NCBI RefSeq assembly: GCF_003053725.1
Contig: NZ_QAYC01000006.1
Location: 1-64,000 of the forward strand
Direction: 5' to 3'
Length of the DNA: 64,000 bases
Source of the DNA: Rhodovulum kholense
Lineage (GTDB): Bacteria > Pseudomonadota > Alphaproteobacteria > Rhodobacterales > Rhodobacteraceae
The notes under the pieces were generated by a model, which was given only the letters and a program-made list of their open reading frames with translations, was not told the origin of the DNA and ran no database searches. How positions within the stretch are numbered: the stretch's first letter is position 1; the number at the start of each line of letters is the position of its first letter. The translations under genes and the position numbers were made by a program. Below, piece by piece: positions 1 through 64,000 of this stretch.

Positions 1-113
1 CAGAACCCTTCCGGGTCCTCGACCGATTGCCGGTACATCGCCTCATACGCCGCAGCGTCAATATGAGCCCCGGACACAAAATCCGGATCCGGCGGGTAGA
101 TATGCTCAGTCAT
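1..113 (-). CDS. acs: Acetyl-coenzyme A synthetase, N-terminal fragment (cut by window edge)
   Basis: Reading the complement from the ATG at 113 gives 37 codons running off the window edge. The peptide contains YEAMYRQSVEDPEGF, the typical start of AMP-forming acetyl-CoA synthetases (E. coli Acs has YEAMYQQSI at the same place). The enzyme activates acetate to acetyl-CoA via acetyl-AMP. Only the N-terminus is visible, so catalytic motifs cannot be checked. It lies 70 bases downstream of the last gene of the ABC transporter and on the same strand, so it is probably the last gene of that operon. Confidence 0.8.
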   Translation of the reverse strand, partial: MTEHIYPPDPDFVSGAHIDAAAYEAMYRQSVEDPEGF

Positions 114-183
114 CTCCGTGATCCCTCTGACTGGAGTAATACCGTCTTCTCCTGCGCCCGCCTTGTGTCGGCAGGTCGCCATT

Positions 184-939
184 TCAGATGGCCAGGTATT
201 CTGCCCTGAGGGCGTCGTTCTTCAGAACCTCGGCGGCGCTGCCGTCGAAAACGATCTGGCCCGTATCGAGTATGACGGCCCGGTCGGAAAGTTCCAAGGC
301 CCGGATCGCGTTCTGTTCGACAATCACGGTGGTGATGCCCTGTTCCTTGATATGAACCAGCGTTTTCTCGATTTCGTCGACAATCACCGGGGCGAGCCCT
401 TCATAGGGTTCGTCGAGAAGAAGCACCTTGATATCGCGTGCCAGCGCCCGGGCGATGGCCAGCATCTGCTGTTCGCCGCCCGAGAGCGTCACGCCTTCCT
501 GTTTGCGGCGTTCGCCGAGCCGGGGGAAAAGATCGTAAAGCCGCTCGAGCGACCAGCCCACGGGCGGCACGATCTGGGCAAGTTGCAGGTTTTCCTCGAC
601 GGTGAGGCCCGGAATGATCCGCCGGTCCTCGGGCACCAGCCCCAGGCCCGCCGCGCTGGCCTGGTGGGCGGCCATCGTGTGCAGGGGCGCATGGTCCAGC
701 CAGATCTCGCCATAGGTGACCTGCGGGCTTGCCAGCCGGGCGATGGCGCGCAGGGTCGAGGTCTTGCCCGCGCCGTTCCGGCCCAGCAGCGCCAGGATCT
801 CGCCCTCGTGGACGTTGAAGCTGACGCCCTGCACGATGTAGCTTTCGCCGTAATAGGCATGCAGATCGTAGACCGACAGAAAGGCCGGTGCCGTGGCGGC
901 CTGGTTGGCGTTCTTGTTGAAGTCGGGTTTGACGTTCAT
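184..939 (-). CDS. LivF-type ABC transporter ATP-binding protein
   Basis: A 251-residue ATPase of a branched-chain-amino-acid-type (HAAT) importer. Visible motifs are Walker A (LLGRNGAGKTST), the signature LSGGEQQMLAIARAL and Walker B (VLLLDEPYEGLAP). An open frame continues upstream to 1086, but the ATG at 939 is preceded by the purine-rich GAGGGGGATCAG and gives the family's normal length. It is the last transporter gene, 10 bases after the LivG-type gene and 70 bases before acs. The Liv family moves amino acids, but also urea, amides and other carboxylates, so the substrate cannot be read from this gene. The acs context suggests a link to short-chain carboxylate metabolism (inference). Confidence 0.93.
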   Translation of the reverse strand: MNVKPDFNKNANQAATAPAFLSVYDLHAYYGESYIVQGVSFNVHEGEILALLGRNGAGKTSTLRAIARLASPQVTYGEIWLDHAPLHTMAAHQASAAGLGLVPEDRRIIPGLTVEENLQLAQIVPPVGWSLERLYDLFPRLGERRKQEGVTLSGGEQQMLAIARALARDIKVLLLDEPYEGLAPVIVDEIEKTLVHIKEQGITTVIVEQNAIRALELSDRAVILDTGQIVFDGSAAEVLKNDALRAEYLAI

Positions 940-949
940 CTGATCCCCC

Positions 950-1705
950 TCAATGCGCCTGGCCCAGATAGGCTTCCTGCACCTTCGGATGGCCCTTGAT
1001 CTTTTCGGGCACATCCTCGACCAGCGGCGTTCCCTGGGCCAGAACCGTGATCCGGTCGGCCAGGCTGAACACGACATGCATGTCATGTTCGATGATCGCC
1101 ATGGTGATGTTGCGCGTGGCCTTGATGTCCTTCAGCAGGTCGATGGTGTTGTTGGTATCGGCCCGCGCCATCCCGGCGGTGGGTTCGTCCAGCAGCAACA
1201 GTTTGGGCTCCTGCACGAGGCACATCGCCATTTCCAGCCGCCGCTTGTCGCCGCGCGAGAGGCTCGAGGCCTGCATGCCCGCCTTGTCGAGCATGTTGAC
1301 GTCGTCCAGCATCTGTTCGGCCCGGGCCACGATATCCCGTTCATGGGCCACGGTTTCGAAGGCATGCATCCGGAACGCCCCGTCGCGCTTGGCGAAACAG
1401 GGGATCAGGACGTTTTCCAGAACCGTCAGATCGCCGAAGATCTCGGGCGTCTGGAACACCCGGGAAATGCCCAGCTGGTTGATCTCGTGCGGCTTGCGCC
1501 CCAGCACCGACTGGCCGTCGAACATCACCGATCCGGTATCGGGGATCAGCTTGCCGACGAGGCAGTTCAGCAGCGTCGACTTGCCCGCGCCGTTCGGCCC
1601 GATGATCGCATGCACGGTGTTCTCGGCGACCGAGAGGTTCACGTCGCCCAGCGCCTGCAAGCCTCCGAAGCGCTTGTTGACGCCCTTGACTTCAAGAATG
1701 CCCAT
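950..1705 (-). CDS. LivG-type ABC transporter ATP-binding protein
   Basis: A 251-residue ATPase, the second nucleotide-binding subunit of the HAAT-type importer. It has Walker A (IIGPNGAGKSTLLNCL), a signature region reading LSRGDKRRLEMAMCL, and Walker B (LLLLDEPTAGM). The signature is SRGDKRR rather than the canonical SGGQ-type sequence, a variation also known in LivG/UrtD-like ATPases. It should pair with the LivF-type ATPase on the cytoplasmic face of the two permeases. The gene sits between the LivM-type permease (12-base gap) and the LivF-type ATPase (10-base gap), a tight operon arrangement. Confidence 0.92.
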   Translation of the reverse strand: MGILEVKGVNKRFGGLQALGDVNLSVAENTVHAIIGPNGAGKSTLLNCLVGKLIPDTGSVMFDGQSVLGRKPHEINQLGISRVFQTPEIFGDLTVLENVLIPCFAKRDGAFRMHAFETVAHERDIVARAEQMLDDVNMLDKAGMQASSLSRGDKRRLEMAMCLVQEPKLLLLDEPTAGMARADTNNTIDLLKDIKATRNITMAIIEHDMHVVFSLADRITVLAQGTPLVEDVPEKIKGHPKVQEAYLGQAH

Positions 1706-1717
1706 CGCTCGTTCTCC

Positions 1718-2929
1718 TCATTCGGCCATGTGCGGGGCGGCGGTCGGGCGGTGTTCGGGGTCCTTGCGCTTGGGCCCGCCGGACTTGCGCCGCCGCACCA
1801 GCCGCCAGATCCGCTGCATCCCCTCGACCAGCCCGCCGGGCAGGAAGATCACCACCAGCATGAACAGGATGCCCAGCGTCAGATGCCAGCCCTTGCCCAC
1901 GAAGGGGTGGAAGCAGGCGACGATGAAATCCTCAAGCCCATCGGGCAGGAAGGCGAACCAGCCATGCAGGATGCCGTCGTTGATCTTCGAGAAGATGTTC
2001 TCGAAATACTTGATGAAGCCCGCGCCCAGCACCGGTCCCATCAGGGTGCCCGCGCCGCCGAGGATGGTCATCAGCACGACCTCGCCCGAGGCGGTCCACT
2101 GCATCCGCTCGGCGCCCGCCAGCGGGTCCATCGCCGCCAGCAGCCCGCCCGCAAGCCCGGCATACATGCCCGAGATCACGAAGGCCGCCAGCGTATAGGG
2201 GCGCGAGTTGAGCCCGGTATAGTTCATGCGCGTCTGGTTGGTCTTGATCGCGCGCAGCATCATCCCGAAGGGCGAGCGGAAGATCCTGAGGCTGATATAG
2301 AAGGCCAGGATCGCCATCACCGCGCAGAAATAATAGCCCACGTTGAAGGTGAAGACCCAGCCGCCCAGATCGACCTGGGCCGAGTTGCGCATCACCAGAC
2401 CGAACAGATGCGGGCTGGTCGGCGCGCCGCTGCCCGCCAGGATCTGCGGGTCGCTGGCATAGACCTGCAGCCCGGTCTCGCCATTGGTGATTGGCGTCAG
2501 CACCGAATAGGCGAGGTTATAGCTCATCTGCGCGAAGGCCAGCGTCAGGATCGAGAAATAGATGCCCGAGCGGCGGAGCGAGATGAAGCCGATCAGCAAT
2601 GCGAAGGCGGCCGAGATCACCACCGACAGCAAAAGCCCCGGCAACACGTTGTAGCCCAGCAGCTTGTACATCCAGACGACTGTATATGAGCCCACCCCCA
2701 GGAAGGCGGCATGGCCGAAGGACAGGTATCCGGTCAGCCCGAACAGGATGTTGAAGCCGATGGCGAAGATCCCGAAGATCGCGAATTTCTGCATCAGGTC
2801 GGGATAGCCCGCGTTGAACTGTGCAAGGCTCGAGCCTTCAGGGAAGGGTTGCAGAAGGATCGGGGTCAGCAGGGTCAGCGCGATCACGATCAGCAGGAAA
2901 CGGGTATCTCTGGCACTCAGTCCGAACAT
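1718..2929 (-). CDS. LivM-type ABC transporter permease
   Basis: A 403-residue polytopic inner-membrane protein of the branched-chain-amino-acid permease family. It has many hydrophobic segments and the family's [21 protein letters not shown]-type region near residues 60-80, plus a cytoplasmic-loop region around [16 protein letters not shown]. It forms the translocation pore with the LivH-type protein, whose gene ends 4 bases upstream of this ATG. The C-terminal tail is Lys/Arg/Pro-rich. Substrate is not determined by sequence. Confidence 0.92.
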
Positions 2930-2933
2930 TGGG

Positions 2934-3965
2934 TCAGTCCTCCATCACGCCCTTGCGGCCCATCAGCCCGCGCGGGCGGGTCAGCAGGATCACGATTGCC
3001 ACGAGGTAGATGATCACCTGGTCGATGCCGGGGATCAGGCTTTTGACCTCGTTCATCGAGGCAAAGCTCTGCAGGATGCCCAGCAGGAACCCGGCCAGCA
3101 CCGCGCCGGGCAGCGAGCCCATGCCGCCGACGACGACGACGACGAAGCTGAGCACGAGGAAATCCATCCCCATGTGATAATTCGGCGCGAGGATCGGCGT
3201 GTACATCACGCCCGCCAGCCCCGCCACGGCGGCCGCGAGCCCGAACATCAGGGTAAAGCGGCGGTCGATGTCGATGCCCAGCAGGCCCACCGTCTCGCGG
3301 TCGGCCATGCCCGCGCGCACGACCATGCCGAAGGTGGTGAATTGCAAAAAGGCGAAGACGCCGCCGATGATCACCAGCGAGAACAGGAAATAGACCATCC
3401 GCCAGTAGGGATAGATGATCACGTTGGGATCGAAGCCCAGCAGCGTGCCGAAATCGAAGCTGCCGGAAAAGGCCGAGGGCGCCCCGGTCTGGATCGGATT
3501 GGCGCCGAAGAAATACTTGATGATCTCCTGCAGCACGATGGCCAGCCCGAAGGTCACCAGGATCTGGTCGGCATGGGGCCGCTTGTAGAAATGCTTGATC
3601 AGCCCGCGCTCCATCGCAAAGCCGAGCCCGATCATCACCGGAATGGCCAGCAGGATGCCCAGGGGCACGGACCAGTCGACGATTGCGCCCCCCAGATCGG
3701 GGCCGAACCAGTGTTCGACATAGGGCACCTCGACCTTCAGCGGATTGCCCAGAAAGTCGGTGCGGGTCGGGTCGATCTCTTCATAGGACAGGCTCAGCAG
3801 GCGCTGCATCGTCACGGCGCAGAAGGCGCCGATCATGAACAGCGCGCCATGGGCGAAGTTCACGACCCCCAGCGTGCCGAAAATCAGCGTAAGCCCCAGC
3901 GCGATCAGCGCATAGGCCGAGCCCTTGTCGAGCCCGTTCAGGATTTGAAGGATAATGGCGTCCAT
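2934..3965 (-). CDS. LivH-type ABC transporter permease
   Basis: A 343-residue integral membrane permease of the LivH family. The start [20 protein letters not shown] and the [19 protein letters not shown] region are characteristic. It contains an insertion of about 40 residues after the second membrane segment (around [16 protein letters not shown]), longer than in classical LivH. It is the first permease gene after the binding-protein gene and is separated from it by a 110-base spacer with strong hairpins. That layout is usual where the binding protein must be made in excess. Confidence 0.92.
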
Positions 3966-3993
3966 GGTCCCATCCGTGCATTGAGGGAGCGTC

Positions 3994-4045
3994 GGACCCG
4001 CCGGGTCCGGGGCGCGGTCCGGGCCGCGCGGGAAAGGCGCGGCCC
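3994..4045 (-). other. Intercistronic hairpins between binding-protein and permease genes
   Basis: Two inverted repeats lie in the 110-base spacer. GGACCC (3994-3999) pairs with GGGTCC (4003-4008) across a 3-base loop. GGGCCGCGC (4021-4029) pairs perfectly with GCGCGGCCC (4037-4045) across a 7-base loop. There is no T-run, so simple intrinsic termination is unlikely. A hairpin that protects the upstream message or attenuates readthrough into the permease genes is the likely role (inference from position). Confidence 0.55.
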
Positions 4046-4075
4046 GGCCGGTATGTCAGGCAAGAGGGCGCGCGC

Positions 4076-5425
4076 TCAGGCGCCGTTGTTGCACTGGCCG
4101 AGGGTCGCCTCGGCGCCGCCGAACATCGGGTGATCCGGCGGATAGGTGACGTGATCGACCGGGGTGACCTCGACGATCTCGAGGATGTCGTACTTGGTCG
4201 ACGGGTTTTCCTTGCCCTTCATGACCAGCACGTCCTTGAAGCACTGGTGATCCTCGGCGCGGTAGAGGACGGGACCGTTGCCCATGCCGTCGAATTCGAA
4301 GCCTTCCAGCGCCTCGGCCACAGCGCAAGGGTCGAACGACCCCGCCCGCGCCACGGCATCCGCGTAAAGCAGCGTCTGCACGTAGCAGGTATGGGCCGAG
4401 TTCGACGGCGGACGGCCGTATTTCTCGCCGAAGGACTTGACGAAGGCCTTGGTGCCCGGATCGGACAGCTGCCAGTTCCAGTTCATCGAGCCGTAGACGC
4501 CCTTGATGTTGTCGCCCGCGCCCTCGGCCATCAGTTCGGAATAAAGCGGCACGACGATCTCGAACTGCTTGCCGTTGACCTGCTTGTCGCGCAGGCCGAA
4601 CTGCACCGCCTGGGTGATCGAGTTGATCATGTCGCCGCCGTAATGGTTCAGGACCAGCACATCGGCGCCCGAGTTCAGCACCGGCGCGATATAGGACGAG
4701 AAATCGCCCGCGCCGACCGGGGTCAGCACGTTGTTGACGGTCTCCCAGCCGATCGCCTCGGTCGAGGCCTGGATCGATTCCTGCTGGGTGTAGCCCCAGG
4801 TGTAATCGGCGGTCAGGTGATAGGCGCGCCGGTCGGTGCCATAGGCCTTTTCCAGCACCGGCGCGAGCGCCGCGCCCGACATGTAGGCGTTGAAGAAATG
4901 GCGAAAGCCGTTCTTCTTGCGGTCCTTGCCGGTGGTGTCGTTGGAATGGGTGAGACCCGCCATGAAGATGATGCCGGCTTCCTGGCAGAGGCCCTGCACC
5001 GCGACGGCGACGCCCGAGGACGAACCGCCGTTGATCATGACGACGCCGTCCTTCTCGATCATCGCCTTGGCCGAGGCGCGGGCGGCGTCCGATTTGGTCT
5101 GGGTATCGCCGGTCACGTATTCGACCTGCTTGCCGAGGATGCCGGTGCCGTCCAGCGCCTTGGAGCTGAAGGTGTTCAGCATGCCGCCGTCGCCCATGCC
5201 GTTCAGATGCTCGACCGCCAGTTCCTGGGCGCGCAGCTCGTCAAGGCCTTCGTCGGCATAAGGGCCGGTCTGCGGCACGTTGAAGCCGAAGGTGACGGTG
5301 TTTCCGCTCGGGGCGTTGGTGAAGGCCCGGGCCCGCGAGGTGAAGATGGTGGGCAGCGCCAGTCCGGCGCCGGCATACGCACCTGTCTTGATCACGCCGC
5401 GGCGTGTCAGGGTCGATTTCGTCAT
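4076..5425 (-). CDS. Substrate-binding protein of HAAT-type ABC transporter, Tat-type leader
   Basis: A 449-residue periplasmic binding protein of the Peripla_BP_6 / amide-urea-binding class. The N-terminus has a twin-arginine leader: TRRGVIKTG, then a hydrophobic stretch ending near SRARAF. The start at 5425 is chosen because GGGAGG lies 6 bases upstream; the in-frame ATG at 5431 overlaps that ribosome site. It heads the transporter operon, facing the ScfR-type regulator across a 220-base divergent promoter region. Branched-chain amino acids, amides and short carboxylates are all possible ligands. The acs and ScfR neighbours favour an organic acid, without proof. Confidence 0.9.
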   Translation of the reverse strand: MTKSTLTRRGVIKTGAYAGAGLALPTIFTSRARAFTNAPSGNTVTFGFNVPQTGPYADEGLDELRAQELAVEHLNGMGDGGMLNTFSSKALDGTGILGKQVEYVTGDTQTKSDAARASAKAMIEKDGVVMINGGSSSGVAVAVQGLCQEAGIIFMAGLTHSNDTTGKDRKKNGFRHFFNAYMSGAALAPVLEKAYGTDRRAYHLTADYTWGYTQQESIQASTEAIGWETVNNVLTPVGAGDFSSYIAPVLNSGADVLVLNHYGGDMINSITQAVQFGLRDKQVNGKQFEIVVPLYSELMAEGAGDNIKGVYGSMNWNWQLSDPGTKAFVKSFGEKYGRPPSNSAHTCYVQTLLYADAVARAGSFDPCAVAEALEGFEFDGMGNGPVLYRAEDHQCFKDVLVMKGKENPSTKYDILEIVEVTPVDHVTYPPDHPMFGGAEATLGQCNNGA

Positions 5426-5648
5426 GGGCATCCTCCCGTGATGCTTGAATGTCGGGCCCCTGCCTCCTCTTGCCGGAGCCCAGCGCTTTACAAAGCACAT
5501 TCAGTATCGGGGGTGTCGCGAAAATAAGGCAACAACTGCTTTTCCCCGCAGGATTTTTTTGTAAACAATTACACAGGGGCCTTGGGAGGGGAGTCAATTA
5601 ATTGTCTTGCAGGTGCAGAAAGCCCTTGTCGGGCAACAGGAAATCGCG
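5426..5648. promoter_or_regulatory. Divergent promoter region with inverted TTTACAAA / TTTGTAAA boxes
   Basis: This AT-richer spacer separates the transporter operon (leftward) from the ScfR-type regulator (rightward). TTTACAAA occurs at 5487-5494 and its exact reverse complement TTTGTAAA at 5558-5565, about 71 bases apart. The first lies within the near-palindrome GCTTTACAAAGC. ScfR/PccR-type regulators are known to bind TTTGC-AAA-like boxes, so these are candidate operators for the adjacent regulator (inference). Clear -10/-35 pairs could not be assigned. Confidence 0.5.
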
Positions 5649-6959
5649 ATGCCCCGCAGCGCGCTGACCGGCACCCGGATTCGCGAACGCCGCACGATGA
5701 TCGGCATGCGCCAGGCCGATCTGGCCCGTCTCGCCGGAATATCCCCGTCCTATCTGAATCTCATCGAGCACAATCGTCGCAGAATCGGCGGAAAGCTTCT
5801 GGTCGAGCTGGCTCGCAACCTGGGCGTCGAGGCCTCGGCGCTGACCGAGGGCGCGGGCGCCGCCCTGATCGAGACCCTGCGCGAGGCCGCCGCGGGCCAT
5901 GGCGAGGCCGAAGCCGACCTGCCGCGGCTCGAGGAATTCGCGGGCCGGTTTCCGGGCTGGGCCGGGCTGATCGCCGAGAGGCACCGCCGCGTGCGCGAGC
6001 TCGAACGCACGGTCGAGATGCTGACCGACCGCATGACCCATGACCCGTTCCTGTCGGCCTCGCTGCACGAGGTGATCTCGGCCGTGACCGCGATCCGCTC
6101 GACCGCGGCGATCCTGGCCGATACCGAGGATATCGACCCTGACTGGCAGCGCCGCTTTCACCGCAACCTCAGCGACGACAGCCGCCGTCTGGCCGAAGGC
6201 GCGCAGGCGCTCGTCGCCTATCTCGACGAGGGCACCGAAGATCCGGGCGTGCAATCCTCGCCGCAGGAGGAGGTCGAGGCCTTCCTGCGCGCCCGCGACT
6301 GGCACATGCCGGAACTGGAACGCAGCCTGCCGCCCGATCCGGCGCGGATCGTGGCCGAGGCGCGCGAGCTGACCTCGGGGCCCGCGCGGGAACTGGCGCT
6401 GGCGCATCTGAAACGCTACCGGCGCGATGCCGAGCTGATGCCGCTTCAGCGGTTTTCCGAGGCGGCGCGGGGGGCGGCACTCGACCCGGGCGCGCTGGCC
6501 CAGGCTTTCGGGGTCGATCCGGGGGCGGCGTTCCGGCGGCTGGCCGCGCTGCCCGAGGATCGCGCGGGCGGGTCCGTGGGGCTGGTGGCCTGCGACGGCT
6601 CGGGCACGCTGACCTTCCGCAAGCCGGTCGAGGGGTTTTCGCTGCCCCGCTTCGGCGCGGCCTGTCCGCTCTGGCCGCTTTATCAGGCGCTGTCGCGGCC
6701 GATGGCGCCGGTCCGCGCGGTGGTCGAGCTGGGCGGCGCGACGCCGCAACGCTTCCTGACCTATGCGATCTGCCAGCCGGTTCTGGCGGCGGGATTCGAC
6801 GGGCCGCAGGTGCTGGAGGCGGCGATGCTGATCCTGCCCGAGGGCACCGTCGCCCTGCCGCGGATGGCGGCGCAGCCGGTCGGCACCTCCTGCCGGATCT
6901 GCCCGCGCCGCGGCTGCGTCGCGCGGCGCGAGCCCTCGATCCTGGCCGACGGCTTCTGA
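5649..6959 (+). CDS. ScfR/PccR-family XRE transcriptional regulator with a histidine-kinase DHp-like middle segment
   Basis: A 436-residue regulator. Residues ~5-65 are an XRE helix-turn-helix (RQADLARLAGISPSYLNLIE). The C-terminus has the Cys-rich motif SCRICPRRGC, shared with the second ScfR protein of this window at 38005, so both belong to the short-chain fatty acyl-CoA regulator family. Around residues 131-195 the segment HDPFLSASLHEVISAVTAIR matches the kinase dimerisation/phosphoacceptor helix, with His140 at the phosphoacceptor position. The Pro of the usual HELRTP box is missing. The ATG at 5649 follows AGGAAATCGCG; an upstream frame opens at 5607. It is followed by a response regulator and a sensor kinase and faces the acs-linked transporter. 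Confidence 0.85.
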   Translation: MPRSALTGTRIRERRTMIGMRQADLARLAGISPSYLNLIEHNRRRIGGKLLVELARNLGVEASALTEGAGAALIETLREAAAGHGEAEADLPRLEEFAGRFPGWAGLIAERHRRVRELERTVEMLTDRMTHDPFLSASLHEVISAVTAIRSTAAILADTEDIDPDWQRRFHRNLSDDSRRLAEGAQALVAYLDEGTEDPGVQSSPQEEVEAFLRARDWHMPELERSLPPDPARIVAEARELTSGPARELALAHLKRYRRDAELMPLQRFSEAARGAALDPGALAQAFGVDPGAAFRRLAALPEDRAGGSVGLVACDGSGTLTFRKPVEGFSLPRFGAACPLWPLYQALSRPMAPVRAVVELGGATPQRFLTYAICQPVLAAGFDGPQVLEAAMLILPEGTVALPRMAAQPVGTSCRICPRRGCVARREPSILADGF

Positions 6960-7048
6960 TGTCGGGTTTTGACAGGGACAGGCTTTGGGATGATAGTCGA
7001 CAGACAAGCGGGGCACGAACGCCCGCACGGGGAGGGGAGAGACCGGGG

Positions 7049-7417
7049 ATGGACAAGCGTGTCCTGCTGATCGAGGACGAACCGAACATCATCGAGGCGA
7101 TCCGGTTCATCCTCGCCCGCGACGGCTGGCGCGTCGATACCCATGCCGACGGCACCACCGCCTTCGACCGGGTCGCCGAGACCCGGCCAGATATCGTCAT
7201 TCTCGACGTGATGCTGCCCGGCCGGTCGGGCTTCGATATCCTGCGCGACATTCGCGCGGATGCCGGGCTTGGCGGGTTGCCGGTGCTGATGCTGACCGCC
7301 AAGGGGCAGGTCAAGGACCGCGATCTGGCCGAACGCATGGGGGCGAGCCGCTTCATGGCCAAGCCCTTCTCGAACACCGAGGTTCTGGCCTCGGTGCGGG
7401 AACTGACGGGCGCCTGA
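7049..7417 (+). CDS. Stand-alone REC-domain response regulator
   Basis: A 122-residue single receiver domain. Acidic residues at 9-11 (EDE), phosphoacceptor Asp53 (VILDVMLPG), the conserved Thr in MLTAKG and Lys in AKPF are all present, so it should be phosphorylatable. It has no DNA-binding or enzymatic output domain and must act through a partner. The ATG at 7049 is preceded by a purine-rich GGAGGGGAGAG region; the longer frame from 6959 has no such site. It lies 90 bases after the ScfR-type regulator and one base before the small membrane protein, in one apparent operon with the sensor kinase. Confidence 0.92.
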   Translation: MDKRVLLIEDEPNIIEAIRFILARDGWRVDTHADGTTAFDRVAETRPDIVILDVMLPGRSGFDILRDIRADAGLGGLPVLMLTAKGQVKDRDLAERMGASRFMAKPFSNTEVLASVRELTGA

Positions 7418-7418
7418 G

Positions 7419-7703
7419 ATGGCCCGCGCGCCGCTGTTCCTGGCCCGCGAGGGGTATCGGCGGCGGCGGCTCGCGGACATGGCGCGGCTGTTGCCGGTGC
7501 TGGGAGCGGCGCTGTTCCTGGTGCCCGCGCTCGATGCCCGCGACGGGCTCGGGTCGGGCATGCTGATCTATCTGTTCAGCGCCTGGTTCGGACTGATCCT
7601 CGCCTCGGCCTTCGTGTCTGCCCGGCTTGCGCGCGCGGCCCCGTCCGAGGGCGCGGACCCCTCCGCCGAGCCCGCCGCCGAACCGCCCGAGGAGGCGTCA
7701 TGA
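7419..7703 (+). CDS. Small two-segment membrane protein
   Basis: A 94-residue protein with a basic N-terminus, two hydrophobic segments (about residues 22-40 and 46-70) and a Pro/Glu/Ala-rich tail. Its ATG starts one base after the response-regulator stop. Its stop overlaps the sensor-kinase ATG by four bases, so the three are almost certainly co-translated. Small two-helix proteins such as DUF4212 proteins accompany some SLC5 sodium/solute symporters, and a subunit of the transporter-like sensor is a reasonable guess. I do not recognise a family with confidence. Confidence 0.75.
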   Translation: MARAPLFLAREGYRRRRLADMARLLPVLGAALFLVPALDARDGLGSGMLIYLFSAWFGLILASAFVSARLARAAPSEGADPSAEPAAEPPEEAS

Positions 7704-10393
7704 TCGCCTTCGACATGCTCGTCGCGATCTGTCTTTTCTATGTGGCGATCCTCTTCGGCGTGGCCTTCCTGGCCGAGCGCGGCGGCAGGCGCGGCAGCAA
7801 TGCCTGGCTGCGCTCGCCTCTGGTCTACACGCTGTCGCTGTCGGTCTACTGCACCGCCTGGACCTTCTACGGTGCGGTCGGCTACGCGGCGCGTTCGGGG
7901 CTGGAATTCGTCACCATCTATCTGGGGCCGACGCTGGTGCTGATCGGCTGGTGGTGGACGCTCAGAAAGCTGGTTCGGATCGGCAAGACCCAGCGGATCA
8001 CCTCGATCGCCGACCTGATCTCGTCGCGCTACGGCAAGTCGAACATGCTGGGGGTGATTGTCACCCTGATCGCGGTCGTGGGCACGACGCCCTATATCGC
8101 ACTGCAGCTGCAATCGGTGACGCTATCCTTCGCGGTCTTTGCCGCCGCCGGTGCGCCGGGGCCGTGGCAGCTGGTCGACCTGAACGCCGCGGCCTTCAGC
8201 GTCGCCATCGGGCTTGCGGTCTTCACCGTCTTCTTCGGCACCCGCAATCTCGATGCCAACGAACGCCATCACGGCGTCGTCACCGCCATCGCGGTCGAGG
8301 CGGTGGTCAAGCTGATCGCGCTATTGGCGGTCGGCATCTTCGTGGTCTGGGGCATCGGCGGCGGTGCACAGGCGACACTGGACCGGATCGAGGCCTCGCC
8401 GCTGGCGGGCATGCCGGTGGCGCCGGGGCGCTGGATCGGGCTGACCTTCCTTGCGGGCGCCGCGATCCTGACGTTGCCCCGGATGTTCCAGGTGCTGGTG
8501 GTCGAGAACGAGGACGAACGCCATCTGGCGACCGCCGCCTGGGCCTTTCCGGGCTATGTCTTCCTGATGAGCCTCTTCGTGGTGCCCATCGCCGCGATCG
8601 GGCTGGCCGAGATGCCGCCCGGTGCCAATCCCGATCTTTTCGTTCTGACCCTGCCGCTGGCGCAGGGCCGGGACGGGCTGGCGACGCTGGCCTTCCTGGG
8701 CGGGTTCTCGTCGGCCACCTCGATGGTGATCGTGGCCGCCATCGCGCTGTCGACCATGGTCTCGAACCATATCGTCATGCCGCTTTTCCTGCACTGGACA
8801 CGGTCGGGCGCCACCATGTCGGGCGATGTCCGCACGCTGGTGCTGCGCGCGCGGCGGCTCTCGATCGGGGGGGTGCTGCTGCTGGGCTATCTTTACTACC
8901 GGCTGACCGGCGGCAGCGAGGCGCTGGCCGAGATCGGGCTGATCTCGTTTGCGGGCGTGGCCCAGGTGCTGCCCGCGCTTCTGGGCGGCATCCTGTGGCG
9001 CGGCGCGACCCGGGCCGGGGCGCTGGCCGGGCTGACCGTCGGGTTTTCGCTTTGGGCCTATACGCTGTTCCTGCCCAGCTTCGGCGAGGGCGCGGTGATG
9101 AGCGCGGGGCTGCTGGCCGACGGCCCCTGGGGCATCGGCTGGCTGCGGCCGCAGGGGCTTTTCGGGCTCGACGGGCTCGATCCGCTGGTCCATGCGGTGG
9201 TGTTCTCGATGGGGGCCAATGCGCTGGCCTTCACGCTGGTTTCGCTGTTCGATTTCCCCGGCCCGATGGAGCGGCTGCAGGCGGCGCAGTTCGTCAACGT
9301 GTTCGACCATTCGCCCGCCGGGCAGGGCTGGAGCCAGGGCCGCGCCGAGGCCGAGGACCTGCTGTTGATGGCGCAACGCATCCTTGGCGCGGACGATGCG
9401 CAAAGGCTGTTCCAGCGCGCCGCGGCCGATCAGGGCAAGCAGGGCTATCTGCCCGACACGACCCCCGAATTCCTGCGCGGGCTGGAACGCAAGCTGGCCG
9501 GGTCGGTGGGGGCGGCCACGGCCCATGCGATGGTCGGCCAGATCGTCGGGCGGTCGTCGGTCTCTGTCGAGGATCTGATGAAGGTCGCCGACGAAACCGC
9601 ACAGATGATGGAATATTCCAGCCAGCTCGAAGCCAAGTCCGAGGAACTGGCCCGCACCGCGCGGCAGCTACGCGAGGTCAACGAAAAGCTGACCGAGCTT
9701 TCTGTGCAGAAGGATGCCTTTCTCAGCCAGATCAGCCACGAGCTGCGCACGCCGATGACCTCGATCCGGGCATTCTCCGAGATCCTGATGGAAGACGATG
9801 CGCTGCCGCCCGAGCGTCTGGCCGACTACTCGCGGATCATCCATCAGGAAAGCATGCGGCTGACGCGGCTGCTTGACGATCTGCTGGATCTGTCGGTGCT
9901 GGAGAACGGCCAGGTGTCGCTGCATCCGCAGCCAGTCAGCCTGTCCGATCTCTTGGACCGGTCTGTCGCGGCGGCAGGGGGGCGGTCGGGCCGGGCGCCG
10001 ATGGCGATCCGCCGCGATCCGGCGGCCGAGCGGGTAGATCTGGTCACCGATGGCGACCGGCTGAGCCAGGTCTTCATCAACCTCGTGTCGAACGCGCAGA
10101 AATATTGCGATGCCGCCGATCCGGTCCTGACCATTTCGGTGACCGAGGTCGAGGGCCGCGTAGCGGTCGATTTCGTCGACAATGGCAGCGGCATCCCTGA
10201 TCGCAGCCAGTCGATCATCTTCGAGAAATTCTCGCGCCTGTCCGATCCGCGCAAGGCGGGCGGCGCGGGGCTGGGGCTTGCGATCTGCCGCGAGATCATG
10301 GTGCGGCTCGGCGGGTCCATCGTCTATCTGCCGGGTCGGGGCGGGGCGGCCTTCCGCGTGACGCTTCCGAGCCGCTGTGCCGAGGCGGCCTGA
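7700..10393 (+). CDS. SLC5 transporter / STAC-like / histidine kinase fusion sensor (CrbS/CbrA-like)
   Basis: An 897-residue fusion. Residues ~1-520 form a sodium/solute symporter (SLC5/PutP-like) module with about 13 membrane segments. A helical, soluble linker around 530-650 resembles the STAC domain and ends in a coiled coil. Residues ~670-897 are a histidine kinase: DHp box ISHELRTP with His680, N-box INLVSNAQKY, G1 VDNGSGI and G2 GAGLGLAI. Such proteins couple solute sensing or transport to phosphorylation; CrbS regulates acs in Pseudomonas and Vibrio. Here acs lies just beyond the divergent transporter operon. The likely partner is the REC-only protein at 7049. Acetate as signal is inference from context. 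Confidence 0.9.
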   Translation: MIAFDMLVAICLFYVAILFGVAFLAERGGRRGSNAWLRSPLVYTLSLSVYCTAWTFYGAVGYAARSGLEFVTIYLGPTLVLIGWWWTLRKLVRIGKTQRITSIADLISSRYGKSNMLGVIVTLIAVVGTTPYIALQLQSVTLSFAVFAAAGAPGPWQLVDLNAAAFSVAIGLAVFTVFFGTRNLDANERHHGVVTAIAVEAVVKLIALLAVGIFVVWGIGGGAQATLDRIEASPLAGMPVAPGRWIGLTFLAGAAILTLPRMFQVLVVENEDERHLATAAWAFPGYVFLMSLFVVPIAAIGLAEMPPGANPDLFVLTLPLAQGRDGLATLAFLGGFSSATSMVIVAAIALSTMVSNHIVMPLFLHWTRSGATMSGDVRTLVLRARRLSIGGVLLLGYLYYRLTGGSEALAEIGLISFAGVAQVLPALLGGILWRGATRAGALAGLTVGFSLWAYTLFLPSFGEGAVMSAGLLADGPWGIGWLRPQGLFGLDGLDPLVHAVVFSMGANALAFTLVSLFDFPGPMERLQAAQFVNVFDHSPAGQGWSQGRAEAEDLLLMAQRILGADDAQRLFQRAAADQGKQGYLPDTTPEFLRGLERKLAGSVGAATAHAMVGQIVGRSSVSVEDLMKVADETAQMMEYSSQLEAKSEELARTARQLREVNEKLTELSVQKDAFLSQISHELRTPMTSIRAFSEILMEDDALPPERLADYSRIIHQESMRLTRLLDDLLDLSVLENGQVSLHPQPVSLSDLLDRSVAAAGGRSGRAPMAIRRDPAAERVDLVTDGDRLSQVFINLVSNAQKYCDAADPVLTISVTEVEGRVAVDFVDNGSGIPDRSQSIIFEKFSRLSDPRKAGGAGLGLAICREIMVRLGGSIVYLPGRGGAAFRVTLPSRCAEAA

Positions 10394-10488
10394 AATCGGT
10401 CGCATTTTAGAGGCAACCCTTTCTAAACCTTGAGCGGTCTATCACCGGGAAGAACCCTTCGGGAACGGCGATCGAGAACGGGCGCGAC

Positions 10489-11700
10489 ATGGCAGAGAAC
10501 GGACATCAGGCAATCCTGCGGCGAATCCTCGGTGAAGACCGGGTGTCGCTTGGCGGGGCGCGGGGCGGCGGCAGCGATGGGGTCGCAGCACTCCGGCTCG
10601 AAACGGCACGCGCCACGCGCGAGTCCTTCGGGCTGACCGCCCTGGTCGAGGAATGCAAGGCCGAACGGACCGGCTTGCCGGAGATCGAGGCCGAAGTGAC
10701 CGACGACTCGCTGGCGATCCTGCTGCGCGGCCCCGACGGGCGGCTTGGCCTCGTGGTCTATTCCGCCGATCTGGCGATGGCGCTTCTGGAATGGCGTCTG
10801 GTGGGCTTCCTGTCCGAAACCGCGCCGCCCGCCCGCGCGCTGACCGCCACCGACGCGGCGGTGCTGGCCGACCTGACCGACCCGATCCTTACCCGCTTCG
10901 CGCGCGCCATGAAAGAGGCCAGCGGCGCCGACTGGGCCAGCGGCTTTGCCCAGGGCGCGCGGATCGACGACCCGCGTCATGTGCCCTTGCTCATGGCGGC
11001 CGGGCGCTACCGGCTGTACCGGCTGAAACTGTTGGCCGGGCGCGGGCGCAGCGGCGGCCTGATCATCGCCTTGCCCGAGGCGGCGCCGGTGGCGCGACCG
11101 AAGGCGGCCGAAAAGATCGCTCGACCCTGGCCCGAAGCGCTGCGCGCCGGTGTGCTGGGGGCCGAGTTGTCGCTGAACGCGGTGCTCTGGCGGACCCGGA
11201 TGTCGGCGGCCGGGGTTGCGCGGCTCAAGCCCGGTGCTCTGCTGTCGCTGCCCGCTGCGGCGCTGGGCGCGGTCCAGCTTGAAGGGCCGGGGGGCGTGGT
11301 GGTCGCGGGCGGGCGGCTCGGTCAGGCCCATGGCGACCGCGCGATCAAGCTCGACAGCGAGGCCGGTGCGGCAGACGATCCCGGCTTCGGGGGCGGCATG
11401 CCGGATCAGGGCGGATTGGGCACGGGTCTGCCCGGGGGCGATCCGCTGCAGATTGGGTCCGACCTGCCGATGGAGGATGGCGGTTTTCCCTTCGGCGAGG
11501 CGGCCGAAGAGGGGGGGCTCGACTTCGCGGCCGAGGCGGGGGGCGCCGGAGGGTTCGACCTGGGCGGCGAAGAGTTCCCGTTCGACCCGGGCGGGCTCGA
11601 CAGCGATCTGGAAAACGCGCTGCAGAACGACCTCGACCTGAGCGGGTTCGGTTCGGCGCCGCTCGATCTGTCCGAGGAATTCCCCGCCGCTTCGGCCTAG
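10489..11700 (+). CDS. FliM/FliN-family flagellar motor-switch-like protein with long acidic tail
   Basis: A 403-residue protein whose N-terminal half resembles the FliM/FliN (SpoA) C-ring family as found outside the main flagellar cluster in Rhodobacterales. The SpoA-like domain lies at about residues 215-285 (AELSLNAVLWRTRMS, then LKPGALLSLP). The last ~110 residues are a low-complexity tail rich in Gly, Asp, Glu and Phe. No flagellar genes are adjacent. It follows the sensor kinase by 95 bases on the same strand and may have its own promoter. It could be a C-ring component or a type III-like sorting-platform protein; the family assignment is good, the partner unknown. Confidence 0.7.
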   Translation: MAENGHQAILRRILGEDRVSLGGARGGGSDGVAALRLETARATRESFGLTALVEECKAERTGLPEIEAEVTDDSLAILLRGPDGRLGLVVYSADLAMALLEWRLVGFLSETAPPARALTATDAAVLADLTDPILTRFARAMKEASGADWASGFAQGARIDDPRHVPLLMAAGRYRLYRLKLLAGRGRSGGLIIALPEAAPVARPKAAEKIARPWPEALRAGVLGAELSLNAVLWRTRMSAAGVARLKPGALLSLPAAALGAVQLEGPGGVVVAGGRLGQAHGDRAIKLDSEAGAADDPGFGGGMPDQGGLGTGLPGGDPLQIGSDLPMEDGGFPFGEAAEEGGLDFAAEAGGAGGFDLGGEEFPFDPGGLDSDLENALQNDLDLSGFGSAPLDLSEEFPAASA

Positions 11701-11999
11701 ATCGCGCTTTGGTCTCCGGTGATGCCCCGCAGCGATCGGAAGCGCCGCGCGCCTCTCCGAACCGGCCCGGATTGCCCCGTGCGCGCGCCTGGTCAGCGGC
11801 GCGCAGCGTCCGTCAGCGGTAACGGCGTCGGATTGCCCTGCCGCGACGGCCATCACTGGCCCGGGTCGCCCACCGCGCGAGCTCCGAAGGCGCTCCGCGC
11901 GATCTCGACCGCCCGAAGAGGCCCGTCCATGCCGGTGCCGGTGTATCGGTAGCGTCCCGTCGGCGCGGGGCCGGGGGGCAATCCCTTGAGCGGTCCGGA
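11701..11999. other. Spacer between the convergent FliM/FliN-like gene and ptsP
   Basis: About 300 bases with no convincing gene. A 77-codon frame at 11719-11952 on the plus strand lacks a ribosome site. On the minus strand, in the same frame as ptsP and after its stop codon, the sequence stays open for about 48 codons to a TGA at 11853-11855 and uses rather coding-like codons. No T-rich terminator hairpin was found. Confidence 0.4.
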
Positions 12000-14243
12000 T
12001 CAGTCGCGGCGTCTCAGCCAGTCCATGATCGCCGGGCGGACCGATTGCGCCCCGCTGGCGCGCGCCGTGTCGATCACCGCGCGGGCCTCGGCCAGGTTGC
12101 TGCGCCTCAGCATGTGCTTGACCGGGCCAATCGAGGCCGGGCGCATCGACAGCGACCGCAGGCCGATGGCCGCGAAACACAGCGCCTCGACCGGCCGGCC
12201 CGCATCCTCGCCGCAGAAGGACAGCGGTGTGCCGGTATCTTCGCAGCGCTTCACGATCTGTTCGAGGAAGCTCAGGAAGCTCACATTCAGCGTGTCGTAC
12301 CGGCGCCGCACCCGCTCGTTCTCGCGGTCGGCGGCGAAGAAGAACTGTTTCAGGTCGTTGCCGCCGATCGAGATGAAGTCGGCCTCTTCGTAGAATTGCC
12401 TGGGCGAGAACGCCATCGAGGGCGTTTCCAGCATCGCGCCGATCTCGACCTTTTCGGGCAGCGGGCGTCCCAGCCGCCCCTCGCGGTCGATCTCGCACAT
12501 CAGGTGGTCGCGCGCGATGCGGAATTCTTCGAGCTGCGCGACGAAGGGGAACATCACCGACAGCGGCCGCCCGTTCGCGGCCCGGATCAGCGCCTGCAGC
12601 TGCATCCGCAGCACGCCGGGCCGGTCCAGCCCCACCCGGATCGCGCGCCAGCCAAGCGCGGGGTTCGGTTCGTCCTGCGGCTTCATGTAGGACAGCACCT
12701 TGTCCGACCCGATATCGAGCGTGCGAAACACCACGCGCTTGTCCTCGGCCGCATCCATCACCCGGGCATAAAGCGCCGCGACCTCGCTGCGCTTCGGCAC
12801 TTTCGAGCGGACGAGAAACTGCAATTCGGTGCGGAAGAGGCCAACGCCCTCGGCGCCCGAACTTTCCAGCGAGGGCAGGTCGGCCATCAGGCCCGCATTC
12901 ATGTGCAGCGCGATCCGCTGGCCGCACAGCGTCAGCGCCGGTTCCTTGCGGATCGTGGCATAGCGCTGCTGCGCCTTGGCCTGCATCGCGATCTTGTCGT
13001 TGAAGGCGGTCGCGACGGTTTCCTCGGGCCGCAGATGCACGATGCCCTGTTCGCCATCGACGAGGATCGGGTCGCCGTTCAGCGCCTCGGTGGTGATCCG
13101 CTGGGCATTGACGATCAGCGGGATCGCCAGCGCGCGGGCGACGACGGCGGCATGGCTGCCGACCGAGCCCTCTTCCAGCACCACGCCGCGCAGCGACCGG
13201 CCGTAATCCAGCAATTCGCCCGGCCCGATATTGCGCGCGATCAGGATCGGGTCGGCGGGGCGCTCGGCGCCGGTATGTTCGCCCTGGCCGGTCAGGATGC
13301 GCAACAGCCGGTTCGACAGGTCGTCGAGATCGTGCAGCCGCTCGCGCAGATAGGGGTCGGGCACGGTCTGCATCCGTGCGCGCGCGGCCGACTGTTCCTT
13401 TTCCACCGCCGCCTCGGCCGACAGGCCGCGGGCGATGTCTTCTTCCATCCGCCGCTTCCAGCCGCGGGAATTGGCGAACATGCGGTAGGCTTCCAGCACC
13501 TGCAGCTGGTCCTTGTCGCCGCTGGGCGCCGCGTTCAGCATTTCGTCAACGGTGACGCGCAGCCGGTCTACGGCCTCGTGTAGACGCCGCATCTCGGTCT
13601 CGAAGTCGTCGGCGATGGGGTTGGCGATGACGACGCGCGGCTCGTGCAGCCAGACATGGCCGACCGCCACGCCCTCCTGACCGACCGTGCCCTGGAACAT
13701 CACCGGGCGCTGGTGCAGCGCGGCCAGCGCCTCGCCCTCGCCGACGAAGGCGCCAAGCTCGGTCATCTCGGCCAGCACCATGGCCACGACTTCCAGCGCA
13801 TAGACTTCGTCGTCGGAATATTGCCGGGCTTCCTTCGACTGCACGACCAGCACGCCCAGCCGTTCGCCCAGCCGCTGGATCGGCACGCCGAGGAAGGCCG
13901 AGAAGATTTCCTCGCCGGTCTCGGGCATGTAGCGAAAGCCGCGTTCCTGGGGCGCGTTGCCGGTGTTGATCGGGCGGGCGGTCTTGGCGACGCGGCCCAC
14001 CAGACCCTCGCCGACGCGCAGCCGGGTCTGGTGCACCGATTCGGGTTTCAGGCCCTCGGTGGCGCACAGTTCCAGGGTGTCGGCATCGCGAAACAGATAG
14101 ATCGAGCAGACATGGGTACCCATCTGCTCGGCGATCAGCGCCGTGATCCGGTCAAGCCGTTCCTGGCCCGCCGCCGGCTCGGCGAGGGTTTCGCGCAGGC
14201 GAACAAGCAGCCTACGGCTTGCGCTTTCAGTCGGGTCGGGCAT
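12000..14243 (-). CDS. ptsP: Phosphoenolpyruvate-protein phosphotransferase PtsP (EI-Ntr)
   Basis: A 747-residue enzyme I of the nitrogen PTS. An N-terminal GAF domain (residues ~15-160) is followed by the PTS enzyme I N-terminal helical/swivelling region with phosphoacceptor His364 (GSVGSHAAVVARAL). The C-terminal PEP-binding barrel has GVGLFRTE, GWRAIRVGL and LSFCGEDAG. It autophosphorylates from PEP and passes phosphate to NPr/HPr, then to EIIA-Ntr, in the cytoplasm. The GAF domain senses metabolites in homologues. It starts 11 bases after lysC, an adjacency usual in alphaproteobacteria. Confidence 0.96.
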   Translation of the reverse strand: MPDPTESASRRLLVRLRETLAEPAAGQERLDRITALIAEQMGTHVCSIYLFRDADTLELCATEGLKPESVHQTRLRVGEGLVGRVAKTARPINTGNAPQERGFRYMPETGEEIFSAFLGVPIQRLGERLGVLVVQSKEARQYSDDEVYALEVVAMVLAEMTELGAFVGEGEALAALHQRPVMFQGTVGQEGVAVGHVWLHEPRVVIANPIADDFETEMRRLHEAVDRLRVTVDEMLNAAPSGDKDQLQVLEAYRMFANSRGWKRRMEEDIARGLSAEAAVEKEQSAARARMQTVPDPYLRERLHDLDDLSNRLLRILTGQGEHTGAERPADPILIARNIGPGELLDYGRSLRGVVLEEGSVGSHAAVVARALAIPLIVNAQRITTEALNGDPILVDGEQGIVHLRPEETVATAFNDKIAMQAKAQQRYATIRKEPALTLCGQRIALHMNAGLMADLPSLESSGAEGVGLFRTELQFLVRSKVPKRSEVAALYARVMDAAEDKRVVFRTLDIGSDKVLSYMKPQDEPNPALGWRAIRVGLDRPGVLRMQLQALIRAANGRPLSVMFPFVAQLEEFRIARDHLMCEIDREGRLGRPLPEKVEIGAMLETPSMAFSPRQFYEEADFISIGGNDLKQFFFAADRENERVRRRYDTLNVSFLSFLEQIVKRCEDTGTPLSFCGEDAGRPVEALCFAAIGLRSLSMRPASIGPVKHMLRRSNLAEARAVIDTARASGAQSVRPAIMDWLRRRD

Positions 14244-14254
14244 TTGCCCCCGTA

Positions 14255-15493
14255 TTAGCCTGCGTTTTCCAATTTGAACGCATCATGGAGAGCTTGCACG
14301 GCAAGTTCCATATATTTCCGGTCGATCAGGACGGAAATCTTAATCTCGGAAGTTGTAATGACCCGGATGTTTATTCCTTCGGCGGCGAGCGCATCGAACA
14401 TGGTCGAGGCGACGCCCGCATGGCTGCGCATCCCGATGCCGACGACCGACACCTTGGCGACATCGGTATCGGCCACCAGCTCGCGGAAATTGACCTCGCC
14501 CGCGTCCTTGGTCTTGTTCATGGCCTCGCGGGCGCGCGCGACCTGATTGACCGGACAAGAGAAGGTCATGTCGGTGCGCCCCTCTTCCGAGATGTTCTGC
14601 ACGATCATGTCGACATTGACGCCCGCCTTGGCCAGCGGCCCGAAGATCGCGGCGGCAATGCCGGGGCGGTCGGCCACCGAGATCAGTGTCATCTTGGCCT
14701 CGTCGCGCGAATAGGCGACGCCGGAAACCACGTTCTGTTCCACAATATCCTCCTCGTCGCAGACGAGCGTGCCCGAGTTTTCGTCGGTGTCCTCGAAACT
14801 GGAAAGCACCCGCAATTTCACCTTGTAGCGCATCGCCAGCTCGACCGAGCGGGTCTGCAGTACCTTGGCGCCGAGGCTCGCGAGTTCCAGCATCTCTTCG
14901 AAGGCGATACGGTCGAGCTTGCGCGCCTTGTCCTCGATGCGCGGGTCGGTGGTGTAAACCCCGTCGACATCGGTATAGATGTCGCAGCGCACCGCGTCGA
15001 AGGCGGCGGCGAAGGCCACGGCCGTGGTGTCCGACCCGCCCCGGCCCAGCGTGGTGATGCGGCCCTCGGAGCTGATGCCCTGAAAGCCCGCGACCACGGC
15101 GACCTTCATGCCCTCGGCGAATTTCTGGTCGATATTGTCGCGCGGAATGGCCTCGATTCGCGCCGCCGAATGCGCCGAGGTGGTTTTCAGCGGCACCTGC
15201 CAGCCCTGCCAGCTGCGCGCGGGCACGTCCATTTCCTGCAGCGTCAGCGCCATCAGCCCGGCGGTCACGTTCTCGCCGGAACTCACGACGGCATCGTATT
15301 CGCGTGCGTCGAACAGCGGCGAGGTCTGTTCGACCCAGCCGACCAGCTCGTTCGTCTTGCCGGACATGGCCGAGACCACGACGATCACGTCATAGCCCTG
15401 CTCGACCTCGCGTTTGACCTTCTCGGCGGCATTCCTGATCCGCGCGAGATCGGCCACCGAGGTGCCCCCGAATTTCATCACCAGAACCGGCAT
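14255..15493 (-). CDS. lysC: Aspartate kinase
   Basis: A 412-residue aspartokinase, first step of the aspartate pathway to lysine, threonine and methionine. The N-terminus MPVLVMKFGGTSV is diagnostic. The kinase domain contains GRGGSDTTAVAFAAA, and two ACT domains (about residues 265-405) provide feedback control by amino acids. The ATG at 15493 is used because the family begins at this MPVLVMKFGG; the open frame extends 24 codons further without homology. It is followed 11 bases later by ptsP and probably co-transcribed. Confidence 0.96.
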   Translation of the reverse strand: MPVLVMKFGGTSVADLARIRNAAEKVKREVEQGYDVIVVVSAMSGKTNELVGWVEQTSPLFDAREYDAVVSSGENVTAGLMALTLQEMDVPARSWQGWQVPLKTTSAHSAARIEAIPRDNIDQKFAEGMKVAVVAGFQGISSEGRITTLGRGGSDTTAVAFAAAFDAVRCDIYTDVDGVYTTDPRIEDKARKLDRIAFEEMLELASLGAKVLQTRSVELAMRYKVKLRVLSSFEDTDENSGTLVCDEEDIVEQNVVSGVAYSRDEAKMTLISVADRPGIAAAIFGPLAKAGVNVDMIVQNISEEGRTDMTFSCPVNQVARAREAMNKTKDAGEVNFRELVADTDVAKVSVVGIGMRSHAGVASTMFDALAAEGINIRVITTSEIKISVLIDRKYMELAVQALHDAFKLENAG

Positions 15494-15561
15494 CGTCGCC
15501 CGTCTCGTCCCTGCGCTTTCGTTCCGGGATGCTCTATGGGAAGGCGCGCCGGAGGGCAAGA

Positions 15562-16227
15562 TCAATAGGGATGGGGGCGCCCGTCCCAGGTCTCGAAACA
15601 GCCGGTCGTCTCGAGGCTCAGCGCCTCGAACCGGGCGGCCAGCCCCTCTGCCGCTTCATCGGCCGAGATATCACCGCCTTCGCCGCCCATGTCGGTGCGC
15701 ACCCATCCCGGATGGTAGATTCCGACGGCGATGCCGCGCGGTTTCAGGTCGGCGGCGAGGTTGCGCCCGAGATTGAGCGCGGCCGCCTTCGAGGCGCGAT
15801 AGATATAGGACCCGCCGGGCGCACGTTCGTCCGAGGCCATCTGCGATGAGATGATGGCGATCCGCGGCCGGTCCGACCGGTTTAGCAGGGGCAGCATCGC
15901 CTGCACGGTCAGGAAGACGCCGGTCACGTTGGTGGCGAACATCTGCGCCCACATCTCGGGCGGATAGCCGTCGTCCGGCGTCTGGTTGCGGTCAAGAAAG
16001 GCGCCCGCGTTGCAGACCAGAAGGTCGAGCGCGGCGTCGCCCAGGCTTTCGACCAGCCCGCGCTGCGCCTTGGGGTCGGTCACATCGAGCGGCATCCAGC
16101 GCGCGCCCTCGACCCGGGGCGGATCTTCGGTCCTGGCGGTGCCGATGGGTGCGAGGCCGCGTTCGGCGTAAAGCTGAAGCAGTCCGAGGCCGATGCCCCG
16201 GTTGGCGCCGGTGATCAGGGGGGTCAT
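15562..16227 (-). CDS. Short-chain dehydrogenase/reductase (SDR) family protein
   Basis: A 221-residue Rossmann oxidoreductase. It has the NAD(P)-binding TGANRGIGLG at residues 6-15, the CNAG motif near 70, a catalytic Ser in IISSQM and the YxxxK pair in YRASK. The length fits the classical SDR subclass. The substrate is not evident. It starts 11 bases downstream of the DUF1178 gene stop on the same strand. The start ATG at 16227 is set by the Rossmann motif; a much longer open frame upstream is a reading-frame shadow. Confidence 0.9.
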   Translation of the reverse strand: MTPLITGANRGIGLGLLQLYAERGLAPIGTARTEDPPRVEGARWMPLDVTDPKAQRGLVESLGDAALDLLVCNAGAFLDRNQTPDDGYPPEMWAQMFATNVTGVFLTVQAMLPLLNRSDRPRIAIISSQMASDERAPGGSYIYRASKAAALNLGRNLAADLKPRGIAVGIYHPGWVRTDMGGEGGDISADEAAEGLAARFEALSLETTGCFETWDGRPHPY

Positions 16228-16238
16228 GGCGGGGTCCT

Positions 16239-16691
16239 TCAATTGGTCTTGCGGCGGGGCAGGAAGGGCAGGGGGGCGACCGGGATCCCGTCCTCGATCA
16301 GCCGCAGCGCCTCGTCGGCGCGGGCTTCGCCATGGATCGGGCGTTCGGGGCTGAGACCGGCATGCATGTCGCGCGCCTCCTGCACGAAGCGAAGCCCGAC
16401 ATAGTCGGATTTTTCCTCGATGCGTTTGCGCAGATCCGCCAGGGCCTGTTCGGCCGGGTGAGCCGGGGCCGAAAGCGTCGGCGCCGATTGCGTCCGTTCG
16501 GGTGGGGCGGGGTCGGCCCCGGGCCGGTCGGTCGCGACGTTCGGCGCCATCAATGCCTTCGAGACGGTGCCATTGCCGCAGACCGCACAGGTCACATGGC
16601 CGCCGGACAGCAGCGTGTCGAAGGCCGAGGCCGACTGGAACCAGCTTTCGAAGCGGTGCCCGTCGGCACAGGTGAGAGCATAGCGGATCAT
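16239..16691 (-). CDS. DUF1178 family protein
   Basis: A 150-residue cytoplasmic protein beginning MIRYALTCADGHRFESWFQS. A CAVCGN sequence near residue 36, together with the earlier Cys8 and a His, suggests a small metal-binding fold as in the regulatory-FmdB-like DUF1178 family. The C-terminal half (SDYVGLRFVQEARDMHAG, IHGEARADEA) matches the alphaproteobacterial family, whose function is unknown. It is transcribed with the SDR gene. The open frame extends far upstream, but the ATG at 16691 gives the family length. Confidence 0.88.
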   Translation of the reverse strand: MIRYALTCADGHRFESWFQSASAFDTLLSGGHVTCAVCGNGTVSKALMAPNVATDRPGADPAPPERTQSAPTLSAPAHPAEQALADLRKRIEEKSDYVGLRFVQEARDMHAGLSPERPIHGEARADEALRLIEDGIPVAPLPFLPRRKTN

Positions 16692-16820
16692 TCGAAAATC
16701 CTGTTGGCAGGACAGGGCGATACTTATGCGCCCGGGCCGGGATTGCAACGCCGCGCTTGACCCGAGGGCGCGACGGAATAGGTGCAGTTTCGAACGAATA
16801 CAGCACATGGATGATCCCTG

Positions 16821-17345
16821 ATGCGTCCCACCATGCTTCCGGTTGTCGCGGCTGTTCTCCTGTGCGTCGGTCCGGGCGCGGCAGACGGCTTTCGGTTCGC
16901 CTCGATCGACGGTGGCGAGATCGATCTTGCGGCCTTTCATGGGCAGCCGGTGCTGGTGGTCAACACCGCCTCGCAATGCGGCTTCACCCCGCAATATGAC
17001 GGGTTGCAGGCGCTTCAGGACCGGTACGGCCCGCGCGGGCTGGTGGTGCTGGCGGTGCCTTCGGATGATTTCAAACAGGAACTGGCCGACGAGGCCGCGG
17101 TCAAGGAGTTCTGCGAGGTCAATTTCGGGCTGACCCTGCCGATGACCGAGATCACCCATGTGAAGGGCCCCGAGGCGCATCCCTTCTACCGCTGGATGGC
17201 AGAGGCGCACGGGTTCACCCCCGGCTGGAACTTCAACAAGGTGCTGCTGGACGGCGAAGGCCACCCGGTCGCGACCTATGGCGCGTTCACGACGCCGAAA
17301 TCGGCGGAGCTGACCGCGCGGATCGAAAGCCTTTTGCCGGAATAG
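16821..17345 (+). CDS. Exported glutathione peroxidase-family protein
   Basis: A 174-residue thioredoxin-fold peroxidase with a hydrophobic leader (about residues 1-21), so probably periplasmic. The catalytic Cys53 lies in NTASQCGFTPQY, the classic peroxidase motif with Cys instead of selenocysteine. The tetrad Trp/Asn region is present as WNFNK. The usual FPCNQF motif, which supplies the catalytic Gln, is replaced by VPSDDF, so the active site is altered. It may reduce peroxides with a thioredoxin-like donor. It stands alone and is divergent from the DUF1178/SDR pair. Confidence 0.88.
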   Translation: MRPTMLPVVAAVLLCVGPGAADGFRFASIDGGEIDLAAFHGQPVLVVNTASQCGFTPQYDGLQALQDRYGPRGLVVLAVPSDDFKQELADEAAVKEFCEVNFGLTLPMTEITHVKGPEAHPFYRWMAEAHGFTPGWNFNKVLLDGEGHPVATYGAFTTPKSAELTARIESLLPE

Positions 17346-17665
17346 GATCGAAACGGTGGCCGACCGCCGTAATGGCTGTCGTAAAACTGTCAGAAATCGA
17401 GGCGCGGCGCCGAACGCGAAGCGCCCCGTCGTCGATTGGGTCTTCCGGCGTGCCGTCTTTGCAGGGGTGTTTGGAGCGGTTTTAAGTACGGTTTCATGAT
17501 TGCGTCGGTTATCGGGAAGAAATTCCGTTTCGACCTGCAACACATGACCCTGAAAGGTAAATCGTAATAGGCGCGGGCAGGTTGAGAAACACGCGCGGGT
17601 TGAAATGCGGCGCTTTGGAGGCCATCTTTCGCGAGTGCCGATTTGACCGTTCCCGGAGCCTTCGC
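17346..17665. other. Intergenic region upstream of thpR
   Basis: About 320 bases, clearly less GC-rich than the neighbours, with several AT-rich patches (around 17480-17570). No open frame with a ribosome site and no T-tailed hairpin is visible. It probably holds the thpR promoter; I could not assign reliable -35/-10 elements. The frame opening at 17582 is in phase with thpR, but the family start lies at 17666. Confidence 0.4.
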
Positions 17666-18232
17666 ATGATCCGCGCCTTTGCCGCAATCGCCTTGCCGCC
17701 AGAGATCCGCGAAAGCCTCGTGCGGCTACAGGCCGGGCTGCCTTCGGGGCGCCCGGTGCCGCCGGAAAACCTGCATCTCACACTTGTTTTTCTCGGCGAG
17801 CTGCCCGAGCCGGTGCTTGAGGACGTTCATCTGGCCTTTGCCGCAATCCGGGCCGAGCGGTTCGATATGACGCTGTCGGGGCTGGGGCTTTTCGGCGGGG
17901 CGCGACCGCGCAATCTGCATGCCTGCCTGGCCGAAAGCGTAGCGCTTTGCCATTTGCAGGCGCGGCTGGAAACGGCTGCGCGACGCGCGGGCGCGTCGCC
18001 GGAACGGCGGCGCTTTTCCCCGCATGTCACGCTGGCCACGCTGCGGCCGGGGCAGGGCGATCCGGGGCGACTGGAACGGGCCGTGATTGCAGGTTCGGAC
18101 TTTCGGGCCGGGCCCTTTCCGGTCGAGTCTTTCGGACTTTATCGGTCCGAGCTTGGGCGAAATGGGGCGGTTCACACGGAATTGGCCCAATATGCGTTAT
18201 TCTCTTCGCAGCTTGCATTTCCTGAGCCATAA
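17666..18232 (+). CDS. thpR: RNA 2',3'-cyclic phosphodiesterase
   Basis: A 188-residue member of the 2H phosphoesterase superfamily (LigT/ThpR). The two HxT/S-x motifs are visible as HLTLVF (about residue 40) and HVTLAT (about residue 122). They hydrolyse 2',3'-cyclic phosphates at RNA ends, and E. coli ThpR also ligates tRNA halves in vitro. The start at 17666 (MIRAFAAIALP) fits the family; a 28-codon upstream extension exists but has no homology. A small Cys-rich hypothetical follows 21 bases later. Confidence 0.92.
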   Translation: MIRAFAAIALPPEIRESLVRLQAGLPSGRPVPPENLHLTLVFLGELPEPVLEDVHLAFAAIRAERFDMTLSGLGLFGGARPRNLHACLAESVALCHLQARLETAARRAGASPERRRFSPHVTLATLRPGQGDPGRLERAVIAGSDFRAGPFPVESFGLYRSELGRNGAVHTELAQYALFSSQLAFPEP

Positions 18233-18253
18233 TACCGTAAAAAGGGAGGAGAC

Positions 18254-18739
18254 ATGTTCTGGACCGTTCACCCCGGGCACGGGCTCGGGTCATTGTCCTT
18301 TGGGATGACCCCCGAAGACGTGAAAGCGCAGCCGGGCCTTGGCAGGCCCGGGCATGTCTATCGCGGCAGCCGCGGCCGGGTCATGGAATATCGTGGCCTT
18401 GCCGTGCCAATCTGCGAATACGGCCCCGGAGGGCTGAATTGCATCATCGCCGGACGCAAGGTGGCGGGGGTCAGGTTTCAGGGAACGAACATCTTCGACA
18501 CCGATCCCGAGGCCATCGTGCGGCTGATGGAAACCCGGCTGGGGGCCGCCCAGCTTTGCCAGGAACAGCTGTGCTTTCCCAAGGCGGGCCTGCTGCTGGG
18601 CGGGTTCTTCGACGCGCATGACAAGTGCTTCTTCCGTCCCGACGCCGAATATCACGACGAGCGGAGCGTGACGATCTACATGCCCGGCGCCTGCGGCCTG
18701 TCCTGCGAGACAGAGCACGAGCTGGTGAGCTTTCTCTAG
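18254..18739 (+). CDS. Hypothetical protein with seven cysteines
   Basis: A 161-residue protein, no signal peptide and no membrane segment, start preceded by AAAGGGAGGAG. It begins MFWTVHPGHGLGSLSFGMT, a beginning seen in small immunity-like or pentraxin-unrelated hypotheticals; I do not recognise a family. Seven Cys occur, including CQEQLC and ACGLSC, unusual for a cytoplasmic protein of this size. It follows thpR by 21 bases, probably in one transcript, and converges on the threonine-dehydratase-like gene with a 15-base gap. Confidence 0.7.
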   Translation: MFWTVHPGHGLGSLSFGMTPEDVKAQPGLGRPGHVYRGSRGRVMEYRGLAVPICEYGPGGLNCIIAGRKVAGVRFQGTNIFDTDPEAIVRLMETRLGAAQLCQEQLCFPKAGLLLGGFFDAHDKCFFRPDAEYHDERSVTIYMPGACGLSCETEHELVSFL

Positions 18740-18754
18740 CGGACAGGTCGCGGC

Positions 18755-19735
18755 TCAGGGCTGGGGGACGCCGCCCCCCAGCACCTCGGCGAACCAGGCG
18801 CTGTCGATATTCCCGCCGCAGAGGATCACGCCGACCCGGCGGCCCGCCATCATCTCGCGTTCCTGCATCAGCGCGGCCAGGGGCGCGGCACCCGCGCCCT
18901 CGGCCACGTTATGGGTCGCCCGGAAATATAGCCTGATCGCGTCGGCGATCTCTTCGTCCGAGACCGCGACGATGCGTTCGGCGCCCGCCGAATAGATCGC
19001 GAAAGCTTCGGCCACAGGCACTCGCACCGCCAGCCCGTCGGCGAAGGTGCGCGCGGTGGGGGTCTCGACCAGATCGCTCGCGGCCATCGAGCGCAGCACG
19101 CAATCGGCGTTTTCCGACACCACGCCGACGATCCGGGTCGACAGCCCCAGCGCATCGCGCGCCGCGATGGTGCCGCAGATGCCCGACCCGCAGCCGATCG
19201 GCACATAGACGGTGTGCAGGTCGGGCTGGGCGGTGAACAGTTCCAGCGCATAGGTCGCGACGCCGCGCACCAGCTCGCGGTGGAAGGGCGGCACCGGGAT
19301 CAGCCCTTCGGTTTCTGCGACGCGAAAGGCCTCTTCGCGGGCGGTGTCGAAATCGGCGCCGAAGATCCGCAGATCGGCGCCGAAGGCCCGCATCGCGGCG
19401 TTCTTTTCGACCGAATTGCCCTCGGGCACGTAGATCCGCGCGGTCATGCCGGCGGCGCGGGCGGCCAGCGCCTGACCCTGTCCGTGATTGCCGCGGGTCG
19501 CGGTGACGATGCCGGGGCAGTCGGGTTGCGTGCGGGCCAGCCAGTCGATGAAGGTGATCGCGCCGCGCAGCTTGAAGGCACCGGTGGGTGTGTGGTTCTC
19601 GTGCTTGACCCAGACCTCGGTGCCTGTCGCCTCGGCCAGCAGCGGCCATGCATACTGTGGCGTCGGCTGCATCCGGGCATGGACGAGCCGGGCGGCCTCT
19701 TCCAGGTCGTCGAGCGAAAAGAGCGGGTCAGCCAT
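18755..19735 (-). CDS. Threonine/serine dehydratase-like PLP enzyme
   Basis: A 326-residue fold-type II PLP enzyme. The PLP lysine is in TGAFKLRGA (about residue 54), with NHGQG and the phosphate-cupping GCGSG (about residue 185) downstream. There is no C-terminal regulatory ACT domain, so it resembles catabolic dehydratases or amino-acid racemases and hydroxyamino acid ammonia-lyases rather than biosynthetic IlvA. The ATG at 19735 overlaps the last 8 bases of waaA; another start at 19753 is possible. Substrate (Thr, Ser, 3-hydroxyaspartate) is not decided by sequence. Confidence 0.87.
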   Translation of the reverse strand: MADPLFSLDDLEEAARLVHARMQPTPQYAWPLLAEATGTEVWVKHENHTPTGAFKLRGAITFIDWLARTQPDCPGIVTATRGNHGQGQALAARAAGMTARIYVPEGNSVEKNAAMRAFGADLRIFGADFDTAREEAFRVAETEGLIPVPPFHRELVRGVATYALELFTAQPDLHTVYVPIGCGSGICGTIAARDALGLSTRIVGVVSENADCVLRSMAASDLVETPTARTFADGLAVRVPVAEAFAIYSAGAERIVAVSDEEIADAIRLYFRATHNVAEGAGAAPLAALMQEREMMAGRRVGVILCGGNIDSAWFAEVLGGGVPQP

Positions 19736-21035
19736 CGCAGGTGTCCTTTGCATCAGAGGCAGTCAGCAGGCGGTCGAGCGCATCGACCAGCGTATCGGGG
19801 CCGGGGGCCTCGGCCCTGAGCGCCGCGATCGTGCGTTGGGCAAGGGCGGCGCGGCGGGTCTGTTCGGCACCGTCAAGCGCGGCCAGCGCGGCGGCCAGAT
19901 CTTCGGCCCCGGCGACCGGGATCGCGGCGCCCGCGCGGTCGAGCGCGGCATAGGTGTCGGCGAAATTCGCGACATGGGGGCCGTGCAGGATCGCCGAGCC
20001 CCCGGCCGCGGGCTCGAAGGGGGTATGACCGCCCTTCGGCACCAGCGACCCGCCGACGAAGCTGGTCCCGGCCAGCGCGACCCAAAGCGCCATCTCGCCC
20101 ATCGTGTCGGCCAGCAGCACCGGCCGCGCCGGGCCGGGGGGGTCGCCTTTGGAACGTGTGGCATGATCGAGCCCGGCCCGGGCGATCAACGCGGCGATCT
20201 CGGGCGCGCGGCGCGGATGGCGCGGGACCAGGATCAGGCGGGCGCCGGGATCGGCGCGGTACCGTGCGGCGAAGGCGGCCAGCACGGGGGCCTCTTCGCC
20301 CTCATGGGTCGAGGCCGCCAGCAATGTCTGCGCCCGGGGCAGCAGCGGCGCAAGACGTGCCAGCGCGTCCGGATCGGGCACCGGGGCGGGCGCAAAGGCC
20401 TTGAGGTCGATTACCGGGCCGATCCGGTCGGCGGGCAGGCCAAGGGCGGCAAAGCGGTCGCGCGACCCGGCATCCTGCGCCGACAGATAGCTGATCGCCC
20501 CGGTCAGCCGCCGCGCGAGCCCTGGCAGCCGCTCCCAGCGCGCGGCGCTGCGCGCCGACAGTCGTGCGCCCGCCACCAGCACCGGGCGGCCCTGCCGCGC
20601 CATCTCGGACAGGCGGTTCGGCCAAAGCTCGCTTTCGATCAGGATCAGCGCGCGCGGCTGCCAGCGGGCCGCGAAACGCCGCAGAGTCCAAAGATAGTCG
20701 TAAGGGGCAAGCCGCACCGCGACCCGGGGCAAGTCCCAGCCCGCGACCAGCGCGCGGCCGGTCAGGGTGTTGCAGGTCACCACCAGCGCCAGGTCGGGCC
20801 GACGCGCCAGCAGCCGTTCGATCACCGGCCGGGCCGAGGCCAGTTCGCCATTCGAAGCCCCATGCAGCCAGACCGTCGGCGTGCGCGCCCCGCGCGGCCC
20901 GGCCAGCCCAAGCCGGTCACTTGCCTGCGCGCCCTCGCGCCAGAGCCGCAGCGCAAGCACCGGGGCCGCAAGCATCAGAAGCAGCCGGTAGCCCTGGAAG
21001 GCGACGGATCGAGAGGGGCGGGCGGGGGGCGACAC
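19728..21035 (-). CDS. waaA: 3-deoxy-D-manno-octulosonic acid (Kdo) transferase
   Basis: A 435-residue glycosyltransferase (GT30) adding Kdo to lipid A precursors at the inner membrane. An N-terminal membrane anchor (YRLLLMLAAPVLALRL) precedes the conserved WLHGASNGE, ESELWPN and the C-terminal GGSLVPKGGHTPFEPAA loop. I choose the GTG at 21035 because GGAGG lies four bases upstream; an ATG at 20975 would cut into the anchor. The open frame continues far upstream through the complement of pcm and tolC, a shadow. Its end overlaps the dehydratase start by 8 bases. Confidence 0.93.
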   Translation of the reverse strand: MSPPARPSRSVAFQGYRLLLMLAAPVLALRLWREGAQASDRLGLAGPRGARTPTVWLHGASNGELASARPVIERLLARRPDLALVVTCNTLTGRALVAGWDLPRVAVRLAPYDYLWTLRRFAARWQPRALILIESELWPNRLSEMARQGRPVLVAGARLSARSAARWERLPGLARRLTGAISYLSAQDAGSRDRFAALGLPADRIGPVIDLKAFAPAPVPDPDALARLAPLLPRAQTLLAASTHEGEEAPVLAAFAARYRADPGARLILVPRHPRRAPEIAALIARAGLDHATRSKGDPPGPARPVLLADTMGEMALWVALAGTSFVGGSLVPKGGHTPFEPAAGGSAILHGPHVANFADTYAALDRAGAAIPVAGAEDLAAALAALDGAEQTRRAALAQRTIAALRAEAPGPDTLVDALDRLLTASDAKDTCDG

Positions 21036-21263
21036 GAGGCCTCCGGAGCGGACGGTTGGGGTGCCTGGGACAGCAGGAACAGGGCGATACGGGTCGGTGT
21101 GCAAAGGGTTACGTGCCCGATGCCGGACTGGCAAGGCACCGCGCGTGCGGCCTGTTTCCCTCTTGCCATACCTTCCCGGCCATGGGGTGTCAGGCCATTG
21201 CCGCGCGCAGACTTCTGTGGCATCACCGGATCTGGAAGATTTCGAACTGGAGAGTTCAGCCGC

Positions 21264-21917
21264 ATGGCCGATTACGCTGCCCGCCGCGAAGCGATGGTCG
21301 ATACTCAGGTCCGCCCCGCGGACGTCACCCGTCTGCCGATCATCGAGGCGATGCTGGCCGTGCCCCGCGAGGCCTTCGTGCCCGCCCGCCTGAGCGAGGC
21401 CGCCTATATCGGCGAGAACCTTCCCCTGGCCCATGACCGCGTGCTGCTCGACCCGCGCACCTTCGCCAAGATGCTTGAGGCGGTCGATCTTACGGACGGC
21501 GATCTGGTGCTCGATCTGGGCACGGGCCTTGGCTATTCGGCGGCAGTGATGGCGCGGATGGCCGATGCGGTGGTGGCGCTGGAAGAAGACGGCACCATGG
21601 CGCGCGAGGCCGAGGCGACCCTGGCCGAACTGGGCGTCGACAATGTTGCGGTCGAGGTCGGCCCGCTGACCGAGGGCGCGCCCAAGCATGGCCCCTATGA
21701 CGTCATCGTGGTCGAGGGGGCCATCGAGGAATTGCCCCAGGCCATTGTCGATCAGCTGAAGGAGGGCGGCCGCATCGTCGCGGTCTTCATGGAAGGCGCC
21801 CTGGGCGTGGTGCGCATCGCCTGGAAGGTCGAAGGCGCGCTGAGCTGGCGGTTTCTGTTCAATGCAAGCGCCCCGGTGATGCCGGGGTTTATCCGCGCGA
21901 CGGAATTTCAGTTCTGA
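21264..21917 (+). CDS. pcm: Protein-L-isoaspartate O-methyltransferase family protein
   Basis: A 217-residue SAM-dependent methyltransferase. The first half (QVRPADVTRLPIIEAM, AYIGENLPLAHDR) matches the Pcm family as found in alphaproteobacteria, and the SAM-binding loop LDLGTGLGYSAAVMA lies near residue 80. The classic Pcm family repairs isoaspartyl residues. In alphaproteobacteria this shorter form commonly precedes tolC, as here (75-base gap). The start ATG at 21264 is the first after the divergent waaA promoter region. Confidence 0.88.
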   Translation: MADYAARREAMVDTQVRPADVTRLPIIEAMLAVPREAFVPARLSEAAYIGENLPLAHDRVLLDPRTFAKMLEAVDLTDGDLVLDLGTGLGYSAAVMARMADAVVALEEDGTMAREAEATLAELGVDNVAVEVGPLTEGAPKHGPYDVIVVEGAIEELPQAIVDQLKEGGRIVAVFMEGALGVVRIAWKVEGALSWRFLFNASAPVMPGFIRATEFQF

Positions 21918-21992
21918 CACGTGGGAGACATAAAAGAGCCGCATCGAAGAAGGGCGGCCTGACAAAGGCAAAAAGCCAAACGAGGCACGGAT

Positions 21993-23369
21993 ATGAGCAG
22001 TTTCCTTCGATATTTCGCCGGCACGGCTCTGTCGGCCTCTCTGTCGCTCTGGGCGTGCGGGGCGGCCCAGGCCGAGACCCTGACCGACGCCCTGATCGCG
22101 GCCTACAAGAATTCGCATCTGCTTGACCAGAACCGGGCGCTCTTGCGCGCGGCGGACGAGGATGTTGCCCAGGCGTTGGCGACCCTGCGCCCGGTGCTCG
22201 CCTTCGCGATGTCGGGGGCCTATACCGACCCGGCCTCGGCGGCCAACGGAGGCCAGAATACCAGCGCCTCGGCCGAACTGACGGCGACGCTGACAGTGTT
22301 CGACGGCGGGCAGAACCGGCTGGCGCTTGATGCCACCAAGGAAACCGTGCTGGCCACGCGCTCGGCGCTGATCGGGATCGAACAGGACGTTCTGCTCTCG
22401 GCGGTTCAGGCCTATATGGACGTGTTCGCGGCGCTGCAGAATGTCAGCCTTGCCGAGAACAACACCCGGCTGATCTCGGAAGAGCTGCGCGCCACCGAGG
22501 ACCGGTTCGAGGTCGGCGAAGTGACCCGCACCGATGTGTCGCTGGCGCAGTCGGCTTTGGCCGAGGCGCGGTCGAACCTCGTTGCGGCCCAGGGCGCGCT
22601 GGCGACGGCGCGCGAATCCTACAAGCTGGCGGTGGGCCATTATCCGGACACGCTCAGCGGCATCCCGAACCTGCCCAGCGTGCCCACCTCGCCCGAGGCC
22701 GCGCGTGCGGTGGCCGTGCAGACCCATCCCGACATCATCCAGGCTCAGCACAACGTCACAGTGGCCGAGCTGAACCTCGCGCGCGCCAAGGCCGCGCAGG
22801 GACCCAGCGTGACCGCCTCGGTGGGCTACCAGCGCGATGACAATTCCGATGAAGGCGTGACCGGCCAGGTCAAGCTGTCCCAGACGATCTATGCCGGCGG
22901 CCGGCTTTATGCGGCCGAGCGTCAGGCCATGGCCAATGTGCAGGCGAACCGGGCCGGGCTGTTGCAGACCGTGCGGCTGGTCGAGCTTGACGTGGGCAAT
23001 GCCTGGTCGGGTCTGGCCGTGGCGCGGGCCCAGCTTGGCGCCAGCGACCAGCGGATCGAGGCGGCGCAGCTTGCCTTCGACGGGACCAAGGAAGAAGCCC
23101 GGCTGGGGGCTCGCACCACGCTGGACGTGCTGGACGCCGAACAGGATCTGCTCGACGCCCGCACCGCACGGGTGCAGGCCGAGGCCGACCAGTACACGGC
23201 CGTCTACAGCGTGCTGTCCTCGATGGGCCTGCTGACCGCCAAGCATCTGGGGCTTGGCATTCCGACCTACGATCCGAATGCCTATTACAACGCGGTCAGT
23301 TCGGCGCCGCCGAAAAGCCTTCAGGGCGGCAAGCTCGACCGCGTTCTGCAAAGCATCGGCCGCAACTGA
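21993..23369 (+). CDS. tolC: TolC-family outer membrane channel protein
   Basis: A 458-residue outer-membrane efflux protein with an Ala-rich signal peptide (cleavage near AQAE, residue ~28). It carries the two homologous OEP repeats; typical motifs are TLTDALIAAYKNSHLL, VGEVTRTDVSLAQSALAEA in the first and LGARTTLDVLDAEQDLLDA in the second. It forms the trimeric exit duct for type I secretion and RND/ABC drug efflux. No pump genes are adjacent; it follows pcm. The RND pump at the right end of the window is a possible but unlinked partner. Confidence 0.94.
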   Translation: MSSFLRYFAGTALSASLSLWACGAAQAETLTDALIAAYKNSHLLDQNRALLRAADEDVAQALATLRPVLAFAMSGAYTDPASAANGGQNTSASAELTATLTVFDGGQNRLALDATKETVLATRSALIGIEQDVLLSAVQAYMDVFAALQNVSLAENNTRLISEELRATEDRFEVGEVTRTDVSLAQSALAEARSNLVAAQGALATARESYKLAVGHYPDTLSGIPNLPSVPTSPEAARAVAVQTHPDIIQAQHNVTVAELNLARAKAAQGPSVTASVGYQRDDNSDEGVTGQVKLSQTIYAGGRLYAAERQAMANVQANRAGLLQTVRLVELDVGNAWSGLAVARAQLGASDQRIEAAQLAFDGTKEEARLGARTTLDVLDAEQDLLDARTARVQAEADQYTAVYSVLSSMGLLTAKHLGLGIPTYDPNAYYNAVSSAPPKSLQGGKLDRVLQSIGRN

Positions 23370-23391
23370 CGCGCCCGCCGGTTGTGTCCGG

Positions 23392-23418
23392 GGGGCGAAG
23401 GGGCTAGGCTTTCGCCCC
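23392..23418 (+). terminator. Hairpin downstream of tolC
   Basis: GGGGCGAA (23392-23399) pairs with TTCGCCCC (23411-23418) across an 11-base loop, 22 bases after the tolC stop. No T-run follows, so it is a hairpin of uncertain terminator strength; it could also be an mRNA-stabilising structure before the next gene. Confidence 0.4.
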
Positions 23419-23454
23419 GTAAGGTTAACCGTCTTTCCGGTACGGAGCCGTTCC

Positions 23455-24027
23455 ATGGCCGAAACGCGCAGCATCGTCGATCCCGCCAGTCTTCGGCCAA
23501 CGGCAATGGCCCAGGAGCCGTCGCGCCCCCGTCTGGGGCGCCTGGTGCTGACCCCCAACCTCCGCGTGCGGGCCGAAACCGAGACCTCCGGATCGGCACG
23601 CCCGGTTCCGGTCCTGCTGCGCGGGCCGCTGGCCTGCGAGACGGCGCCCGATGTGGACCCGGGCGCCGCGCGCAAGCGCACCGCTGCCGTGGCCGATCTG
23701 GCCGAGGCCAACCGGCGCGAGGCGGCTTCGCTGGAACGCCGGATCGCCGAGCTGGAGGCGGCAATGGCGGGGGTCGAGGCCGATTGGGAAGATCCCGAGA
23801 CCGACGAGGGCTGGCTCGATGCCGGATGGGCCCGTCCCGGCCCCGTGCCGGGCGCGGCGGGGCAGTCCGAGGGGGCTCTGGCCGATGCGGCTGCGGTCCG
23901 GGCGCTGGTCGCCGAGGTTGTCCGGCAGGAACTGCGCGGGGCGCTGGGCGAGGGCATCAGCCGCAATCTGCGCAAGATGGTGCGCCGCGAAATCGCCCGG
24001 GCTTTGGCTGAACGCGATCTCGACTAG
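23455..24027 (+). CDS. Conserved Rhodobacterales hypothetical with C-terminal helical motif
   Basis: A 190-residue, mostly charged cytoplasmic protein. The N-terminal part contains RLVLTPNLRV, a heptad-rich helix follows at about residues 75-105, and the C-terminus is the basic amphipathic VVRQELRGALGEG...MVRREIARAL. I associate these two motifs with a family of Rhodobacterales proteins lacking a known function. The C-terminal helix is superficially similar to PopZ-type C-termini, a resemblance too weak to name it. It follows tolC by 85 bases. Confidence 0.72.
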   Translation: MAETRSIVDPASLRPTAMAQEPSRPRLGRLVLTPNLRVRAETETSGSARPVPVLLRGPLACETAPDVDPGAARKRTAAVADLAEANRREAASLERRIAELEAAMAGVEADWEDPETDEGWLDAGWARPGPVPGAAGQSEGALADAAAVRALVAEVVRQELRGALGEGISRNLRKMVRREIARALAERDLD

Positions 24028-24079
24028 CCAGGTCTCTGCCCCTGCACGCCGCGGATGGCGGCGCGGATCACAGATCCCC

Positions 24080-24109
24080 GAAAACGAAAAACGCACCCTT
24101 TTGGGCGCG
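24080..24109 (-). terminator. Intrinsic terminator of the DUF6280-like gene
   Basis: Read on the minus strand, CGCGCCC-AAAA-GGGTGCG forms a 7-bp stem (one G-T pair) at 24109-24092, followed by TTTTTCGTTTTC. It lies about 30 bases past the stop of the leftward gene at 24138. The T-rich tail exists only for the minus direction. Confidence 0.75.
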
Positions 24110-24137
24110 CATTTCGGTGTAAACCGGCATCGGCGGG

Positions 24138-24458
24138 TCAGGCGGCTTCGGCCTGCTCCTGGCTGTGACGGCGTTCGCTTTCTTCGCGCGACAAGGCAAC
24201 AGAGGTCCGAACGCCGCGCGACACGAATTCCATCAGACCGCGAACGACCCGTTCATTCGGATCGATCCCGGCGCAGGACAGGACTTCGCGACCGTCGCGA
24301 GACCGCGCCCAGCGGGCGATCTGCTCGGGGCCGTTGCCATATTTCTTGTCGTCCGCGATTGCGTCATCCAACGCGGCGAGCACCACAGCAGCGAACAATT
24401 TCCGGGCACGATGCCCCTGTTCGTGATTGAACGCCGTGCCATCAACGAAATCGACCAT
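24138..24458 (-). CDS. DUF6280-like small conserved protein
   Basis: A 106-residue soluble protein beginning MVDFVDGTAFNHEQGHRARKLF. It matches, from memory, a highly conserved small family of Rhodobacterales (DUF6280) of unknown function. It is rich in charged residues, has one Cys and no membrane segment. The ATG at 24458 is preceded by AAAGGACG. It is divergent from efp and ends at a good intrinsic terminator, so it is probably monocistronic. Confidence 0.78.
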   Translation of the reverse strand: MVDFVDGTAFNHEQGHRARKLFAAVVLAALDDAIADDKKYGNGPEQIARWARSRDGREVLSCAGIDPNERVVRGLMEFVSRGVRTSVALSREESERRHSQEQAEAA

Positions 24459-24603
24459 CTCGTCGTCCTTTTATTCTTGCTCTTGCATTTCGGGCGTGCG
24501 GCCGAATATGACGCTTTTGCTGCGATTCGGTATTCTCCATTTGGCAGACCGGCCATGCACTCAGCGCATGGCTCGCGCGCAGAAGAGACCGGATCTAGTC
24601 GCC

Positions 24604-24632
24604 TTGCCAGCTCGACACCGACAAGATATAGG
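24604..24632 (+). promoter_or_regulatory. Sigma-70-type promoter of efp
   Basis: TTGCCA (24604-24609) and TATAGG (24627-24632) are separated by 17 bases, about 42 bases before the efp ATG. This is the best housekeeping promoter match seen in the window. Confidence 0.6.
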
Positions 24633-24673
24633 TGCCGCCGAATGGCGATCAACCTTCTCTTAAGAGTTCCCGC

Positions 24674-25237
24674 ATGGCCAAGATCAACGGCAACGAAATC
24701 CGTCCCGGTTACATTCTGGACCATGACGGCGGGCTTTGGGCCGCGGTGAAGGTGGACCATGTCAAGCCCGGCAAGGGCGGGGCCTTCGCACAGGTCGAGC
24801 TGCGCAACCTGCGCATCGGCACCAAGCTGAACGAACGCTTCCGCAGCGCCGACAAGGTCGACCGGGTCGAGCTGGAGCGGAAGGACCAGCAGTTCCTCTA
24901 TGAATCCGAGGGCATGCTGGTGGTGATGGATACCGACAGCTACGAACAGACCGAACTGCCCGCCGATCTTCTGGGCGACCGCCGTCCGTTCCTGCAGGAC
25001 GGCATGACCGTGGTCGTCGAATATTACGAGGCCGAGGCGCTGAACGCCACGCTGCCGCCCAAGGTCACCTGCCGGATCGCCGAGACCGAGCCGGTGGTGA
25101 ACGGCCAGACCGCGGCGAAAAGCTTCAAGCCCGCGCTGCTGGAGAACGGCGTGCGGGTGATGGTTCCGCCCTTCGTGGGGCCGGGCGAAGAGATCATCGT
25201 CAACACCGAAACCATGGAATATTCCGCCCGGGCCTGA
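24674..25237 (+). CDS. efp: Translation elongation factor P
   Basis: A 187-residue three-domain EF-P that relieves ribosome stalling at polyproline. Lys34 in [11 protein letters not shown] is the residue modified by beta-lysylation (EpmA/EpmB route) in many bacteria. The C-terminal signature around [16 protein letters not shown] is intact. The ATG at 24674 gives the universal [12 protein letters not shown]-type start; a frame opening at 24632 is not used. The fructosamine-kinase-like gene converges on it 10 bases later. Confidence 0.97.
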
Positions 25238-25247
25238 GGGCGCTGGC

Positions 25248-26048
25248 TTACGCGCCCAGCGCGGTCAGGCAGCGTTCGACCAAGCTGCGATAACCACCGC
25301 CGAACAGCCGCATATGCACCAGCGCGGGCCAAAGCTGATAGGCCGCCCGCCGCGTGGGCCAGCCCGGTGCAGGGGCGCCATAACGCTCTCGGAAGGCCGG
25401 GTGCGGGGGGCCGAACAGATCCAGCATCGCCAGATCGACCTCGGCATCGCCATGATAGCAGGCGGGGTCGATCAGTGCCGCGCCTTCCCCGGTGAACAGC
25501 ACGTTGCCAGACCACAGATCGCCATGCAGGAGCGAGGCCGGAGGGTTTGCCGGGACCAGGCCGCTCAGCCGCAGGGCCAGCGCTTCGACCCTGCGGGCGA
25601 TGTCGGCGGGCAGCGCCTCGGGCCAGGCCAGAAGCCTCCGCTCGGCCCAGAAGCCCGGCCAGTCGCCTGAGGCACCGTTGGGGATCGCGGCCGGGCCGAA
25701 GGCATAGACCTCGGGCCAGCCATAGGCCGCGCCCGTCGTCGCATGGAGCCGGGCGAGCCCGTCGCCCAGGGCCGCCCAGCCGTCGGGCGTGGCGCGGGTT
25801 TCGCTTAAGTGCTCCAAGACCAGAAGCCCCTCGGTCGCCGCGATGACCTGCGGCGCGGGCGCGCCGGTCGCGGCGATGGCCGCCAGCATCCGGGCCTCGG
25901 TCGCGACCCGCGGGCCGGTCTTGGCCACAACCTGCCGGCCGTCACTCAGGGCGACCCGGACCACCTCGGACAGATCGCCACCCTGCAGCGGTGTGACCCG
26001 GGCGACAGGGGCGCCCAGCAGCGCCTCGAGCGCCGCGCGGTCAGCCAT
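25248..26048 (-). CDS. Fructosamine kinase / ketosamine-3-kinase family protein
   Basis: A 266-residue small-molecule kinase of the aminoglycoside-phosphotransferase-like fold. A nucleotide-binding VVAKTGP is near residue 40, and the Brenner motif LLHGDLWSGNVLF plus LIDPACYHGDAEVDLAM are diagnostic of the fructosamine-3-kinase family, which phosphorylates glycated amines for protein deglycation. Its ATG overlaps the stop of ygfZ by 8 bases, so the two are translationally coupled. Confidence 0.93.
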   Translation of the reverse strand: MADRAALEALLGAPVARVTPLQGGDLSEVVRVALSDGRQVVAKTGPRVATEARMLAAIAATGAPAPQVIAATEGLLVLEHLSETRATPDGWAALGDGLARLHATTGAAYGWPEVYAFGPAAIPNGASGDWPGFWAERRLLAWPEALPADIARRVEALALRLSGLVPANPPASLLHGDLWSGNVLFTGEGAALIDPACYHGDAEVDLAMLDLFGPPHPAFRERYGAPAPGWPTRRAAYQLWPALVHMRLFGGGYRSLVERCLTALGA

Positions 26049-26799
26049 CCGGCCAAAGCACCGTCGCCGTTCCCGCCGTCATCCGGGGCGCCACCCGGTC
26101 GAAGCGCAGATGCGCAATCGCCAGATCGCCAGCGCGGGTGAAGAGCGTACCGGCCTCCTTGCCATTCGCCTCGATCGGCGTGCCAGGCGGGGCCGTGCCC
26201 TCGATGCCGACGGTCGCGAGCCCCTTGCGCAATTCGGTCTTGTGCTTCATCCGCGCGGTGACCTCCTGGCCGACATAGCAGCCCTTGCGGAAATCGACGC
26301 CATGCAGCCGCTCGAACCCGGCCTCGAGGATATAGCTGGCGTCGGGGATCAACTCGATCCCGGTCTCGGGGATGCAGTGCGCCACGCGGATCGCGTCCCA
26401 GTCGGTGACGGGCGGGGTGCCGGGCGTGTCGGAATAGGCGCGCCAGCCCAGCGCCTCGTGGCGCGGGTCGGGCAGGGCGCCGTCGGGGGCGGGGCCAAGC
26501 CCGCGCAGCACGTTCAGACCCGAAGGCGCGATCTGCACGTCGGCGCGCAGCTTGTACATCGAAAGCCGCCGGGCCAGCGCCTCGGCGATCTGCGCGCTGA
26601 CGTCCAGCAGGATCGCCCCGTCGCGTTCGGTCAGCAGGAAATCGGCCAGATACTTGCCCTGCGGGCTGAGCATCGCGGCATAGACAAGCCGCCCCTCCAG
26701 CGCCGAGACGTCGTTCGTGACCAGCCCCTGCAGGAACTTCGCGCGATCCGCGCCGGTGATCTTCAGAACCGTCCTGTCCGCCGCCTGCTCGCCCGTCAT
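26041..26799 (-). CDS. ygfZ: Folate-binding protein YgfZ / CAF17 family
   Basis: A 252-residue tetrahydrofolate-binding protein that supports Fe-S cluster enzyme maturation. The family signature K-G-C-Y-x-G-Q-E is present as RKGCYVGQEV near residue 176, with the reactive Cys intact. Its N-terminal half resembles GcvT (FLQGLVTNDV). It lies 38 bases downstream of the ABC exporter stop... in opposite order on the minus strand, and overlaps the kinase gene. It acts in the cytoplasm. Confidence 0.94.
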   Translation of the reverse strand: MTGEQAADRTVLKITGADRAKFLQGLVTNDVSALEGRLVYAAMLSPQGKYLADFLLTERDGAILLDVSAQIAEALARRLSMYKLRADVQIAPSGLNVLRGLGPAPDGALPDPRHEALGWRAYSDTPGTPPVTDWDAIRVAHCIPETGIELIPDASYILEAGFERLHGVDFRKGCYVGQEVTARMKHKTELRKGLATVGIEGTAPPGTPIEANGKEAGTLFTRAGDLAIAHLRFDRVAPRMTAGTATVLWPDG

Positions 26800-26837
26800 G
26801 GTCCGCCTCCCGCTATGCCGTTTCCGGCCCGAAGGTG

Positions 26838-28580
<1,743 letters not shown>

Positions 28581-28581
28581 G

Positions 28582-29262
28582 CTAGCGCCGCCCCGCCCGG
28601 AAGGCGGCTTCGATGGCGGCGGGGTCGTAGCGGCTGGCGATCCAGTCGCGCAGGGTCATGGGCACCTCGGCGGTATCCGCCTCAAGGCGGTCCAGCACCG
28701 CGTCGAGCACCCCCGCCTTCGAGCGGCGCGAATGCAGGAAGCGCCAGGACAGCATCTCCCGCGCCCTTGCGACGGGCGCGCCCTCGGCGTGGATGAGATA
28801 CAGCGCCGAGGCAAAGCCAGCCCGGTCCGAGCCCGACTTGCAATGCATCACCATCGGCCGTTCGGCCCGGTCGAAGAGGTCGAGCAGCGCCAGCAGGTTC
28901 TCGCGCGGGACCAGCCGCCGGGCCTTCAGCGTCACGGTTTCAAGGCGCAGCCCCAGCGCGGCGCAGGCCTCTTCCTCCAGCAGGCGGTGCGAGTCCTGGC
29001 GCGGTCCGCGCAGCGAAATCACCGTGCGGATGCCCATCTCGCGATAGCGCCGGAGCCGCGCGGCCGACGGGTGGTTCGACCGCCAGACGCCGGGGGCGAT
29101 CTCTTCGAGATTGGTCCATAGGATGCGCAGGAAGGCGTGATCCATCAGGTGGAAATGCAAAAGCGCCACCCGCCGCGCGCCGGGCGCGGTCAGATCGGTG
29201 CCGTGGCGCCGGGTCATCCGGCGTTCGAACGCCTCGAAACGGGTTTTCAGAAGGTCGAACAT
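28582..29262 (-). CDS. Dual-specificity / tyrosine protein phosphatase-like protein
   Basis: A 226-residue protein with the Cys-based phosphatase loop HCKSGSDRAG (Cys-x5-Arg) near residue 136 and a preceding VISLRGPR segment. The start at 29262 (MFDLLKTRFEAFERR) is preferred because the upstream extension to 29367 has no family likeness. It is followed at once by the MsbA-like exporter. Homologues of this class act on protein phosphotyrosine, phosphoinositide-like or polysaccharide-linked phosphates; target unknown. Confidence 0.88.
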   Translation of the reverse strand: MFDLLKTRFEAFERRMTRRHGTDLTAPGARRVALLHFHLMDHAFLRILWTNLEEIAPGVWRSNHPSAARLRRYREMGIRTVISLRGPRQDSHRLLEEEACAALGLRLETVTLKARRLVPRENLLALLDLFDRAERPMVMHCKSGSDRAGFASALYLIHAEGAPVARAREMLSWRFLHSRRSKAGVLDAVLDRLEADTAEVPMTLRDWIASRYDPAAIEAAFRAGRR

Positions 29263-29381
29263 CTGGGGCCTTGGCGCGGAAACACGAGGCCGCGAGATAG
29301 CCCGAAACCCCGCCTCTGACAAGCAATTGACGGGTTCCCGGGCGAGGCATAACAGAGCTTGGGTCAAGTGCGGAGTCCCCC

Positions 29382-30581
29382 ATGAGCCTCAGATACGGCC
29401 GCCCCTACCTCGCCATTCCCGGCCCGTCCGTCATTCCCGACCGGGTGCTGCAGGCGATGCACCAGCCCGCCCCGAACATCTATGGCGGCCCGCTGGTCGA
29501 TCTTGTCGAAAGCGTCGTGCGCGATCTCAAGGCGGTGGCGCGGACCCGGCACAAGGTCGCGATCTACATCGCCAACGGCCATGGCGGCTGGGAGGCGTCG
29601 CTGGCGAACGTGCTGGCGCGGGGCGACCGGGTGCTGGTGCTGGCCACCGGGCGGTTTGGCCATGGCTGGGCCGAGGCCGCGCGGGCGATGGGCGCCGAGG
29701 TCGAGATCCTCGATTTCGGCAACCGCGCGACGGTCGATCTGGGCCGGGTCGAAGACCGGCTGCGGGCCGACACGGGCCACCAGATCCGCGCCGTTCTGGT
29801 CAGCCATGTGGACACCGCCACCAGCGTGCGGAACGACGTCGCGGGCGTACGGGCCGCGATGGAGGCCGCCGGGCATCCGGCGCTTCTGATGGCCGACTGC
29901 ATCGCCTCGCTGGCCTGCGACCGGTTCGAGATGGACGCCTGGGGCGTCGATGTGATGGTTGCCGCCTGCCAGAAGGGGCTGATGGTGCCGCCGGGTCTGG
30001 CTTTCGTCTTCCTTGGGCCGAAGGCCGAAGAGGCACGGGCGCGCGCCGATCTGGCCACGCCCTACTGGGACTGGACGCCGCGCGCCAACCCGCAGGAATT
30101 CTATCAGTATTTCGGGGGCACCGCGCCGACCCATCACCTGTACGGCCTGCGGGCCGCACTTGACATGCTGGTGCATGAAGAGGGGCTCGAGGCGGCCTGG
30201 GACCGCCACGCCCGACTGGCCCGCGCGATCTGGGCCGCGATCGAGGCCTGGGGGCAGGGCGGGCCGATCGCGCTGAACATGACCGATCCGGCCTTGCGCA
30301 GCCATGCCGTCACCTCGGTCCGGATCGATCCGCCCCATGGCACGGCGCTGCGCGAGTGGCTGAGCGAGACCGCGGGAGTGACCCTCGGCATCGGGCTTGG
30401 CATGGCGGCGCCGGGCGATCCGGCCTGGCACGGGTTCTTCCGGATCGGCCATATGGGCCATGTGAACGCGCATATGATCCTCGGCGCGCTTGGCACGATG
30501 GAGGCCGGGTTCAAAGCGCTGGGCGTCGCCCATGGCGCGGGCGCGCTCGAGGCCGCGGCGGGGGTGATCGCCGGGCGCTGA
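29382..30581 (+). CDS. Class V PLP-dependent aminotransferase (alanine/serine-glyoxylate type)
   Basis: A 399-residue fold-type I aminotransferase. The start MSLRYGRPYLAIPGPSVIPD, the GHGGWEASLANVL region and the PLP-lysine region AACQKGLMVPPG fit the alanine-glyoxylate / serine-glyoxylate aminotransferase family. Another family member in purple bacteria lies next to photosynthesis genes (PucG-like), so a substrate cannot be fixed. It is divergent from the phosphatase gene with a 119-base promoter region and stands as a single-gene unit. Confidence 0.9.
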   Translation: MSLRYGRPYLAIPGPSVIPDRVLQAMHQPAPNIYGGPLVDLVESVVRDLKAVARTRHKVAIYIANGHGGWEASLANVLARGDRVLVLATGRFGHGWAEAARAMGAEVEILDFGNRATVDLGRVEDRLRADTGHQIRAVLVSHVDTATSVRNDVAGVRAAMEAAGHPALLMADCIASLACDRFEMDAWGVDVMVAACQKGLMVPPGLAFVFLGPKAEEARARADLATPYWDWTPRANPQEFYQYFGGTAPTHHLYGLRAALDMLVHEEGLEAAWDRHARLARAIWAAIEAWGQGGPIALNMTDPALRSHAVTSVRIDPPHGTALREWLSETAGVTLGIGLGMAAPGDPAWHGFFRIGHMGHVNAHMILGALGTMEAGFKALGVAHGAGALEAAAGVIAGR

Positions 30582-30599
30582 CGCGTCAGGGCACAGGGG

Positions 30600-31544
30600 T
30601 CAGGGCAGGGCGATCTCGGCCAGAAGCCCGCGATGGTTCGATCCGAGATCGGCGCCGAAGGGGGCGAGGCGCACGAGCCGCGCGCCGCCCCCGACCAGCA
30701 CCTGATCGACCGGCACCCCGAAGCGCCCCGCGGCCACCGGCCAGGTCGCGACCGGCAGGCGCGCGGTCGCCATGCCGGTCGCGTCATTGATCTGCGACAG
30801 TGTCCGGCTCCAGGGCGCGGCGTTGAAATCGCCGATGGCGACCGCCGGGTCGGGCAGCCAGCCAAGCTGGGCGGTCAGCCGACCCAGCTCGGTCTCGGCC
30901 AGGCCCGACATCCAGGGTTTCAGAAGCTGGAGCCCGGCCAGAAAGACCCGCTTGCCGCTGGCGGTCTCGATCTCGGCCACGGCATAGCGGCGGGGCCAGA
31001 CCGGGTTCAGCGACATCGCCCAGAACCGCTTGGGCGCGGTGCGCGCCGCCAGCACGATCTGGCAGGCCCCGGGGCTGCAAGGCGAGACGAAAGCGTAGTG
31101 CGTTCGCAAAAGCGGCAGGCCCGCGGCAACGGCCTCGGCTTCGGCGAAGAGGACGATATCGGGGTCCGTGTCGATCACCGCGCGGATGATGGTCTCGGCG
31201 GGGGTGCGATTGCCGGAATAGGCGTTGAAGAAGAGGATGCGCAGATCGGGGGCGCGGTCGGGCAGCGCGGGCAGGCTCTGGCGCAGGTGCAGCGCCCCGA
31301 GCCCGGCCAGCGCGGCCAGCGCGGCCAGCGCCAGCATGGGGCCGACACGGCGCAGCCCCAGCACCGCCGCGCCCAGGGCAAGCGCCAGCGCGCCGCCCAG
31401 AAGCCAGGGCGCGAGCGCGTCGAGGATGCGCGCCAGCGGCCCGGCCGCGCTGCCCCCCGGGATGAAGCGCGCGCTTGTCCCTGCCAGAAGGGCCAGGGCC
31501 GATGCCATGGCCAGCGCCCCGGCCGTCTGAGGTTTCCAGATCAC
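30600..31544 (-). CDS. Membrane-anchored endonuclease/exonuclease/phosphatase-family protein
   Basis: A 314-residue protein with three N-terminal hydrophobic segments (residues ~8-95) followed by an EEP fold. [10 protein letters not shown] (N), VLFAEAEA (E), [11 protein letters not shown] (D-x-N) and the C-terminal GSNHRGLL (catalytic His) mark the family, presumably facing the periplasm. The GTG at 31544 is chosen because GGGAGG lies six bases upstream; no ATG gives full length. It follows the SLC13 gene by 75 bases on the same strand and could share its transcript. Confidence 0.85.
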
Positions 31545-31618
31545 CGCCCGCCTCCCGCTGCCCTCTTTCCGACTGGCCGAGCGCGGGCGGGCCGTCAAGC
31601 CCGGGCTGCGGGGGCGGT

Positions 31619-33400
31619 TCAGAACGGCCAGACCAGAAGGATCATCGGCACCGAGACCGCGATCACGATCAGTTCCAGCGGCAGGCCCATCCGCCAATAG
31701 TCGCCAAAGCGATAGCCGCCGGGGCCGAGGATCAGCGTGTTGTTCTTGTGGCCGATGGGGGTGAGGAAGGCGCAGGAGGCCGCGACCGCCACCGCCATCA
31801 GGAACGGGTCGGGGCTGACCCCCAGCGCCTGGGCCATCTGGATGCCGACGGGGGCCGCGACCACCGCCGTCGCGGTATTGTTCAGCACATCCGACAGGCA
31901 CATGGTCGCCACCATCAATGCGGTCAGGATCACCCAGGGCGGCATGTCGCCGGTCAGCCCGACCAGCGTTTCCGCGATCAGACGGGTGCCGCCGCTTTCC
32001 TCCAGCGCCACGCCAAGCGGGATCATCGAGCCGAGCAGCACCACCACCGGCCATTCGACATGGGAATAGACCTCGGCGATGGGGATGATCCGGGCCGCGA
32101 CATAGCCGATCACGACGAGGCCGATGGCGATGGTCAGATCGACCAGCCCGACGCTTGCCGCCGCCACCGCCGCCGCGAAGAGTCCGATGGCGACCCAGGT
32201 CTTGCGGGTGTCGGTCACCGCCAGCCCGCGATCGGCCAGCGCCAGACAGCCCAGCCAGTCGACCACGTCCTGCGCCACGTCCTGCGGCGTCAGCAGCAGC
32301 AGGATGTCGCCGGGCCGGACTCTGGTCTTGCGGATCTGCTGGCGGATCGGACGGCCCTGCCGCGAGATCCCCAGCAGCACCGTGCGCCGCCGCCAGGCCA
32401 GCCCGACAAGCTGGGCAGACCGCCCGGCGATGCGCGCCTGTTCGGGCACCACGACCTCGACCACGGTCAGCCCCGCGCCCTCGGCCTTCAGCCGTTCCTC
32501 ATTGGCGCCCTCGGCGAAATCGAGCGAGAGTGCCGCGCGAAACTCGTCCAGCGCCTCGGGGCTTGCCTCGATCACCAGCGAGTCGCCCGCTGCCAGCGCG
32601 GTGCCGCGTTGCAGCCCGTAAAGCCGCTTGCCGCCCCGGACCAGTCCCAGCAGGGCGACGTCATTGGCTTCGGCCTCGGGGTCGAGATCGGCAAGCCGCT
32701 GGCCGATCAGCTTCGAGCCCTCGGGCACCGTCAGCTCGGCGATATAGGAGGAATAGTCCGACATCGGGTCGGCCGAGGCCTCAAGGCCCGCGCTTTTCGG
32801 GATCAGCCGCCAGCCGACCAGTGCGACGAAGGCGATGCCCGCCAGCGCCGCGACGCCCCCCACGGGAGCGAAGTCGAACATGCGGAAGGACTGGCCGGTC
32901 GCGTCCTGGCGAAAGGCCGCGATGATGATGTTGGGCGGCGTGCCGATCAGCGTGACCATGCCGCCCAGAATGGTGGCGAAGGACAGGGGCATCAGGCTCA
33001 GCCCCGGCGCGCGGCCCGCCTTGCGTGCGGTCTGGATATCGACCGGCATCAGCAGGGCCAGCGCGGCCACATTGTTCATGAAGGCAGACAAGAGCCCGCC
33101 AATGCCCCCCATGATCGCGATATGGGGCCCGAGCCTGCGGGCGCTGTCGACCAGCGTCCGGGTGATCAGATAGACCGCGCCCGACCGCACCAGCCCGGCC
33201 GAGACCACCAGCACCAGCGCCACCACCAGCGTCGCGGGATGGCCGAAGCCCTCGAAGGCGCGGTCAGGTTTCACCACGCCCAGCAGCACGGCCGCCATCA
33301 GCGCCGCGAAGGCCACCAGATCGTAGCGCCACCGGCCCCAGATCAGGGCGACGAAGACGGTGGCGAAAAGCGAGAACAGAATGAACTGGTCCTGGGTCAA
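31619..33400 (-). CDS. SLC13-family (DASS) permease with TrkA-C domains
   Basis: A 593-residue membrane transporter. Two inverted-repeat transport halves (residues ~1-190 and ~390-593) flank two RCK_C/TrkA-C regulatory domains (about 205-370). Transport motifs include [21 protein letters not shown] and [12 protein letters not shown]. Such proteins move sulfate, dicarboxylates or arsenite-like anions with sodium. The TrkA-C insertion is typical of the sulfate/anion-type bacterial members. It is divergent from yebC. Confidence 0.92.
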
Positions 33401-33535
33401 TCAGGGTCTCCCGGCTGTCCGGCGCCCGGGCGCCGGAGGGTTTCACCCGACCCAACGCCCCGAGCAGGCTTGCAGGTCCGCGTCTGCCTGACATATAGAG
33501 AGCCCCGTCGAATTCAGAAAGCCAAGTGGGGTTCC

Positions 33536-34276
33536 ATGGCAGGCCATTCCAAATGGGCGAACATCCAGCACCGCAAGGGGCGGCAGGATGCGGCGCGCTC
33601 CAAGCTGTTCTCGAAGTTCAGCAAGGAGATCACCGTTGCCGCCAAGATGGGCGACCCGGACCCTGACAAGAACCCGCGCCTGCGCCTGGCGATCAAGGAA
33701 GCCAAGGCGCAGTCCATGCCCAAGGACAATATCGAGCGCGCGATCAAGAAGGCGATCGGCGGCGAGGGCGACAATTACGAGGAAATCCGCTACGAGGGCT
33801 ACGGCCCCGGCGGGGTGGCGGTGATCGTCGAGGCGATGACCGACAACCGCAACCGGACCGCGTCGAACGTGCGCTCGACCTTCACCAAATATGGCGGCAA
33901 TCTCGGCGAGACCGGGTCCGTGGCCTTCATGTTCGAGCGGATGGGCGAGATCGTCTATCCGGCCTCGGCGGGCGATGCCGACACGGTGATGATGGCCGCC
34001 ATCGAGGCGGGCGCGCAGGATGTGGAAAGCTCGGATGACGAGCATGTGATCTACACCGCCGATACCGACCTCAACGAGGTCGCCACCAAGATGGAAGCCG
34101 AGCTGGGCGAAAGCGAGTCCACCAAGCTGATCTGGAAGCCCGGCAATACGACCGAGATGGATCTCGAGGGCATGCAGAAGCTGATGAAGCTGATCGACGC
34201 GCTCGAGGATGACGACGACGTGCAGCACGTCACCACCAATTTCTCGGCCAGCGACGAGGTGCTGGAACAGCTCTGA
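33536..34276 (+). CDS. yebC: YebC/PmpR-family protein
   Basis: A 246-residue cytoplasmic protein beginning [18 protein letters not shown], the invariant start of the family. The central [20 protein letters not shown] is also diagnostic. Classed as a DNA-binding regulator (PmpR) and more recently as a translation factor for proline-rich stalls, like EF-P. Start at 33536 follows from the universal MAGHSKW; the long upstream frame is a shadow of the SLC13 gene. Confidence 0.96.
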
Positions 34277-34299
34277 GCCCTTGGGGGCGCAGTTTCAGG

Positions 34300-34338
34300 C
34301 CGCGCGGGTCCGGTGACGGGCGCGCGCGGTTTTCATTT
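34300..34338 (+). terminator. Probable terminator downstream of yebC
   Basis: CCGCGCG (34300-34306) pairs with CGCGCGG (34323-34329) around a 16-base loop, followed by TTTTCATTT, 24 bases after the yebC stop. It overlaps the 3' end of the converging small membrane-protein gene. Confidence 0.55.
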
Positions 34339-34623
34339 CAGCTTCTGCAGCGTCGAGTCCGAGGCATAGCCCGCCAGCAGCGCGGCGCGCCAGTCGAGGA
34401 TCTGCTCGCCCATCGCGGCCAGCACCAGAAGCCCGACGATGCAGGAAAAAAGCCCCAGCGCGAGATAGGGCCGGGCCTCGCGCCAGATCCGTACCCAGAC
34501 CGGCGGGGCCGCAGCCTCCAGCGTCCCGGACGGGGTTGCGGGCAGGGCATGGCGCACGATCGGCAACACCACGCTGATCGCCACGCCCAGGATCACCCAT
34601 GGATACATCGCCCAGATTTCCAT
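34333..34623 (-). CDS. Small membrane protein with two transmembrane segments
   Basis: A 96-residue protein with hydrophobic segments at about residues 7-24 and 53-71 and a soluble linker between. No family recognised. It is isolated: it converges on yebC and is divergent from the haem-sensor gene with a 175-base spacer. The frame is a good candidate because it has a proper start (ATG at 34623 followed by a signal-anchor-like stretch) and normal codon use; expression is not proven. Confidence 0.6.
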   Translation of the reverse strand: MEIWAMYPWVILGVAISVVLPIVRHALPATPSGTLEAAAPPVWVRIWREARPYLALGLFSCIVGLLVLAAMGEQILDWRAALLAGYASDSTLQKLK

Positions 34624-34798
34624 CCCCCGTCCCCCTTGCCCGGATGCTTTGCCCGCCGATCATAACCCGCGCGGCCGCGCCCCGCATCCATTCCGGCGGA
34701 TCCGATGTGCTGACCCGGCGCATTTCCCGCTTGGCGTGTGCTTGGGCTGGGCCCTAGACTGACCCCGCGCCGGGGCTTCGGCGCTGCAGGAGGTGTCC

Positions 34799-36055
34799 AT
34801 GGCCGAGCCCGCGAGCCACGCGATCGGACGTTTCGACAAGTCGTTCCTGATCCACATGATCAAGGACTTTTTCCTGGTCCTTCTGGCGGTGACGGTGCTG
34901 GAATTCGCGCTGAAGGCGGCGCTTGTCTATTACAAGTTCGAGACGCGCGGGCAGGAACAGGCGCGGGCCGTGGCCGAGGATCTGGCCGAGAACATCCGCG
35001 CCATCATGCGCAACGAGGGCGGGCCGGTGGCGGCGCGCACCATGTACCCGATCCTCGAACGCAACTGGGACGACCTGGGCTACAAGATCGCCATTTCGCC
35101 GTCGCCGGTCACGGTCCGCTCGATCGAGGCGCTGTTCGGCTTTACCCCCGAGGGGATCCCTTTTGGCGACTGGCCCGACGGCCGGTTCCGCGAGGCCGAG
35201 GTCGAGATCGCCGCCGAGACCTTCTGCCTGACCTGCCATGCCGAGGCCGAGGTCGGGCAGGTTCTGGGCCGCGTCACGGTGCGGGACTATCTGGAACGGG
35301 ACTTCGCCGCCTGGCTTGACGACGTGACGCTCAGCGCGGGACTTGCCGTGGGCAAGATCGTGCTGCATTCGATCCTGCTGTTCCTGATCCTCCGGGCCCG
35401 GATGGAGCCGCTTTTGCGGCTGCGAGGCACGGTGGCGGGGCTTGCGCGCGCCTTCGGGACGCTCAGCGAACGGGCCGAGGTGCGCACCGCCGACGAATTC
35501 GGCGCGCTCGCCCATGATCTGAACCTCTTTCTCGACCGCATCAGCCGGTTGATCGACGAGCTGAACGCGGTGCTGCGCCGGGTGGTGCGGGTCAATGACG
35601 ACATCGTCTCGGTGCAAGGCGCGCTGCGCGGGCAGGTCGACCGGTTGGTCGGGGGCGTCCGGCGGCTGGAACGCGACGCGATGCTGAGTGCCAAGCGCGA
35701 ACCGCTGCTGTCGCAGGCCTGGTTCGATGCGATCAGGGGGGCCGTCGCCGATCTTGATGCGGCACTCGCTCGGGCGGGCGAGGCGCCGCAGGCGGCCGAA
35801 CTGGTCTCGGATCTGTCTGCGGTCATCGCCAATGCCGAGGCGCAGATCGCGGCCAGCCAGCGATTGTTCGAAGGCCTCGCGGGGCTCGGCGACGAGACCG
35901 AGGCGCTGAAAGGGGCCATCGCCGACATGGTTCGCATGGAAGAACGCATGAAGCTGATCATCGAGACCGGCGGCACTCTGGTTCAGCGCCTGCGCCCCGA
36001 TCTGGCCGAGGCCGCGCCCGCGACCCTTCCCGAAAAGCGCTCGGTCCCCGTCTGA
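34799..36055 (+). CDS. Membrane sensor with Tll0287-like haem-c domain and HAMP, no output domain
   Basis: A 418-residue two-segment membrane protein. Segment 1 spans about residues 24-45 and segment 2 about 183-202; between them lies a ~135-residue periplasmic domain with a c-type haem motif C-L-T-C-H (Cys143, Cys146, His147) near its end. This is the layout of Tll0287-like (DUF3365) redox or gas sensors. A HAMP domain (about 203-255) and a long helical, coiled-coil C-terminal half follow. No kinase, cyclase, GGDEF or chemoreceptor tip is present. The ATG at 34799 has GGAGG five bases upstream; a GTG at 34793 overlaps it less well. Confidence 0.82.
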   Translation: MAEPASHAIGRFDKSFLIHMIKDFFLVLLAVTVLEFALKAALVYYKFETRGQEQARAVAEDLAENIRAIMRNEGGPVAARTMYPILERNWDDLGYKIAISPSPVTVRSIEALFGFTPEGIPFGDWPDGRFREAEVEIAAETFCLTCHAEAEVGQVLGRVTVRDYLERDFAAWLDDVTLSAGLAVGKIVLHSILLFLILRARMEPLLRLRGTVAGLARAFGTLSERAEVRTADEFGALAHDLNLFLDRISRLIDELNAVLRRVVRVNDDIVSVQGALRGQVDRLVGGVRRLERDAMLSAKREPLLSQAWFDAIRGAVADLDAALARAGEAPQAAELVSDLSAVIANAEAQIAASQRLFEGLAGLGDETEALKGAIADMVRMEERMKLIIETGGTLVQRLRPDLAEAAPATLPEKRSVPV

Positions 36056-36138
36056 GGCGCCCGACCCGATGCCAGCGATGTCTTACGCGGCCGCGCTTGC
36101 AAGGCGGTCCCCGCCGTGGCAAGCGGGAAGACATGGCG

Positions 36139-37050
36139 ATGCAGTCGGTGCCCGCAAGGGGCCAGAACCCGGTCGCGGGCATTCTCTGGATGCTGGTGAC
36201 CGGGGTGTGTTTTGTGGCGGTGACCGCGCTGGTGAAGCTCTCTGGGCAGGGCATCCCGGCGGCGCAATCGGCCTTTCTGCGCTATGTTCTGGGTCTTGTC
36301 TTCCTGCTGCCGGTGCTGGGGCGGCTTCTGCGCCTGCGGATGGACCGGGGCCGGCTGATGCTGTACGGCGGGCGCGGTCTGGCCCATGCGCTGGGCGTGA
36401 TCTGCTGGTTCTTCGCGATGACCCGGATCCCGGTCGCCGAGGTCACGGCGATGAACTACCTCAACCCGATCTACGTCACCCTGGGCGCCGCGCTTCTGTT
36501 CGGCGAGCGGCTGGCGGCGCGGCGCATTCTGGCCATTGCCGCCGCCTTTCTGGGGGTGCTGGTGATCCTGCGCCCGGGCTTTCGCGAAATCTCGGAGGGC
36601 CATGTCGCGATGCTGTTCACGGCCTTCCTTTTCGGTATCTCCTATCTGACCGCCAAGCTGCTGAGCGAACGCGACGATGCGGCAGTCGTGGTGGCGATGA
36701 TGTCGATCGCGGTGACCGTCGTGCTGGCGCCGGTCGCGTTGGCGGTCTGGGTCACGCCGCGCTGGGATCAGGTGGCGGGGCTGTTCCTGGTCGCCCTTTT
36801 CGCCACCGCCGGGCATTACACCATGACCCGCGCCTTCCGCGCCGCGCCGCTGACCGTGACCCAGCCGATCACCTTCCTGCAACTGGTCTGGGCCACGCTG
36901 GTCGGCTGGCTTGCCTTCGGCGAGGCGGTCGATGGCTGGGTGCTGCTGGGCGGAGGCATGATCATCGGATCGGTCGTCTTCATCACCTGGCGCGAAGCGG
37001 TCCATAAAAGGCGTGCGGTGACGCCGCCGGCCCATGCGCCGGAAACGTAG
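36139..37050 (+). CDS. DMT-superfamily transporter (EamA family)
   Basis: A 303-residue membrane protein with ten predicted helices and two EamA repeats (about residues 10-145 and 155-290). Characteristic sites are SAFLRYVLGLVFLLP, FGERLAARRILA and the second-repeat GHYTMTRAFRAAP. Starts at 36097, 36133 and 36139 are in frame; 36139 is preferred because GGGAAG lies eight bases upstream. It probably exports amino acids or other metabolites. It follows the haem-sensor gene by about 80 bases. Confidence 0.87.
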   Translation: MQSVPARGQNPVAGILWMLVTGVCFVAVTALVKLSGQGIPAAQSAFLRYVLGLVFLLPVLGRLLRLRMDRGRLMLYGGRGLAHALGVICWFFAMTRIPVAEVTAMNYLNPIYVTLGAALLFGERLAARRILAIAAAFLGVLVILRPGFREISEGHVAMLFTAFLFGISYLTAKLLSERDDAAVVVAMMSIAVTVVLAPVALAVWVTPRWDQVAGLFLVALFATAGHYTMTRAFRAAPLTVTQPITFLQLVWATLVGWLAFGEAVDGWVLLGGGMIIGSVVFITWREAVHKRRAVTPPAHAPET

Positions 37051-37097
37051 CGTCAGCCGGGCTTGAGCGGGCGGGCCGCCGCGCTAGCGTCAGATCC

Positions 37098-37664
37098 ATG
37101 AAAGACGATTGGGCATTGGCCCTGAGAACCGGGCTTCCCGACACGCTGAGGGTCCTTCTTGCGGACTATCCGCGCGATCTCTGGGACAGCACCGTGCCCC
37201 CCGATGGTGTGACCCGCTTCTGGCTCGACCGGCATATCATGTTCCGGTCGCTTCTGGCGCAGATGGAAGACGAGGCTCGCCACCTTTACGCCGGTGCGGC
37301 GCCGCCGGAGCCCGCGATCCGCGCCGTCCGGCGCCAGGCCGCCATCTTGCTCAGCGAACTTTACGGCCATCACAAGATCGAGGATCTGCATTACTTCCCG
37401 CAGTTGGCCGCGCTCGAGCCACGGCTGGGTGCGGGCTTCGAGATCCTCGATGCCGATCACCACGCCCTTGAGGGGCATCTCGACGCCCTCGCGACGGCGG
37501 TGGGCACACTGATCGGGGCCGAGCCCGAGGCGCAGCACGACGCGGCCGGGCGGCTTCAGGCGCGGCTGGACCGGTTCGGCGGCTTCCTCGACCGTCACCT
37601 GTTTGACGAGGAAGAAATCGTCGTGCCGATCCTTCTGCGGCACGGCGAAGGGCTTGTCGGCTGA
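37098..37664 (+). CDS. Hemerythrin-domain protein
   Basis: A 188-residue cytoplasmic four-helix protein. His/acid ligand motifs expected for a di-iron site occur as RHIMF, HHKIEDLHYFP, DADHHALEGHLD and RHLFDEEEIVVP. Such proteins bind O2 or NO or help repair Fe-S clusters under stress. It follows the EamA transporter by 47 bases on the same strand. The nearby haem-c sensor and this di-iron protein both suggest redox or gas biology in this stretch (inference). Confidence 0.85.
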   Translation: MKDDWALALRTGLPDTLRVLLADYPRDLWDSTVPPDGVTRFWLDRHIMFRSLLAQMEDEARHLYAGAAPPEPAIRAVRRQAAILLSELYGHHKIEDLHYFPQLAALEPRLGAGFEILDADHHALEGHLDALATAVGTLIGAEPEAQHDAAGRLQARLDRFGGFLDRHLFDEEEIVVPILLRHGEGLVG

Positions 37665-37748
37665 GCCGCCCCTTTGATCGGTGTCAAGGACGGCGCAGAT
37701 CCCAGGCTCCTAGGCTTCGGTTCAGGTATGGGAGTACAGGAGGAGGCG

Positions 37749-37994
37749 ATGACCCACACGCCGCACGAGCTTGCCGCGGATTTTCCCGACAAGGCGCGTC
37801 TGATCGAGGCGCTGAAGGACAGCGACGCCCATTTCGCGCGCCTCTTTCAGGAATATCACGAGATCAACGGCGCGGTGCACCGGGCCGAGAGCGATGTCGA
37901 ACCGACCGACGACCTGCACCTGACCGAGATGCGCAAGACCCGGATGCATCTGAAGGACGAACTGGTCCGCATCCTAAATCAAGCCTCGGCCTGA
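37749..37994 (+). CDS. YdcH-like DUF465 family small protein
   Basis: An 81-residue helical protein. The second half (SDAHFARLFQEYHEINGAVHR, then KTRMHLKDELVRIL) matches the DUF465/YdcH family of small alphaproteobacterial proteins of unknown function. AGGAGG lies directly before the ATG at 37749, which decides it over an in-frame upstream start. It converges on pccR with an 10-base gap. Confidence 0.85.
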   Translation: MTHTPHELAADFPDKARLIEALKDSDAHFARLFQEYHEINGAVHRAESDVEPTDDLHLTEMRKTRMHLKDELVRILNQASA

Positions 37995-38004
37995 CGCCGC
38001 GCCC

Positions 38005-39408
38005 TCAGTCGGCGACCTCGTAGGGCAAGAGGCCGCGACGGTTGGCATCGACCGTCAGGCGCCGTTCCAGCGGCGGCACGGCGCGCTGGTGGCAGTCGCG
38101 GCGTTCGCAGATCCGGCACGAGATCCCTATGGGTTCGTAGGCGGCGGAATTGCCGGTATCGAGATCGTCGGCATAGACCAGCTGATCGGCATGGCGCACC
38201 TCGCAGCCCAGCCCGATGGCATAGCGGCGGACCGGGGCACGCCAGGCGCCCCCCGGTTTCGACACGTCGCGGGCCAGCGAGACATAGCGCAGCCCGTCCG
38301 GCGTCTCGGCCAGCTGGCGCAGGAACCGTCCCGGCGTCTCGAAGGCGCGATGCACGTTCCAGAGCGGGCAGGCGCCCCCGAACCGCGCGAATTGCAGCCG
38401 CGTGGTCGAGTGGCGCTTGGTGATCGTTCCGGCCTGATCGACCCGCACGAAGAAGAAGGGAAGCCCCTTGGCGCCGGGGCGCTGCAGGGTCGAAAGCCGG
38501 TGGGCCACCTGCTCGATCGAGGCGCCGAAGCGGTCCGCCAGCAGTTCCAGATCGTGGCGGGTTTCCTGCGCCGCCTCGAGGAAGCGGTTATAGGGCAGGA
38601 GTGCCGCGCCCGCGAAATAATTGGCCATGCCGATCCGGGCGATGGCGCGGGCCGCCGGGCTTTGGAACCGGGCGAGGTCCAGCGTGGCTTCCAGCAGTTG
38701 CGACTGTGTCAGAAGGGCGATCTGGTGCAATAGCTGAAACCGCCGGGTCGGGCCGCGCAGATGGCTGGACAGGGTCAGCGTGCGGCTGTCTTCGTCATAG
38801 GCACGAAGCCCGGGAATATCCTTGAAGGTCAAAGATATGCCCTGCGATTCCAATGCGGCGAGGGCGCGCTGTTCCGGGTCGGGGCCGCCTTCCGGTCCGC
38901 GTGCGAAACGTTCCGCTGCGCGGTCCATGGCGTCGATGTAATTGTCGCAATAGTGAAAGAAGTCGCGCACCTCCTCCCAAGGGGACGGCCCCAGGGACGC
39001 ATCTTCACGCCCCAGCGCCTCGTCGAGTGAGGCAAGCCGTTCATGGCTTTGGCGATAGGCGCGGTGCAGTTCCAGAAAGGCGCGGGCCAGCGCCGGGGCG
39101 TTCGAGGCGGCAAGCCTGAGATCGGCCAGCGGCGGGGCCAGGTCGCTGAAGACCGGGTCGGCCAGCGCCTCGCGCATGTCGCTGACCAGGCGTTCGGCAT
39201 CGCCTTCGGACAGTTCGGTGACGTCGAAGCCGAATTCCGAGGCCAGCGCCAGCAGCACGGAGGACGAGACCGGACGGTTGTTGTTCTCCATCTGGTTCAG
39301 ATAGGGCAGCGAGATCCCCAGCCGGGCCGCGAAGTCCTTCTGGGTCAGTCCCAGCCGCGTCCGCGTCTCGCGCAGCTTGACGCCGGCATAGAGTTTGCGT
39401 GTCGCCAT
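38005..39408 (-). CDS. pccR: PccR, short-chain fatty acyl-CoA regulator (ScfR family)
   Basis: A 467-residue regulator. Residues ~5-65 are an XRE helix-turn-helix (LTQKDFAARLGISLPYLNQ). The middle is an IrrE/ImmA-like (DUF955) region in which the metalloprotease helix is degenerate (LLHQIALL). The C-terminal ScfR domain ends in SCRICERRDCHQRAVPP. In Rhodobacter sphaeroides, PccR is reported to sense propionyl-CoA and control pccB. Here it lies 3 kb from pccB, and TTTGC boxes precede both. It is on the opposite strand to pccB, after the Bcr/CflA gene with its own promoter region. Confidence 0.9.
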   Translation of the reverse strand: MATRKLYAGVKLRETRTRLGLTQKDFAARLGISLPYLNQMENNNRPVSSSVLLALASEFGFDVTELSEGDAERLVSDMREALADPVFSDLAPPLADLRLAASNAPALARAFLELHRAYRQSHERLASLDEALGREDASLGPSPWEEVRDFFHYCDNYIDAMDRAAERFARGPEGGPDPEQRALAALESQGISLTFKDIPGLRAYDEDSRTLTLSSHLRGPTRRFQLLHQIALLTQSQLLEATLDLARFQSPAARAIARIGMANYFAGAALLPYNRFLEAAQETRHDLELLADRFGASIEQVAHRLSTLQRPGAKGLPFFFVRVDQAGTITKRHSTTRLQFARFGGACPLWNVHRAFETPGRFLRQLAETPDGLRYVSLARDVSKPGGAWRAPVRRYAIGLGCEVRHADQLVYADDLDTGNSAAYEPIGISCRICERRDCHQRAVPPLERRLTVDANRRGLLPYEVAD

Positions 39409-39420
39409 GGCGGGCCTCGC

Positions 39421-39458
39421 TTTGCGGATTTGCCACCCGTTGTGGTAGCCTTTGCAAA
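39421..39458 (-). promoter_or_regulatory. Candidate PccR operator upstream of pccR
   Basis: On the plus strand, TTTGCGGA (39421) and TTTGCCAC (39429) are adjacent 8-base units, and a perfect palindromic TTTGCAAA lies at 39451-39458. They sit 13-50 bases upstream of the pccR ATG. The same tandem pattern occurs before pccB, supporting autoregulation (inference). Confidence 0.6.
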
Positions 39459-39490
39459 GCGGTCGCGCAAGCCGGGGCTCGAATCCAGGT

Positions 39491-40726
39491 TCAGCCTTTC
39501 GGCATCGACGCGATGGGGCCTTCGCGGCTGTCGATCCAGCGCACGTAAAGCACGGCGACGACCGCGGCAGCCGAGGTTGCGGCCATGATGATCAGCAGCG
39601 GCCAGGCGCCGGTGCCGGGTTTCAGCAACGCGCCCGCCAGCGCCGAAAGTGCCGCGCCCCCGCCGATCATGATCGCCCCGCCCAGCCCGCTGGCCGTGCC
39701 CGCCAGATGCGGACGCACCGACAGCGTCCCGGCAATGGCATTGGGCAGCACCATGCCATTGCCAAGCCCGACCAGCGACATCGCTCCGAAGAAGGCCAGC
39801 GGATGCATGAGGCCAAGGCCGAACAGCGCCATCGACACGCCCGGCGCGACCAGCGCGATCAGCGTGCCCCAGAAGATCATCCCGTTGATGCCGACCCGGA
39901 CCGAGTAGCGCCCCGACAGGAAGTTGCCCCCCATGTAGCCGACCGCCACGATTCCGAAATAAAGCCCCAACGTCGAGGGAGAGAGCCCGAAGACATGGCT
40001 GCCCACGAAGGGCGCGCCGCCGAGATAGGCAAAGAAGGCGCCCGACGAGAAAGCCGCGGTCAGCGCATAGCCCCAGAAGCGGCGCGACCGCACCAGTTCG
40101 GGATACTGCCGGAACTGGCCCAGCAGGCTGACATCCCGCGGCGCGGCGGTTTCGCCCAGATCGGCCCAGACCAGCGCCAGCACGCCGAGCCCGGCCACGA
40201 CCAGGGCGGCGAAGGTCGATTGCCAGCCCCAGATCTCGTCCAGCACGCCGCCGATGGTCGGGCCGATCATCGGCACCAGTGCCATGCCCATGGTGACATA
40301 GCCGATCATCGAAGCCGCCTGGCTGTCGGCGACCATGTCGCGCACCACCGCGCGGCTCAGCACCATGCCGGTCACGATCACCGCCTGGGCCATCCGGAAG
40401 GCCATGAAGACCTCGATCGTCGGGGCCAGCATGCAGCCCAGCGTGGCGACCAGGAAAAGCGCGGTCGAGATCAGCAGTACCGGCCGCCGCCCGTAGCGGT
40501 CCGAGATCGGCCCGATCATCAGCTGCAGCACCGCGTTCACTGCCAGATAGGCCGCGACCGACAGCTGCATCACGCCATAGTCGGTGGCGAAATGCGCGGC
40601 CATCTGCGGCAGCGACGGCAGGAAGATGTTCATGGTCAGGGCCGGCAGGCCGGCCAGCAAAACCAGCGTCAGCACATGGGGTGGGGTGGTGCGGTCCAGA
40701 AAACGGACTTTGGGCTGCGGCATCAT
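39491..40726 (-). CDS. Bcr/CflA-type multidrug efflux MFS transporter
   Basis: A 411-residue, 12-helix major facilitator transporter. The DRYGRRPVLL motif between helices 2 and 3 and the start LPSLPQMAAHF are typical of the Bcr/CflA drug-proton antiporters. It runs in the same direction as pccR, 83 bases upstream, and starts 45 bases after the DUF486 gene stop. The PccR-type boxes lie between this gene and pccR, so it probably uses an upstream promoter. Confidence 0.92.
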   Translation of the reverse strand: MMPQPKVRFLDRTTPPHVLTLVLLAGLPALTMNIFLPSLPQMAAHFATDYGVMQLSVAAYLAVNAVLQLMIGPISDRYGRRPVLLISTALFLVATLGCMLAPTIEVFMAFRMAQAVIVTGMVLSRAVVRDMVADSQAASMIGYVTMGMALVPMIGPTIGGVLDEIWGWQSTFAALVVAGLGVLALVWADLGETAAPRDVSLLGQFRQYPELVRSRRFWGYALTAAFSSGAFFAYLGGAPFVGSHVFGLSPSTLGLYFGIVAVGYMGGNFLSGRYSVRVGINGMIFWGTLIALVAPGVSMALFGLGLMHPLAFFGAMSLVGLGNGMVLPNAIAGTLSVRPHLAGTASGLGGAIMIGGGAALSALAGALLKPGTGAWPLLIIMAATSAAAVVAVLYVRWIDSREGPIASMPKG

Positions 40727-40771
40727 GACTTCCGGGTAGGGGGCAAAGCGGGTCTTGTCCAGCGGGATCGG

Positions 40772-41125
40772 CTAGGACCAGCGGTGGAAGATGAAGAACG
40801 CGCCAAGCCCGATGAAGACGAAGCCAAGCGCATGATTCCAATGCAGCTCTTCTCCGAGATAGAGCACAGAGAAGCCACTGAAGACGGTCAGGGTGATGAC
40901 CTCCTGCAGCGTCTTCAGCTGGGCCGCCGAGAAATGCCCGTGGCCGATCCGGTTCGCAGGCACCTGAAGCAGGTATTCGAAGAAGGCGATGCCCCAGCTG
41001 GCGACGATCACCACGGCCAGCGGCGCCGCCTTGAACTTGAGATGCCCGTACCAGGCGAAAGTCATGAAGATATTGGACAGGACGAGAAGGCCGATCGTGA
41101 CGACGGGCACCGGCAGGGCGGGCAT
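40772..41125 (-). CDS. DUF486 (DMT-like) family small membrane protein
   Basis: A 117-residue protein with four hydrophobic segments; YGHLKFKAAPLAVVI and QVPANRIGHGHFSAAQLK match the DUF486 family. It is a small half-transporter-like protein of unknown role. ATG at 41125 gives family length; the open frame to 41239 is not conserved. It is divergent from pccB and shares its regulatory region, so PccR could affect it too. Confidence 0.85.
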   Translation of the reverse strand: MPALPVPVVTIGLLVLSNIFMTFAWYGHLKFKAAPLAVVIVASWGIAFFEYLLQVPANRIGHGHFSAAQLKTLQEVITLTVFSGFSVLYLGEELHWNHALGFVFIGLGAFFIFHRWS

Positions 41126-41192
41126 GAGGGGGCTCCGGAGGGTGGGCAGCGCCTCTGGCGATATGGCATAAAGGGGCGATCCGTCCATGACA

Positions 41193-41248
41193 TTTGCGAA
41201 TTTACAATATGCACCATGGAGGCGGGAAATAGTTTGCAAATTTACCGT
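41193..41248 (+). promoter_or_regulatory. Candidate PccR operators upstream of pccB
   Basis: Two direct repeats, TTTGCGAATTTAC (41193-41205) and TTTGCAAATTTAC (41233-41245), differ at one base and start 40 bases apart, close to four helical turns. Each reads as tandem 8-base units (TTTGCRAA then TTTACNNT). They match the pattern before pccR at 39421. Confidence 0.65.
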
Positions 41249-41261
41249 TTAACACTTTGAT
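41233..41261 (+). promoter_or_regulatory. Possible pccB promoter overlapping a PccR box
   Basis: TTTGCA (41233-41238) and TTTGAT (41256-41261) are spaced 17 bases, 52 bases before the pccB ATG. The -35-like element lies inside the downstream TTTGCAAATTTAC box. Neither hexamer is close to consensus, so this is tentative. Confidence 0.35.
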
Positions 41262-41313
41262 GAAGCTGACCACATGGCTAGGTTGCCGAAAATTTCCGTA
41301 AGGGGCATCGCCG

Positions 41314-42846
<1,533 letters not shown>

Positions 42847-42903
42847 GCCGGACGAATGGCGATGCGGGGCTGGCACATGCTGCGGGAGGAGGGCGCGCTG
42901 ACG

Positions 42904-43206
42904 ATGGCGCGGCACCTGCCCGTGCGCTTCGATCTTTGCGCAAGCGCGGCCTTCCCGCCCGCCCGCAAGGGTCGGCTGGCCCTGCAGATCCGCCAGGATC
43001 TGTGGCGCATGCTTCAGGACCTGCGCGGGTTCTCGCCGGTCATTCGAGTCGAGGAGGAGGGGCAGGGGCTGCGGGTAAGCGCCGGAGGTCGCGCCGCAGC
43101 CCCTTTCCCGCGTCTTGACTGCGAGGCCCGGATTGCCGCCCTGTTGACCAGCCCCGTCCACCGGAGCCGCTGGCTGGCCCGGGCCTGGATCGAAGGCCTG
43201 GCGTGA
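42904..43206 (+). CDS. Small conserved hypothetical in the pccB-pccA interval
   Basis: A 100-residue basic protein starting MARHLPVRFDLCASAAFPP; GRLALQIRQDLWRMLQDLRGFSPVI is its most regular part. No family recognised. An in-frame ATG at 42856 would add 16 residues; 42904 is preferred because the ribosome-like GGGAGGAGG lies between them, although at a long spacing. Its stop overlaps the next ATG (TGATG), so the two are coupled. A role in biotin-carboxylase biology is possible only from position. Confidence 0.6.
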   Translation: MARHLPVRFDLCASAAFPPARKGRLALQIRQDLWRMLQDLRGFSPVIRVEEEGQGLRVSAGGRAAAPFPRLDCEARIAALLTSPVHRSRWLARAWIEGLA

Positions 43207-43604
43207 TGGCGGCCGGGCGCGCGTTCCTTCTGGCGGCGGCGGTGCTGGTGCTGGGCGGCACCGGCACGGTGGTCGATGTGCCGTCGGGCCAGTCGGTGAC
43301 CCATCTCGACACTGTCACCGGCGAACCCGGACCGGCCGGGCTGACCGTGCGGTTCCGGTTTCTCGCCCCCGAGATCGGGCGCGAGGGGGGCACGCTGACG
43401 CCCGAAAAGGCCCAGGGCGACATGGACTATCTGTGCGAGCATTTCGCGCTGTCGCGTCTGGCCGGGGCGGGGCCGGAGCCGGCACAGATCGTCATCACGC
43501 TGATGGACCGCCCGGTGCCCTTCGGGCAGTCCGATCCCGAGGCCACGCAGTTCTTCGAGGCCTACCGTCCCGAGGCGGGGCACTGCATCTGGGAAGGGTT
43601 CTGA
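43206..43604 (+). CDS. DUF6497-like exported protein
   Basis: A 132-residue protein with an N-terminal hydrophobic leader (about residues 1-22). The mature part (GEPGPAGLTVRFRFLAPEI, QSDPEATQFFEAYRPE, CIWEGF) resembles the Rhodobacterales DUF6497 family. Two Cys near 80 and 128 may pair in the periplasm. The start overlaps the preceding stop; a GTG at 43203 is also in frame. Confidence 0.7.
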   Translation: MAAGRAFLLAAAVLVLGGTGTVVDVPSGQSVTHLDTVTGEPGPAGLTVRFRFLAPEIGREGGTLTPEKAQGDMDYLCEHFALSRLAGAGPEPAQIVITLMDRPVPFGQSDPEATQFFEAYRPEAGHCIWEGF

Positions 43605-43802
43605 GACGATGCCGATTTCCGTCCGCCCGACCGGCGCAGTGTGTCCGCCAGCCCCTTTTTCGCCACAACCGGCACGTGTCGCCGGGGCGGCATGTGCAAA
43701 GCCCGAAGATTGCTCTATCCTCCCCGAAGGTCGCCTGCGGGCGGCCTTCCATAAGTCAGGCGCCGGGTCGCGGCCCGCGCCGAAACCAGACGGGAGTGTC
43801 CT

Positions 43803-43928
43803 ATGTCCAAATGCGTCAAGACCCTTTTCGCCCTCTCGCTCGTCGCCTTCGTTGCGGCCTGCGCCCAGAAGGAAGAAGTGGTCTATGTCGAACCGGTTCA
43901 GCCCGAACCGACCTATAACAAGTACTGA
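43803..43928 (+). CDS. Very small lipoprotein (41 aa)
   Basis: A 41-codon gene. The N-terminus has a basic start, a hydrophobic stretch and the lipobox VAACAQ (Cys at residue 20), so the mature lipoprotein has only 22 residues, rich in Glu, Val, Pro and Tyr (EPVQPEPTYNKY at the end). GGGAG lies just upstream of ATG 43803. Function unknown. Confidence 0.7.
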   Translation: MSKCVKTLFALSLVAFVAACAQKEEVVYVEPVQPEPTYNKY

Positions 43929-43937
43929 TCGGGGCGA

Positions 43938-43958
43938 GGGGCGGGCGCGGCCCGCCCC
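43938..43958 (+). terminator. Hairpin after the small lipoprotein gene
   Basis: GGGGCGGGC (43938-43946) pairs perfectly with GCCCGCCCC (43950-43958) with a 3-base loop, ten bases after the stop. No T-run follows; stabiliser or weak terminator. Confidence 0.45.
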
Positions 43959-43994
43959 GGCTTCGCCGCGCCCCGGTCCCCACGGAGGCGCGCC

Positions 43995-44345
43995 ATGCTG
44001 AAACACCGGGGATTCCCGTCCCGTCTGCCCGGGACGGACTTTCAATTCACCATCCGCCGCGCGAACAAGGACGGGGCCTCCCGCCTGATCGCGCGCGAAC
44101 GCTTCGCCGACCGGCGCCCGGCCGACCGCCGCGCCGATGCGGGGTTTCTGGCCGCGCTGATCGAGCAGTTCGGCGACGCGCCGTTCGAACGCGGCAATCT
44201 CGATGCGGGGCGACTCTCCTGGCTTCTGGGCCGCGAGGTGGTGCCGGCGGAAGAGCCGTTCGATCCCGAAAGCTACGAGGCGCTGCTGCGCGTCGATCTC
44301 GACCGGGCCATGGCGACCTTCCCAGAGCTCTTCGGGGGGCAATGA
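43995..44345 (+). CDS. Hypothetical protein
   Basis: A 116-residue charged, soluble protein with two Arg/Ala/Asp-rich helices (RERFADRRPADRRADAGF). No signal or membrane segment, no recognised family. The ATG is preceded by GGAGG within ACGGAGGCGCGCC. It is followed by 350 bases without genes. Confidence 0.55.
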   Translation: MLKHRGFPSRLPGTDFQFTIRRANKDGASRLIARERFADRRPADRRADAGFLAALIEQFGDAPFERGNLDAGRLSWLLGREVVPAEEPFDPESYEALLRVDLDRAMATFPELFGGQ

Positions 44346-44697
44346 TGCGCACGAATTTGCCCAGCGCGTTTCGGGATCGGCGGGAAATTGCTCAAACCCG
44401 CTCTCCCCTGCGTTGTGCGCTTTTCTTTTGTTCCGGTTCCGGTGACAGTGATACCCGGCAGGTTGGCGATTTACCCCTAGCGCAATCTGCTTATTTTTAC
44501 CGTTACCCTTCCCCAACCCCCAGGCCTGACCCAATTTTCCGGGTCAGGCCGACCCTCCCGCAACGCCGGTCCCGCGCGCGCCTTCCTGCGCCGATTGCGT
44601 CGTTCCGCGGCAACAGTCCTGCGCATTTTCGTTTCGCCGCACGGCGCTTGCCGGTATCTTGCGCGCGCAACAACAAGATCCGTGGAGGCGGAGTAGA
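44346..44697. other. Gene-free region before the second lipoprotein, with a perfect hairpin
   Basis: This 350-base stretch is less GC-rich and has pyrimidine tracts. GGCCTGACCC (44523-44532) pairs perfectly with GGGTCAGGCC (44541-44550), loop 8 bases, without a T-tail. TTTACCGTT occurs at 44496-44504, as it does in the pccB regulatory region at 41241, but without the TTTGC half. A promoter for the lipoprotein and pccA probably lies here. Confidence 0.45.
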
Positions 44698-44901
44698 ATG
44701 CCCAGTCCAAAGTTTCTCGTGCTGCTGGCCGCAGCAGGCATGCTGGCCGGATGCAACATGTCCAATGACAGCCAGCGCGCTGTCGCGGGCGGCCTCGGCG
44801 GCGCGCTCATCGCGGATGTGCTTGACACCAACGTGGCGGCCGGTGCCGCGATCGGCGCGCTTGGCGGCGCCATGTGCGACGACGCGGGCGTGTGCCGCTG
44901 A
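44698..44901 (+). CDS. Glycine-zipper lipoprotein
   Basis: A 67-residue lipoprotein with lipobox LAGCN (Cys at about residue 18). The mature part is a Gly/Ala-rich zipper (GGLGGALIADVL, GAAIGALGGAM) as in many small outer-membrane lipoproteins. The ATG at 44698 is preceded by GGAGGCGGAGTAGA. Likely in one transcript with pccA, 132 bases further on. Confidence 0.75.
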   Translation: MPSPKFLVLLAAAGMLAGCNMSNDSQRAVAGGLGGALIADVLDTNVAAGAAIGALGGAMCDDAGVCR

Positions 44902-45033
44902 TCTGAACCGGCGGGCCGCTGGCCCGTTCGGACGAGAATTTGTGAGGGTCATCGGGGCGGCGCGCCCCGGTGGCCCTTTGCTTTGTAAGCGCCGGGGCGG
45001 GCTCGTCCGGGCGGAACGCTGGAAGGGACAGAG

Positions 45034-47034
45034 ATGTTCGACAAGATCCTGATCGCGAACCGGGGGGAGATCGCCTGCCGGGTCATCAAGACCGCCCGCA
45101 AGATGGGTATCAAGACGGTGGCGGTCTATTCCGACGCCGACCGGCATGCGCTGCATGTGCAGATGGCCGATGAGGCGATCCATATCGGTCCCCCGCCCGC
45201 GAACCAGTCCTATATCGTGATCGACAAGATCATGGCCGCGATCAAGGAAAGCGGCGCCCAGGCGGTGCATCCGGGCTATGGCTTCCTGTCCGAGAACAAG
45301 CTGTTCGCCGAGGCGCTGGAGAAGGCCGAGGTCGCCTTCATCGGCCCGCCCGCCAGCGCCATCGAGGCGATGGGCGACAAGATCACCTCGAAGAAGCTCG
45401 CAGCCGAGGCGGGTGTCTCGACCGTGCCGGGCTATATGGGCCTGATCGAGGATGCCGACGAGGCGGTGAAGATCAGTCAGCAGATCGGCTATCCGGTGAT
45501 GATCAAGGCCTCTGCCGGCGGTGGCGGCAAGGGCATGCGAATCGCCTGGAACGACCAGGAGGCGCGCGAGGGCTTCCAGGCCTCGAAGAACGAGGCCGCC
45601 AACAGCTTTGGCGACGACCGGATCTTCATCGAGAAATTCGTCACCCAGCCGCGCCATATCGAGATCCAGGTGCTGGCCGACAAGCACGGCAACTGCGTCT
45701 ATCTGCATGAACGCGAATGCTCGATCCAGCGCCGGAACCAGAAGGTCATCGAAGAGGCGCCCTCGCCCTTCCTCGACGAGGCGACCCGCAAGGCCATGGG
45801 CGAACAGGCGGTCGCGCTGGCCCGTGCCGTGGGCTATTGCAGCGCGGGCACCGTCGAGTTCATCGTCGACGGCCAGAAGAACTTCTATTTCCTCGAGATG
45901 AACACCCGTCTGCAGGTGGAACATCCGGTGACCGAGCTGATCACCGGCATCGACCTCGTCGAACAGATGATCAACATCGCCGCGGGCAAGACGCTGCCCT
46001 TCGCGCAGAAGGACCTGAAAATCAACGGTTGGGCGATGGAAAGCCGGCTTTACGCCGAGGACCCCTACCGCAATTTCCTGCCCTCGATCGGGCGGCTGAC
46101 CCGCTATCGCCCGCCGGCGGAATCCGCCCATGACGCGGCCGTCGTGCGCAACGATACCGGCGTCTACGAAGGCGGCGAGATCTCGATGTATTACGACCCG
46201 ATGATCGCCAAGCTCTGCACCTGGGCACCGACCCGGGCGCAGGCCATCGACGAGATGCGGACCGCGCTCGACGCCTTCGAGGTCGAGGGCATCGGTCACA
46301 ACCTGCCGTTCCTCTCGGCGGTGATGGACCATCCCAAGTTCTGCGCGGGCGACATCACGACCGCCTTCATCGCCGAGGAATATCCCGACGGCTTTGCGGG
46401 CGTCGCGCTGCCCGAGCCCGAGTTGCGCAAGGTGGCCGCCGCCGCCGCCGCGATGTTCCGCGTGGTCGAGATCCGGCGCGCGCGCATTTCGGGGCGGATG
46501 GACAATCACGAACGCACCGTGGGCGGCGAGTGGGTTGTGGTGGCCCAGGGCAAAAGTTTCCCGCTGACGGTGGCAGCCGACCACGAGGGCGCGACGATCC
46601 AGTTCGAGGGTGGCGATCATCACCGGGTCACGTCGGACTGGCGTCCCGGCCAGCCGCTGGCGGTGCTGCATATCGACGGCGAGCCCCTGGTGCTGAAGGT
46701 CGGGCCGACGTCGCATGGCTTCGTGATCCGTCACCGCGGCGCCGAGATCAAGGCGCAGGTCTTCACCCCCCGCCAGGCGGAACTGGCCGCGCTGATGCCC
46801 GAAAAGCTGCCGCCCGATACCTCGAAACTGCTGCTTTGCCCGATGCCCGGTCTGATCGTGACCATCGACGTCGAGGAAGGCCAGGAGGTCCAGGAAGGCC
46901 AGGCGTTGTGCGTGGTCGAGGCGATGAAGATGCAGAACACGCTGCGCGCCGAGAAGAAGGGCATCGTTGCCAGGATCAATGCCGGTCCGGGCCAAAGCCT
47001 CGCCGTCGACGAAGTGATCATGGAATTCGAATGA
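45034..47034 (+). CDS. pccA: Propionyl-CoA carboxylase alpha subunit (biotin carboxylase and carrier)
   Basis: A 666-residue biotin-dependent subunit. The biotin carboxylase domain spans ~1-445 with ATP-grasp GGGGKGMR (about 165) and the active-site ERECSIQRRNQK region near 230. A BT linker follows, then the biotinyl domain with Lys in VEAMKMQN (about residue 632). It carboxylates biotin with ATP and bicarbonate for PccB. GGAAGGGA lies upstream of the ATG. Its stop overlaps the mrr ATG (ATGA), tying the endonuclease gene to the operon. Confidence 0.97.
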   Translation: MFDKILIANRGEIACRVIKTARKMGIKTVAVYSDADRHALHVQMADEAIHIGPPPANQSYIVIDKIMAAIKESGAQAVHPGYGFLSENKLFAEALEKAEVAFIGPPASAIEAMGDKITSKKLAAEAGVSTVPGYMGLIEDADEAVKISQQIGYPVMIKASAGGGGKGMRIAWNDQEAREGFQASKNEAANSFGDDRIFIEKFVTQPRHIEIQVLADKHGNCVYLHERECSIQRRNQKVIEEAPSPFLDEATRKAMGEQAVALARAVGYCSAGTVEFIVDGQKNFYFLEMNTRLQVEHPVTELITGIDLVEQMINIAAGKTLPFAQKDLKINGWAMESRLYAEDPYRNFLPSIGRLTRYRPPAESAHDAAVVRNDTGVYEGGEISMYYDPMIAKLCTWAPTRAQAIDEMRTALDAFEVEGIGHNLPFLSAVMDHPKFCAGDITTAFIAEEYPDGFAGVALPEPELRKVAAAAAAMFRVVEIRRARISGRMDNHERTVGGEWVVVAQGKSFPLTVAADHEGATIQFEGGDHHRVTSDWRPGQPLAVLHIDGEPLVLKVGPTSHGFVIRHRGAEIKAQVFTPRQAELAALMPEKLPPDTSKLLLCPMPGLIVTIDVEEGQEVQEGQALCVVEAMKMQNTLRAEKKGIVARINAGPGQSLAVDEVIMEFE

Positions 47035-47939
47035 TCCCCGACTTCCAGACATTGATGCGTCCCGTTCTCCAGTCCGCAGTGGCTGGAGAACGGCGCGTGT
47101 CCGATGTCGTGGAAGAGATGTCCGCGCTTTTCGAGCTGACGCCCGAGGAGCGTTCCGAGATGCTGTCGAGTGGTCGGCAGAGCCGGATGGCGAACCGGGT
47201 CCATTGGGCCCGGAGCTATCTCAAGCAGGCGGGACTGGTGCGCTCTCCGCGGCGCGGCTGGTTCGAGATCACCGAAGACGGACGGACAGCGCTTGCCGAA
47301 GCGCCCGACCGCATCACGGTCGCCTATCTGAAGAGGTTTCCGTCCTTCCTCGACTTTCAGTCGCGCACGAGGGGGCCGAAAGACGAGGCGGCCCTCACCG
47401 AAGAGCCCGGCGACTCTGCCGCTGCCACCCCGGAGGAGGTTCTTGCGGCCGCGCATGACGAGATCCGGGACGGGCTTGCCTCCGAGCTGTTGGGGCGGCT
47501 GCGCGAAGGATCGCCCCGGTTCTTCGAGGAAACGGTCGTCAACCTGCTGATCGCCATGGGCTATGGCGGGCCCGGAGGCCGGTCCGCGATCCTCGGCGGA
47601 AGCGGCGACAACGGCGTCGATGGCGTGATCGACAAGGACCCTCTGGGCGTCGATCAGGTCTATGTGCAGGCCAAGCGCTATGGCGAGGGCACGACCGTCG
47701 GGTCGGGCGAGATCCGCGACTTCTTCGGGGCGCTCAGCCTCAAGGATGTCAGCCGGGGCGTCTTCGTGACCACCGCGCGCTTCTCGCCCTCGGCCGAGGC
47801 GACGGCCGAAAAGCTTGGGGCGCGGATCGTTCTGGTCGATGGCCCGAGACTGGCGGATCTGATGATCGCCTACGAGGTCGGCTGCCGGGTCCGGCAGGTC
47901 TTCCCCGTGCACGAGATCGACGAGGAGTACTTCGAATGA
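47031..47939 (+). CDS. mrr: Mrr-type restriction endonuclease
   Basis: A 302-residue nuclease. An N-terminal winged-helix Mrr_N domain (about residues 5-95) precedes the Mrr catalytic domain (about 160-285) with the D-x-G and Q-x-K motifs: GGSGDNGVDGVI and VYVQAKRYGEG. Mrr enzymes cleave modified (methylated) foreign DNA. The ATG overlaps the pccA stop by 4 bases and its own stop overlaps the next gene by 4, so it is embedded in the propionate operon. An odd position for a defence gene. Confidence 0.92.
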   Translation: MIPDFQTLMRPVLQSAVAGERRVSDVVEEMSALFELTPEERSEMLSSGRQSRMANRVHWARSYLKQAGLVRSPRRGWFEITEDGRTALAEAPDRITVAYLKRFPSFLDFQSRTRGPKDEAALTEEPGDSAAATPEEVLAAAHDEIRDGLASELLGRLREGSPRFFEETVVNLLIAMGYGGPGGRSAILGGSGDNGVDGVIDKDPLGVDQVYVQAKRYGEGTTVGSGEIRDFFGALSLKDVSRGVFVTTARFSPSAEATAEKLGARIVLVDGPRLADLMIAYEVGCRVRQVFPVHEIDEEYFE

Positions 47940-48607
47940 CCCCTCCGGCCGTCCTCGATGCCCGGATCTGGCAGGCGATCGTTGCCGGGGCCTTCGTGGC
48001 CATCGGCTGGATCGTGAATGGCTGGCAGAACCGGCGGGTGGCGGCCGCGCTGCGGGCCGAACGGACGCGGGACGTGCATCGGGCGCTTTATGCCGAGATC
48101 GCGTCCTGTCTGGCCAATCTGGAAAGCCCCGAGGCTCTGGCCGCCTATCGCGACGCGATGGCGGCACGGATGCGGGAGGATGCGGGTTTCGTGCCGCTGA
48201 TCCCGCGCGAAAGGAACGATACCGTCTTCCGGGCGCTGGTCGCCGAGATCCATATCCTGCCGCGCGTCACCATCGACCCGGTCGTCTCCTACTACAGCCA
48301 GCTTTTCGCCATCGAGGCGATGATCGCCGACATGCGCGGCGAACGGTTTCGCGCGCTCGAGCCCGAGCGGCGGATCGCGATGTACGAGGATTACATCGCG
48401 CTGAAGGTGCAGGCCTTCCATGACGGCCATTTCGCGTTGCGGATGATCGAGGCCTTTGCCAGGGACGGCCGCAAAGGCGCGATGGACGAAGAAGCCCGTA
48501 TTACAAGGGAAATTGCGGCCGGGATCGACACGGCAGGCGCCGCCGCCAGGGCGGCGTCGCGGATCAGTAACCCGGGCGCGGCCCGGTCCGGCCGGTCACC
48601 GGAATAG
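47936..48607 (+). CDS. Membrane-anchored protein coupled to Mrr
   Basis: A 223-residue protein with one N-terminal membrane segment (about residues 11-28), then a soluble, helix-rich domain (RDVHRALYAEIASCL, ERRIAMYEDYIALKVQAFHDG). No family recognised with confidence; phage-type hypothetical and defence-associated proteins have similar layouts. It overlaps the mrr stop by four bases, so is likely functionally linked to it. The next gene is on the opposite strand. Confidence 0.7.
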   Translation: MTPPAVLDARIWQAIVAGAFVAIGWIVNGWQNRRVAAALRAERTRDVHRALYAEIASCLANLESPEALAAYRDAMAARMREDAGFVPLIPRERNDTVFRALVAEIHILPRVTIDPVVSYYSQLFAIEAMIADMRGERFRALEPERRIAMYEDYIALKVQAFHDGHFALRMIEAFARDGRKGAMDEEARITREIAAGIDTAGAAARAASRISNPGAARSGRSPE

Positions 48608-48693
48608 GGGTGTTGCGTGGACTTGCCATCGAACATCTCCTTTGAGGCCTCGCCAAGTATAGGCGAGCGCGCGCCCTTGCGCAAGCGCAGGGC

Positions 48694-49155
48694 TCAGCGC
48701 CGGTCGCGGATCTCCTGCTGGCGCAACGGGATCTTGTCGATCGAGCGGGAAATCTCGCGCACGTCCCAGGGCAGAGGCTTGCGGAACTTCACGCCGCCAT
48801 CCTTGCCGATCAGCACCAGCATGAAGCCGCGCGGGCGCAGTTTCGTGCGCAGCTCGGTCTGGGCCTCGGGGTCGGTATCGACGATGACCACCACGTCGCG
48901 TTCGGCAAGCTCGTCGATGCGGTCGGTCAGAAGCTGGATCTGGGTCTGGTATTGCGGGTCGGCGGGGCTGTCGGCAAAGACGACGACCGGCCGCGCCATC
49001 CAGTGGAAGTCGGACAGCCGGACGCCTCCGGCATCCAGCACCACGCTGCGGTCGGCTTCCCAGCGCGCCAGCGGCTCGGGTTCGCTGACCGCATCGGCGG
49101 TGCCCGCCAGCGGAACCAGCGCGGCCCATGCCAAGATCGTCAGGTATTTTTTCAT
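48694..49155 (-). CDS. Exported DUF4174 family protein
   Basis: A 153-residue exported protein with a signal peptide (cleavage about residue 20-23). A thioredoxin-like fold is suggested by VVVFADSPADPQYQ and MLVLIGKDGGVKFRK, the signature region of DUF4174. No active-site Cys is present, so it is not a redox enzyme of the normal kind. The start at 49155 follows from the signal peptide; a giant open frame upstream is the shadow of the mutase gene. It interrupts the strand order between the Mrr pair and the mutase. Confidence 0.82.
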   Translation of the reverse strand: MKKYLTILAWAALVPLAGTADAVSEPEPLARWEADRSVVLDAGGVRLSDFHWMARPVVVFADSPADPQYQTQIQLLTDRIDELAERDVVVIVDTDPEAQTELRTKLRPRGFMLVLIGKDGGVKFRKPLPWDVREISRSIDKIPLRQQEIRDRR

Positions 49156-49251
49156 GAGCCCTCCTGTCGGCCCAGATATAGGTGCAGGCGGGCGGAAAGC
49201 GAAGTCTGAACCCGCGCCCGGCGCGGGCCAAGCAGAAGAAGGACAGATCCG

Positions 49252-51384
49252 ATGACGGACAAGACCAAACGCTGGGCCGCTCTGGCCGAAAAGGAACTGC
49301 GCGGCAAGCCGCTCGACAGCCTGACCTGGGAAACCCCCGAGGGCATTCCGGTCAAGCCGCTTTACACCGAGGCCGATACCGAGGGGCTCGCCCATATGGG
49401 CTCGGTCCCCGGCGAGGCGCCCTTCACGCGCGGGCCCAAGGCCACGATGTATGCGGGCCGCCCCTGGACGATCCGGCAATATGCGGGCTTCTCGACGGCA
49501 GAGGAATCGAACGCCTTCTACCGCAAGGCGCTGGCCGCCGGGCAGCAGGGCGTGTCGGTGGCCTTCGACCTCGCGACCCACCGCGGCTATGACAGCGACC
49601 ACCCGCGCGTCGTCGGCGATGTCGGCAAGGCGGGTGTGGCCATCGACAGCGTCGAGGACATGAAGATCCTCTTCGACGGCATCCCGCTGGGCGACATTTC
49701 CGTGTCGATGACGATGAACGGTGCGGTGATCCCGATCCTCGCGAGCTTCATCGTCGCGGGCGAAGAGCAGGGGGTCGAGAGAAAGCAGCTGTCGGGCACC
49801 ATCCAGAACGACATCCTGAAGGAGTTCATGGTGCGGAACACCTACATATATCCGCCCGAACCCTCGATGCGCATCATCGCGGACATCATCGAGTATACCT
49901 CGACCGACATGCCGCGCTTCAACTCGATCTCGATCTCCGGCTACCACATGCAGGAGGCGGGCGCGAACCTGGTGCAGGAGCTCGCCTTCACGCTGGCCGA
50001 CGGCAAGGAATACGTGAAGACGGCGCTGGCGCGCGGGCTCGATGTCGATGCCTTCGCCGGGCGGCTGTCCTTCTTCTTCGCCATCGGCACCAACTTCTTC
50101 ATGGAGATCGCGAAGCTCCGCGCCGCGCGCTTCCTGTGGCACCGGATCATGTCCGAGTTCGGGCCGAAGAACCCCAAATCTCTGATGCTGCGCACCCACT
50201 GCCAGACCTCGGGCGTGAGCCTCGCCGAACAGGACCCCTATAACAACGTGGTCCGCACCGCCTATGAGGCGATGAGCGCGGTTCTGGGCGGCACCCAGTC
50301 GCTGCATACCAACGCCTTCGACGAGGCGATCGCGCTGCCCACCGAGTTCTCGGCCCGGATCGCGCGGAACACCCAGCTGATCCTGCAGAACGAGACCAAG
50401 GTGACCAAGGTCGTCGATCCGCTGGCGGGCTCCTACTATGTCGAGAAGCTGACCGCCGATCTGGCGGATGCCGCCTGGGCGATCATCGAGGAAATCGACG
50501 AGATGGGTGGCATGACCAAGGCGGTGGCCTCGGGCATGCCGAAGCTCCGGATCGAGGAGGCCGCCGCCCGCTGGCAGGCCCGCGTCGACCGTGGCGAAGA
50601 GGTGATCGTGGGCGTGAACAAGTTCCGCCTCGCGAAGGAGGACGAGATCGACATCCTCGATGTCGACAACATGAAGGTGCGCGACAGCCAGATCGCCCGG
50701 ATCGAGAAGATCCGTGCCACCCGCGATCCGGCGGCTTGCACGGCGGCGCTTGAGGCGCTGGAACAGGCGGCGGCCAGCGGCGAAGGGAACCTGTTGCGGC
50801 TGGCGGTCGAGGCGGCGCGGGCGCGCGCCACGGTGGGAGAAATCAGCATGGCGATGGAAAAGGTGTTCGGGAGACACCGCGCCGAGGTCAAGACGCTGTC
50901 GGGCGTCTATGGCGCGGCCTATGAGGGCGACGAAGGCTTTGCCGCGATCCAGAAATCGGTCGAGGATTTCGCCGAGGAAGAGGGGCGGCGGCCGCGGATG
51001 CTGGTGGTGAAGATGGGGCAGGACGGGCATGACCGCGGCGCCAAGGTGATCGCGACGGCCTTTGCCGATATCGGCTTCGACGTCGATGTGGGCACGCTTT
51101 TCCAGACCCCCGAAGAGGCGGCGCGCGACGCCATCGACAACGACGTACATGTGGTCGGGATCTCGTCGCTGGCGGCAGGTCACAAGACCCTGGCGCCGAA
51201 GCTGATCGAGGCGCTGAAGGCACAGGGCGCCGAGGACATCATCGTGATCTGCGGCGGCGTGATCCCGCATCAGGACTACGATTTCCTCAAGAAAGCGGGG
51301 GTCAAGGCGATCTTCGGGCCGGGCACCAACATCCCGGCCGCGGCGAACGACATCCTGCGGCTGATCCGCGAAGCCCGCGCCTGA
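49252..51384 (+). CDS. Methylmalonyl-CoA mutase (adenosylcobalamin-dependent)
   Basis: A 710-residue single-chain mutase. The catalytic barrel contains [19 protein letters not shown] and RTHCQTSG (substrate loop), and the C-terminal B12-binding domain has the base-off motif D-x-H-x-x-G as [12 protein letters not shown] (about residue 590). It interconverts (R)-methylmalonyl-CoA and succinyl-CoA, closing the propionate route. A strong terminator follows at 51429. The epimerase (mce) and chaperone (meaB) genes are not in the window. Confidence 0.97.
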
Positions 51385-51428
51385 TCCCGGCGCCCGCGCC
51401 GGTTCGCGCGGGCTGCGAGTTCACCAGA

Positions 51429-51469
51429 CCGGCCCCGTTGCCTTGCGCGGCGGGGCCGGTGCGTTTTTG
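51429..51469 (+). terminator. Strong intrinsic terminator after the mutase gene
   Basis: ACCGGCCCCG (51429-51438) pairs perfectly with CGGGGCCGGT (51452-51461), 13-base loop, then GCGTTTTT. It is the best Rho-independent terminator in the window, 45 bases past the mutase stop. Confidence 0.85.
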
Positions 51470-51604
51470 CGGCGCGCGGTTCTGTCGACGGGCGGGCCGG
51501 TGCCGCGCTGCCGGTGGGGGGGCGCGGCAAGGCCGCGCGTTGCGCCGAGGCGGGGAATCTTCTATCCAAAAGGTGGATTCACAAACGCCCGGACAGGTAG
51601 ACCC

Positions 51605-52741
51605 ATGTCTCTCAACGCCGTGCGCCCCTGGCGCAGCATCGACCGTCGCAAGTCCCGTCAGATCCATGTCGGTCCCGTGGCCGTCGGTGGCGATGCCCCG
51701 ATTTCGGTCCAGACCATGACCAACACGGTCACGACCGATGTGAAGGGCACCCTTGGCCAGATCCTGCGGGCGGCCGAGGCGGGCGCGGATATCGTGCGGG
51801 TTTCGGTGCCCGACGAGGACTCGTCGCGCGCGCTGAAGGAGATCGTCGCCGAAAGCCCGGTGCCGATCGTGGCCGACATCCATTTCCACTACAAGCGCGG
51901 CATCGAGGCCGCCGAGGCGGGGGCTGCCTGCCTACGGATCAACCCCGGCAATATCGGCGACGAAAAGCGTGTCAGGGAGGTCATCAAGGCCGCCCGCGAT
52001 CATGGCTGCTCGATGCGGATCGGGGTCAATGCCGGCTCGCTGGAAAAGCACCTGCTGGAGAAATACGGCGAGCCTTGCCCCGAGGCGATGGTCGAGTCGG
52101 CGCTCGAACATATCCGGATCCTCGAGGATAACGACTTCTTCGAGTTCAAGCTGTCGGTGAAAGCCTCCGACGTGTTCCTGGCGGCGGCGGCCTATCAGGG
52201 GATCGCCGAGGTGACCGAGGCGCCGATCCACCTGGGCATCACCGAGGCGGGCGGCTTCGTGCCGGGCACCATCAAGTCGGCGATCGGGCTTGGCAACCTT
52301 CTGTGGATGGGGATCGGCGACACGCTGCGGGTGTCGCTGTCGGCCGATCCGGTCGAGGAGGTGAAGGTCGGATACGAGATCCTCAAGGCGCTGGGGCTGC
52401 GGCATCGGGGCGTCAACATCATCTCCTGTCCGTCCTGTGCGCGGCAGGGTTTTGACGTCATCAGGACGGTCGAGACGCTGGAGAAGCGGCTTGAGCATAT
52501 CAAGACACCGATGAGCCTTTCGATCATCGGCTGCGTGGTGAACGGGCCGGGTGAGGCGCTGATGACCGATGTCGGCTTTACCGGTGGCGGCAACGGTAAC
52601 GGGATGGTCTACCTGGCGGGCAAGCAGGACCACCGGATCTCGAACGAGGCGATGATCGAGCATATCGTCGAGGAGGTCGAGAAGAAGGCTGCCGAGATCG
52701 AGGCGGCCCGGGCGGCGTCCGAAGCGGAAGCGGCGGAATAG
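51605..52741 (+). CDS. ispG: 4-hydroxy-3-methylbut-2-enyl diphosphate synthase (flavodoxin)
   Basis: A 378-residue Fe-S enzyme of the MEP isoprenoid pathway. The barrel domain start [20 protein letters not shown] and the C-terminal cluster ligands CPSCARQ and [10 protein letters not shown] are intact. The start at 51605 ([11 protein letters not shown]) is preferred; the open frame from 51443 overlaps the terminator. It is probably monocistronic, bounded by the mutase terminator and two palindromes downstream. Confidence 0.96.
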
Positions 52742-52761
52742 GGTATTCTGTCGCCGCTGGG

Positions 52762-52792
52762 GCGCAAAATTCTTCTGCGAAGAATTTTGCGC
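52762..52792. repeat. Perfect 13-bp inverted repeat after ispG
   Basis: GCGCAAAATTCTT (52762-52774) and its exact reverse complement (52780-52792) are separated by CTGCG. A candidate ispG terminator that could also work for the converging gene; no long T-run after it. Confidence 0.75.
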
Positions 52793-52828
52793 GGAACCCG
52801 GCACGTATCTTGGCAAGACCAAGACAAA

Positions 52829-52866
52829 AGCTCCCCAGGAAAATTCGCGAATTTTCCTGGGGAGCT
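52829..52866. repeat. Perfect 38-bp palindrome between ispG and the DsbA gene
   Basis: The arm AGCTCCCCAGGAAAATTCG (52829-52847) is followed with no loop by its exact complement (52848-52866). It shares an AAAATTC...GAATTTT core with the preceding inverted repeat. It ends 12 bases before the stop of the converging thiol oxidoreductase gene and may act as a bidirectional terminator or protein-binding site. Confidence 0.85.
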
Positions 52867-52877
52867 GAGCTATGGGC

Positions 52878-53636
52878 TCAGTCGGCGCGGACGTCCGCGA
52901 CGAGTTGCTTCATGCCGTCGAGGGGGACGTAGCCGCGGATCATCTGGTCGCCGAGGATGAAGGTCGGGGTCCCCGAGATCTGCAGCCGTTGTGCCAGGGC
53001 GTGGTTCTCGGAGATGACTTTCTCCACCTCGGGAGCCTTCATCCGCTCGAGCACCGCGGCTGCGTCAAGCCCGTTTTCCTCGGCCAGACGCTTCAGCGAG
53101 TCGTCGGTGACATTGCCGCGGAAGGTGATCAGTGCGTCATGCACTTTGGCGTAGGCTGCGTCGCCCGCGACTTGTTGGACCGCTATGGCAAAGCGCGAGG
53201 ACAGAACCGACTGGTCGCCGAGGATCGGGAACTCCTTCACCACGAAGCGGATGTTTCCGTCGCCCTCGACCAGTTGCGTCACTTCCGAATAGGCCTTCCG
53301 GCAATAGGTGCAACGGTAATCGGTGAACTCGACCAGGGTCACGTCCCCCTCGGGATTGCCGCCGACCCAGGAATAGCCGTCCTCGAAGATGTCCTTGGCA
53401 TTGACCTTGACCAGGGTCTCGTCGTTTTGCGCCTGGGCGTCGGCCTGCCGCTGCTCGAGCACGCCGATGGCCTCCATCAGCACCTCGGGATTGTCCATCA
53501 GATAGGACCGCACCTCGGCGCGGAACGCCTCGCGGTCGGCGGCGGTCATGTCGGTGAGATCGAACGCCTGAGCGGGGGCGGCGAGGGGAGCGGCGAGGCC
53601 AAGGGCCATCAGCGCGGCGGCGGTCATGCGGGTCAT
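52878..53636 (-). CDS. DsbA-family thiol:disulfide oxidoreductase
   Basis: A 252-residue exported thioredoxin-fold protein with an Ala-rich signal peptide (about residues 1-24). A helical N-terminal extension is followed by the catalytic CTYC (DYRCTYCRKAY, about residue 120) and the cis-Pro loop ISGTPTFIL. Probably a periplasmic disulfide oxidase or reductase of the DsbA/DsbG/Com1 type. The start ATG 53636 has GGAGAG upstream; 53627 is also possible. A paralogue without the cysteines lies 88 bases upstream. Confidence 0.9.
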   Translation of the reverse strand: MTRMTAAALMALGLAAPLAAPAQAFDLTDMTAADREAFRAEVRSYLMDNPEVLMEAIGVLEQRQADAQAQNDETLVKVNAKDIFEDGYSWVGGNPEGDVTLVEFTDYRCTYCRKAYSEVTQLVEGDGNIRFVVKEFPILGDQSVLSSRFAIAVQQVAGDAAYAKVHDALITFRGNVTDDSLKRLAEENGLDAAAVLERMKAPEVEKVISENHALAQRLQISGTPTFILGDQMIRGYVPLDGMKQLVADVRAD

Positions 53637-53724
53637 CGGCTCTCTCCGTTCGTGAGGACGCGGGTCGGTCCCTCTTCGACCACATACCCGGTGCCGGGCC
53701 AATGGGCAAATGCGGCCGCAGCGG

Positions 53725-54459
53725 TCACTTCTTGCGGCGCATGGCCTCGACCATCCGCGACAGCGCGACGGCGGGCACGTCGCCACGGACGAGCGTGCGG
53801 TCCAGCACCTGGGCCGGGGAGGCCCCCAGATCGAGCGCCTCGGCCAGTGCCCGGGTTTCTGCAAGCTTCGTCGCGATGTCCGGGGCGTCCATCCGGACGG
53901 CAACCGTCGCCGGGTCGAGCCCCAGCGCCCCGGCGATCCGGTCCAGCGCGGCCCGGTCGAGCGGCCCTTTCGCCGCAAAGAGCCCGGCCTGCGCCGCGCC
54001 ATAGGCGTCGGGCCCCGCAAGCCGGAGCACCGCCTGGGCGAAGCGTGCGGCGCGCAGGGCCTCCGGGTTCCCGGGATCGGGCGCGTCCTTGACCACGAGC
54101 CGCAGCCGCCCGTCCTTGGCGGCTGTCTCCAGCGCCGCGGTCAGTGCCCGTGCGGCACCTTCGGCGCGATAGTCGATGAAGCTGACCAGCGTCACGTCAC
54201 CGTTCGGGTTGCCCCCGGTCCAGTCGTCCGGCGCGTGGAAAAGCTCATCCGCATGAGCGGCGATCAGGTCGAGATCGCTGGCCGCGTGGCGCGCCATCCG
54301 GCGCGCTTCGGCGCCCTCCAGCGCCTCGCGGATCACCTCGGGATGGTCCAGCAGATAGGCGCGCAGCTCGGCGCGGAAGGCGGTTCGCTCTTCCGCGGTC
54401 AACGCGGCCAGGGCGGGCGTTCCGGCGGCCAGAAGGGTCAGTACGATCAGGGCTCTCAC
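53725..54459 (-). CDS. DsbA-like paralogue lacking both active-site cysteines
   Basis: A 244-residue exported protein with a signal peptide (about residues 1-18). The N-terminal helices, the WTGGNPNGDVTLVSFIDYR strand and the cis-Pro region (LGASPAQVL) align with the gene at 52878. Where that protein has RCTYCR, this one has RAEGAA, so both catalytic Cys are gone. It cannot be a conventional oxidoreductase; a chaperone or binding role is possible. Its ATG overlaps the M48 protease stop by four bases. Confidence 0.85.
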   Translation of the reverse strand: MRALIVLTLLAAGTPALAALTAEERTAFRAELRAYLLDHPEVIREALEGAEARRMARHAASDLDLIAAHADELFHAPDDWTGGNPNGDVTLVSFIDYRAEGAARALTAALETAAKDGRLRLVVKDAPDPGNPEALRAARFAQAVLRLAGPDAYGAAQAGLFAAKGPLDRAALDRIAGALGLDPATVAVRMDAPDIATKLAETRALAEALDLGASPAQVLDRTLVRGDVPAVALSRMVEAMRRKK

Positions 54460-55799
54460 TTGCGCGCGCTCCGTTCCGCCGCAGCGACGATGTCGTCGGC
54501 CCGCAGCCAGCCCGGCGAGCCGCGCGGCAACAGCCCTTCGGCGCGGCGCGCATGGACGCCCGCCGTATCCATCCGCCCCATGATCGCATAGCGCTCGGCT
54601 GTCGCGACCGAGGCCATGCCGTTATTGCCGGTGCGGGCATAGGCCACCGCCAGATCGCGCAGCATGCGCGGGTCGAACGGATCGCGCGCGCGGGCCTTCT
54701 CGAGCGCGTCGAGCGCCCGCCGGTTCTCGCCCGGACGGTCGAGCGCCAGCAGTGCGCGGCCGTAGCCCGCGAGGATCAGGGGTTCGTTCGGCGCCATCTG
54801 GACGGCCCGCGCATAAGCCTGGGCGGCGGGGCCGAACTGACGGGATTCGAGCAGGATCTGGCCCTTCAGCTCTTGCACGAACGGGTCGCCCCCCTGGGCG
54901 GCCTCCAGCCGGGCAAGCTCGGCCATGGCCCGTTTCGCATCGGGCGTCCGGTGCCAGGCCACGGCGCGGCGCATCATGCCGATGGCGGTCTTGTCCTTTT
55001 CGGCCCGGCGCAGGGTATAGCGCGGGCTTTGCAGGAAGGCGCCCAGCTTGCCGCGGGCCCGGGCGAACCAGTAATCGGCCTCGGCATCGGGCTGGGTCGT
55101 TCCCTTGTAGGCGCTGGCATAGCCGCGCACGCTGCGCAGTCGGTCGGCATGCAGCGGGTGGGTGCGGACATAGGGGTCCTGCCGGGACTCGGACAGGGCC
55201 TCCTGACCGCGAAACATCTCGAGCACATCGACCATCGCCTGGGGCGAGATCCCGGCCCGCGCCATGTAACGCGCGCCCGACTGGTCGGCCGAGCTCTCTT
55301 CGGCCCGGGTATGGGCGAACAGCAGCCGCTGCGCCGTCGAGGAGGTGCCCATCGCCAGCCCCGCGGCCGCGTCGGCATTGCCGGTGGCCGCCACGGCCAG
55401 CGACATCAGCAGGCCCATGCCGGCGGCGGACCCGGCGCCGCGGATATTCGCAAGCCGCCGGGTGATATGGCCGTTCGCGATATGGGCCAGCTCGTGCGAG
55501 ATCACCGCCTGAAGCTCGGCCGCGCTTTCCAGCCGCAGCAGAAGCCCCGAATGGATCATGATGGTCTGGCCATCCAGCACGAAGGCGTTGAGGCTCGAAT
55601 CCTGCAAAACCATCACCCGCACCCGCTGCGGGCTCAGCCCGGCGGCGACCGCCAGCGGCTGGGTCAGGCGTTTCAGCGCATATTCGATCTCGGCGTCGCG
55701 GATCAGCGACTGCGCCCGCGCGGCCAGCGGCGCGAGCAGGACGATCAGCGCCAGGGCGAGGCCCGCCAGGCCGCGCGCCAGTCCTGTCATGGCTGCCAT
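54456..55799 (-). CDS. M48-family periplasmic metalloprotease with TPR repeats (BepA-like)
   Basis: A 447-residue exported protein with a signal peptide (cleavage near ARAQ). The zinc motif is HELAHIANGH (about residue 100), the third ligand region ESSADQSGARYM near 165; TPR-like helices follow (about 270-420). BepA-type enzymes assist outer-membrane protein assembly. The start at 55799 is used over 55790; both have purine-rich upstream sequence. It is coupled to the two Dsb-like genes, suggesting a periplasmic folding or quality-control operon. Confidence 0.93.
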   Translation of the reverse strand: MAAMTGLARGLAGLALALIVLLAPLAARAQSLIRDAEIEYALKRLTQPLAVAAGLSPQRVRVMVLQDSSLNAFVLDGQTIMIHSGLLLRLESAAELQAVISHELAHIANGHITRRLANIRGAGSAAGMGLLMSLAVAATGNADAAAGLAMGTSSTAQRLLFAHTRAEESSADQSGARYMARAGISPQAMVDVLEMFRGQEALSESRQDPYVRTHPLHADRLRSVRGYASAYKGTTQPDAEADYWFARARGKLGAFLQSPRYTLRRAEKDKTAIGMMRRAVAWHRTPDAKRAMAELARLEAAQGGDPFVQELKGQILLESRQFGPAAQAYARAVQMAPNEPLILAGYGRALLALDRPGENRRALDALEKARARDPFDPRMLRDLAVAYARTGNNGMASVATAERYAIMGRMDTAGVHARRAEGLLPRGSPGWLRADDIVAAAERSARK

Positions 55800-55861
55800 T
55801 GACCTCGCCCCTCTCGGCTGGAAGAAAGCCTGCAACTGGCAGGCACCCTAAGGAGACGGGC

Positions 55862-57001
55862 ATGAAGGTTTCAAGCCGGGGCGAGGTCGATCCCTTCATT
55901 GTGATGGATGTGATGGAGGCCGCCGCCCGAGCCGAGTCGCAGGGGCGCACCATCATCCACATGGAGGTGGGCCAGCCCGGCACGCCCGCCCCCGCCGGGG
56001 CCCGGAAGGCTCTGGCCCGCGCGATGGAAGAGGGGCCGCTGGGCTACACCGTGGGTCTTGGTCTGCCCGCGCTGCGCGCCCGGATCGCGGGGCTTTACCG
56101 CGAGTGGTACGGGGTCGATCTGAACCCCGACCGGGTGGTGGTGACGCCGGGGTCCTCGGGCGGATTCACGCTGGCCTTCACCTCGCTTTTCGATGTCGGC
56201 GCGCGCGTCGGGATCGGCGCGCCGGGCTATCCGTCCTACAAGGCGATCCTCAAGGCGCTGGGGCTGGAGCCGGTGATGATCCGGACCGAAACCCAGCACC
56301 GGCTGCAGCCGGTGCCGGGCGACCTGCCGCAAGATCTCGACGGGCTGCTTGTGGCCTCGCCCGCCAACCCCTCGGGCACGATGCTCGACCGCGATGCGCT
56401 GGCCGCATTGATCGGGGCGGCCGAGGCCCGCGGCGCGGCCTTCATCTCGGACGAGATCTATCACGGCATCGAATATGACCGCAAAGCCGTGAGTGCGCTC
56501 GAGATCGCCGACGAGACCTATGTCATCAACTCGTTTTCCAAGTATTTCTCGATGACCGGCTGGCGCGTCGGCTGGATGGTCGTGCCGGAGGATCATGTCC
56601 GCCGGGTCGAGCGGCTGGTGCAGAACCTCTTCATCTGCGCGCCCCATGCCAGCCAGATCGCGGCGCTGGCGGCGCTCGATTGCGGCGACGAGCTGCAGGC
56701 CAACCTGGAAGTCTACCGCAAGAACCGCGCGCTGATGCTGGAGGGGTTGCCAAAGGCGGGCTTCACCCGGATCGCGCCGCCCGATGGTGCCTTCTACGTC
56801 TATGCCGACGTGTCGGACCTGACGACCGACAGCCGCGCCTTTGCCGCCGAGATCCTTGAAAAGGCCGGGGTGGCGGTGACGCCGGGGCTCGATTTCGATC
56901 AGGACCGGGGGGCGGGCACGCTGCGCTTTTCCTATGCGCGCTCGACCGAGGATATCGAGGAAGGTCTGGCCCGTCTCGCCCGTTTCATGGCGGCGCGATG
57001 A
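55862..57001 (+). CDS. Class I/II PLP-dependent aminotransferase
   Basis: A 379-residue fold-type I aminotransferase. HMEVGQPGTPAP, the PLP-Asp region SPANPSG and the Schiff-base Lys in SFSKYFSMTGWRVGW (about residue 230) are present. AAGGAGA lies upstream of the ATG. Substrate specificity (aromatic, aspartate or branched-chain) is not evident. It is followed by rarD with a 4-base overlap and is divergent from the protease. Confidence 0.93.
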   Translation: MKVSSRGEVDPFIVMDVMEAAARAESQGRTIIHMEVGQPGTPAPAGARKALARAMEEGPLGYTVGLGLPALRARIAGLYREWYGVDLNPDRVVVTPGSSGGFTLAFTSLFDVGARVGIGAPGYPSYKAILKALGLEPVMIRTETQHRLQPVPGDLPQDLDGLLVASPANPSGTMLDRDALAALIGAAEARGAAFISDEIYHGIEYDRKAVSALEIADETYVINSFSKYFSMTGWRVGWMVVPEDHVRRVERLVQNLFICAPHASQIAALAALDCGDELQANLEVYRKNRALMLEGLPKAGFTRIAPPDGAFYVYADVSDLTTDSRAFAAEILEKAGVAVTPGLDFDQDRGAGTLRFSYARSTEDIEEGLARLARFMAAR

Positions 57002-57951
57002 GCCCGCTCAGCCCGGCCGCGAAGGGCGTTCTGGCGATGGTGGGGGCCTCGACGATCTGGGGCCTGTCGTCGATGTATTACAAGCTGCTGGCCCATGTGC
57101 CGCCGCTCGAGGTGCTGAGCCACCGGACGATCTGGTCGCTGGTCTTCTTCGGGCTGGTGCTGGCGGTGCAGGGGCGGCTGGCCGAGCTTTGGCGGCTTTT
57201 CGGTCAGGCCCGGGCGCTCTGGCTGGTGACGGCGGCGGCGGTGATGATCTCGACCAACTGGTTCTTTTTCATCTACGCGATCCAGATCGGCCATGCGGTC
57301 GAATCGAGCCTTGGCTATTACATCTTCCCGCTGGTCGCGGTGGCGGTGGGCTTCGCGGCACTGGGCGAACGGCCCACCGCCCTGCAATGGGGCGCGGTGG
57401 GCATCGCCGCCGTGGCGGTCACCCTGCTGACCTGGGGGCTCGGCGTCGCCCCGTGGGTGTCGCTGGCGCTGGCGGGAACCTTCGCGCTGTACGGACTGGC
57501 CAAGCGCGGCGTGCCCGCCGGGCCGGTCGTGTCGGTCACCGCCGAAGTCGTCTTGCTGTTGCCGCTGGCGGTGGTCTGGCTCTGGGGGGTGCATGTCGCG
57601 GGCTGGACCGGGCTGACCGGCCGGGCGCTGGGCGCCTTTGGCCACGATCTTGGCGACAGCCTGCTTCTGATCTTTTCCGGGCCGCTGACGGCTCTGCCGC
57701 TGATGCTGTTCAGCTATGCCACCAAGCGGGTGAACTTCGCCACCGTGGGGCTGGTGATGTACCTGAACCCCACGCTGCAGGTGATGGTGGCGACGCTGGT
57801 CTTCCGCGAGCCCTTCACCGGCTGGCACATCCTGGCCTTCGCCCTGATCTGGACGGCGCTGGCGCTTTATTCGGCCGAAAGCCTGCGGCAGGACAGGGCC
57901 TCGCGCAGGTCCGCCATCAAGGCGGGCACGTCCGGAACCACCCGGACATAG
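56998..57951 (+). CDS. rarD: RarD-type EamA transporter
   Basis: A 317-residue, ten-helix DMT transporter. The start MSPLSPAAKGVLAMVGASTIWG and VPPLEVLSHRTIWSLVFF are typical of RarD proteins. It is coupled to the aminotransferase by ATGA overlap. Its 3' end overlaps the converging LOG-family gene by 85 bases. Substrate unknown. Confidence 0.93.
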   Translation: MSPLSPAAKGVLAMVGASTIWGLSSMYYKLLAHVPPLEVLSHRTIWSLVFFGLVLAVQGRLAELWRLFGQARALWLVTAAAVMISTNWFFFIYAIQIGHAVESSLGYYIFPLVAVAVGFAALGERPTALQWGAVGIAAVAVTLLTWGLGVAPWVSLALAGTFALYGLAKRGVPAGPVVSVTAEVVLLLPLAVVWLWGVHVAGWTGLTGRALGAFGHDLGDSLLLIFSGPLTALPLMLFSYATKRVNFATVGLVMYLNPTLQVMVATLVFREPFTGWHILAFALIWTALALYSAESLRQDRASRRSAIKAGTSGTTRT

Positions 57952-58445
57952 GCCGCAAGCGAGGGTTCGGCGAAACCCTCGTCGATGAAATGATGGATCA
58001 GTGCGCTCAGCGGGTTCCAGAAGCCCGCCGTGTTCAGCAGATAGATCGGCTTGGCGTGCAGCCCCAGCTGGCGCCAGGTCAGCACCTCGAAGAACTCGTC
58101 CAGCGACCCGGCGCCGCCCGGCAGCACCACGATCGCGTCGGAATTCATGTACATGACTTTCTTCCGCTCGTGCATGTTCTCGGTCACGATGAAGGTCGAA
58201 AGATCGCGCTTGCCGACCTCGCGGTCCAGCAGGTGCACGGGGATCACCCCGAAGGTCCGCCCGCCCGAGGCCTGCGCCGCCCGCGCGACCCGGCCCATCA
58301 ATCCGACATCGCCCGCGCCATAAACAAGTTGCCAGCCCGCCTCGGCCAGCGCATGGCCGAGCGCGTCGGCGGCTTCGGCATAGTCGGGGCGCGTGCCGTC
58401 GCGTGAGCCGCAGAAGACACAGATCGAGGGGTTTTGAAGGGTCAT
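57867..58445 (-). CDS. LOG-family protein (TIGR00730 type)
   Basis: A 192-residue Rossmann-type protein with PGGAGSLDEFFE (about residue 108), the PGGxGTxxE signature of the LOG/lysine decarboxylase-like family, and a start CVFCGSRDG. Family members act as cytokinin riboside 5'-monophosphate phosphoribohydrolases or nucleotide 5'-monophosphate nucleosidases. Its 3' end lies inside rarD (85 bases). ATG at 58445 is decided by family length. Confidence 0.93.
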   Translation of the reverse strand: MTLQNPSICVFCGSRDGTRPDYAEAADALGHALAEAGWQLVYGAGDVGLMGRVARAAQASGGRTFGVIPVHLLDREVGKRDLSTFIVTENMHERKKVMYMNSDAIVVLPGGAGSLDEFFEVLTWRQLGLHAKPIYLLNTAGFWNPLSALIHHFIDEGFAEPSLAAYVRVVPDVPALMADLREALSCRRLSAE

Positions 58446-58533
58446 GGGGCGCCTGCGGGATCGGTTTTCTGGACCCGTGATACCGGGGTTGGTATGGTCT
58501 CGCAAGGCGCTCGCCTGGCGGGGACGCGCGCAG

Positions 58534-59910
58534 ATGGGGAAGGCGATGTCGGAGAGCAAGCGGTCGGTCTGGACCTGGGCGATCCTCGGCGGCGAGGCGC
58601 TTCTGGTGCTGATGGTCGTGGCATGGTTCCTCGACCGCGACGACGACCGCAAGGCCGACGCGCAGGCGCCCGTCGCAGCCCCGTCGGCCGTTCCGCAATC
58701 TGGCCCGTCGACTGATCGGTCGACCGGCCCTTCTGCGGCACCGTCCCACGGCAGCCCGGACTCTTCACCCCCTGACGTTGCGGCCCCTGACGCCGACCCC
58801 GAAGCCGGACAGGCCGCCGGTCACGTCCCGCCCGGGGCCGCGCCCCGGGGCGACCGCTCGGATATAGCGCCGCCGCCGGATGCCGCCGCGCCCGCCTTCG
58901 ACGTGGTGCGGGTCAGCCCCGAGGGCGACGCCCTGATCGCGGGTCGTGCCGAAGTCGGCAGTTCGGTCGCGATCCTGGTCGAGGGCCGCGAGGCTGCCCG
59001 CACCGAGGTCGGTGCCGATGGCGATTTCGCGGTGCTGTTCGATCTGGACCAGAGCGAAGATCCGCGCCGGATCTCGCTCTCGATGCTTAGCGCCGACGGG
59101 CGCACGACCCCGTCCGAGGCCACGGTGATCCTCGCCCCATCGCCCGATCCGTCTCAAGGGCCGTTCCCGGTTCCGCCCGCCGTCGAGGCCGAACCTGCGG
59201 CCGGGGGCGCGCAGGCGGACGAACAGGTGGCAGATCAGGCGACAGATAGCGGCGCGCCGGCTCCCCAACCGGCGGTGGCGGAGGGCCTGTCGGACAACGG
59301 CACCTCTGCGACCGCCCCGACAGACAGGCCGGTGATCGAGGCCCCGCCCGCCGCGCCCGCAATCCTGATCTCGGATGCCGAGGGCGTGCGCCTTGTCGAA
59401 CCGCCGCAGGACGGGGACGCCGCGCCGGTTTCGGGCGTGACGCTCGACGCGATCACCTACGATGGGGGAGGCGCGGTGCACCTTGCCGGGCGCGGCCGCC
59501 CCGGGGGCCAGTTGCGGATCTATCTCGACAACGCGCCGCTGGCCGAGACCGGCATCGACGGTACCGGACGCTGGACGCTGCGCGCGCCCGAGATCGCCGC
59601 CGGGCTTTATGCGCTGCGGGCCGATCTGCTGGCCGCCGATGGCAGCGTCGCCGCGCGCTTCGAGACGCCCTTCCACCGCGAGGCTCCTGCCGAAATCGCC
59701 GCCACCGCCGCGCCGCCCGCGGGGCCCGGGGGCGCGACCGGCGTTCGGGTGATCACCGTGCAACCGGGTTACACGCTGTGGGGCATCGCCGACCGCGCCT
59801 ATGGCCGGGGCATGCAATACGTGAAGATCTTCGAGGCCAATCGCGGCCAGATCCGCGACCCCGACCTGATCTATCCCGGCCAGATCTTCGATCTTCCCCG
59901 CACCGAGTGA
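58534..59910 (+). CDS. LysM-domain protein, membrane-anchored
   Basis: A 458-residue protein. An N-terminal membrane anchor (WTWAILGGEALLVLMVVAWF) is followed by a long Pro/Ala/Asp-rich low-complexity region, two Ig-like/Big-type domains (about residues 120-200 and 310-385) and a C-terminal LysM domain (VITVQPGYTLWGIADRAYGRG to the end). It should attach to peptidoglycan. In-frame ATGs at 58534 and 58546 are both possible; GGGGA spacing fits either. It is divergent from the LOG gene. Confidence 0.88.
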   Translation: MGKAMSESKRSVWTWAILGGEALLVLMVVAWFLDRDDDRKADAQAPVAAPSAVPQSGPSTDRSTGPSAAPSHGSPDSSPPDVAAPDADPEAGQAAGHVPPGAAPRGDRSDIAPPPDAAAPAFDVVRVSPEGDALIAGRAEVGSSVAILVEGREAARTEVGADGDFAVLFDLDQSEDPRRISLSMLSADGRTTPSEATVILAPSPDPSQGPFPVPPAVEAEPAAGGAQADEQVADQATDSGAPAPQPAVAEGLSDNGTSATAPTDRPVIEAPPAAPAILISDAEGVRLVEPPQDGDAAPVSGVTLDAITYDGGGAVHLAGRGRPGGQLRIYLDNAPLAETGIDGTGRWTLRAPEIAAGLYALRADLLAADGSVAARFETPFHREAPAEIAATAAPPAGPGGATGVRVITVQPGYTLWGIADRAYGRGMQYVKIFEANRGQIRDPDLIYPGQIFDLPRTE

Positions 59911-59981
59911 TCCCCGCGTCGCTGGCCTTTTCCGGCCTTGGGCGCTAGGGTCTTCGACGCTCCCCTTAGGAAGGCCGTCCG

Positions 59982-61823
59982 ATGCGCCGTGGCAAACGCC
60001 CCACAACCGCTGACCTGTCGCAGTTCGACCGCGAGCAGGGCATGCGCACGATCCGCAAGGTCGCACCCTATCTCTGGCCCCCGGGTCAGGGCTGGGTCAA
60101 GCGCCGGGTCGTGCTGGCGCTGGCCGCCCTTCTGCTGGCCAAGGTGGTTTCGGTCGGCACGCCCTTTCTCTACAAGGCTGCCGTCGACAGCCTGACCGGC
60201 GAGACCCGCGACGACACGTTGCTGCTGGCCGTGGGGGCGGTCGGTCTGACCGTCGCCTATGGCATGGCGCGGCTGATGAATACCGGCTTTCAGCAGCTGC
60301 GCGACGCGATCTTCACCCGGGTCGGGCAACGTGCGCTGAGGCGGCTGGCGCTGGAAACCTTCACCCATATCCACCGGCTGTCGCTGCGCTATCACATCTC
60401 GCGCAAGACCGGGGGGCTGTCGCGGGTGATGGAGCGGGGCGTGAAGGGCGTCGAGTTCCTGCTGCGGTTCCTGTTGTTCAGCATCGGCCCGCTGATCGTC
60501 GAACTTGCGATGGTGGGCGTCGTCTTCGCGCTGGCCTTCGATCTGTGGTATCTCGGCGTCGTGGCGGCGGTGATCGCGGTCTATTTCAAGTTCACCTTCG
60601 TCGTCACCGACTGGCGGGTGAAGATCCGCCGCCGGATGAACGACCAGGACACCGACGCCAACCAGAAGGCCATCGACAGCCTGCTGAACTTCGAGACGGT
60701 CAAGTATTTCGGCGCCGAGTCGCGCGAGGCCGACCGTTACGACCGCGCGATGGAAGGCTATGAGGACGCCGCGATCAAGACCTCCTATTCGCTGGCGCTG
60801 CTTAATTTCGGCCAGGCCTTCATCATCACGCTGGGCATGATCGCGGTGATGGTCATGGCCGCGATGGGGGTGCAGGCGGGCCAGCTGACGGTGGGCGATT
60901 TCGTCATGGTCAACGCCTACATGATCCAGATCACCATGCCGCTGAACTTTCTCGGCGCGGTCTATCGCGAGATCCGGCAAAGCCTGATCGACATGGGCGA
61001 CATGTTCGCGCTTCTGGAACAGCCCGCCGAGGTCACCGACCGGCCCGGCGCGCCTGCGCTGAAGGTGACGGGCGGCGCGGTCGAGTTCCGCGACGTGCGC
61101 TTCGGCTACGAGCCCGAGCGACCGATCCTGCAGGGCGTCTCGTTCACCGTTCCGGCGGGGCGCAAGGTCGCCATCGTCGGGCCGTCGGGGGCGGGCAAGT
61201 CCACCATCGGGCGGCTTCTCTTCCGCTTCTACGACGTGACCGGCGGCGCGGTGACCATCGACGGGCAGGACCTGCGCGAGGTCACCCAGGACAGCCTGCA
61301 CCGCGCCATCGGCGTCGTGCCGCAGGACACGGTTCTGTTCAATGACACCATCCTTTACAACATCGCCTATGGCCGCCCCGACGCGAGCCCCGCCGAGATC
61401 GAGGCAGCGGCCCGCGCCGCCAAGATCCACGACTTCGTGACGGCCCTGCCCAAGGGCTATGAGACGCTGGTCGGCGAACGCGGGCTCAAGCTGTCGGGCG
61501 GCGAGAAACAGCGGGTGGGCATCGCCCGGACGCTTCTGAAGAACCCGCCGATCCTGCTGCTCGACGAGGCCACCTCGGCGCTCGATTCCGAGACCGAGGC
61601 GGGCATCCAGTCCGAACTCAAGGCGATGGGCGAGGGCCGCACGGTGATCGCCATCGCGCACCGGCTGTCGACCATCGTCGATGCCGACGAGATCGTGGTG
61701 CTGGAGGACGGCCATGTGATCGAACGCGGCACGCATGAGGCGCTTCTGGCCTGCGGCGGCCGCTATGCCGCCATGTGGCAGCGCCAGCAGGCGGGCGAGG
61801 ACGACGACATCGCCGCCGAGTGA
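59982..61823 (+). CDS. Atm1-type ABC exporter (fused permease and ATPase)
   Basis: A 613-residue half-transporter of the ABCB7/Atm1/HMT1 subfamily. Six membrane helices lie in residues ~35-340; ATPase motifs are GPSGAGKST (Walker A), KLSGGEKQRVGIARTLLK and ILLLDEATSALD. Family members export glutathione conjugates and heavy-metal thiolates or Fe-S precursors. It follows the LysM gene by 71 bases and converges on the RND gene. Confidence 0.93.
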   Translation: MRRGKRPTTADLSQFDREQGMRTIRKVAPYLWPPGQGWVKRRVVLALAALLLAKVVSVGTPFLYKAAVDSLTGETRDDTLLLAVGAVGLTVAYGMARLMNTGFQQLRDAIFTRVGQRALRRLALETFTHIHRLSLRYHISRKTGGLSRVMERGVKGVEFLLRFLLFSIGPLIVELAMVGVVFALAFDLWYLGVVAAVIAVYFKFTFVVTDWRVKIRRRMNDQDTDANQKAIDSLLNFETVKYFGAESREADRYDRAMEGYEDAAIKTSYSLALLNFGQAFIITLGMIAVMVMAAMGVQAGQLTVGDFVMVNAYMIQITMPLNFLGAVYREIRQSLIDMGDMFALLEQPAEVTDRPGAPALKVTGGAVEFRDVRFGYEPERPILQGVSFTVPAGRKVAIVGPSGAGKSTIGRLLFRFYDVTGGAVTIDGQDLREVTQDSLHRAIGVVPQDTVLFNDTILYNIAYGRPDASPAEIEAAARAAKIHDFVTALPKGYETLVGERGLKLSGGEKQRVGIARTLLKNPPILLLDEATSALDSETEAGIQSELKAMGEGRTVIAIAHRLSTIVDADEIVVLEDGHVIERGTHEALLACGGRYAAMWQRQQAGEDDDIAAE

Positions 61824-61971
61824 CTGCGCCCGGCTTCGGCGGGGCCTCGCCAAACCATCCGCCCGGACCCAGACCCCGGCCGAGCCCTCCCACCTGCAGT
61901 CTTCTTCTTGGCAAAAATACCCATGGCGCCCCGGTTCGCCACATGGCCCCGCGCCGGGGCAGGGAGCGCGG
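61824..61971. other. Spacer between the convergent Atm1-type and RND genes
   Basis: 148 bases with no gene. The string CTTCTTCTTGGCAAAAATAC lies at 61901-61920; from memory, similar strings are frequent at the 3' ends of Rhodobacterales genes. No clear hairpin with T-tail was found. Confidence 0.35.
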
Positions 61972-64000
61972 TCATTCGGCGGCGCGAAGGCCGTCCGGCT
62001 TGCCTTTGGATTCGCCGTCGGCCTGTCGCGGCTCCGGGGCCTCGGTCCAGACGATCTCGGGCGCGTCGAGCCGCGCGGCGGCGCGGGTCAGGGCGAGGTC
62101 GCGGGCGGCGCGGCTGTCGGGGCCCGCGCTGAGCGCAGCCAGACGGCGGACCGATCCGTAGGCGCCCGCCCGCACCCATTCGCGCAATGCCAGCAGCGAG
62201 GGCGTGAAGACCAGCGTCAGCACGGTCGCCACGCCCAGCCCGAAGACCACCGCCGTCGCCAGCTGGGTCCACCACAGCGAGGCCGGACTGCCCTGGGTAT
62301 AGCCGCCATTGGCAAAGTCGAAGCTGACTCCCAGCATCATCGACAGCAAGCCCGCCATGGTCGTGACCGTGGTCAGGAAGACCGGACGGATGCGGTCCTC
62401 GCAGGTGCGCACGATGGCCTCGATCCGCGGCATGTAGCGGGCATAGTCCTGATAGGTGTCGATCAGCACGATGTTGTTGTTCACGACGATCCCGGCCAGC
62501 GCGACGACCCCGGTCCCGGTCATGATGATCGAGAAGGGCTGGCCCATCACCAGCATCCCGATCAGCACGCCCGCCGAGGACAGCACCACCGCCAGCAGCA
62601 CCAGCACCGAATTGTAGAAGCTGTTGAACTGCGCCAGCAGGATGATGAACATCAGCCCCAGCGCCGCGGTGAAGGCCTTCGACAGGAAGGCGGTGCTTTC
62701 CTCCTGATCCTCCTGATCGCCGGTCCATTCCCAGCTGATGCCCTGCGGAAACGGCCCCGTGTCGAGCCAGCGGGTCAGGGTCGCGATCCGCTCGTTGGCG
62801 TTGATCGGCTGGCCCTCGGCTGTCTTGAGCCCGTCGGCGACCGCCGCCTTGACGTCGAAATAGCGCTTGCCGTCGACCCGGTTGATCCGCCCGATCTTGC
62901 GCACCGGCGTGATCGTCACGAAATTCGACAGCGGCACCAGCCCGACCTCGGTCCGCACCTTCAGCGTGTCGAGCGTGGACAGCAGCCGGTCGCGTTCGGG
63001 CAGGCGCACGCGGATGTCGATTTCCTCGTCCGAGGAGGGCACCCGCATCGTGTCGAGCAGAATGCCGCGGGTGACCAGCTGGACCATCTGCCCGGCCAGC
63101 ACCGCCGAGGCGCCGAAACGTCCGGCCTCTTCGGTATCGACATCGACCTGCCAGTCGATGCCGGGCAGGGGGCGGGTATCCTCGACGTCGCGGAGCCCCT
63201 CGGTCGCTTCGAACCGGTCGAGGGCGATCTGGGCGGCGGCCGACAGATCGTCCCAATTGTCGCCCTTCAGCCGCAGATGCACCGGCTTGGCTGAGGCGGG
63301 GCCATCCGACAGGTTCAGGATCTCGGTCCGGATGCCGGGGATCTGGGCCAGCTTGCGTTCGATCCGGGCGAGGATCAGGCCGCCATGCAGATCGGGGTCG
63401 GCGGCGCGCTCCTGCCAGGGCATCAGCTCGATCTGGACCTGACCGATGGTGTCGAGCGGCGGCTGTGCGCCACCCGTGTTCTGGCTCAGACCGCCTTCGC
63501 CCGCGAATGAAAACACGTTTTCGACCCCGGGTTCGGCCAGCACGATGCGCTCGGCCGCTTTCACCATCGCGTCCTTCTCGTCGATCGACAGGTTGCCCCG
63601 TGCCCGGACATAGACGATGGCCTGTTCGGGTTCGGTCTTCACGAAGAACTCGACCCCGTTATTGTGCTTGCCGTAATAGACGAAGACACCGGCGACGAAG
63701 GCGATCACGGCCCCGGCGGTGACCAGCGGCATCACCGGATTGCCCGCGATGGCGCGGATCAGCCGACCGAAGAGGGTCGGGCGGTAGCCCGCCTTGACCG
63801 GCTCGGGCTGCGGGTCCCGCAGCGCGTTCACCGCCAGCGAACAGCCGATCAGGCCCAGCGTGAACAGCACAAGCCCCGGCAGCATCTCGAGCGGCCCGGA
63901 ACTGGCCGGGCCGGGTGCGGGCCAGGCCGGGTTCAGCATCCGCATCGCGCCGAGGAAGGCCGTTGCCAGCGCTAGGGCCATCAGCCCGAGACGCAAGCCC
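61972..64000 (-). CDS. RND-family efflux permease, C-terminal part (cut by window edge)
   Basis: 676 residues visible of a pump normally about 1,050 long. The visible part covers the second porter domain (periplasmic, about residues 110-410 here) and the last transmembrane block, with GVVALAGIVVNNNIVLIDTY and RIRPVFLTTVTTMAGLLSM, typical of the AcrB/HAE family. The N-terminal half lies beyond the edge, so the substrate class (drug or metal) cannot be judged. The visible methionine near 63996 is internal. Confidence 0.92.
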   Translation of the reverse strand, partial: GLRLGLMALALATAFLGAMRMLNPAWPAPGPASSGPLEMLPGLVLFTLGLIGCSLAVNALRDPQPEPVKAGYRPTLFGRLIRAIAGNPVMPLVTAGAVIAFVAGVFVYYGKHNNGVEFFVKTEPEQAIVYVRARGNLSIDEKDAMVKAAERIVLAEPGVENVFSFAGEGGLSQNTGGAQPPLDTIGQVQIELMPWQERAADPDLHGGLILARIERKLAQIPGIRTEILNLSDGPASAKPVHLRLKGDNWDDLSAAAQIALDRFEATEGLRDVEDTRPLPGIDWQVDVDTEEAGRFGASAVLAGQMVQLVTRGILLDTMRVPSSDEEIDIRVRLPERDRLLSTLDTLKVRTEVGLVPLSNFVTITPVRKIGRINRVDGKRYFDVKAAVADGLKTAEGQPINANERIATLTRWLDTGPFPQGISWEWTGDQEDQEESTAFLSKAFTAALGLMFIILLAQFNSFYNSVLVLLAVVLSSAGVLIGMLVMGQPFSIIMTGTGVVALAGIVVNNNIVLIDTYQDYARYMPRIEAIVRTCEDRIRPVFLTTVTTMAGLLSMMLGVSFDFANGGYTQGSPASLWWTQLATAVVFGLGVATVLTLVFTPSLLALREWVRAGAYGSVRRLAALSAGPDSRAARDLALTRAAARLDAPEIVWTEAPEPRQADGESKGKPDGLRAAE

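Follow-up and report, generated by a model that had tools for sequence, protein, structure and literature searches.

The closest described relatives of the kinase considered here are those of CrbS/CrbR, CbrA/CbrB and RpuS/RpuR, which share its architecture. The targets of CrbS/R are acs and actP, which encodes an acetate symporter (PMC5715377), and RpuS/R controls the pyruvate symporter MctP (PMC9100948); CrbR belongs to the LuxR family (PMC5715377), and CbrB joins REC, AAA+ and HTH parts in one protein (PMC13022988). The regulators RamB, PrpR/MccR and PccR have an HTH together with the PF09856 domain and a C-X2-C-X4-C motif, and in PrpR, a homotetramer, this motif is reported with a [4Fe4S] cluster (PMC6765138). 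Spo0B and ChpT are described as stand-alone relay proteins, whose DHp bundle lacks autokinase activity and hands phosphate on through a histidine; in ChpT the phospho-accepting residue is His33, and an ATPase-like domain is present as well (PMC3433190). At the locus described here, by comparison of sequences, a DNA-binding ScfR protein has a DHp-type hairpin closest to that of the adjacent SLC5/STAC kinase.

The locus lies in a window of 64,000 nucleotides, the whole stretch of Rhodovulum kholense DNA that was analysed, and the genes from regulator to kinase are on the plus strand. The kinase P0003 (7700..10393) consists of an SLC5-STAC part (residues 6-612; 7715..9535) that matches the CbrA structure PDB 10ED at E 2.2e-73, followed by a HisKA/DHp domain (residues 671-737; 9710..9910; 1.5e-17) with the phosphoacceptor His680 (His in 74 of 77 sequences, the other three gapped) and a HATPase catalytic domain (residues 784-891; 10049..10372; 8.5e-22); Pfam finds no family in residues 1-640. 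A small protein, P0004 (7419..7703), overlaps the kinase start, a position like that of CbrX, which precedes CbrA (PMC13022988). Upstream is the 122-residue response regulator P0002 (7049..7417; Response_reg 3.2e-25), in which Pfam finds no output domain; the receiver is free, in contrast to that of CbrB. Asp53 (codon 7205..7207) is Asp in all 113 aligned REC rows, and Asp10, Glu11, Thr/Ser83 and Lys105 are likewise kept in 113/113. Six of the 113 related REC frames are longer, at 202-337 aa from stop to stop, with the extension upstream of REC.

The regulator P0001 (5649..6959, 436 aa) has an XRE-type HTH (residues 11-62; 5679..5834; HTH_3 1.8e-11) and a ScfR C-terminal domain (residues 312-431; 6582..6941; PF09856 1.9e-13), the latter at 51 bits, above the cut-off of 24; against the RamB equivalog NF038139 it scores 116 bits, under the cut-off of 700. 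PrpR is its best solved structural relative, and Cys415, Cys418 and Cys423 form a C-X2-C-X4-C motif (6891..6917), each present in 112 of 114 regulators with two gapped. Together with Cys339 they may form a [4Fe4S] site like that of PrpR. The IrrE/M78-like middle region (PF06114) was not found in P0001 but is present in P0005 and P0006. Because six class-level relatives of P0001 retain this region better, its absence looks like a later loss in the P0001 branch.

Between the linker helix and the C-terminal part with the Fe-S motif lies the hairpin (residues 131-196; 6039..6236), identified by profile, model, alignment and tree. The segment FLSASLHEVISAVTAIR (residues 134-150), which includes His140 (codon 6066..6068), resembles FLSQISHELRTPMTSIR around His680 of the kinase, and an S-x-R-L motif follows downstream in both proteins. 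The initial annotation took this for a DHp-like segment in a DNA-binding protein with no kinase ATPase domain; the HATPase search of P0001 was indeed negative, a difference from ChpT, and HisKA similarity proved significant across its relatives, although Pfam returns no HisKA match for P0001 as a single sequence at E<=1. Among the first 54 relatives HisKA matched in 18 (best 6.8e-4), in a near tie with an unrelated family in 16, and a PDB search with the profile of these 54 returned no kinases at E<=1. This weak signal was resolved because class-level relatives widened the profile. Pfam HisKA then reaches 6.1e-11 in a distant relative (L143) and matches at E<=1 in 25 of 39 members, and in the PDB the kinases come top, with HK853 structures at 5e-5; the list also has unrelated chains, of which 5h79 (protein A) is the best at 6.5e-4. 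Profile-profile comparison of the regulator hairpin with that of the neighbouring kinase gives 7.9e-9 and 2.3e-18, with His aligned to His. The HisKA match is secure across the P0001 family, and sub-threshold in P0001 itself.

In the AlphaFold model this region is a two-helix hairpin with the His in helix 1, preceded by a long helix (residues 102-131; 5952..6041), a prediction compatible with the initial annotation and one that would match one half of a four-helix bundle formed by a dimer. In a Foldseek search of the hairpin the top eight matches are kinases or LvrB at E 0.06 to 0.15, none below 0.001; with the full model PrpR and HTH proteins are found, and kinases are absent among the matches listed. 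The hairpin is kept in 80/80 near orthologues (the best 80 of 201). None of the three checks named in the initial annotation, on HisKA similarity, predicted fold and presence in orthologues, refuted its interpretation. A chance motif was rejected, as a P0001 search of its own genome matches the neighbouring kinase over residues 99-183 (E 0.0017), and so was an assembly error involving the kinase gene, since this frame recurs in 80 named contigs.

About 65 alignment columns of the hairpin are missing in the two further full-length ScfRs that this genome encodes, which, opposite to P0001, have Peptidase_M78/IrrE-like domains, and in five ScfRs from three other genomes; because these seven lack the residues, the hairpin is an insertion. 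Its nearest relative within the genome is, on profile scores, the adjacent SLC5/STAC kinase: a profile of P0001 residues 98-200 from 54 sequences gives P0003 30.9 bits, against 8.8 for the next kinase frame, and with the wider profile the two scores are 52.4 and 20.9. In a 64-column tree the 42 regulators fall on one side of a branch with SH-aLRT 98, and SLC5 kinases are placed between the regulators and other kinases, which gives the hairpins of these regulators a single origin beside such kinases.

DHp domains form dimers and PrpR is a homotetramer, so the hairpin might have been captured simply as a dimerisation module with no link to REC. We consider this very improbable, since it is most closely related to the kinase whose gene lies next to that of REC, the His is under specific constraint (see below), and the hairpin regulator, the REC-only protein and the SLC5 kinase occur together in 33/33 class-level genomes sampled, which also bears out the three-gene arrangement recognised in the initial annotation. 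Four further genomes (G056, G131, G348 and G087) have REC and the SLC5 kinase with no hairpin regulator detected, and two (G051 and G316), searched for regulator and kinase, have a kinase-sized match and again no hairpin regulator detected.

Taken with these partners, the hairpin leads us to favour, with a probability of roughly 0.55, a split response regulator as the product of the operon, with phosphate handed by the kinase to REC and by REC to His140 on the DNA-binding protein. The transporter-like kinase would sense a small carboxylate, or carboxylate transport, autophosphorylate on His680 and phosphorylate Asp53 of the free REC; REC~P would dock at the regulator hairpin as a response regulator does on its kinase, and the phosphate would move to His140. 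Phosphorylation of the hairpin might then reorient the HTH or sensor parts and shift expression of the facing transporter (and of acs in Rhodobacteraceae). Because the ScfR cysteines are retained, P0001 may combine the phospho-signal with an Fe-S or acyl-CoA input. In its fullest form, a phosphorelay terminating on a His of a DNA-binding protein, with a free receiver shuttling phosphate between two paralogous hairpins and a one-component acyl-CoA-type regulator wired to a transporter-kinase by an inserted copy of that kinase type's hairpin, the proposal stands at about even odds. Counted for the relay are HisKA homology, the insertion, kinship to the neighbour, the constant partners (33/33), constraint on His and the divergent layout; counted against it are the Gln and Phe genera, a residue at His+4 suiting a phosphatase role, and the genomes lacking a hairpin regulator. 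MI-APC covariation of either the regulator or the kinase hairpin with REC in 104 matched sets gave no interface signal, and the kinase-REC positive control likewise failed.

His140 is present in 112 of 114 aligned regulators, or 112 of 116 when two Phe cases are added, a count that like the other residue and motif counts given here is inflated by the relatedness of the sequences. Gln replaces the His in L144 and L145, the two genomes of one genus, and Phe does so in L201 and L202, the two of another; the hairpin is retained in each. That the fold persists in the two genera without the His favours the main rival of the relay, docking without transfer, where REC~P would bind to the hairpin and act as its allosteric or co-regulatory partner with the phosphate remaining on Asp53; a REC protein with no output domain of its own also suits it. 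However, if shape alone mattered, the constraint on His would be hard to explain, for the residue right after it varies freely outside the host's family, and we regard docking alone as unlikely, if the strongest of the alternatives.

Outside the host's family, just 3 of the 29 class-level regulators have E or D at that following position. As the acid adjoining His serves autophosphorylation, this speaks against direct phosphorylation of His140 by the kinase catalytic domain, or within a mixed kinase-regulator hairpin dimer, which the close relationship of the two hairpins might otherwise suggest; a membrane-bound kinase would moreover have to reach a DNA-bound protein, and we think this scarcely probable. 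The same position bears on a further possibility, that the hairpin is a phosphatase or phosphate sink that drains REC~P, and that the regulator thereby determines how sensitively the kinase pathway responds. The phosphatase residue of HisKA kinases lies four residues past the His, where S, T or N is found in 114/114 regulators, but the acidic residue of the phosphatase motif E/DxxT/N is missing in 26 of the 29, making this role improbable.

If the relay is correct, two-component wiring is inverted here: the output protein carries a kinase-type domain, while the receiver acts as a free messenger. This would supply a specific partner for an otherwise output-less receiver, and it suggests a simple route for bringing a ligand-sensing regulator under kinase control. 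The setting also differs from those already described: CrbR is a LuxR-family protein while P0001 is a ScfR with a DHp hairpin, and this hairpin lies within a DNA-binding protein whereas Spo0B and ChpT stand alone. The initial annotation thought the arrangement undescribed. For the hairpin, no report of one in a ScfR or XRE regulator was found among titles and abstract openings of the open-licence literature, but clustering with a two-component system has been published for Pden_1785 of Paracoccus denitrificans, a ScfR-network protein that probably belongs to the P0001 family; the passage concerned is a single sentence, taken no further in that text, in which the hairpin is unmentioned (PMC10370305).

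Facing the regulator, on the minus strand, are genes for an ABC transporter that by family matches is of the branched-chain amino acid/urea type: a substrate-binding protein (4076..5431; Peripla_BP_6 1.2e-73; start codon uncertain), a LivH/UrtB-like permease (2934..3965; family match), and, named from sequence and position, a LivM-like permease (1718..2929) and LivG-like (950..1705) and LivF-like (184..939; start uncertain) ATPases. A transporter gene faces the regulator at 65 of 80 near loci and 29 of 33 class-level loci. The upstream region contains the boxes TTTACAAA (5487..5494) and TTTGTAAA (5558..5565), neither assigned a strand, and a shared box occurs in 70 of 114 upstream regions versus approximately 1.8 expected from shuffles; from this and the conserved divergent layout we infer that the transporter is a putative regulatory target. 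An acs-like gene on the minus strand is cut at the window edge, and its first 37 codons (3..113) align to an acetate--CoA ligase of another genome (L011) that matches the NCBIfam acetate--CoA ligase family. A transporter and acs thus adjoin the regulator here, genes of the kinds that CrbS/R (acs and a symporter) and RpuS/R (a symporter) control. P0001-type regulators occur in most Rhodobacteraceae genera sampled, and in many alphaproteobacteria they adjoin nutrient-uptake genes.

The ScfR-type regulator (5649-6959, + strand) is the first gene of a four-gene run, and is followed on the same strand by a REC-only response regulator (7049-7417), a small protein of 94 residues (7419-7703) and an SLC5/STAC histidine kinase (7700-10393), residues 6-612 of which match the CbrA SLC5-STAC structure 10ED (PMC13022988) with an E-value of 2.2e-73. 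Kinases of the same type act in the use of acetate, histidine (or glucose) and pyruvate in the CrbS/R, CbrA/B and RpuS/R systems (PMC5715377, PMC13022988, PMC9100948).

AlphaFold2, run on 56 sequences, predicts the regulator monomer (mean pLDDT 84.4, pTM 0.56) to contain helices at residues 102-131, 133-158 and 164-196. His140 lies near the start of the second of these, and confidence falls at 129-131 and 196-201. The predicted helical hairpin agrees with the initial annotation of what looks like a dimerisation/His helix around His140. When modelled by itself the segment forms the same helices (pLDDT 80.6, pTM 0.63; 65-76 for the other four models). The top Foldseek ranks are kinases, including HK853, VC2136 and SrrB, together with LvrB, at E-values of 0.06-0.6 with unrelated helical proteins interspersed.

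Taken from the window's regulator sequence by itself, assignment of the hairpin as a DHp domain would be thin: Pfam HisKA gives no match at E≤1, NCBIfam CreC matches residues 116-183 weakly (E 0.0017), and the match to the neighbouring kinase is also at 0.0017. The search for near orthologues, of which the best 80 out of 201 were kept, used peptide patterns; two of these, at 127-134 and 160-167, lie on either side of His140 without covering it. His140 is kept in 81/81 sequences including the window's, and the segment is present in all 80 orthologues. A hairpin profile built from 54 of them matches the kinase hairpin profile at 7.9e-9 and finds no kinase in the PDB at E≤1; Pfam HisKA reached 18 of the 54, and an unrelated family reached 16. 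Once distant regulators are included, to give 39 rows, HisKA matches 25 of them at E≤1 (best 6.1e-11), and the wider set matches HK853 structures at 5e-5 and the kinase hairpin profile at 2.3e-18. The proposal that residues 120-200 would be recognized by HisKA models therefore holds for the set that includes distant regulators, but not for the window's protein alone.

Among the kinases of the window's genome, where HisKA has 27 matches, the hairpin most resembles that of the adjacent one, which scores 30.9 bits with the regulator hairpin profile (next kinase frame, 8.8) and 52.4 bits with the wider profile (next, 20.9). A tree was built from the hairpins of 42 regulators, together with those of 41 SLC5 kinases and of 22 other kinases. 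One branch (SH-aLRT 98) separates the regulators from everything else, a second (96) does the same for the other kinases, and the SLC5 kinases fall in the middle; the tree has only 64 columns, with many unresolved forks and long branches that meet. Aligned with the genome's two other full-length ScfRs, the hairpin stands out as an insertion of about 65 columns after the linker helix. Six class-level regulators retain more of the ScfR middle region in this alignment, and much of that region is lost on the Rhodobacteraceae branch (alignment and Pfam). The hairpin is absent from five ScfRs of genomes G348, G051 and G056. The RamB-type ScfR P0005 (467 aa, with an M78/IrrE-like domain; 38005-39408, - strand) is encoded some 31 kb away from the hairpin regulator, and a fourth ScfR match in the window's genome, outside the window (G000:C11:8355-8606, - strand) is a 170-aa frame with only the second half of PF09856.

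The simplest reading is that a signal would pass from kinase to REC to regulator, because the REC protein, as initially annotated, lacks an output domain, whereas the DNA-binding protein contains a receiver-docking type of hairpin related to that of the receiver's likely kinase. His140 is present in 112/114 aligned regulators, or 112/116 counting two with Phe, although the rows are related by descent and not independent. The following residue is E/D in 85/85 regulators within Rhodobacteraceae and in 3/29 outside, position +4 holds S, T or N in all 114 aligned regulators, and the REC phosphorylation residues are present in 113/113. Outside the family the adjacent acid is lost and His140 strongly retained, a combination that fits a hairpin whose phosphate would come from REC~P and not from ATP. 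The closest parallels in mechanism are Spo0B and ChpT (PMC3433190). Docking alone, in which REC would bind the hairpin without passing phosphate to His140, stays a serious rival because two genera keep the hairpin without the histidine. The regulators concerned, with Gln in congeners L144 and L145 and Phe in congeners L201 and L202 (the latter by eye in the printed sequence), are natural variants useful for comparison in studies of phosphate-free docking. None of the four lies directly beside REC and kinase, but this proves nothing since several His-bearing regulators are also unlinked.

Searches of 385 alphaproteobacterial genomes found regulator-sized frames (418-599 aa, E≤1.3e-10) in 40, and 39 of these, all except the 68% complete G064, also have a weaker match in a second frame (894-1041 aa); in each of the 33 fetched (the window's own apart) this frame agrees with the SLC5-kinase model. 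Outside the class, 29/398 genomes of a phylum sample match at E≤1e-10, with one match each, 28 in kinase-sized frames (903-981 aa) and one in a frame of 530 aa. Within Rhodobacteraceae, sampled at one genome per genus, 264/295 match at E≤1e-6, kinase-only matches included; by eye, the best match is below 1e-20 in 259 and weaker in five (G402, G411, G533, G597 and G633), and frames among the matches listed (E up to about 7e-34) are 222-554 aa.

Of the 80 near loci, 69 have a REC frame on the same strand within 1 kb of the regulator and 77 have one somewhere in the locus, the other three (L043, L067 and L076) having a close REC elsewhere in the genome, and the kinase is within the locus in 76. 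At class level a same-strand REC frame lies within 120 bases in 24/33 loci, and REC and kinase occur somewhere in the genome in 33/33. In L128 (G080) the regulator adjoins the kinase with no REC between, and a likely REC is on another contig. REC and SLC5 kinase also occur where the hairpin regulator was not detected (G056, G131, G348 and G087), which shows that the pair either predates this regulator or serves other outputs. Kinase-sized matches without the regulator were found in G051 and G316. G041 and G342, first counted among eight genomes lacking it, carry one with His replaced by Phe. One sentence in PMC10370305 mentions Pden_1785 as an ScfR-network gene adjoining a two-component system; it is likely a member of the hairpin-regulator family, if a putative one.

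Opposite the regulator, the window encodes a branched-chain amino acid/urea type ABC transporter, followed at the window edge by the start of an acs-like gene. A substrate-binding-protein gene occupies this position in 29/33 class-level loci and in 65/80 near loci, a set in which contig ends truncate some loci; L143 (tested) and L141 and L147 (by eye) have a sodium:solute symporter gene instead, and L146 has neither. The kinase and regulator genes of L141 and L147 are convergent. As in the window, acs is next after the transporter in L011 (tested) and, by eye, in L055 and L083, but not in L019, the fourth near locus inspected, and it was not seen in the locus stretch of three class-level loci inspected (L119, L127 and L132). 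Of 114 upstream regions of 320 bases, 70 contain the box TTT[AG][CT]AAA, with 91 copies in all, against an expectation of 1.8 regions from mononucleotide shuffles; the count is inflated by the relatedness of the regions. P. denitrificans RamB binds to a pair of nearly identical boxes, whose sequence is absent from the text of PMC10370305.

In Paracoccus ferrooxidans the counterparts of the four genes are annotated as XRE family transcriptional regulator, response regulator, hypothetical protein and sodium:solute symporter, and the genes upstream of them are unlike those of the window. The gene for the small protein (7419-7703, + strand) overlaps the kinase start by four bases and has homologues in many near loci; its position in the operon is like that of CbrX, which binds the transporter domain of CbrA (PMC13022988). 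Directly after the kinase, the gene at 10489-11700 (+ strand) matches FliMN_C weakly; the counterpart in Paracoccus carries a FliM/FliN family annotation, and relatives come next in many family loci.
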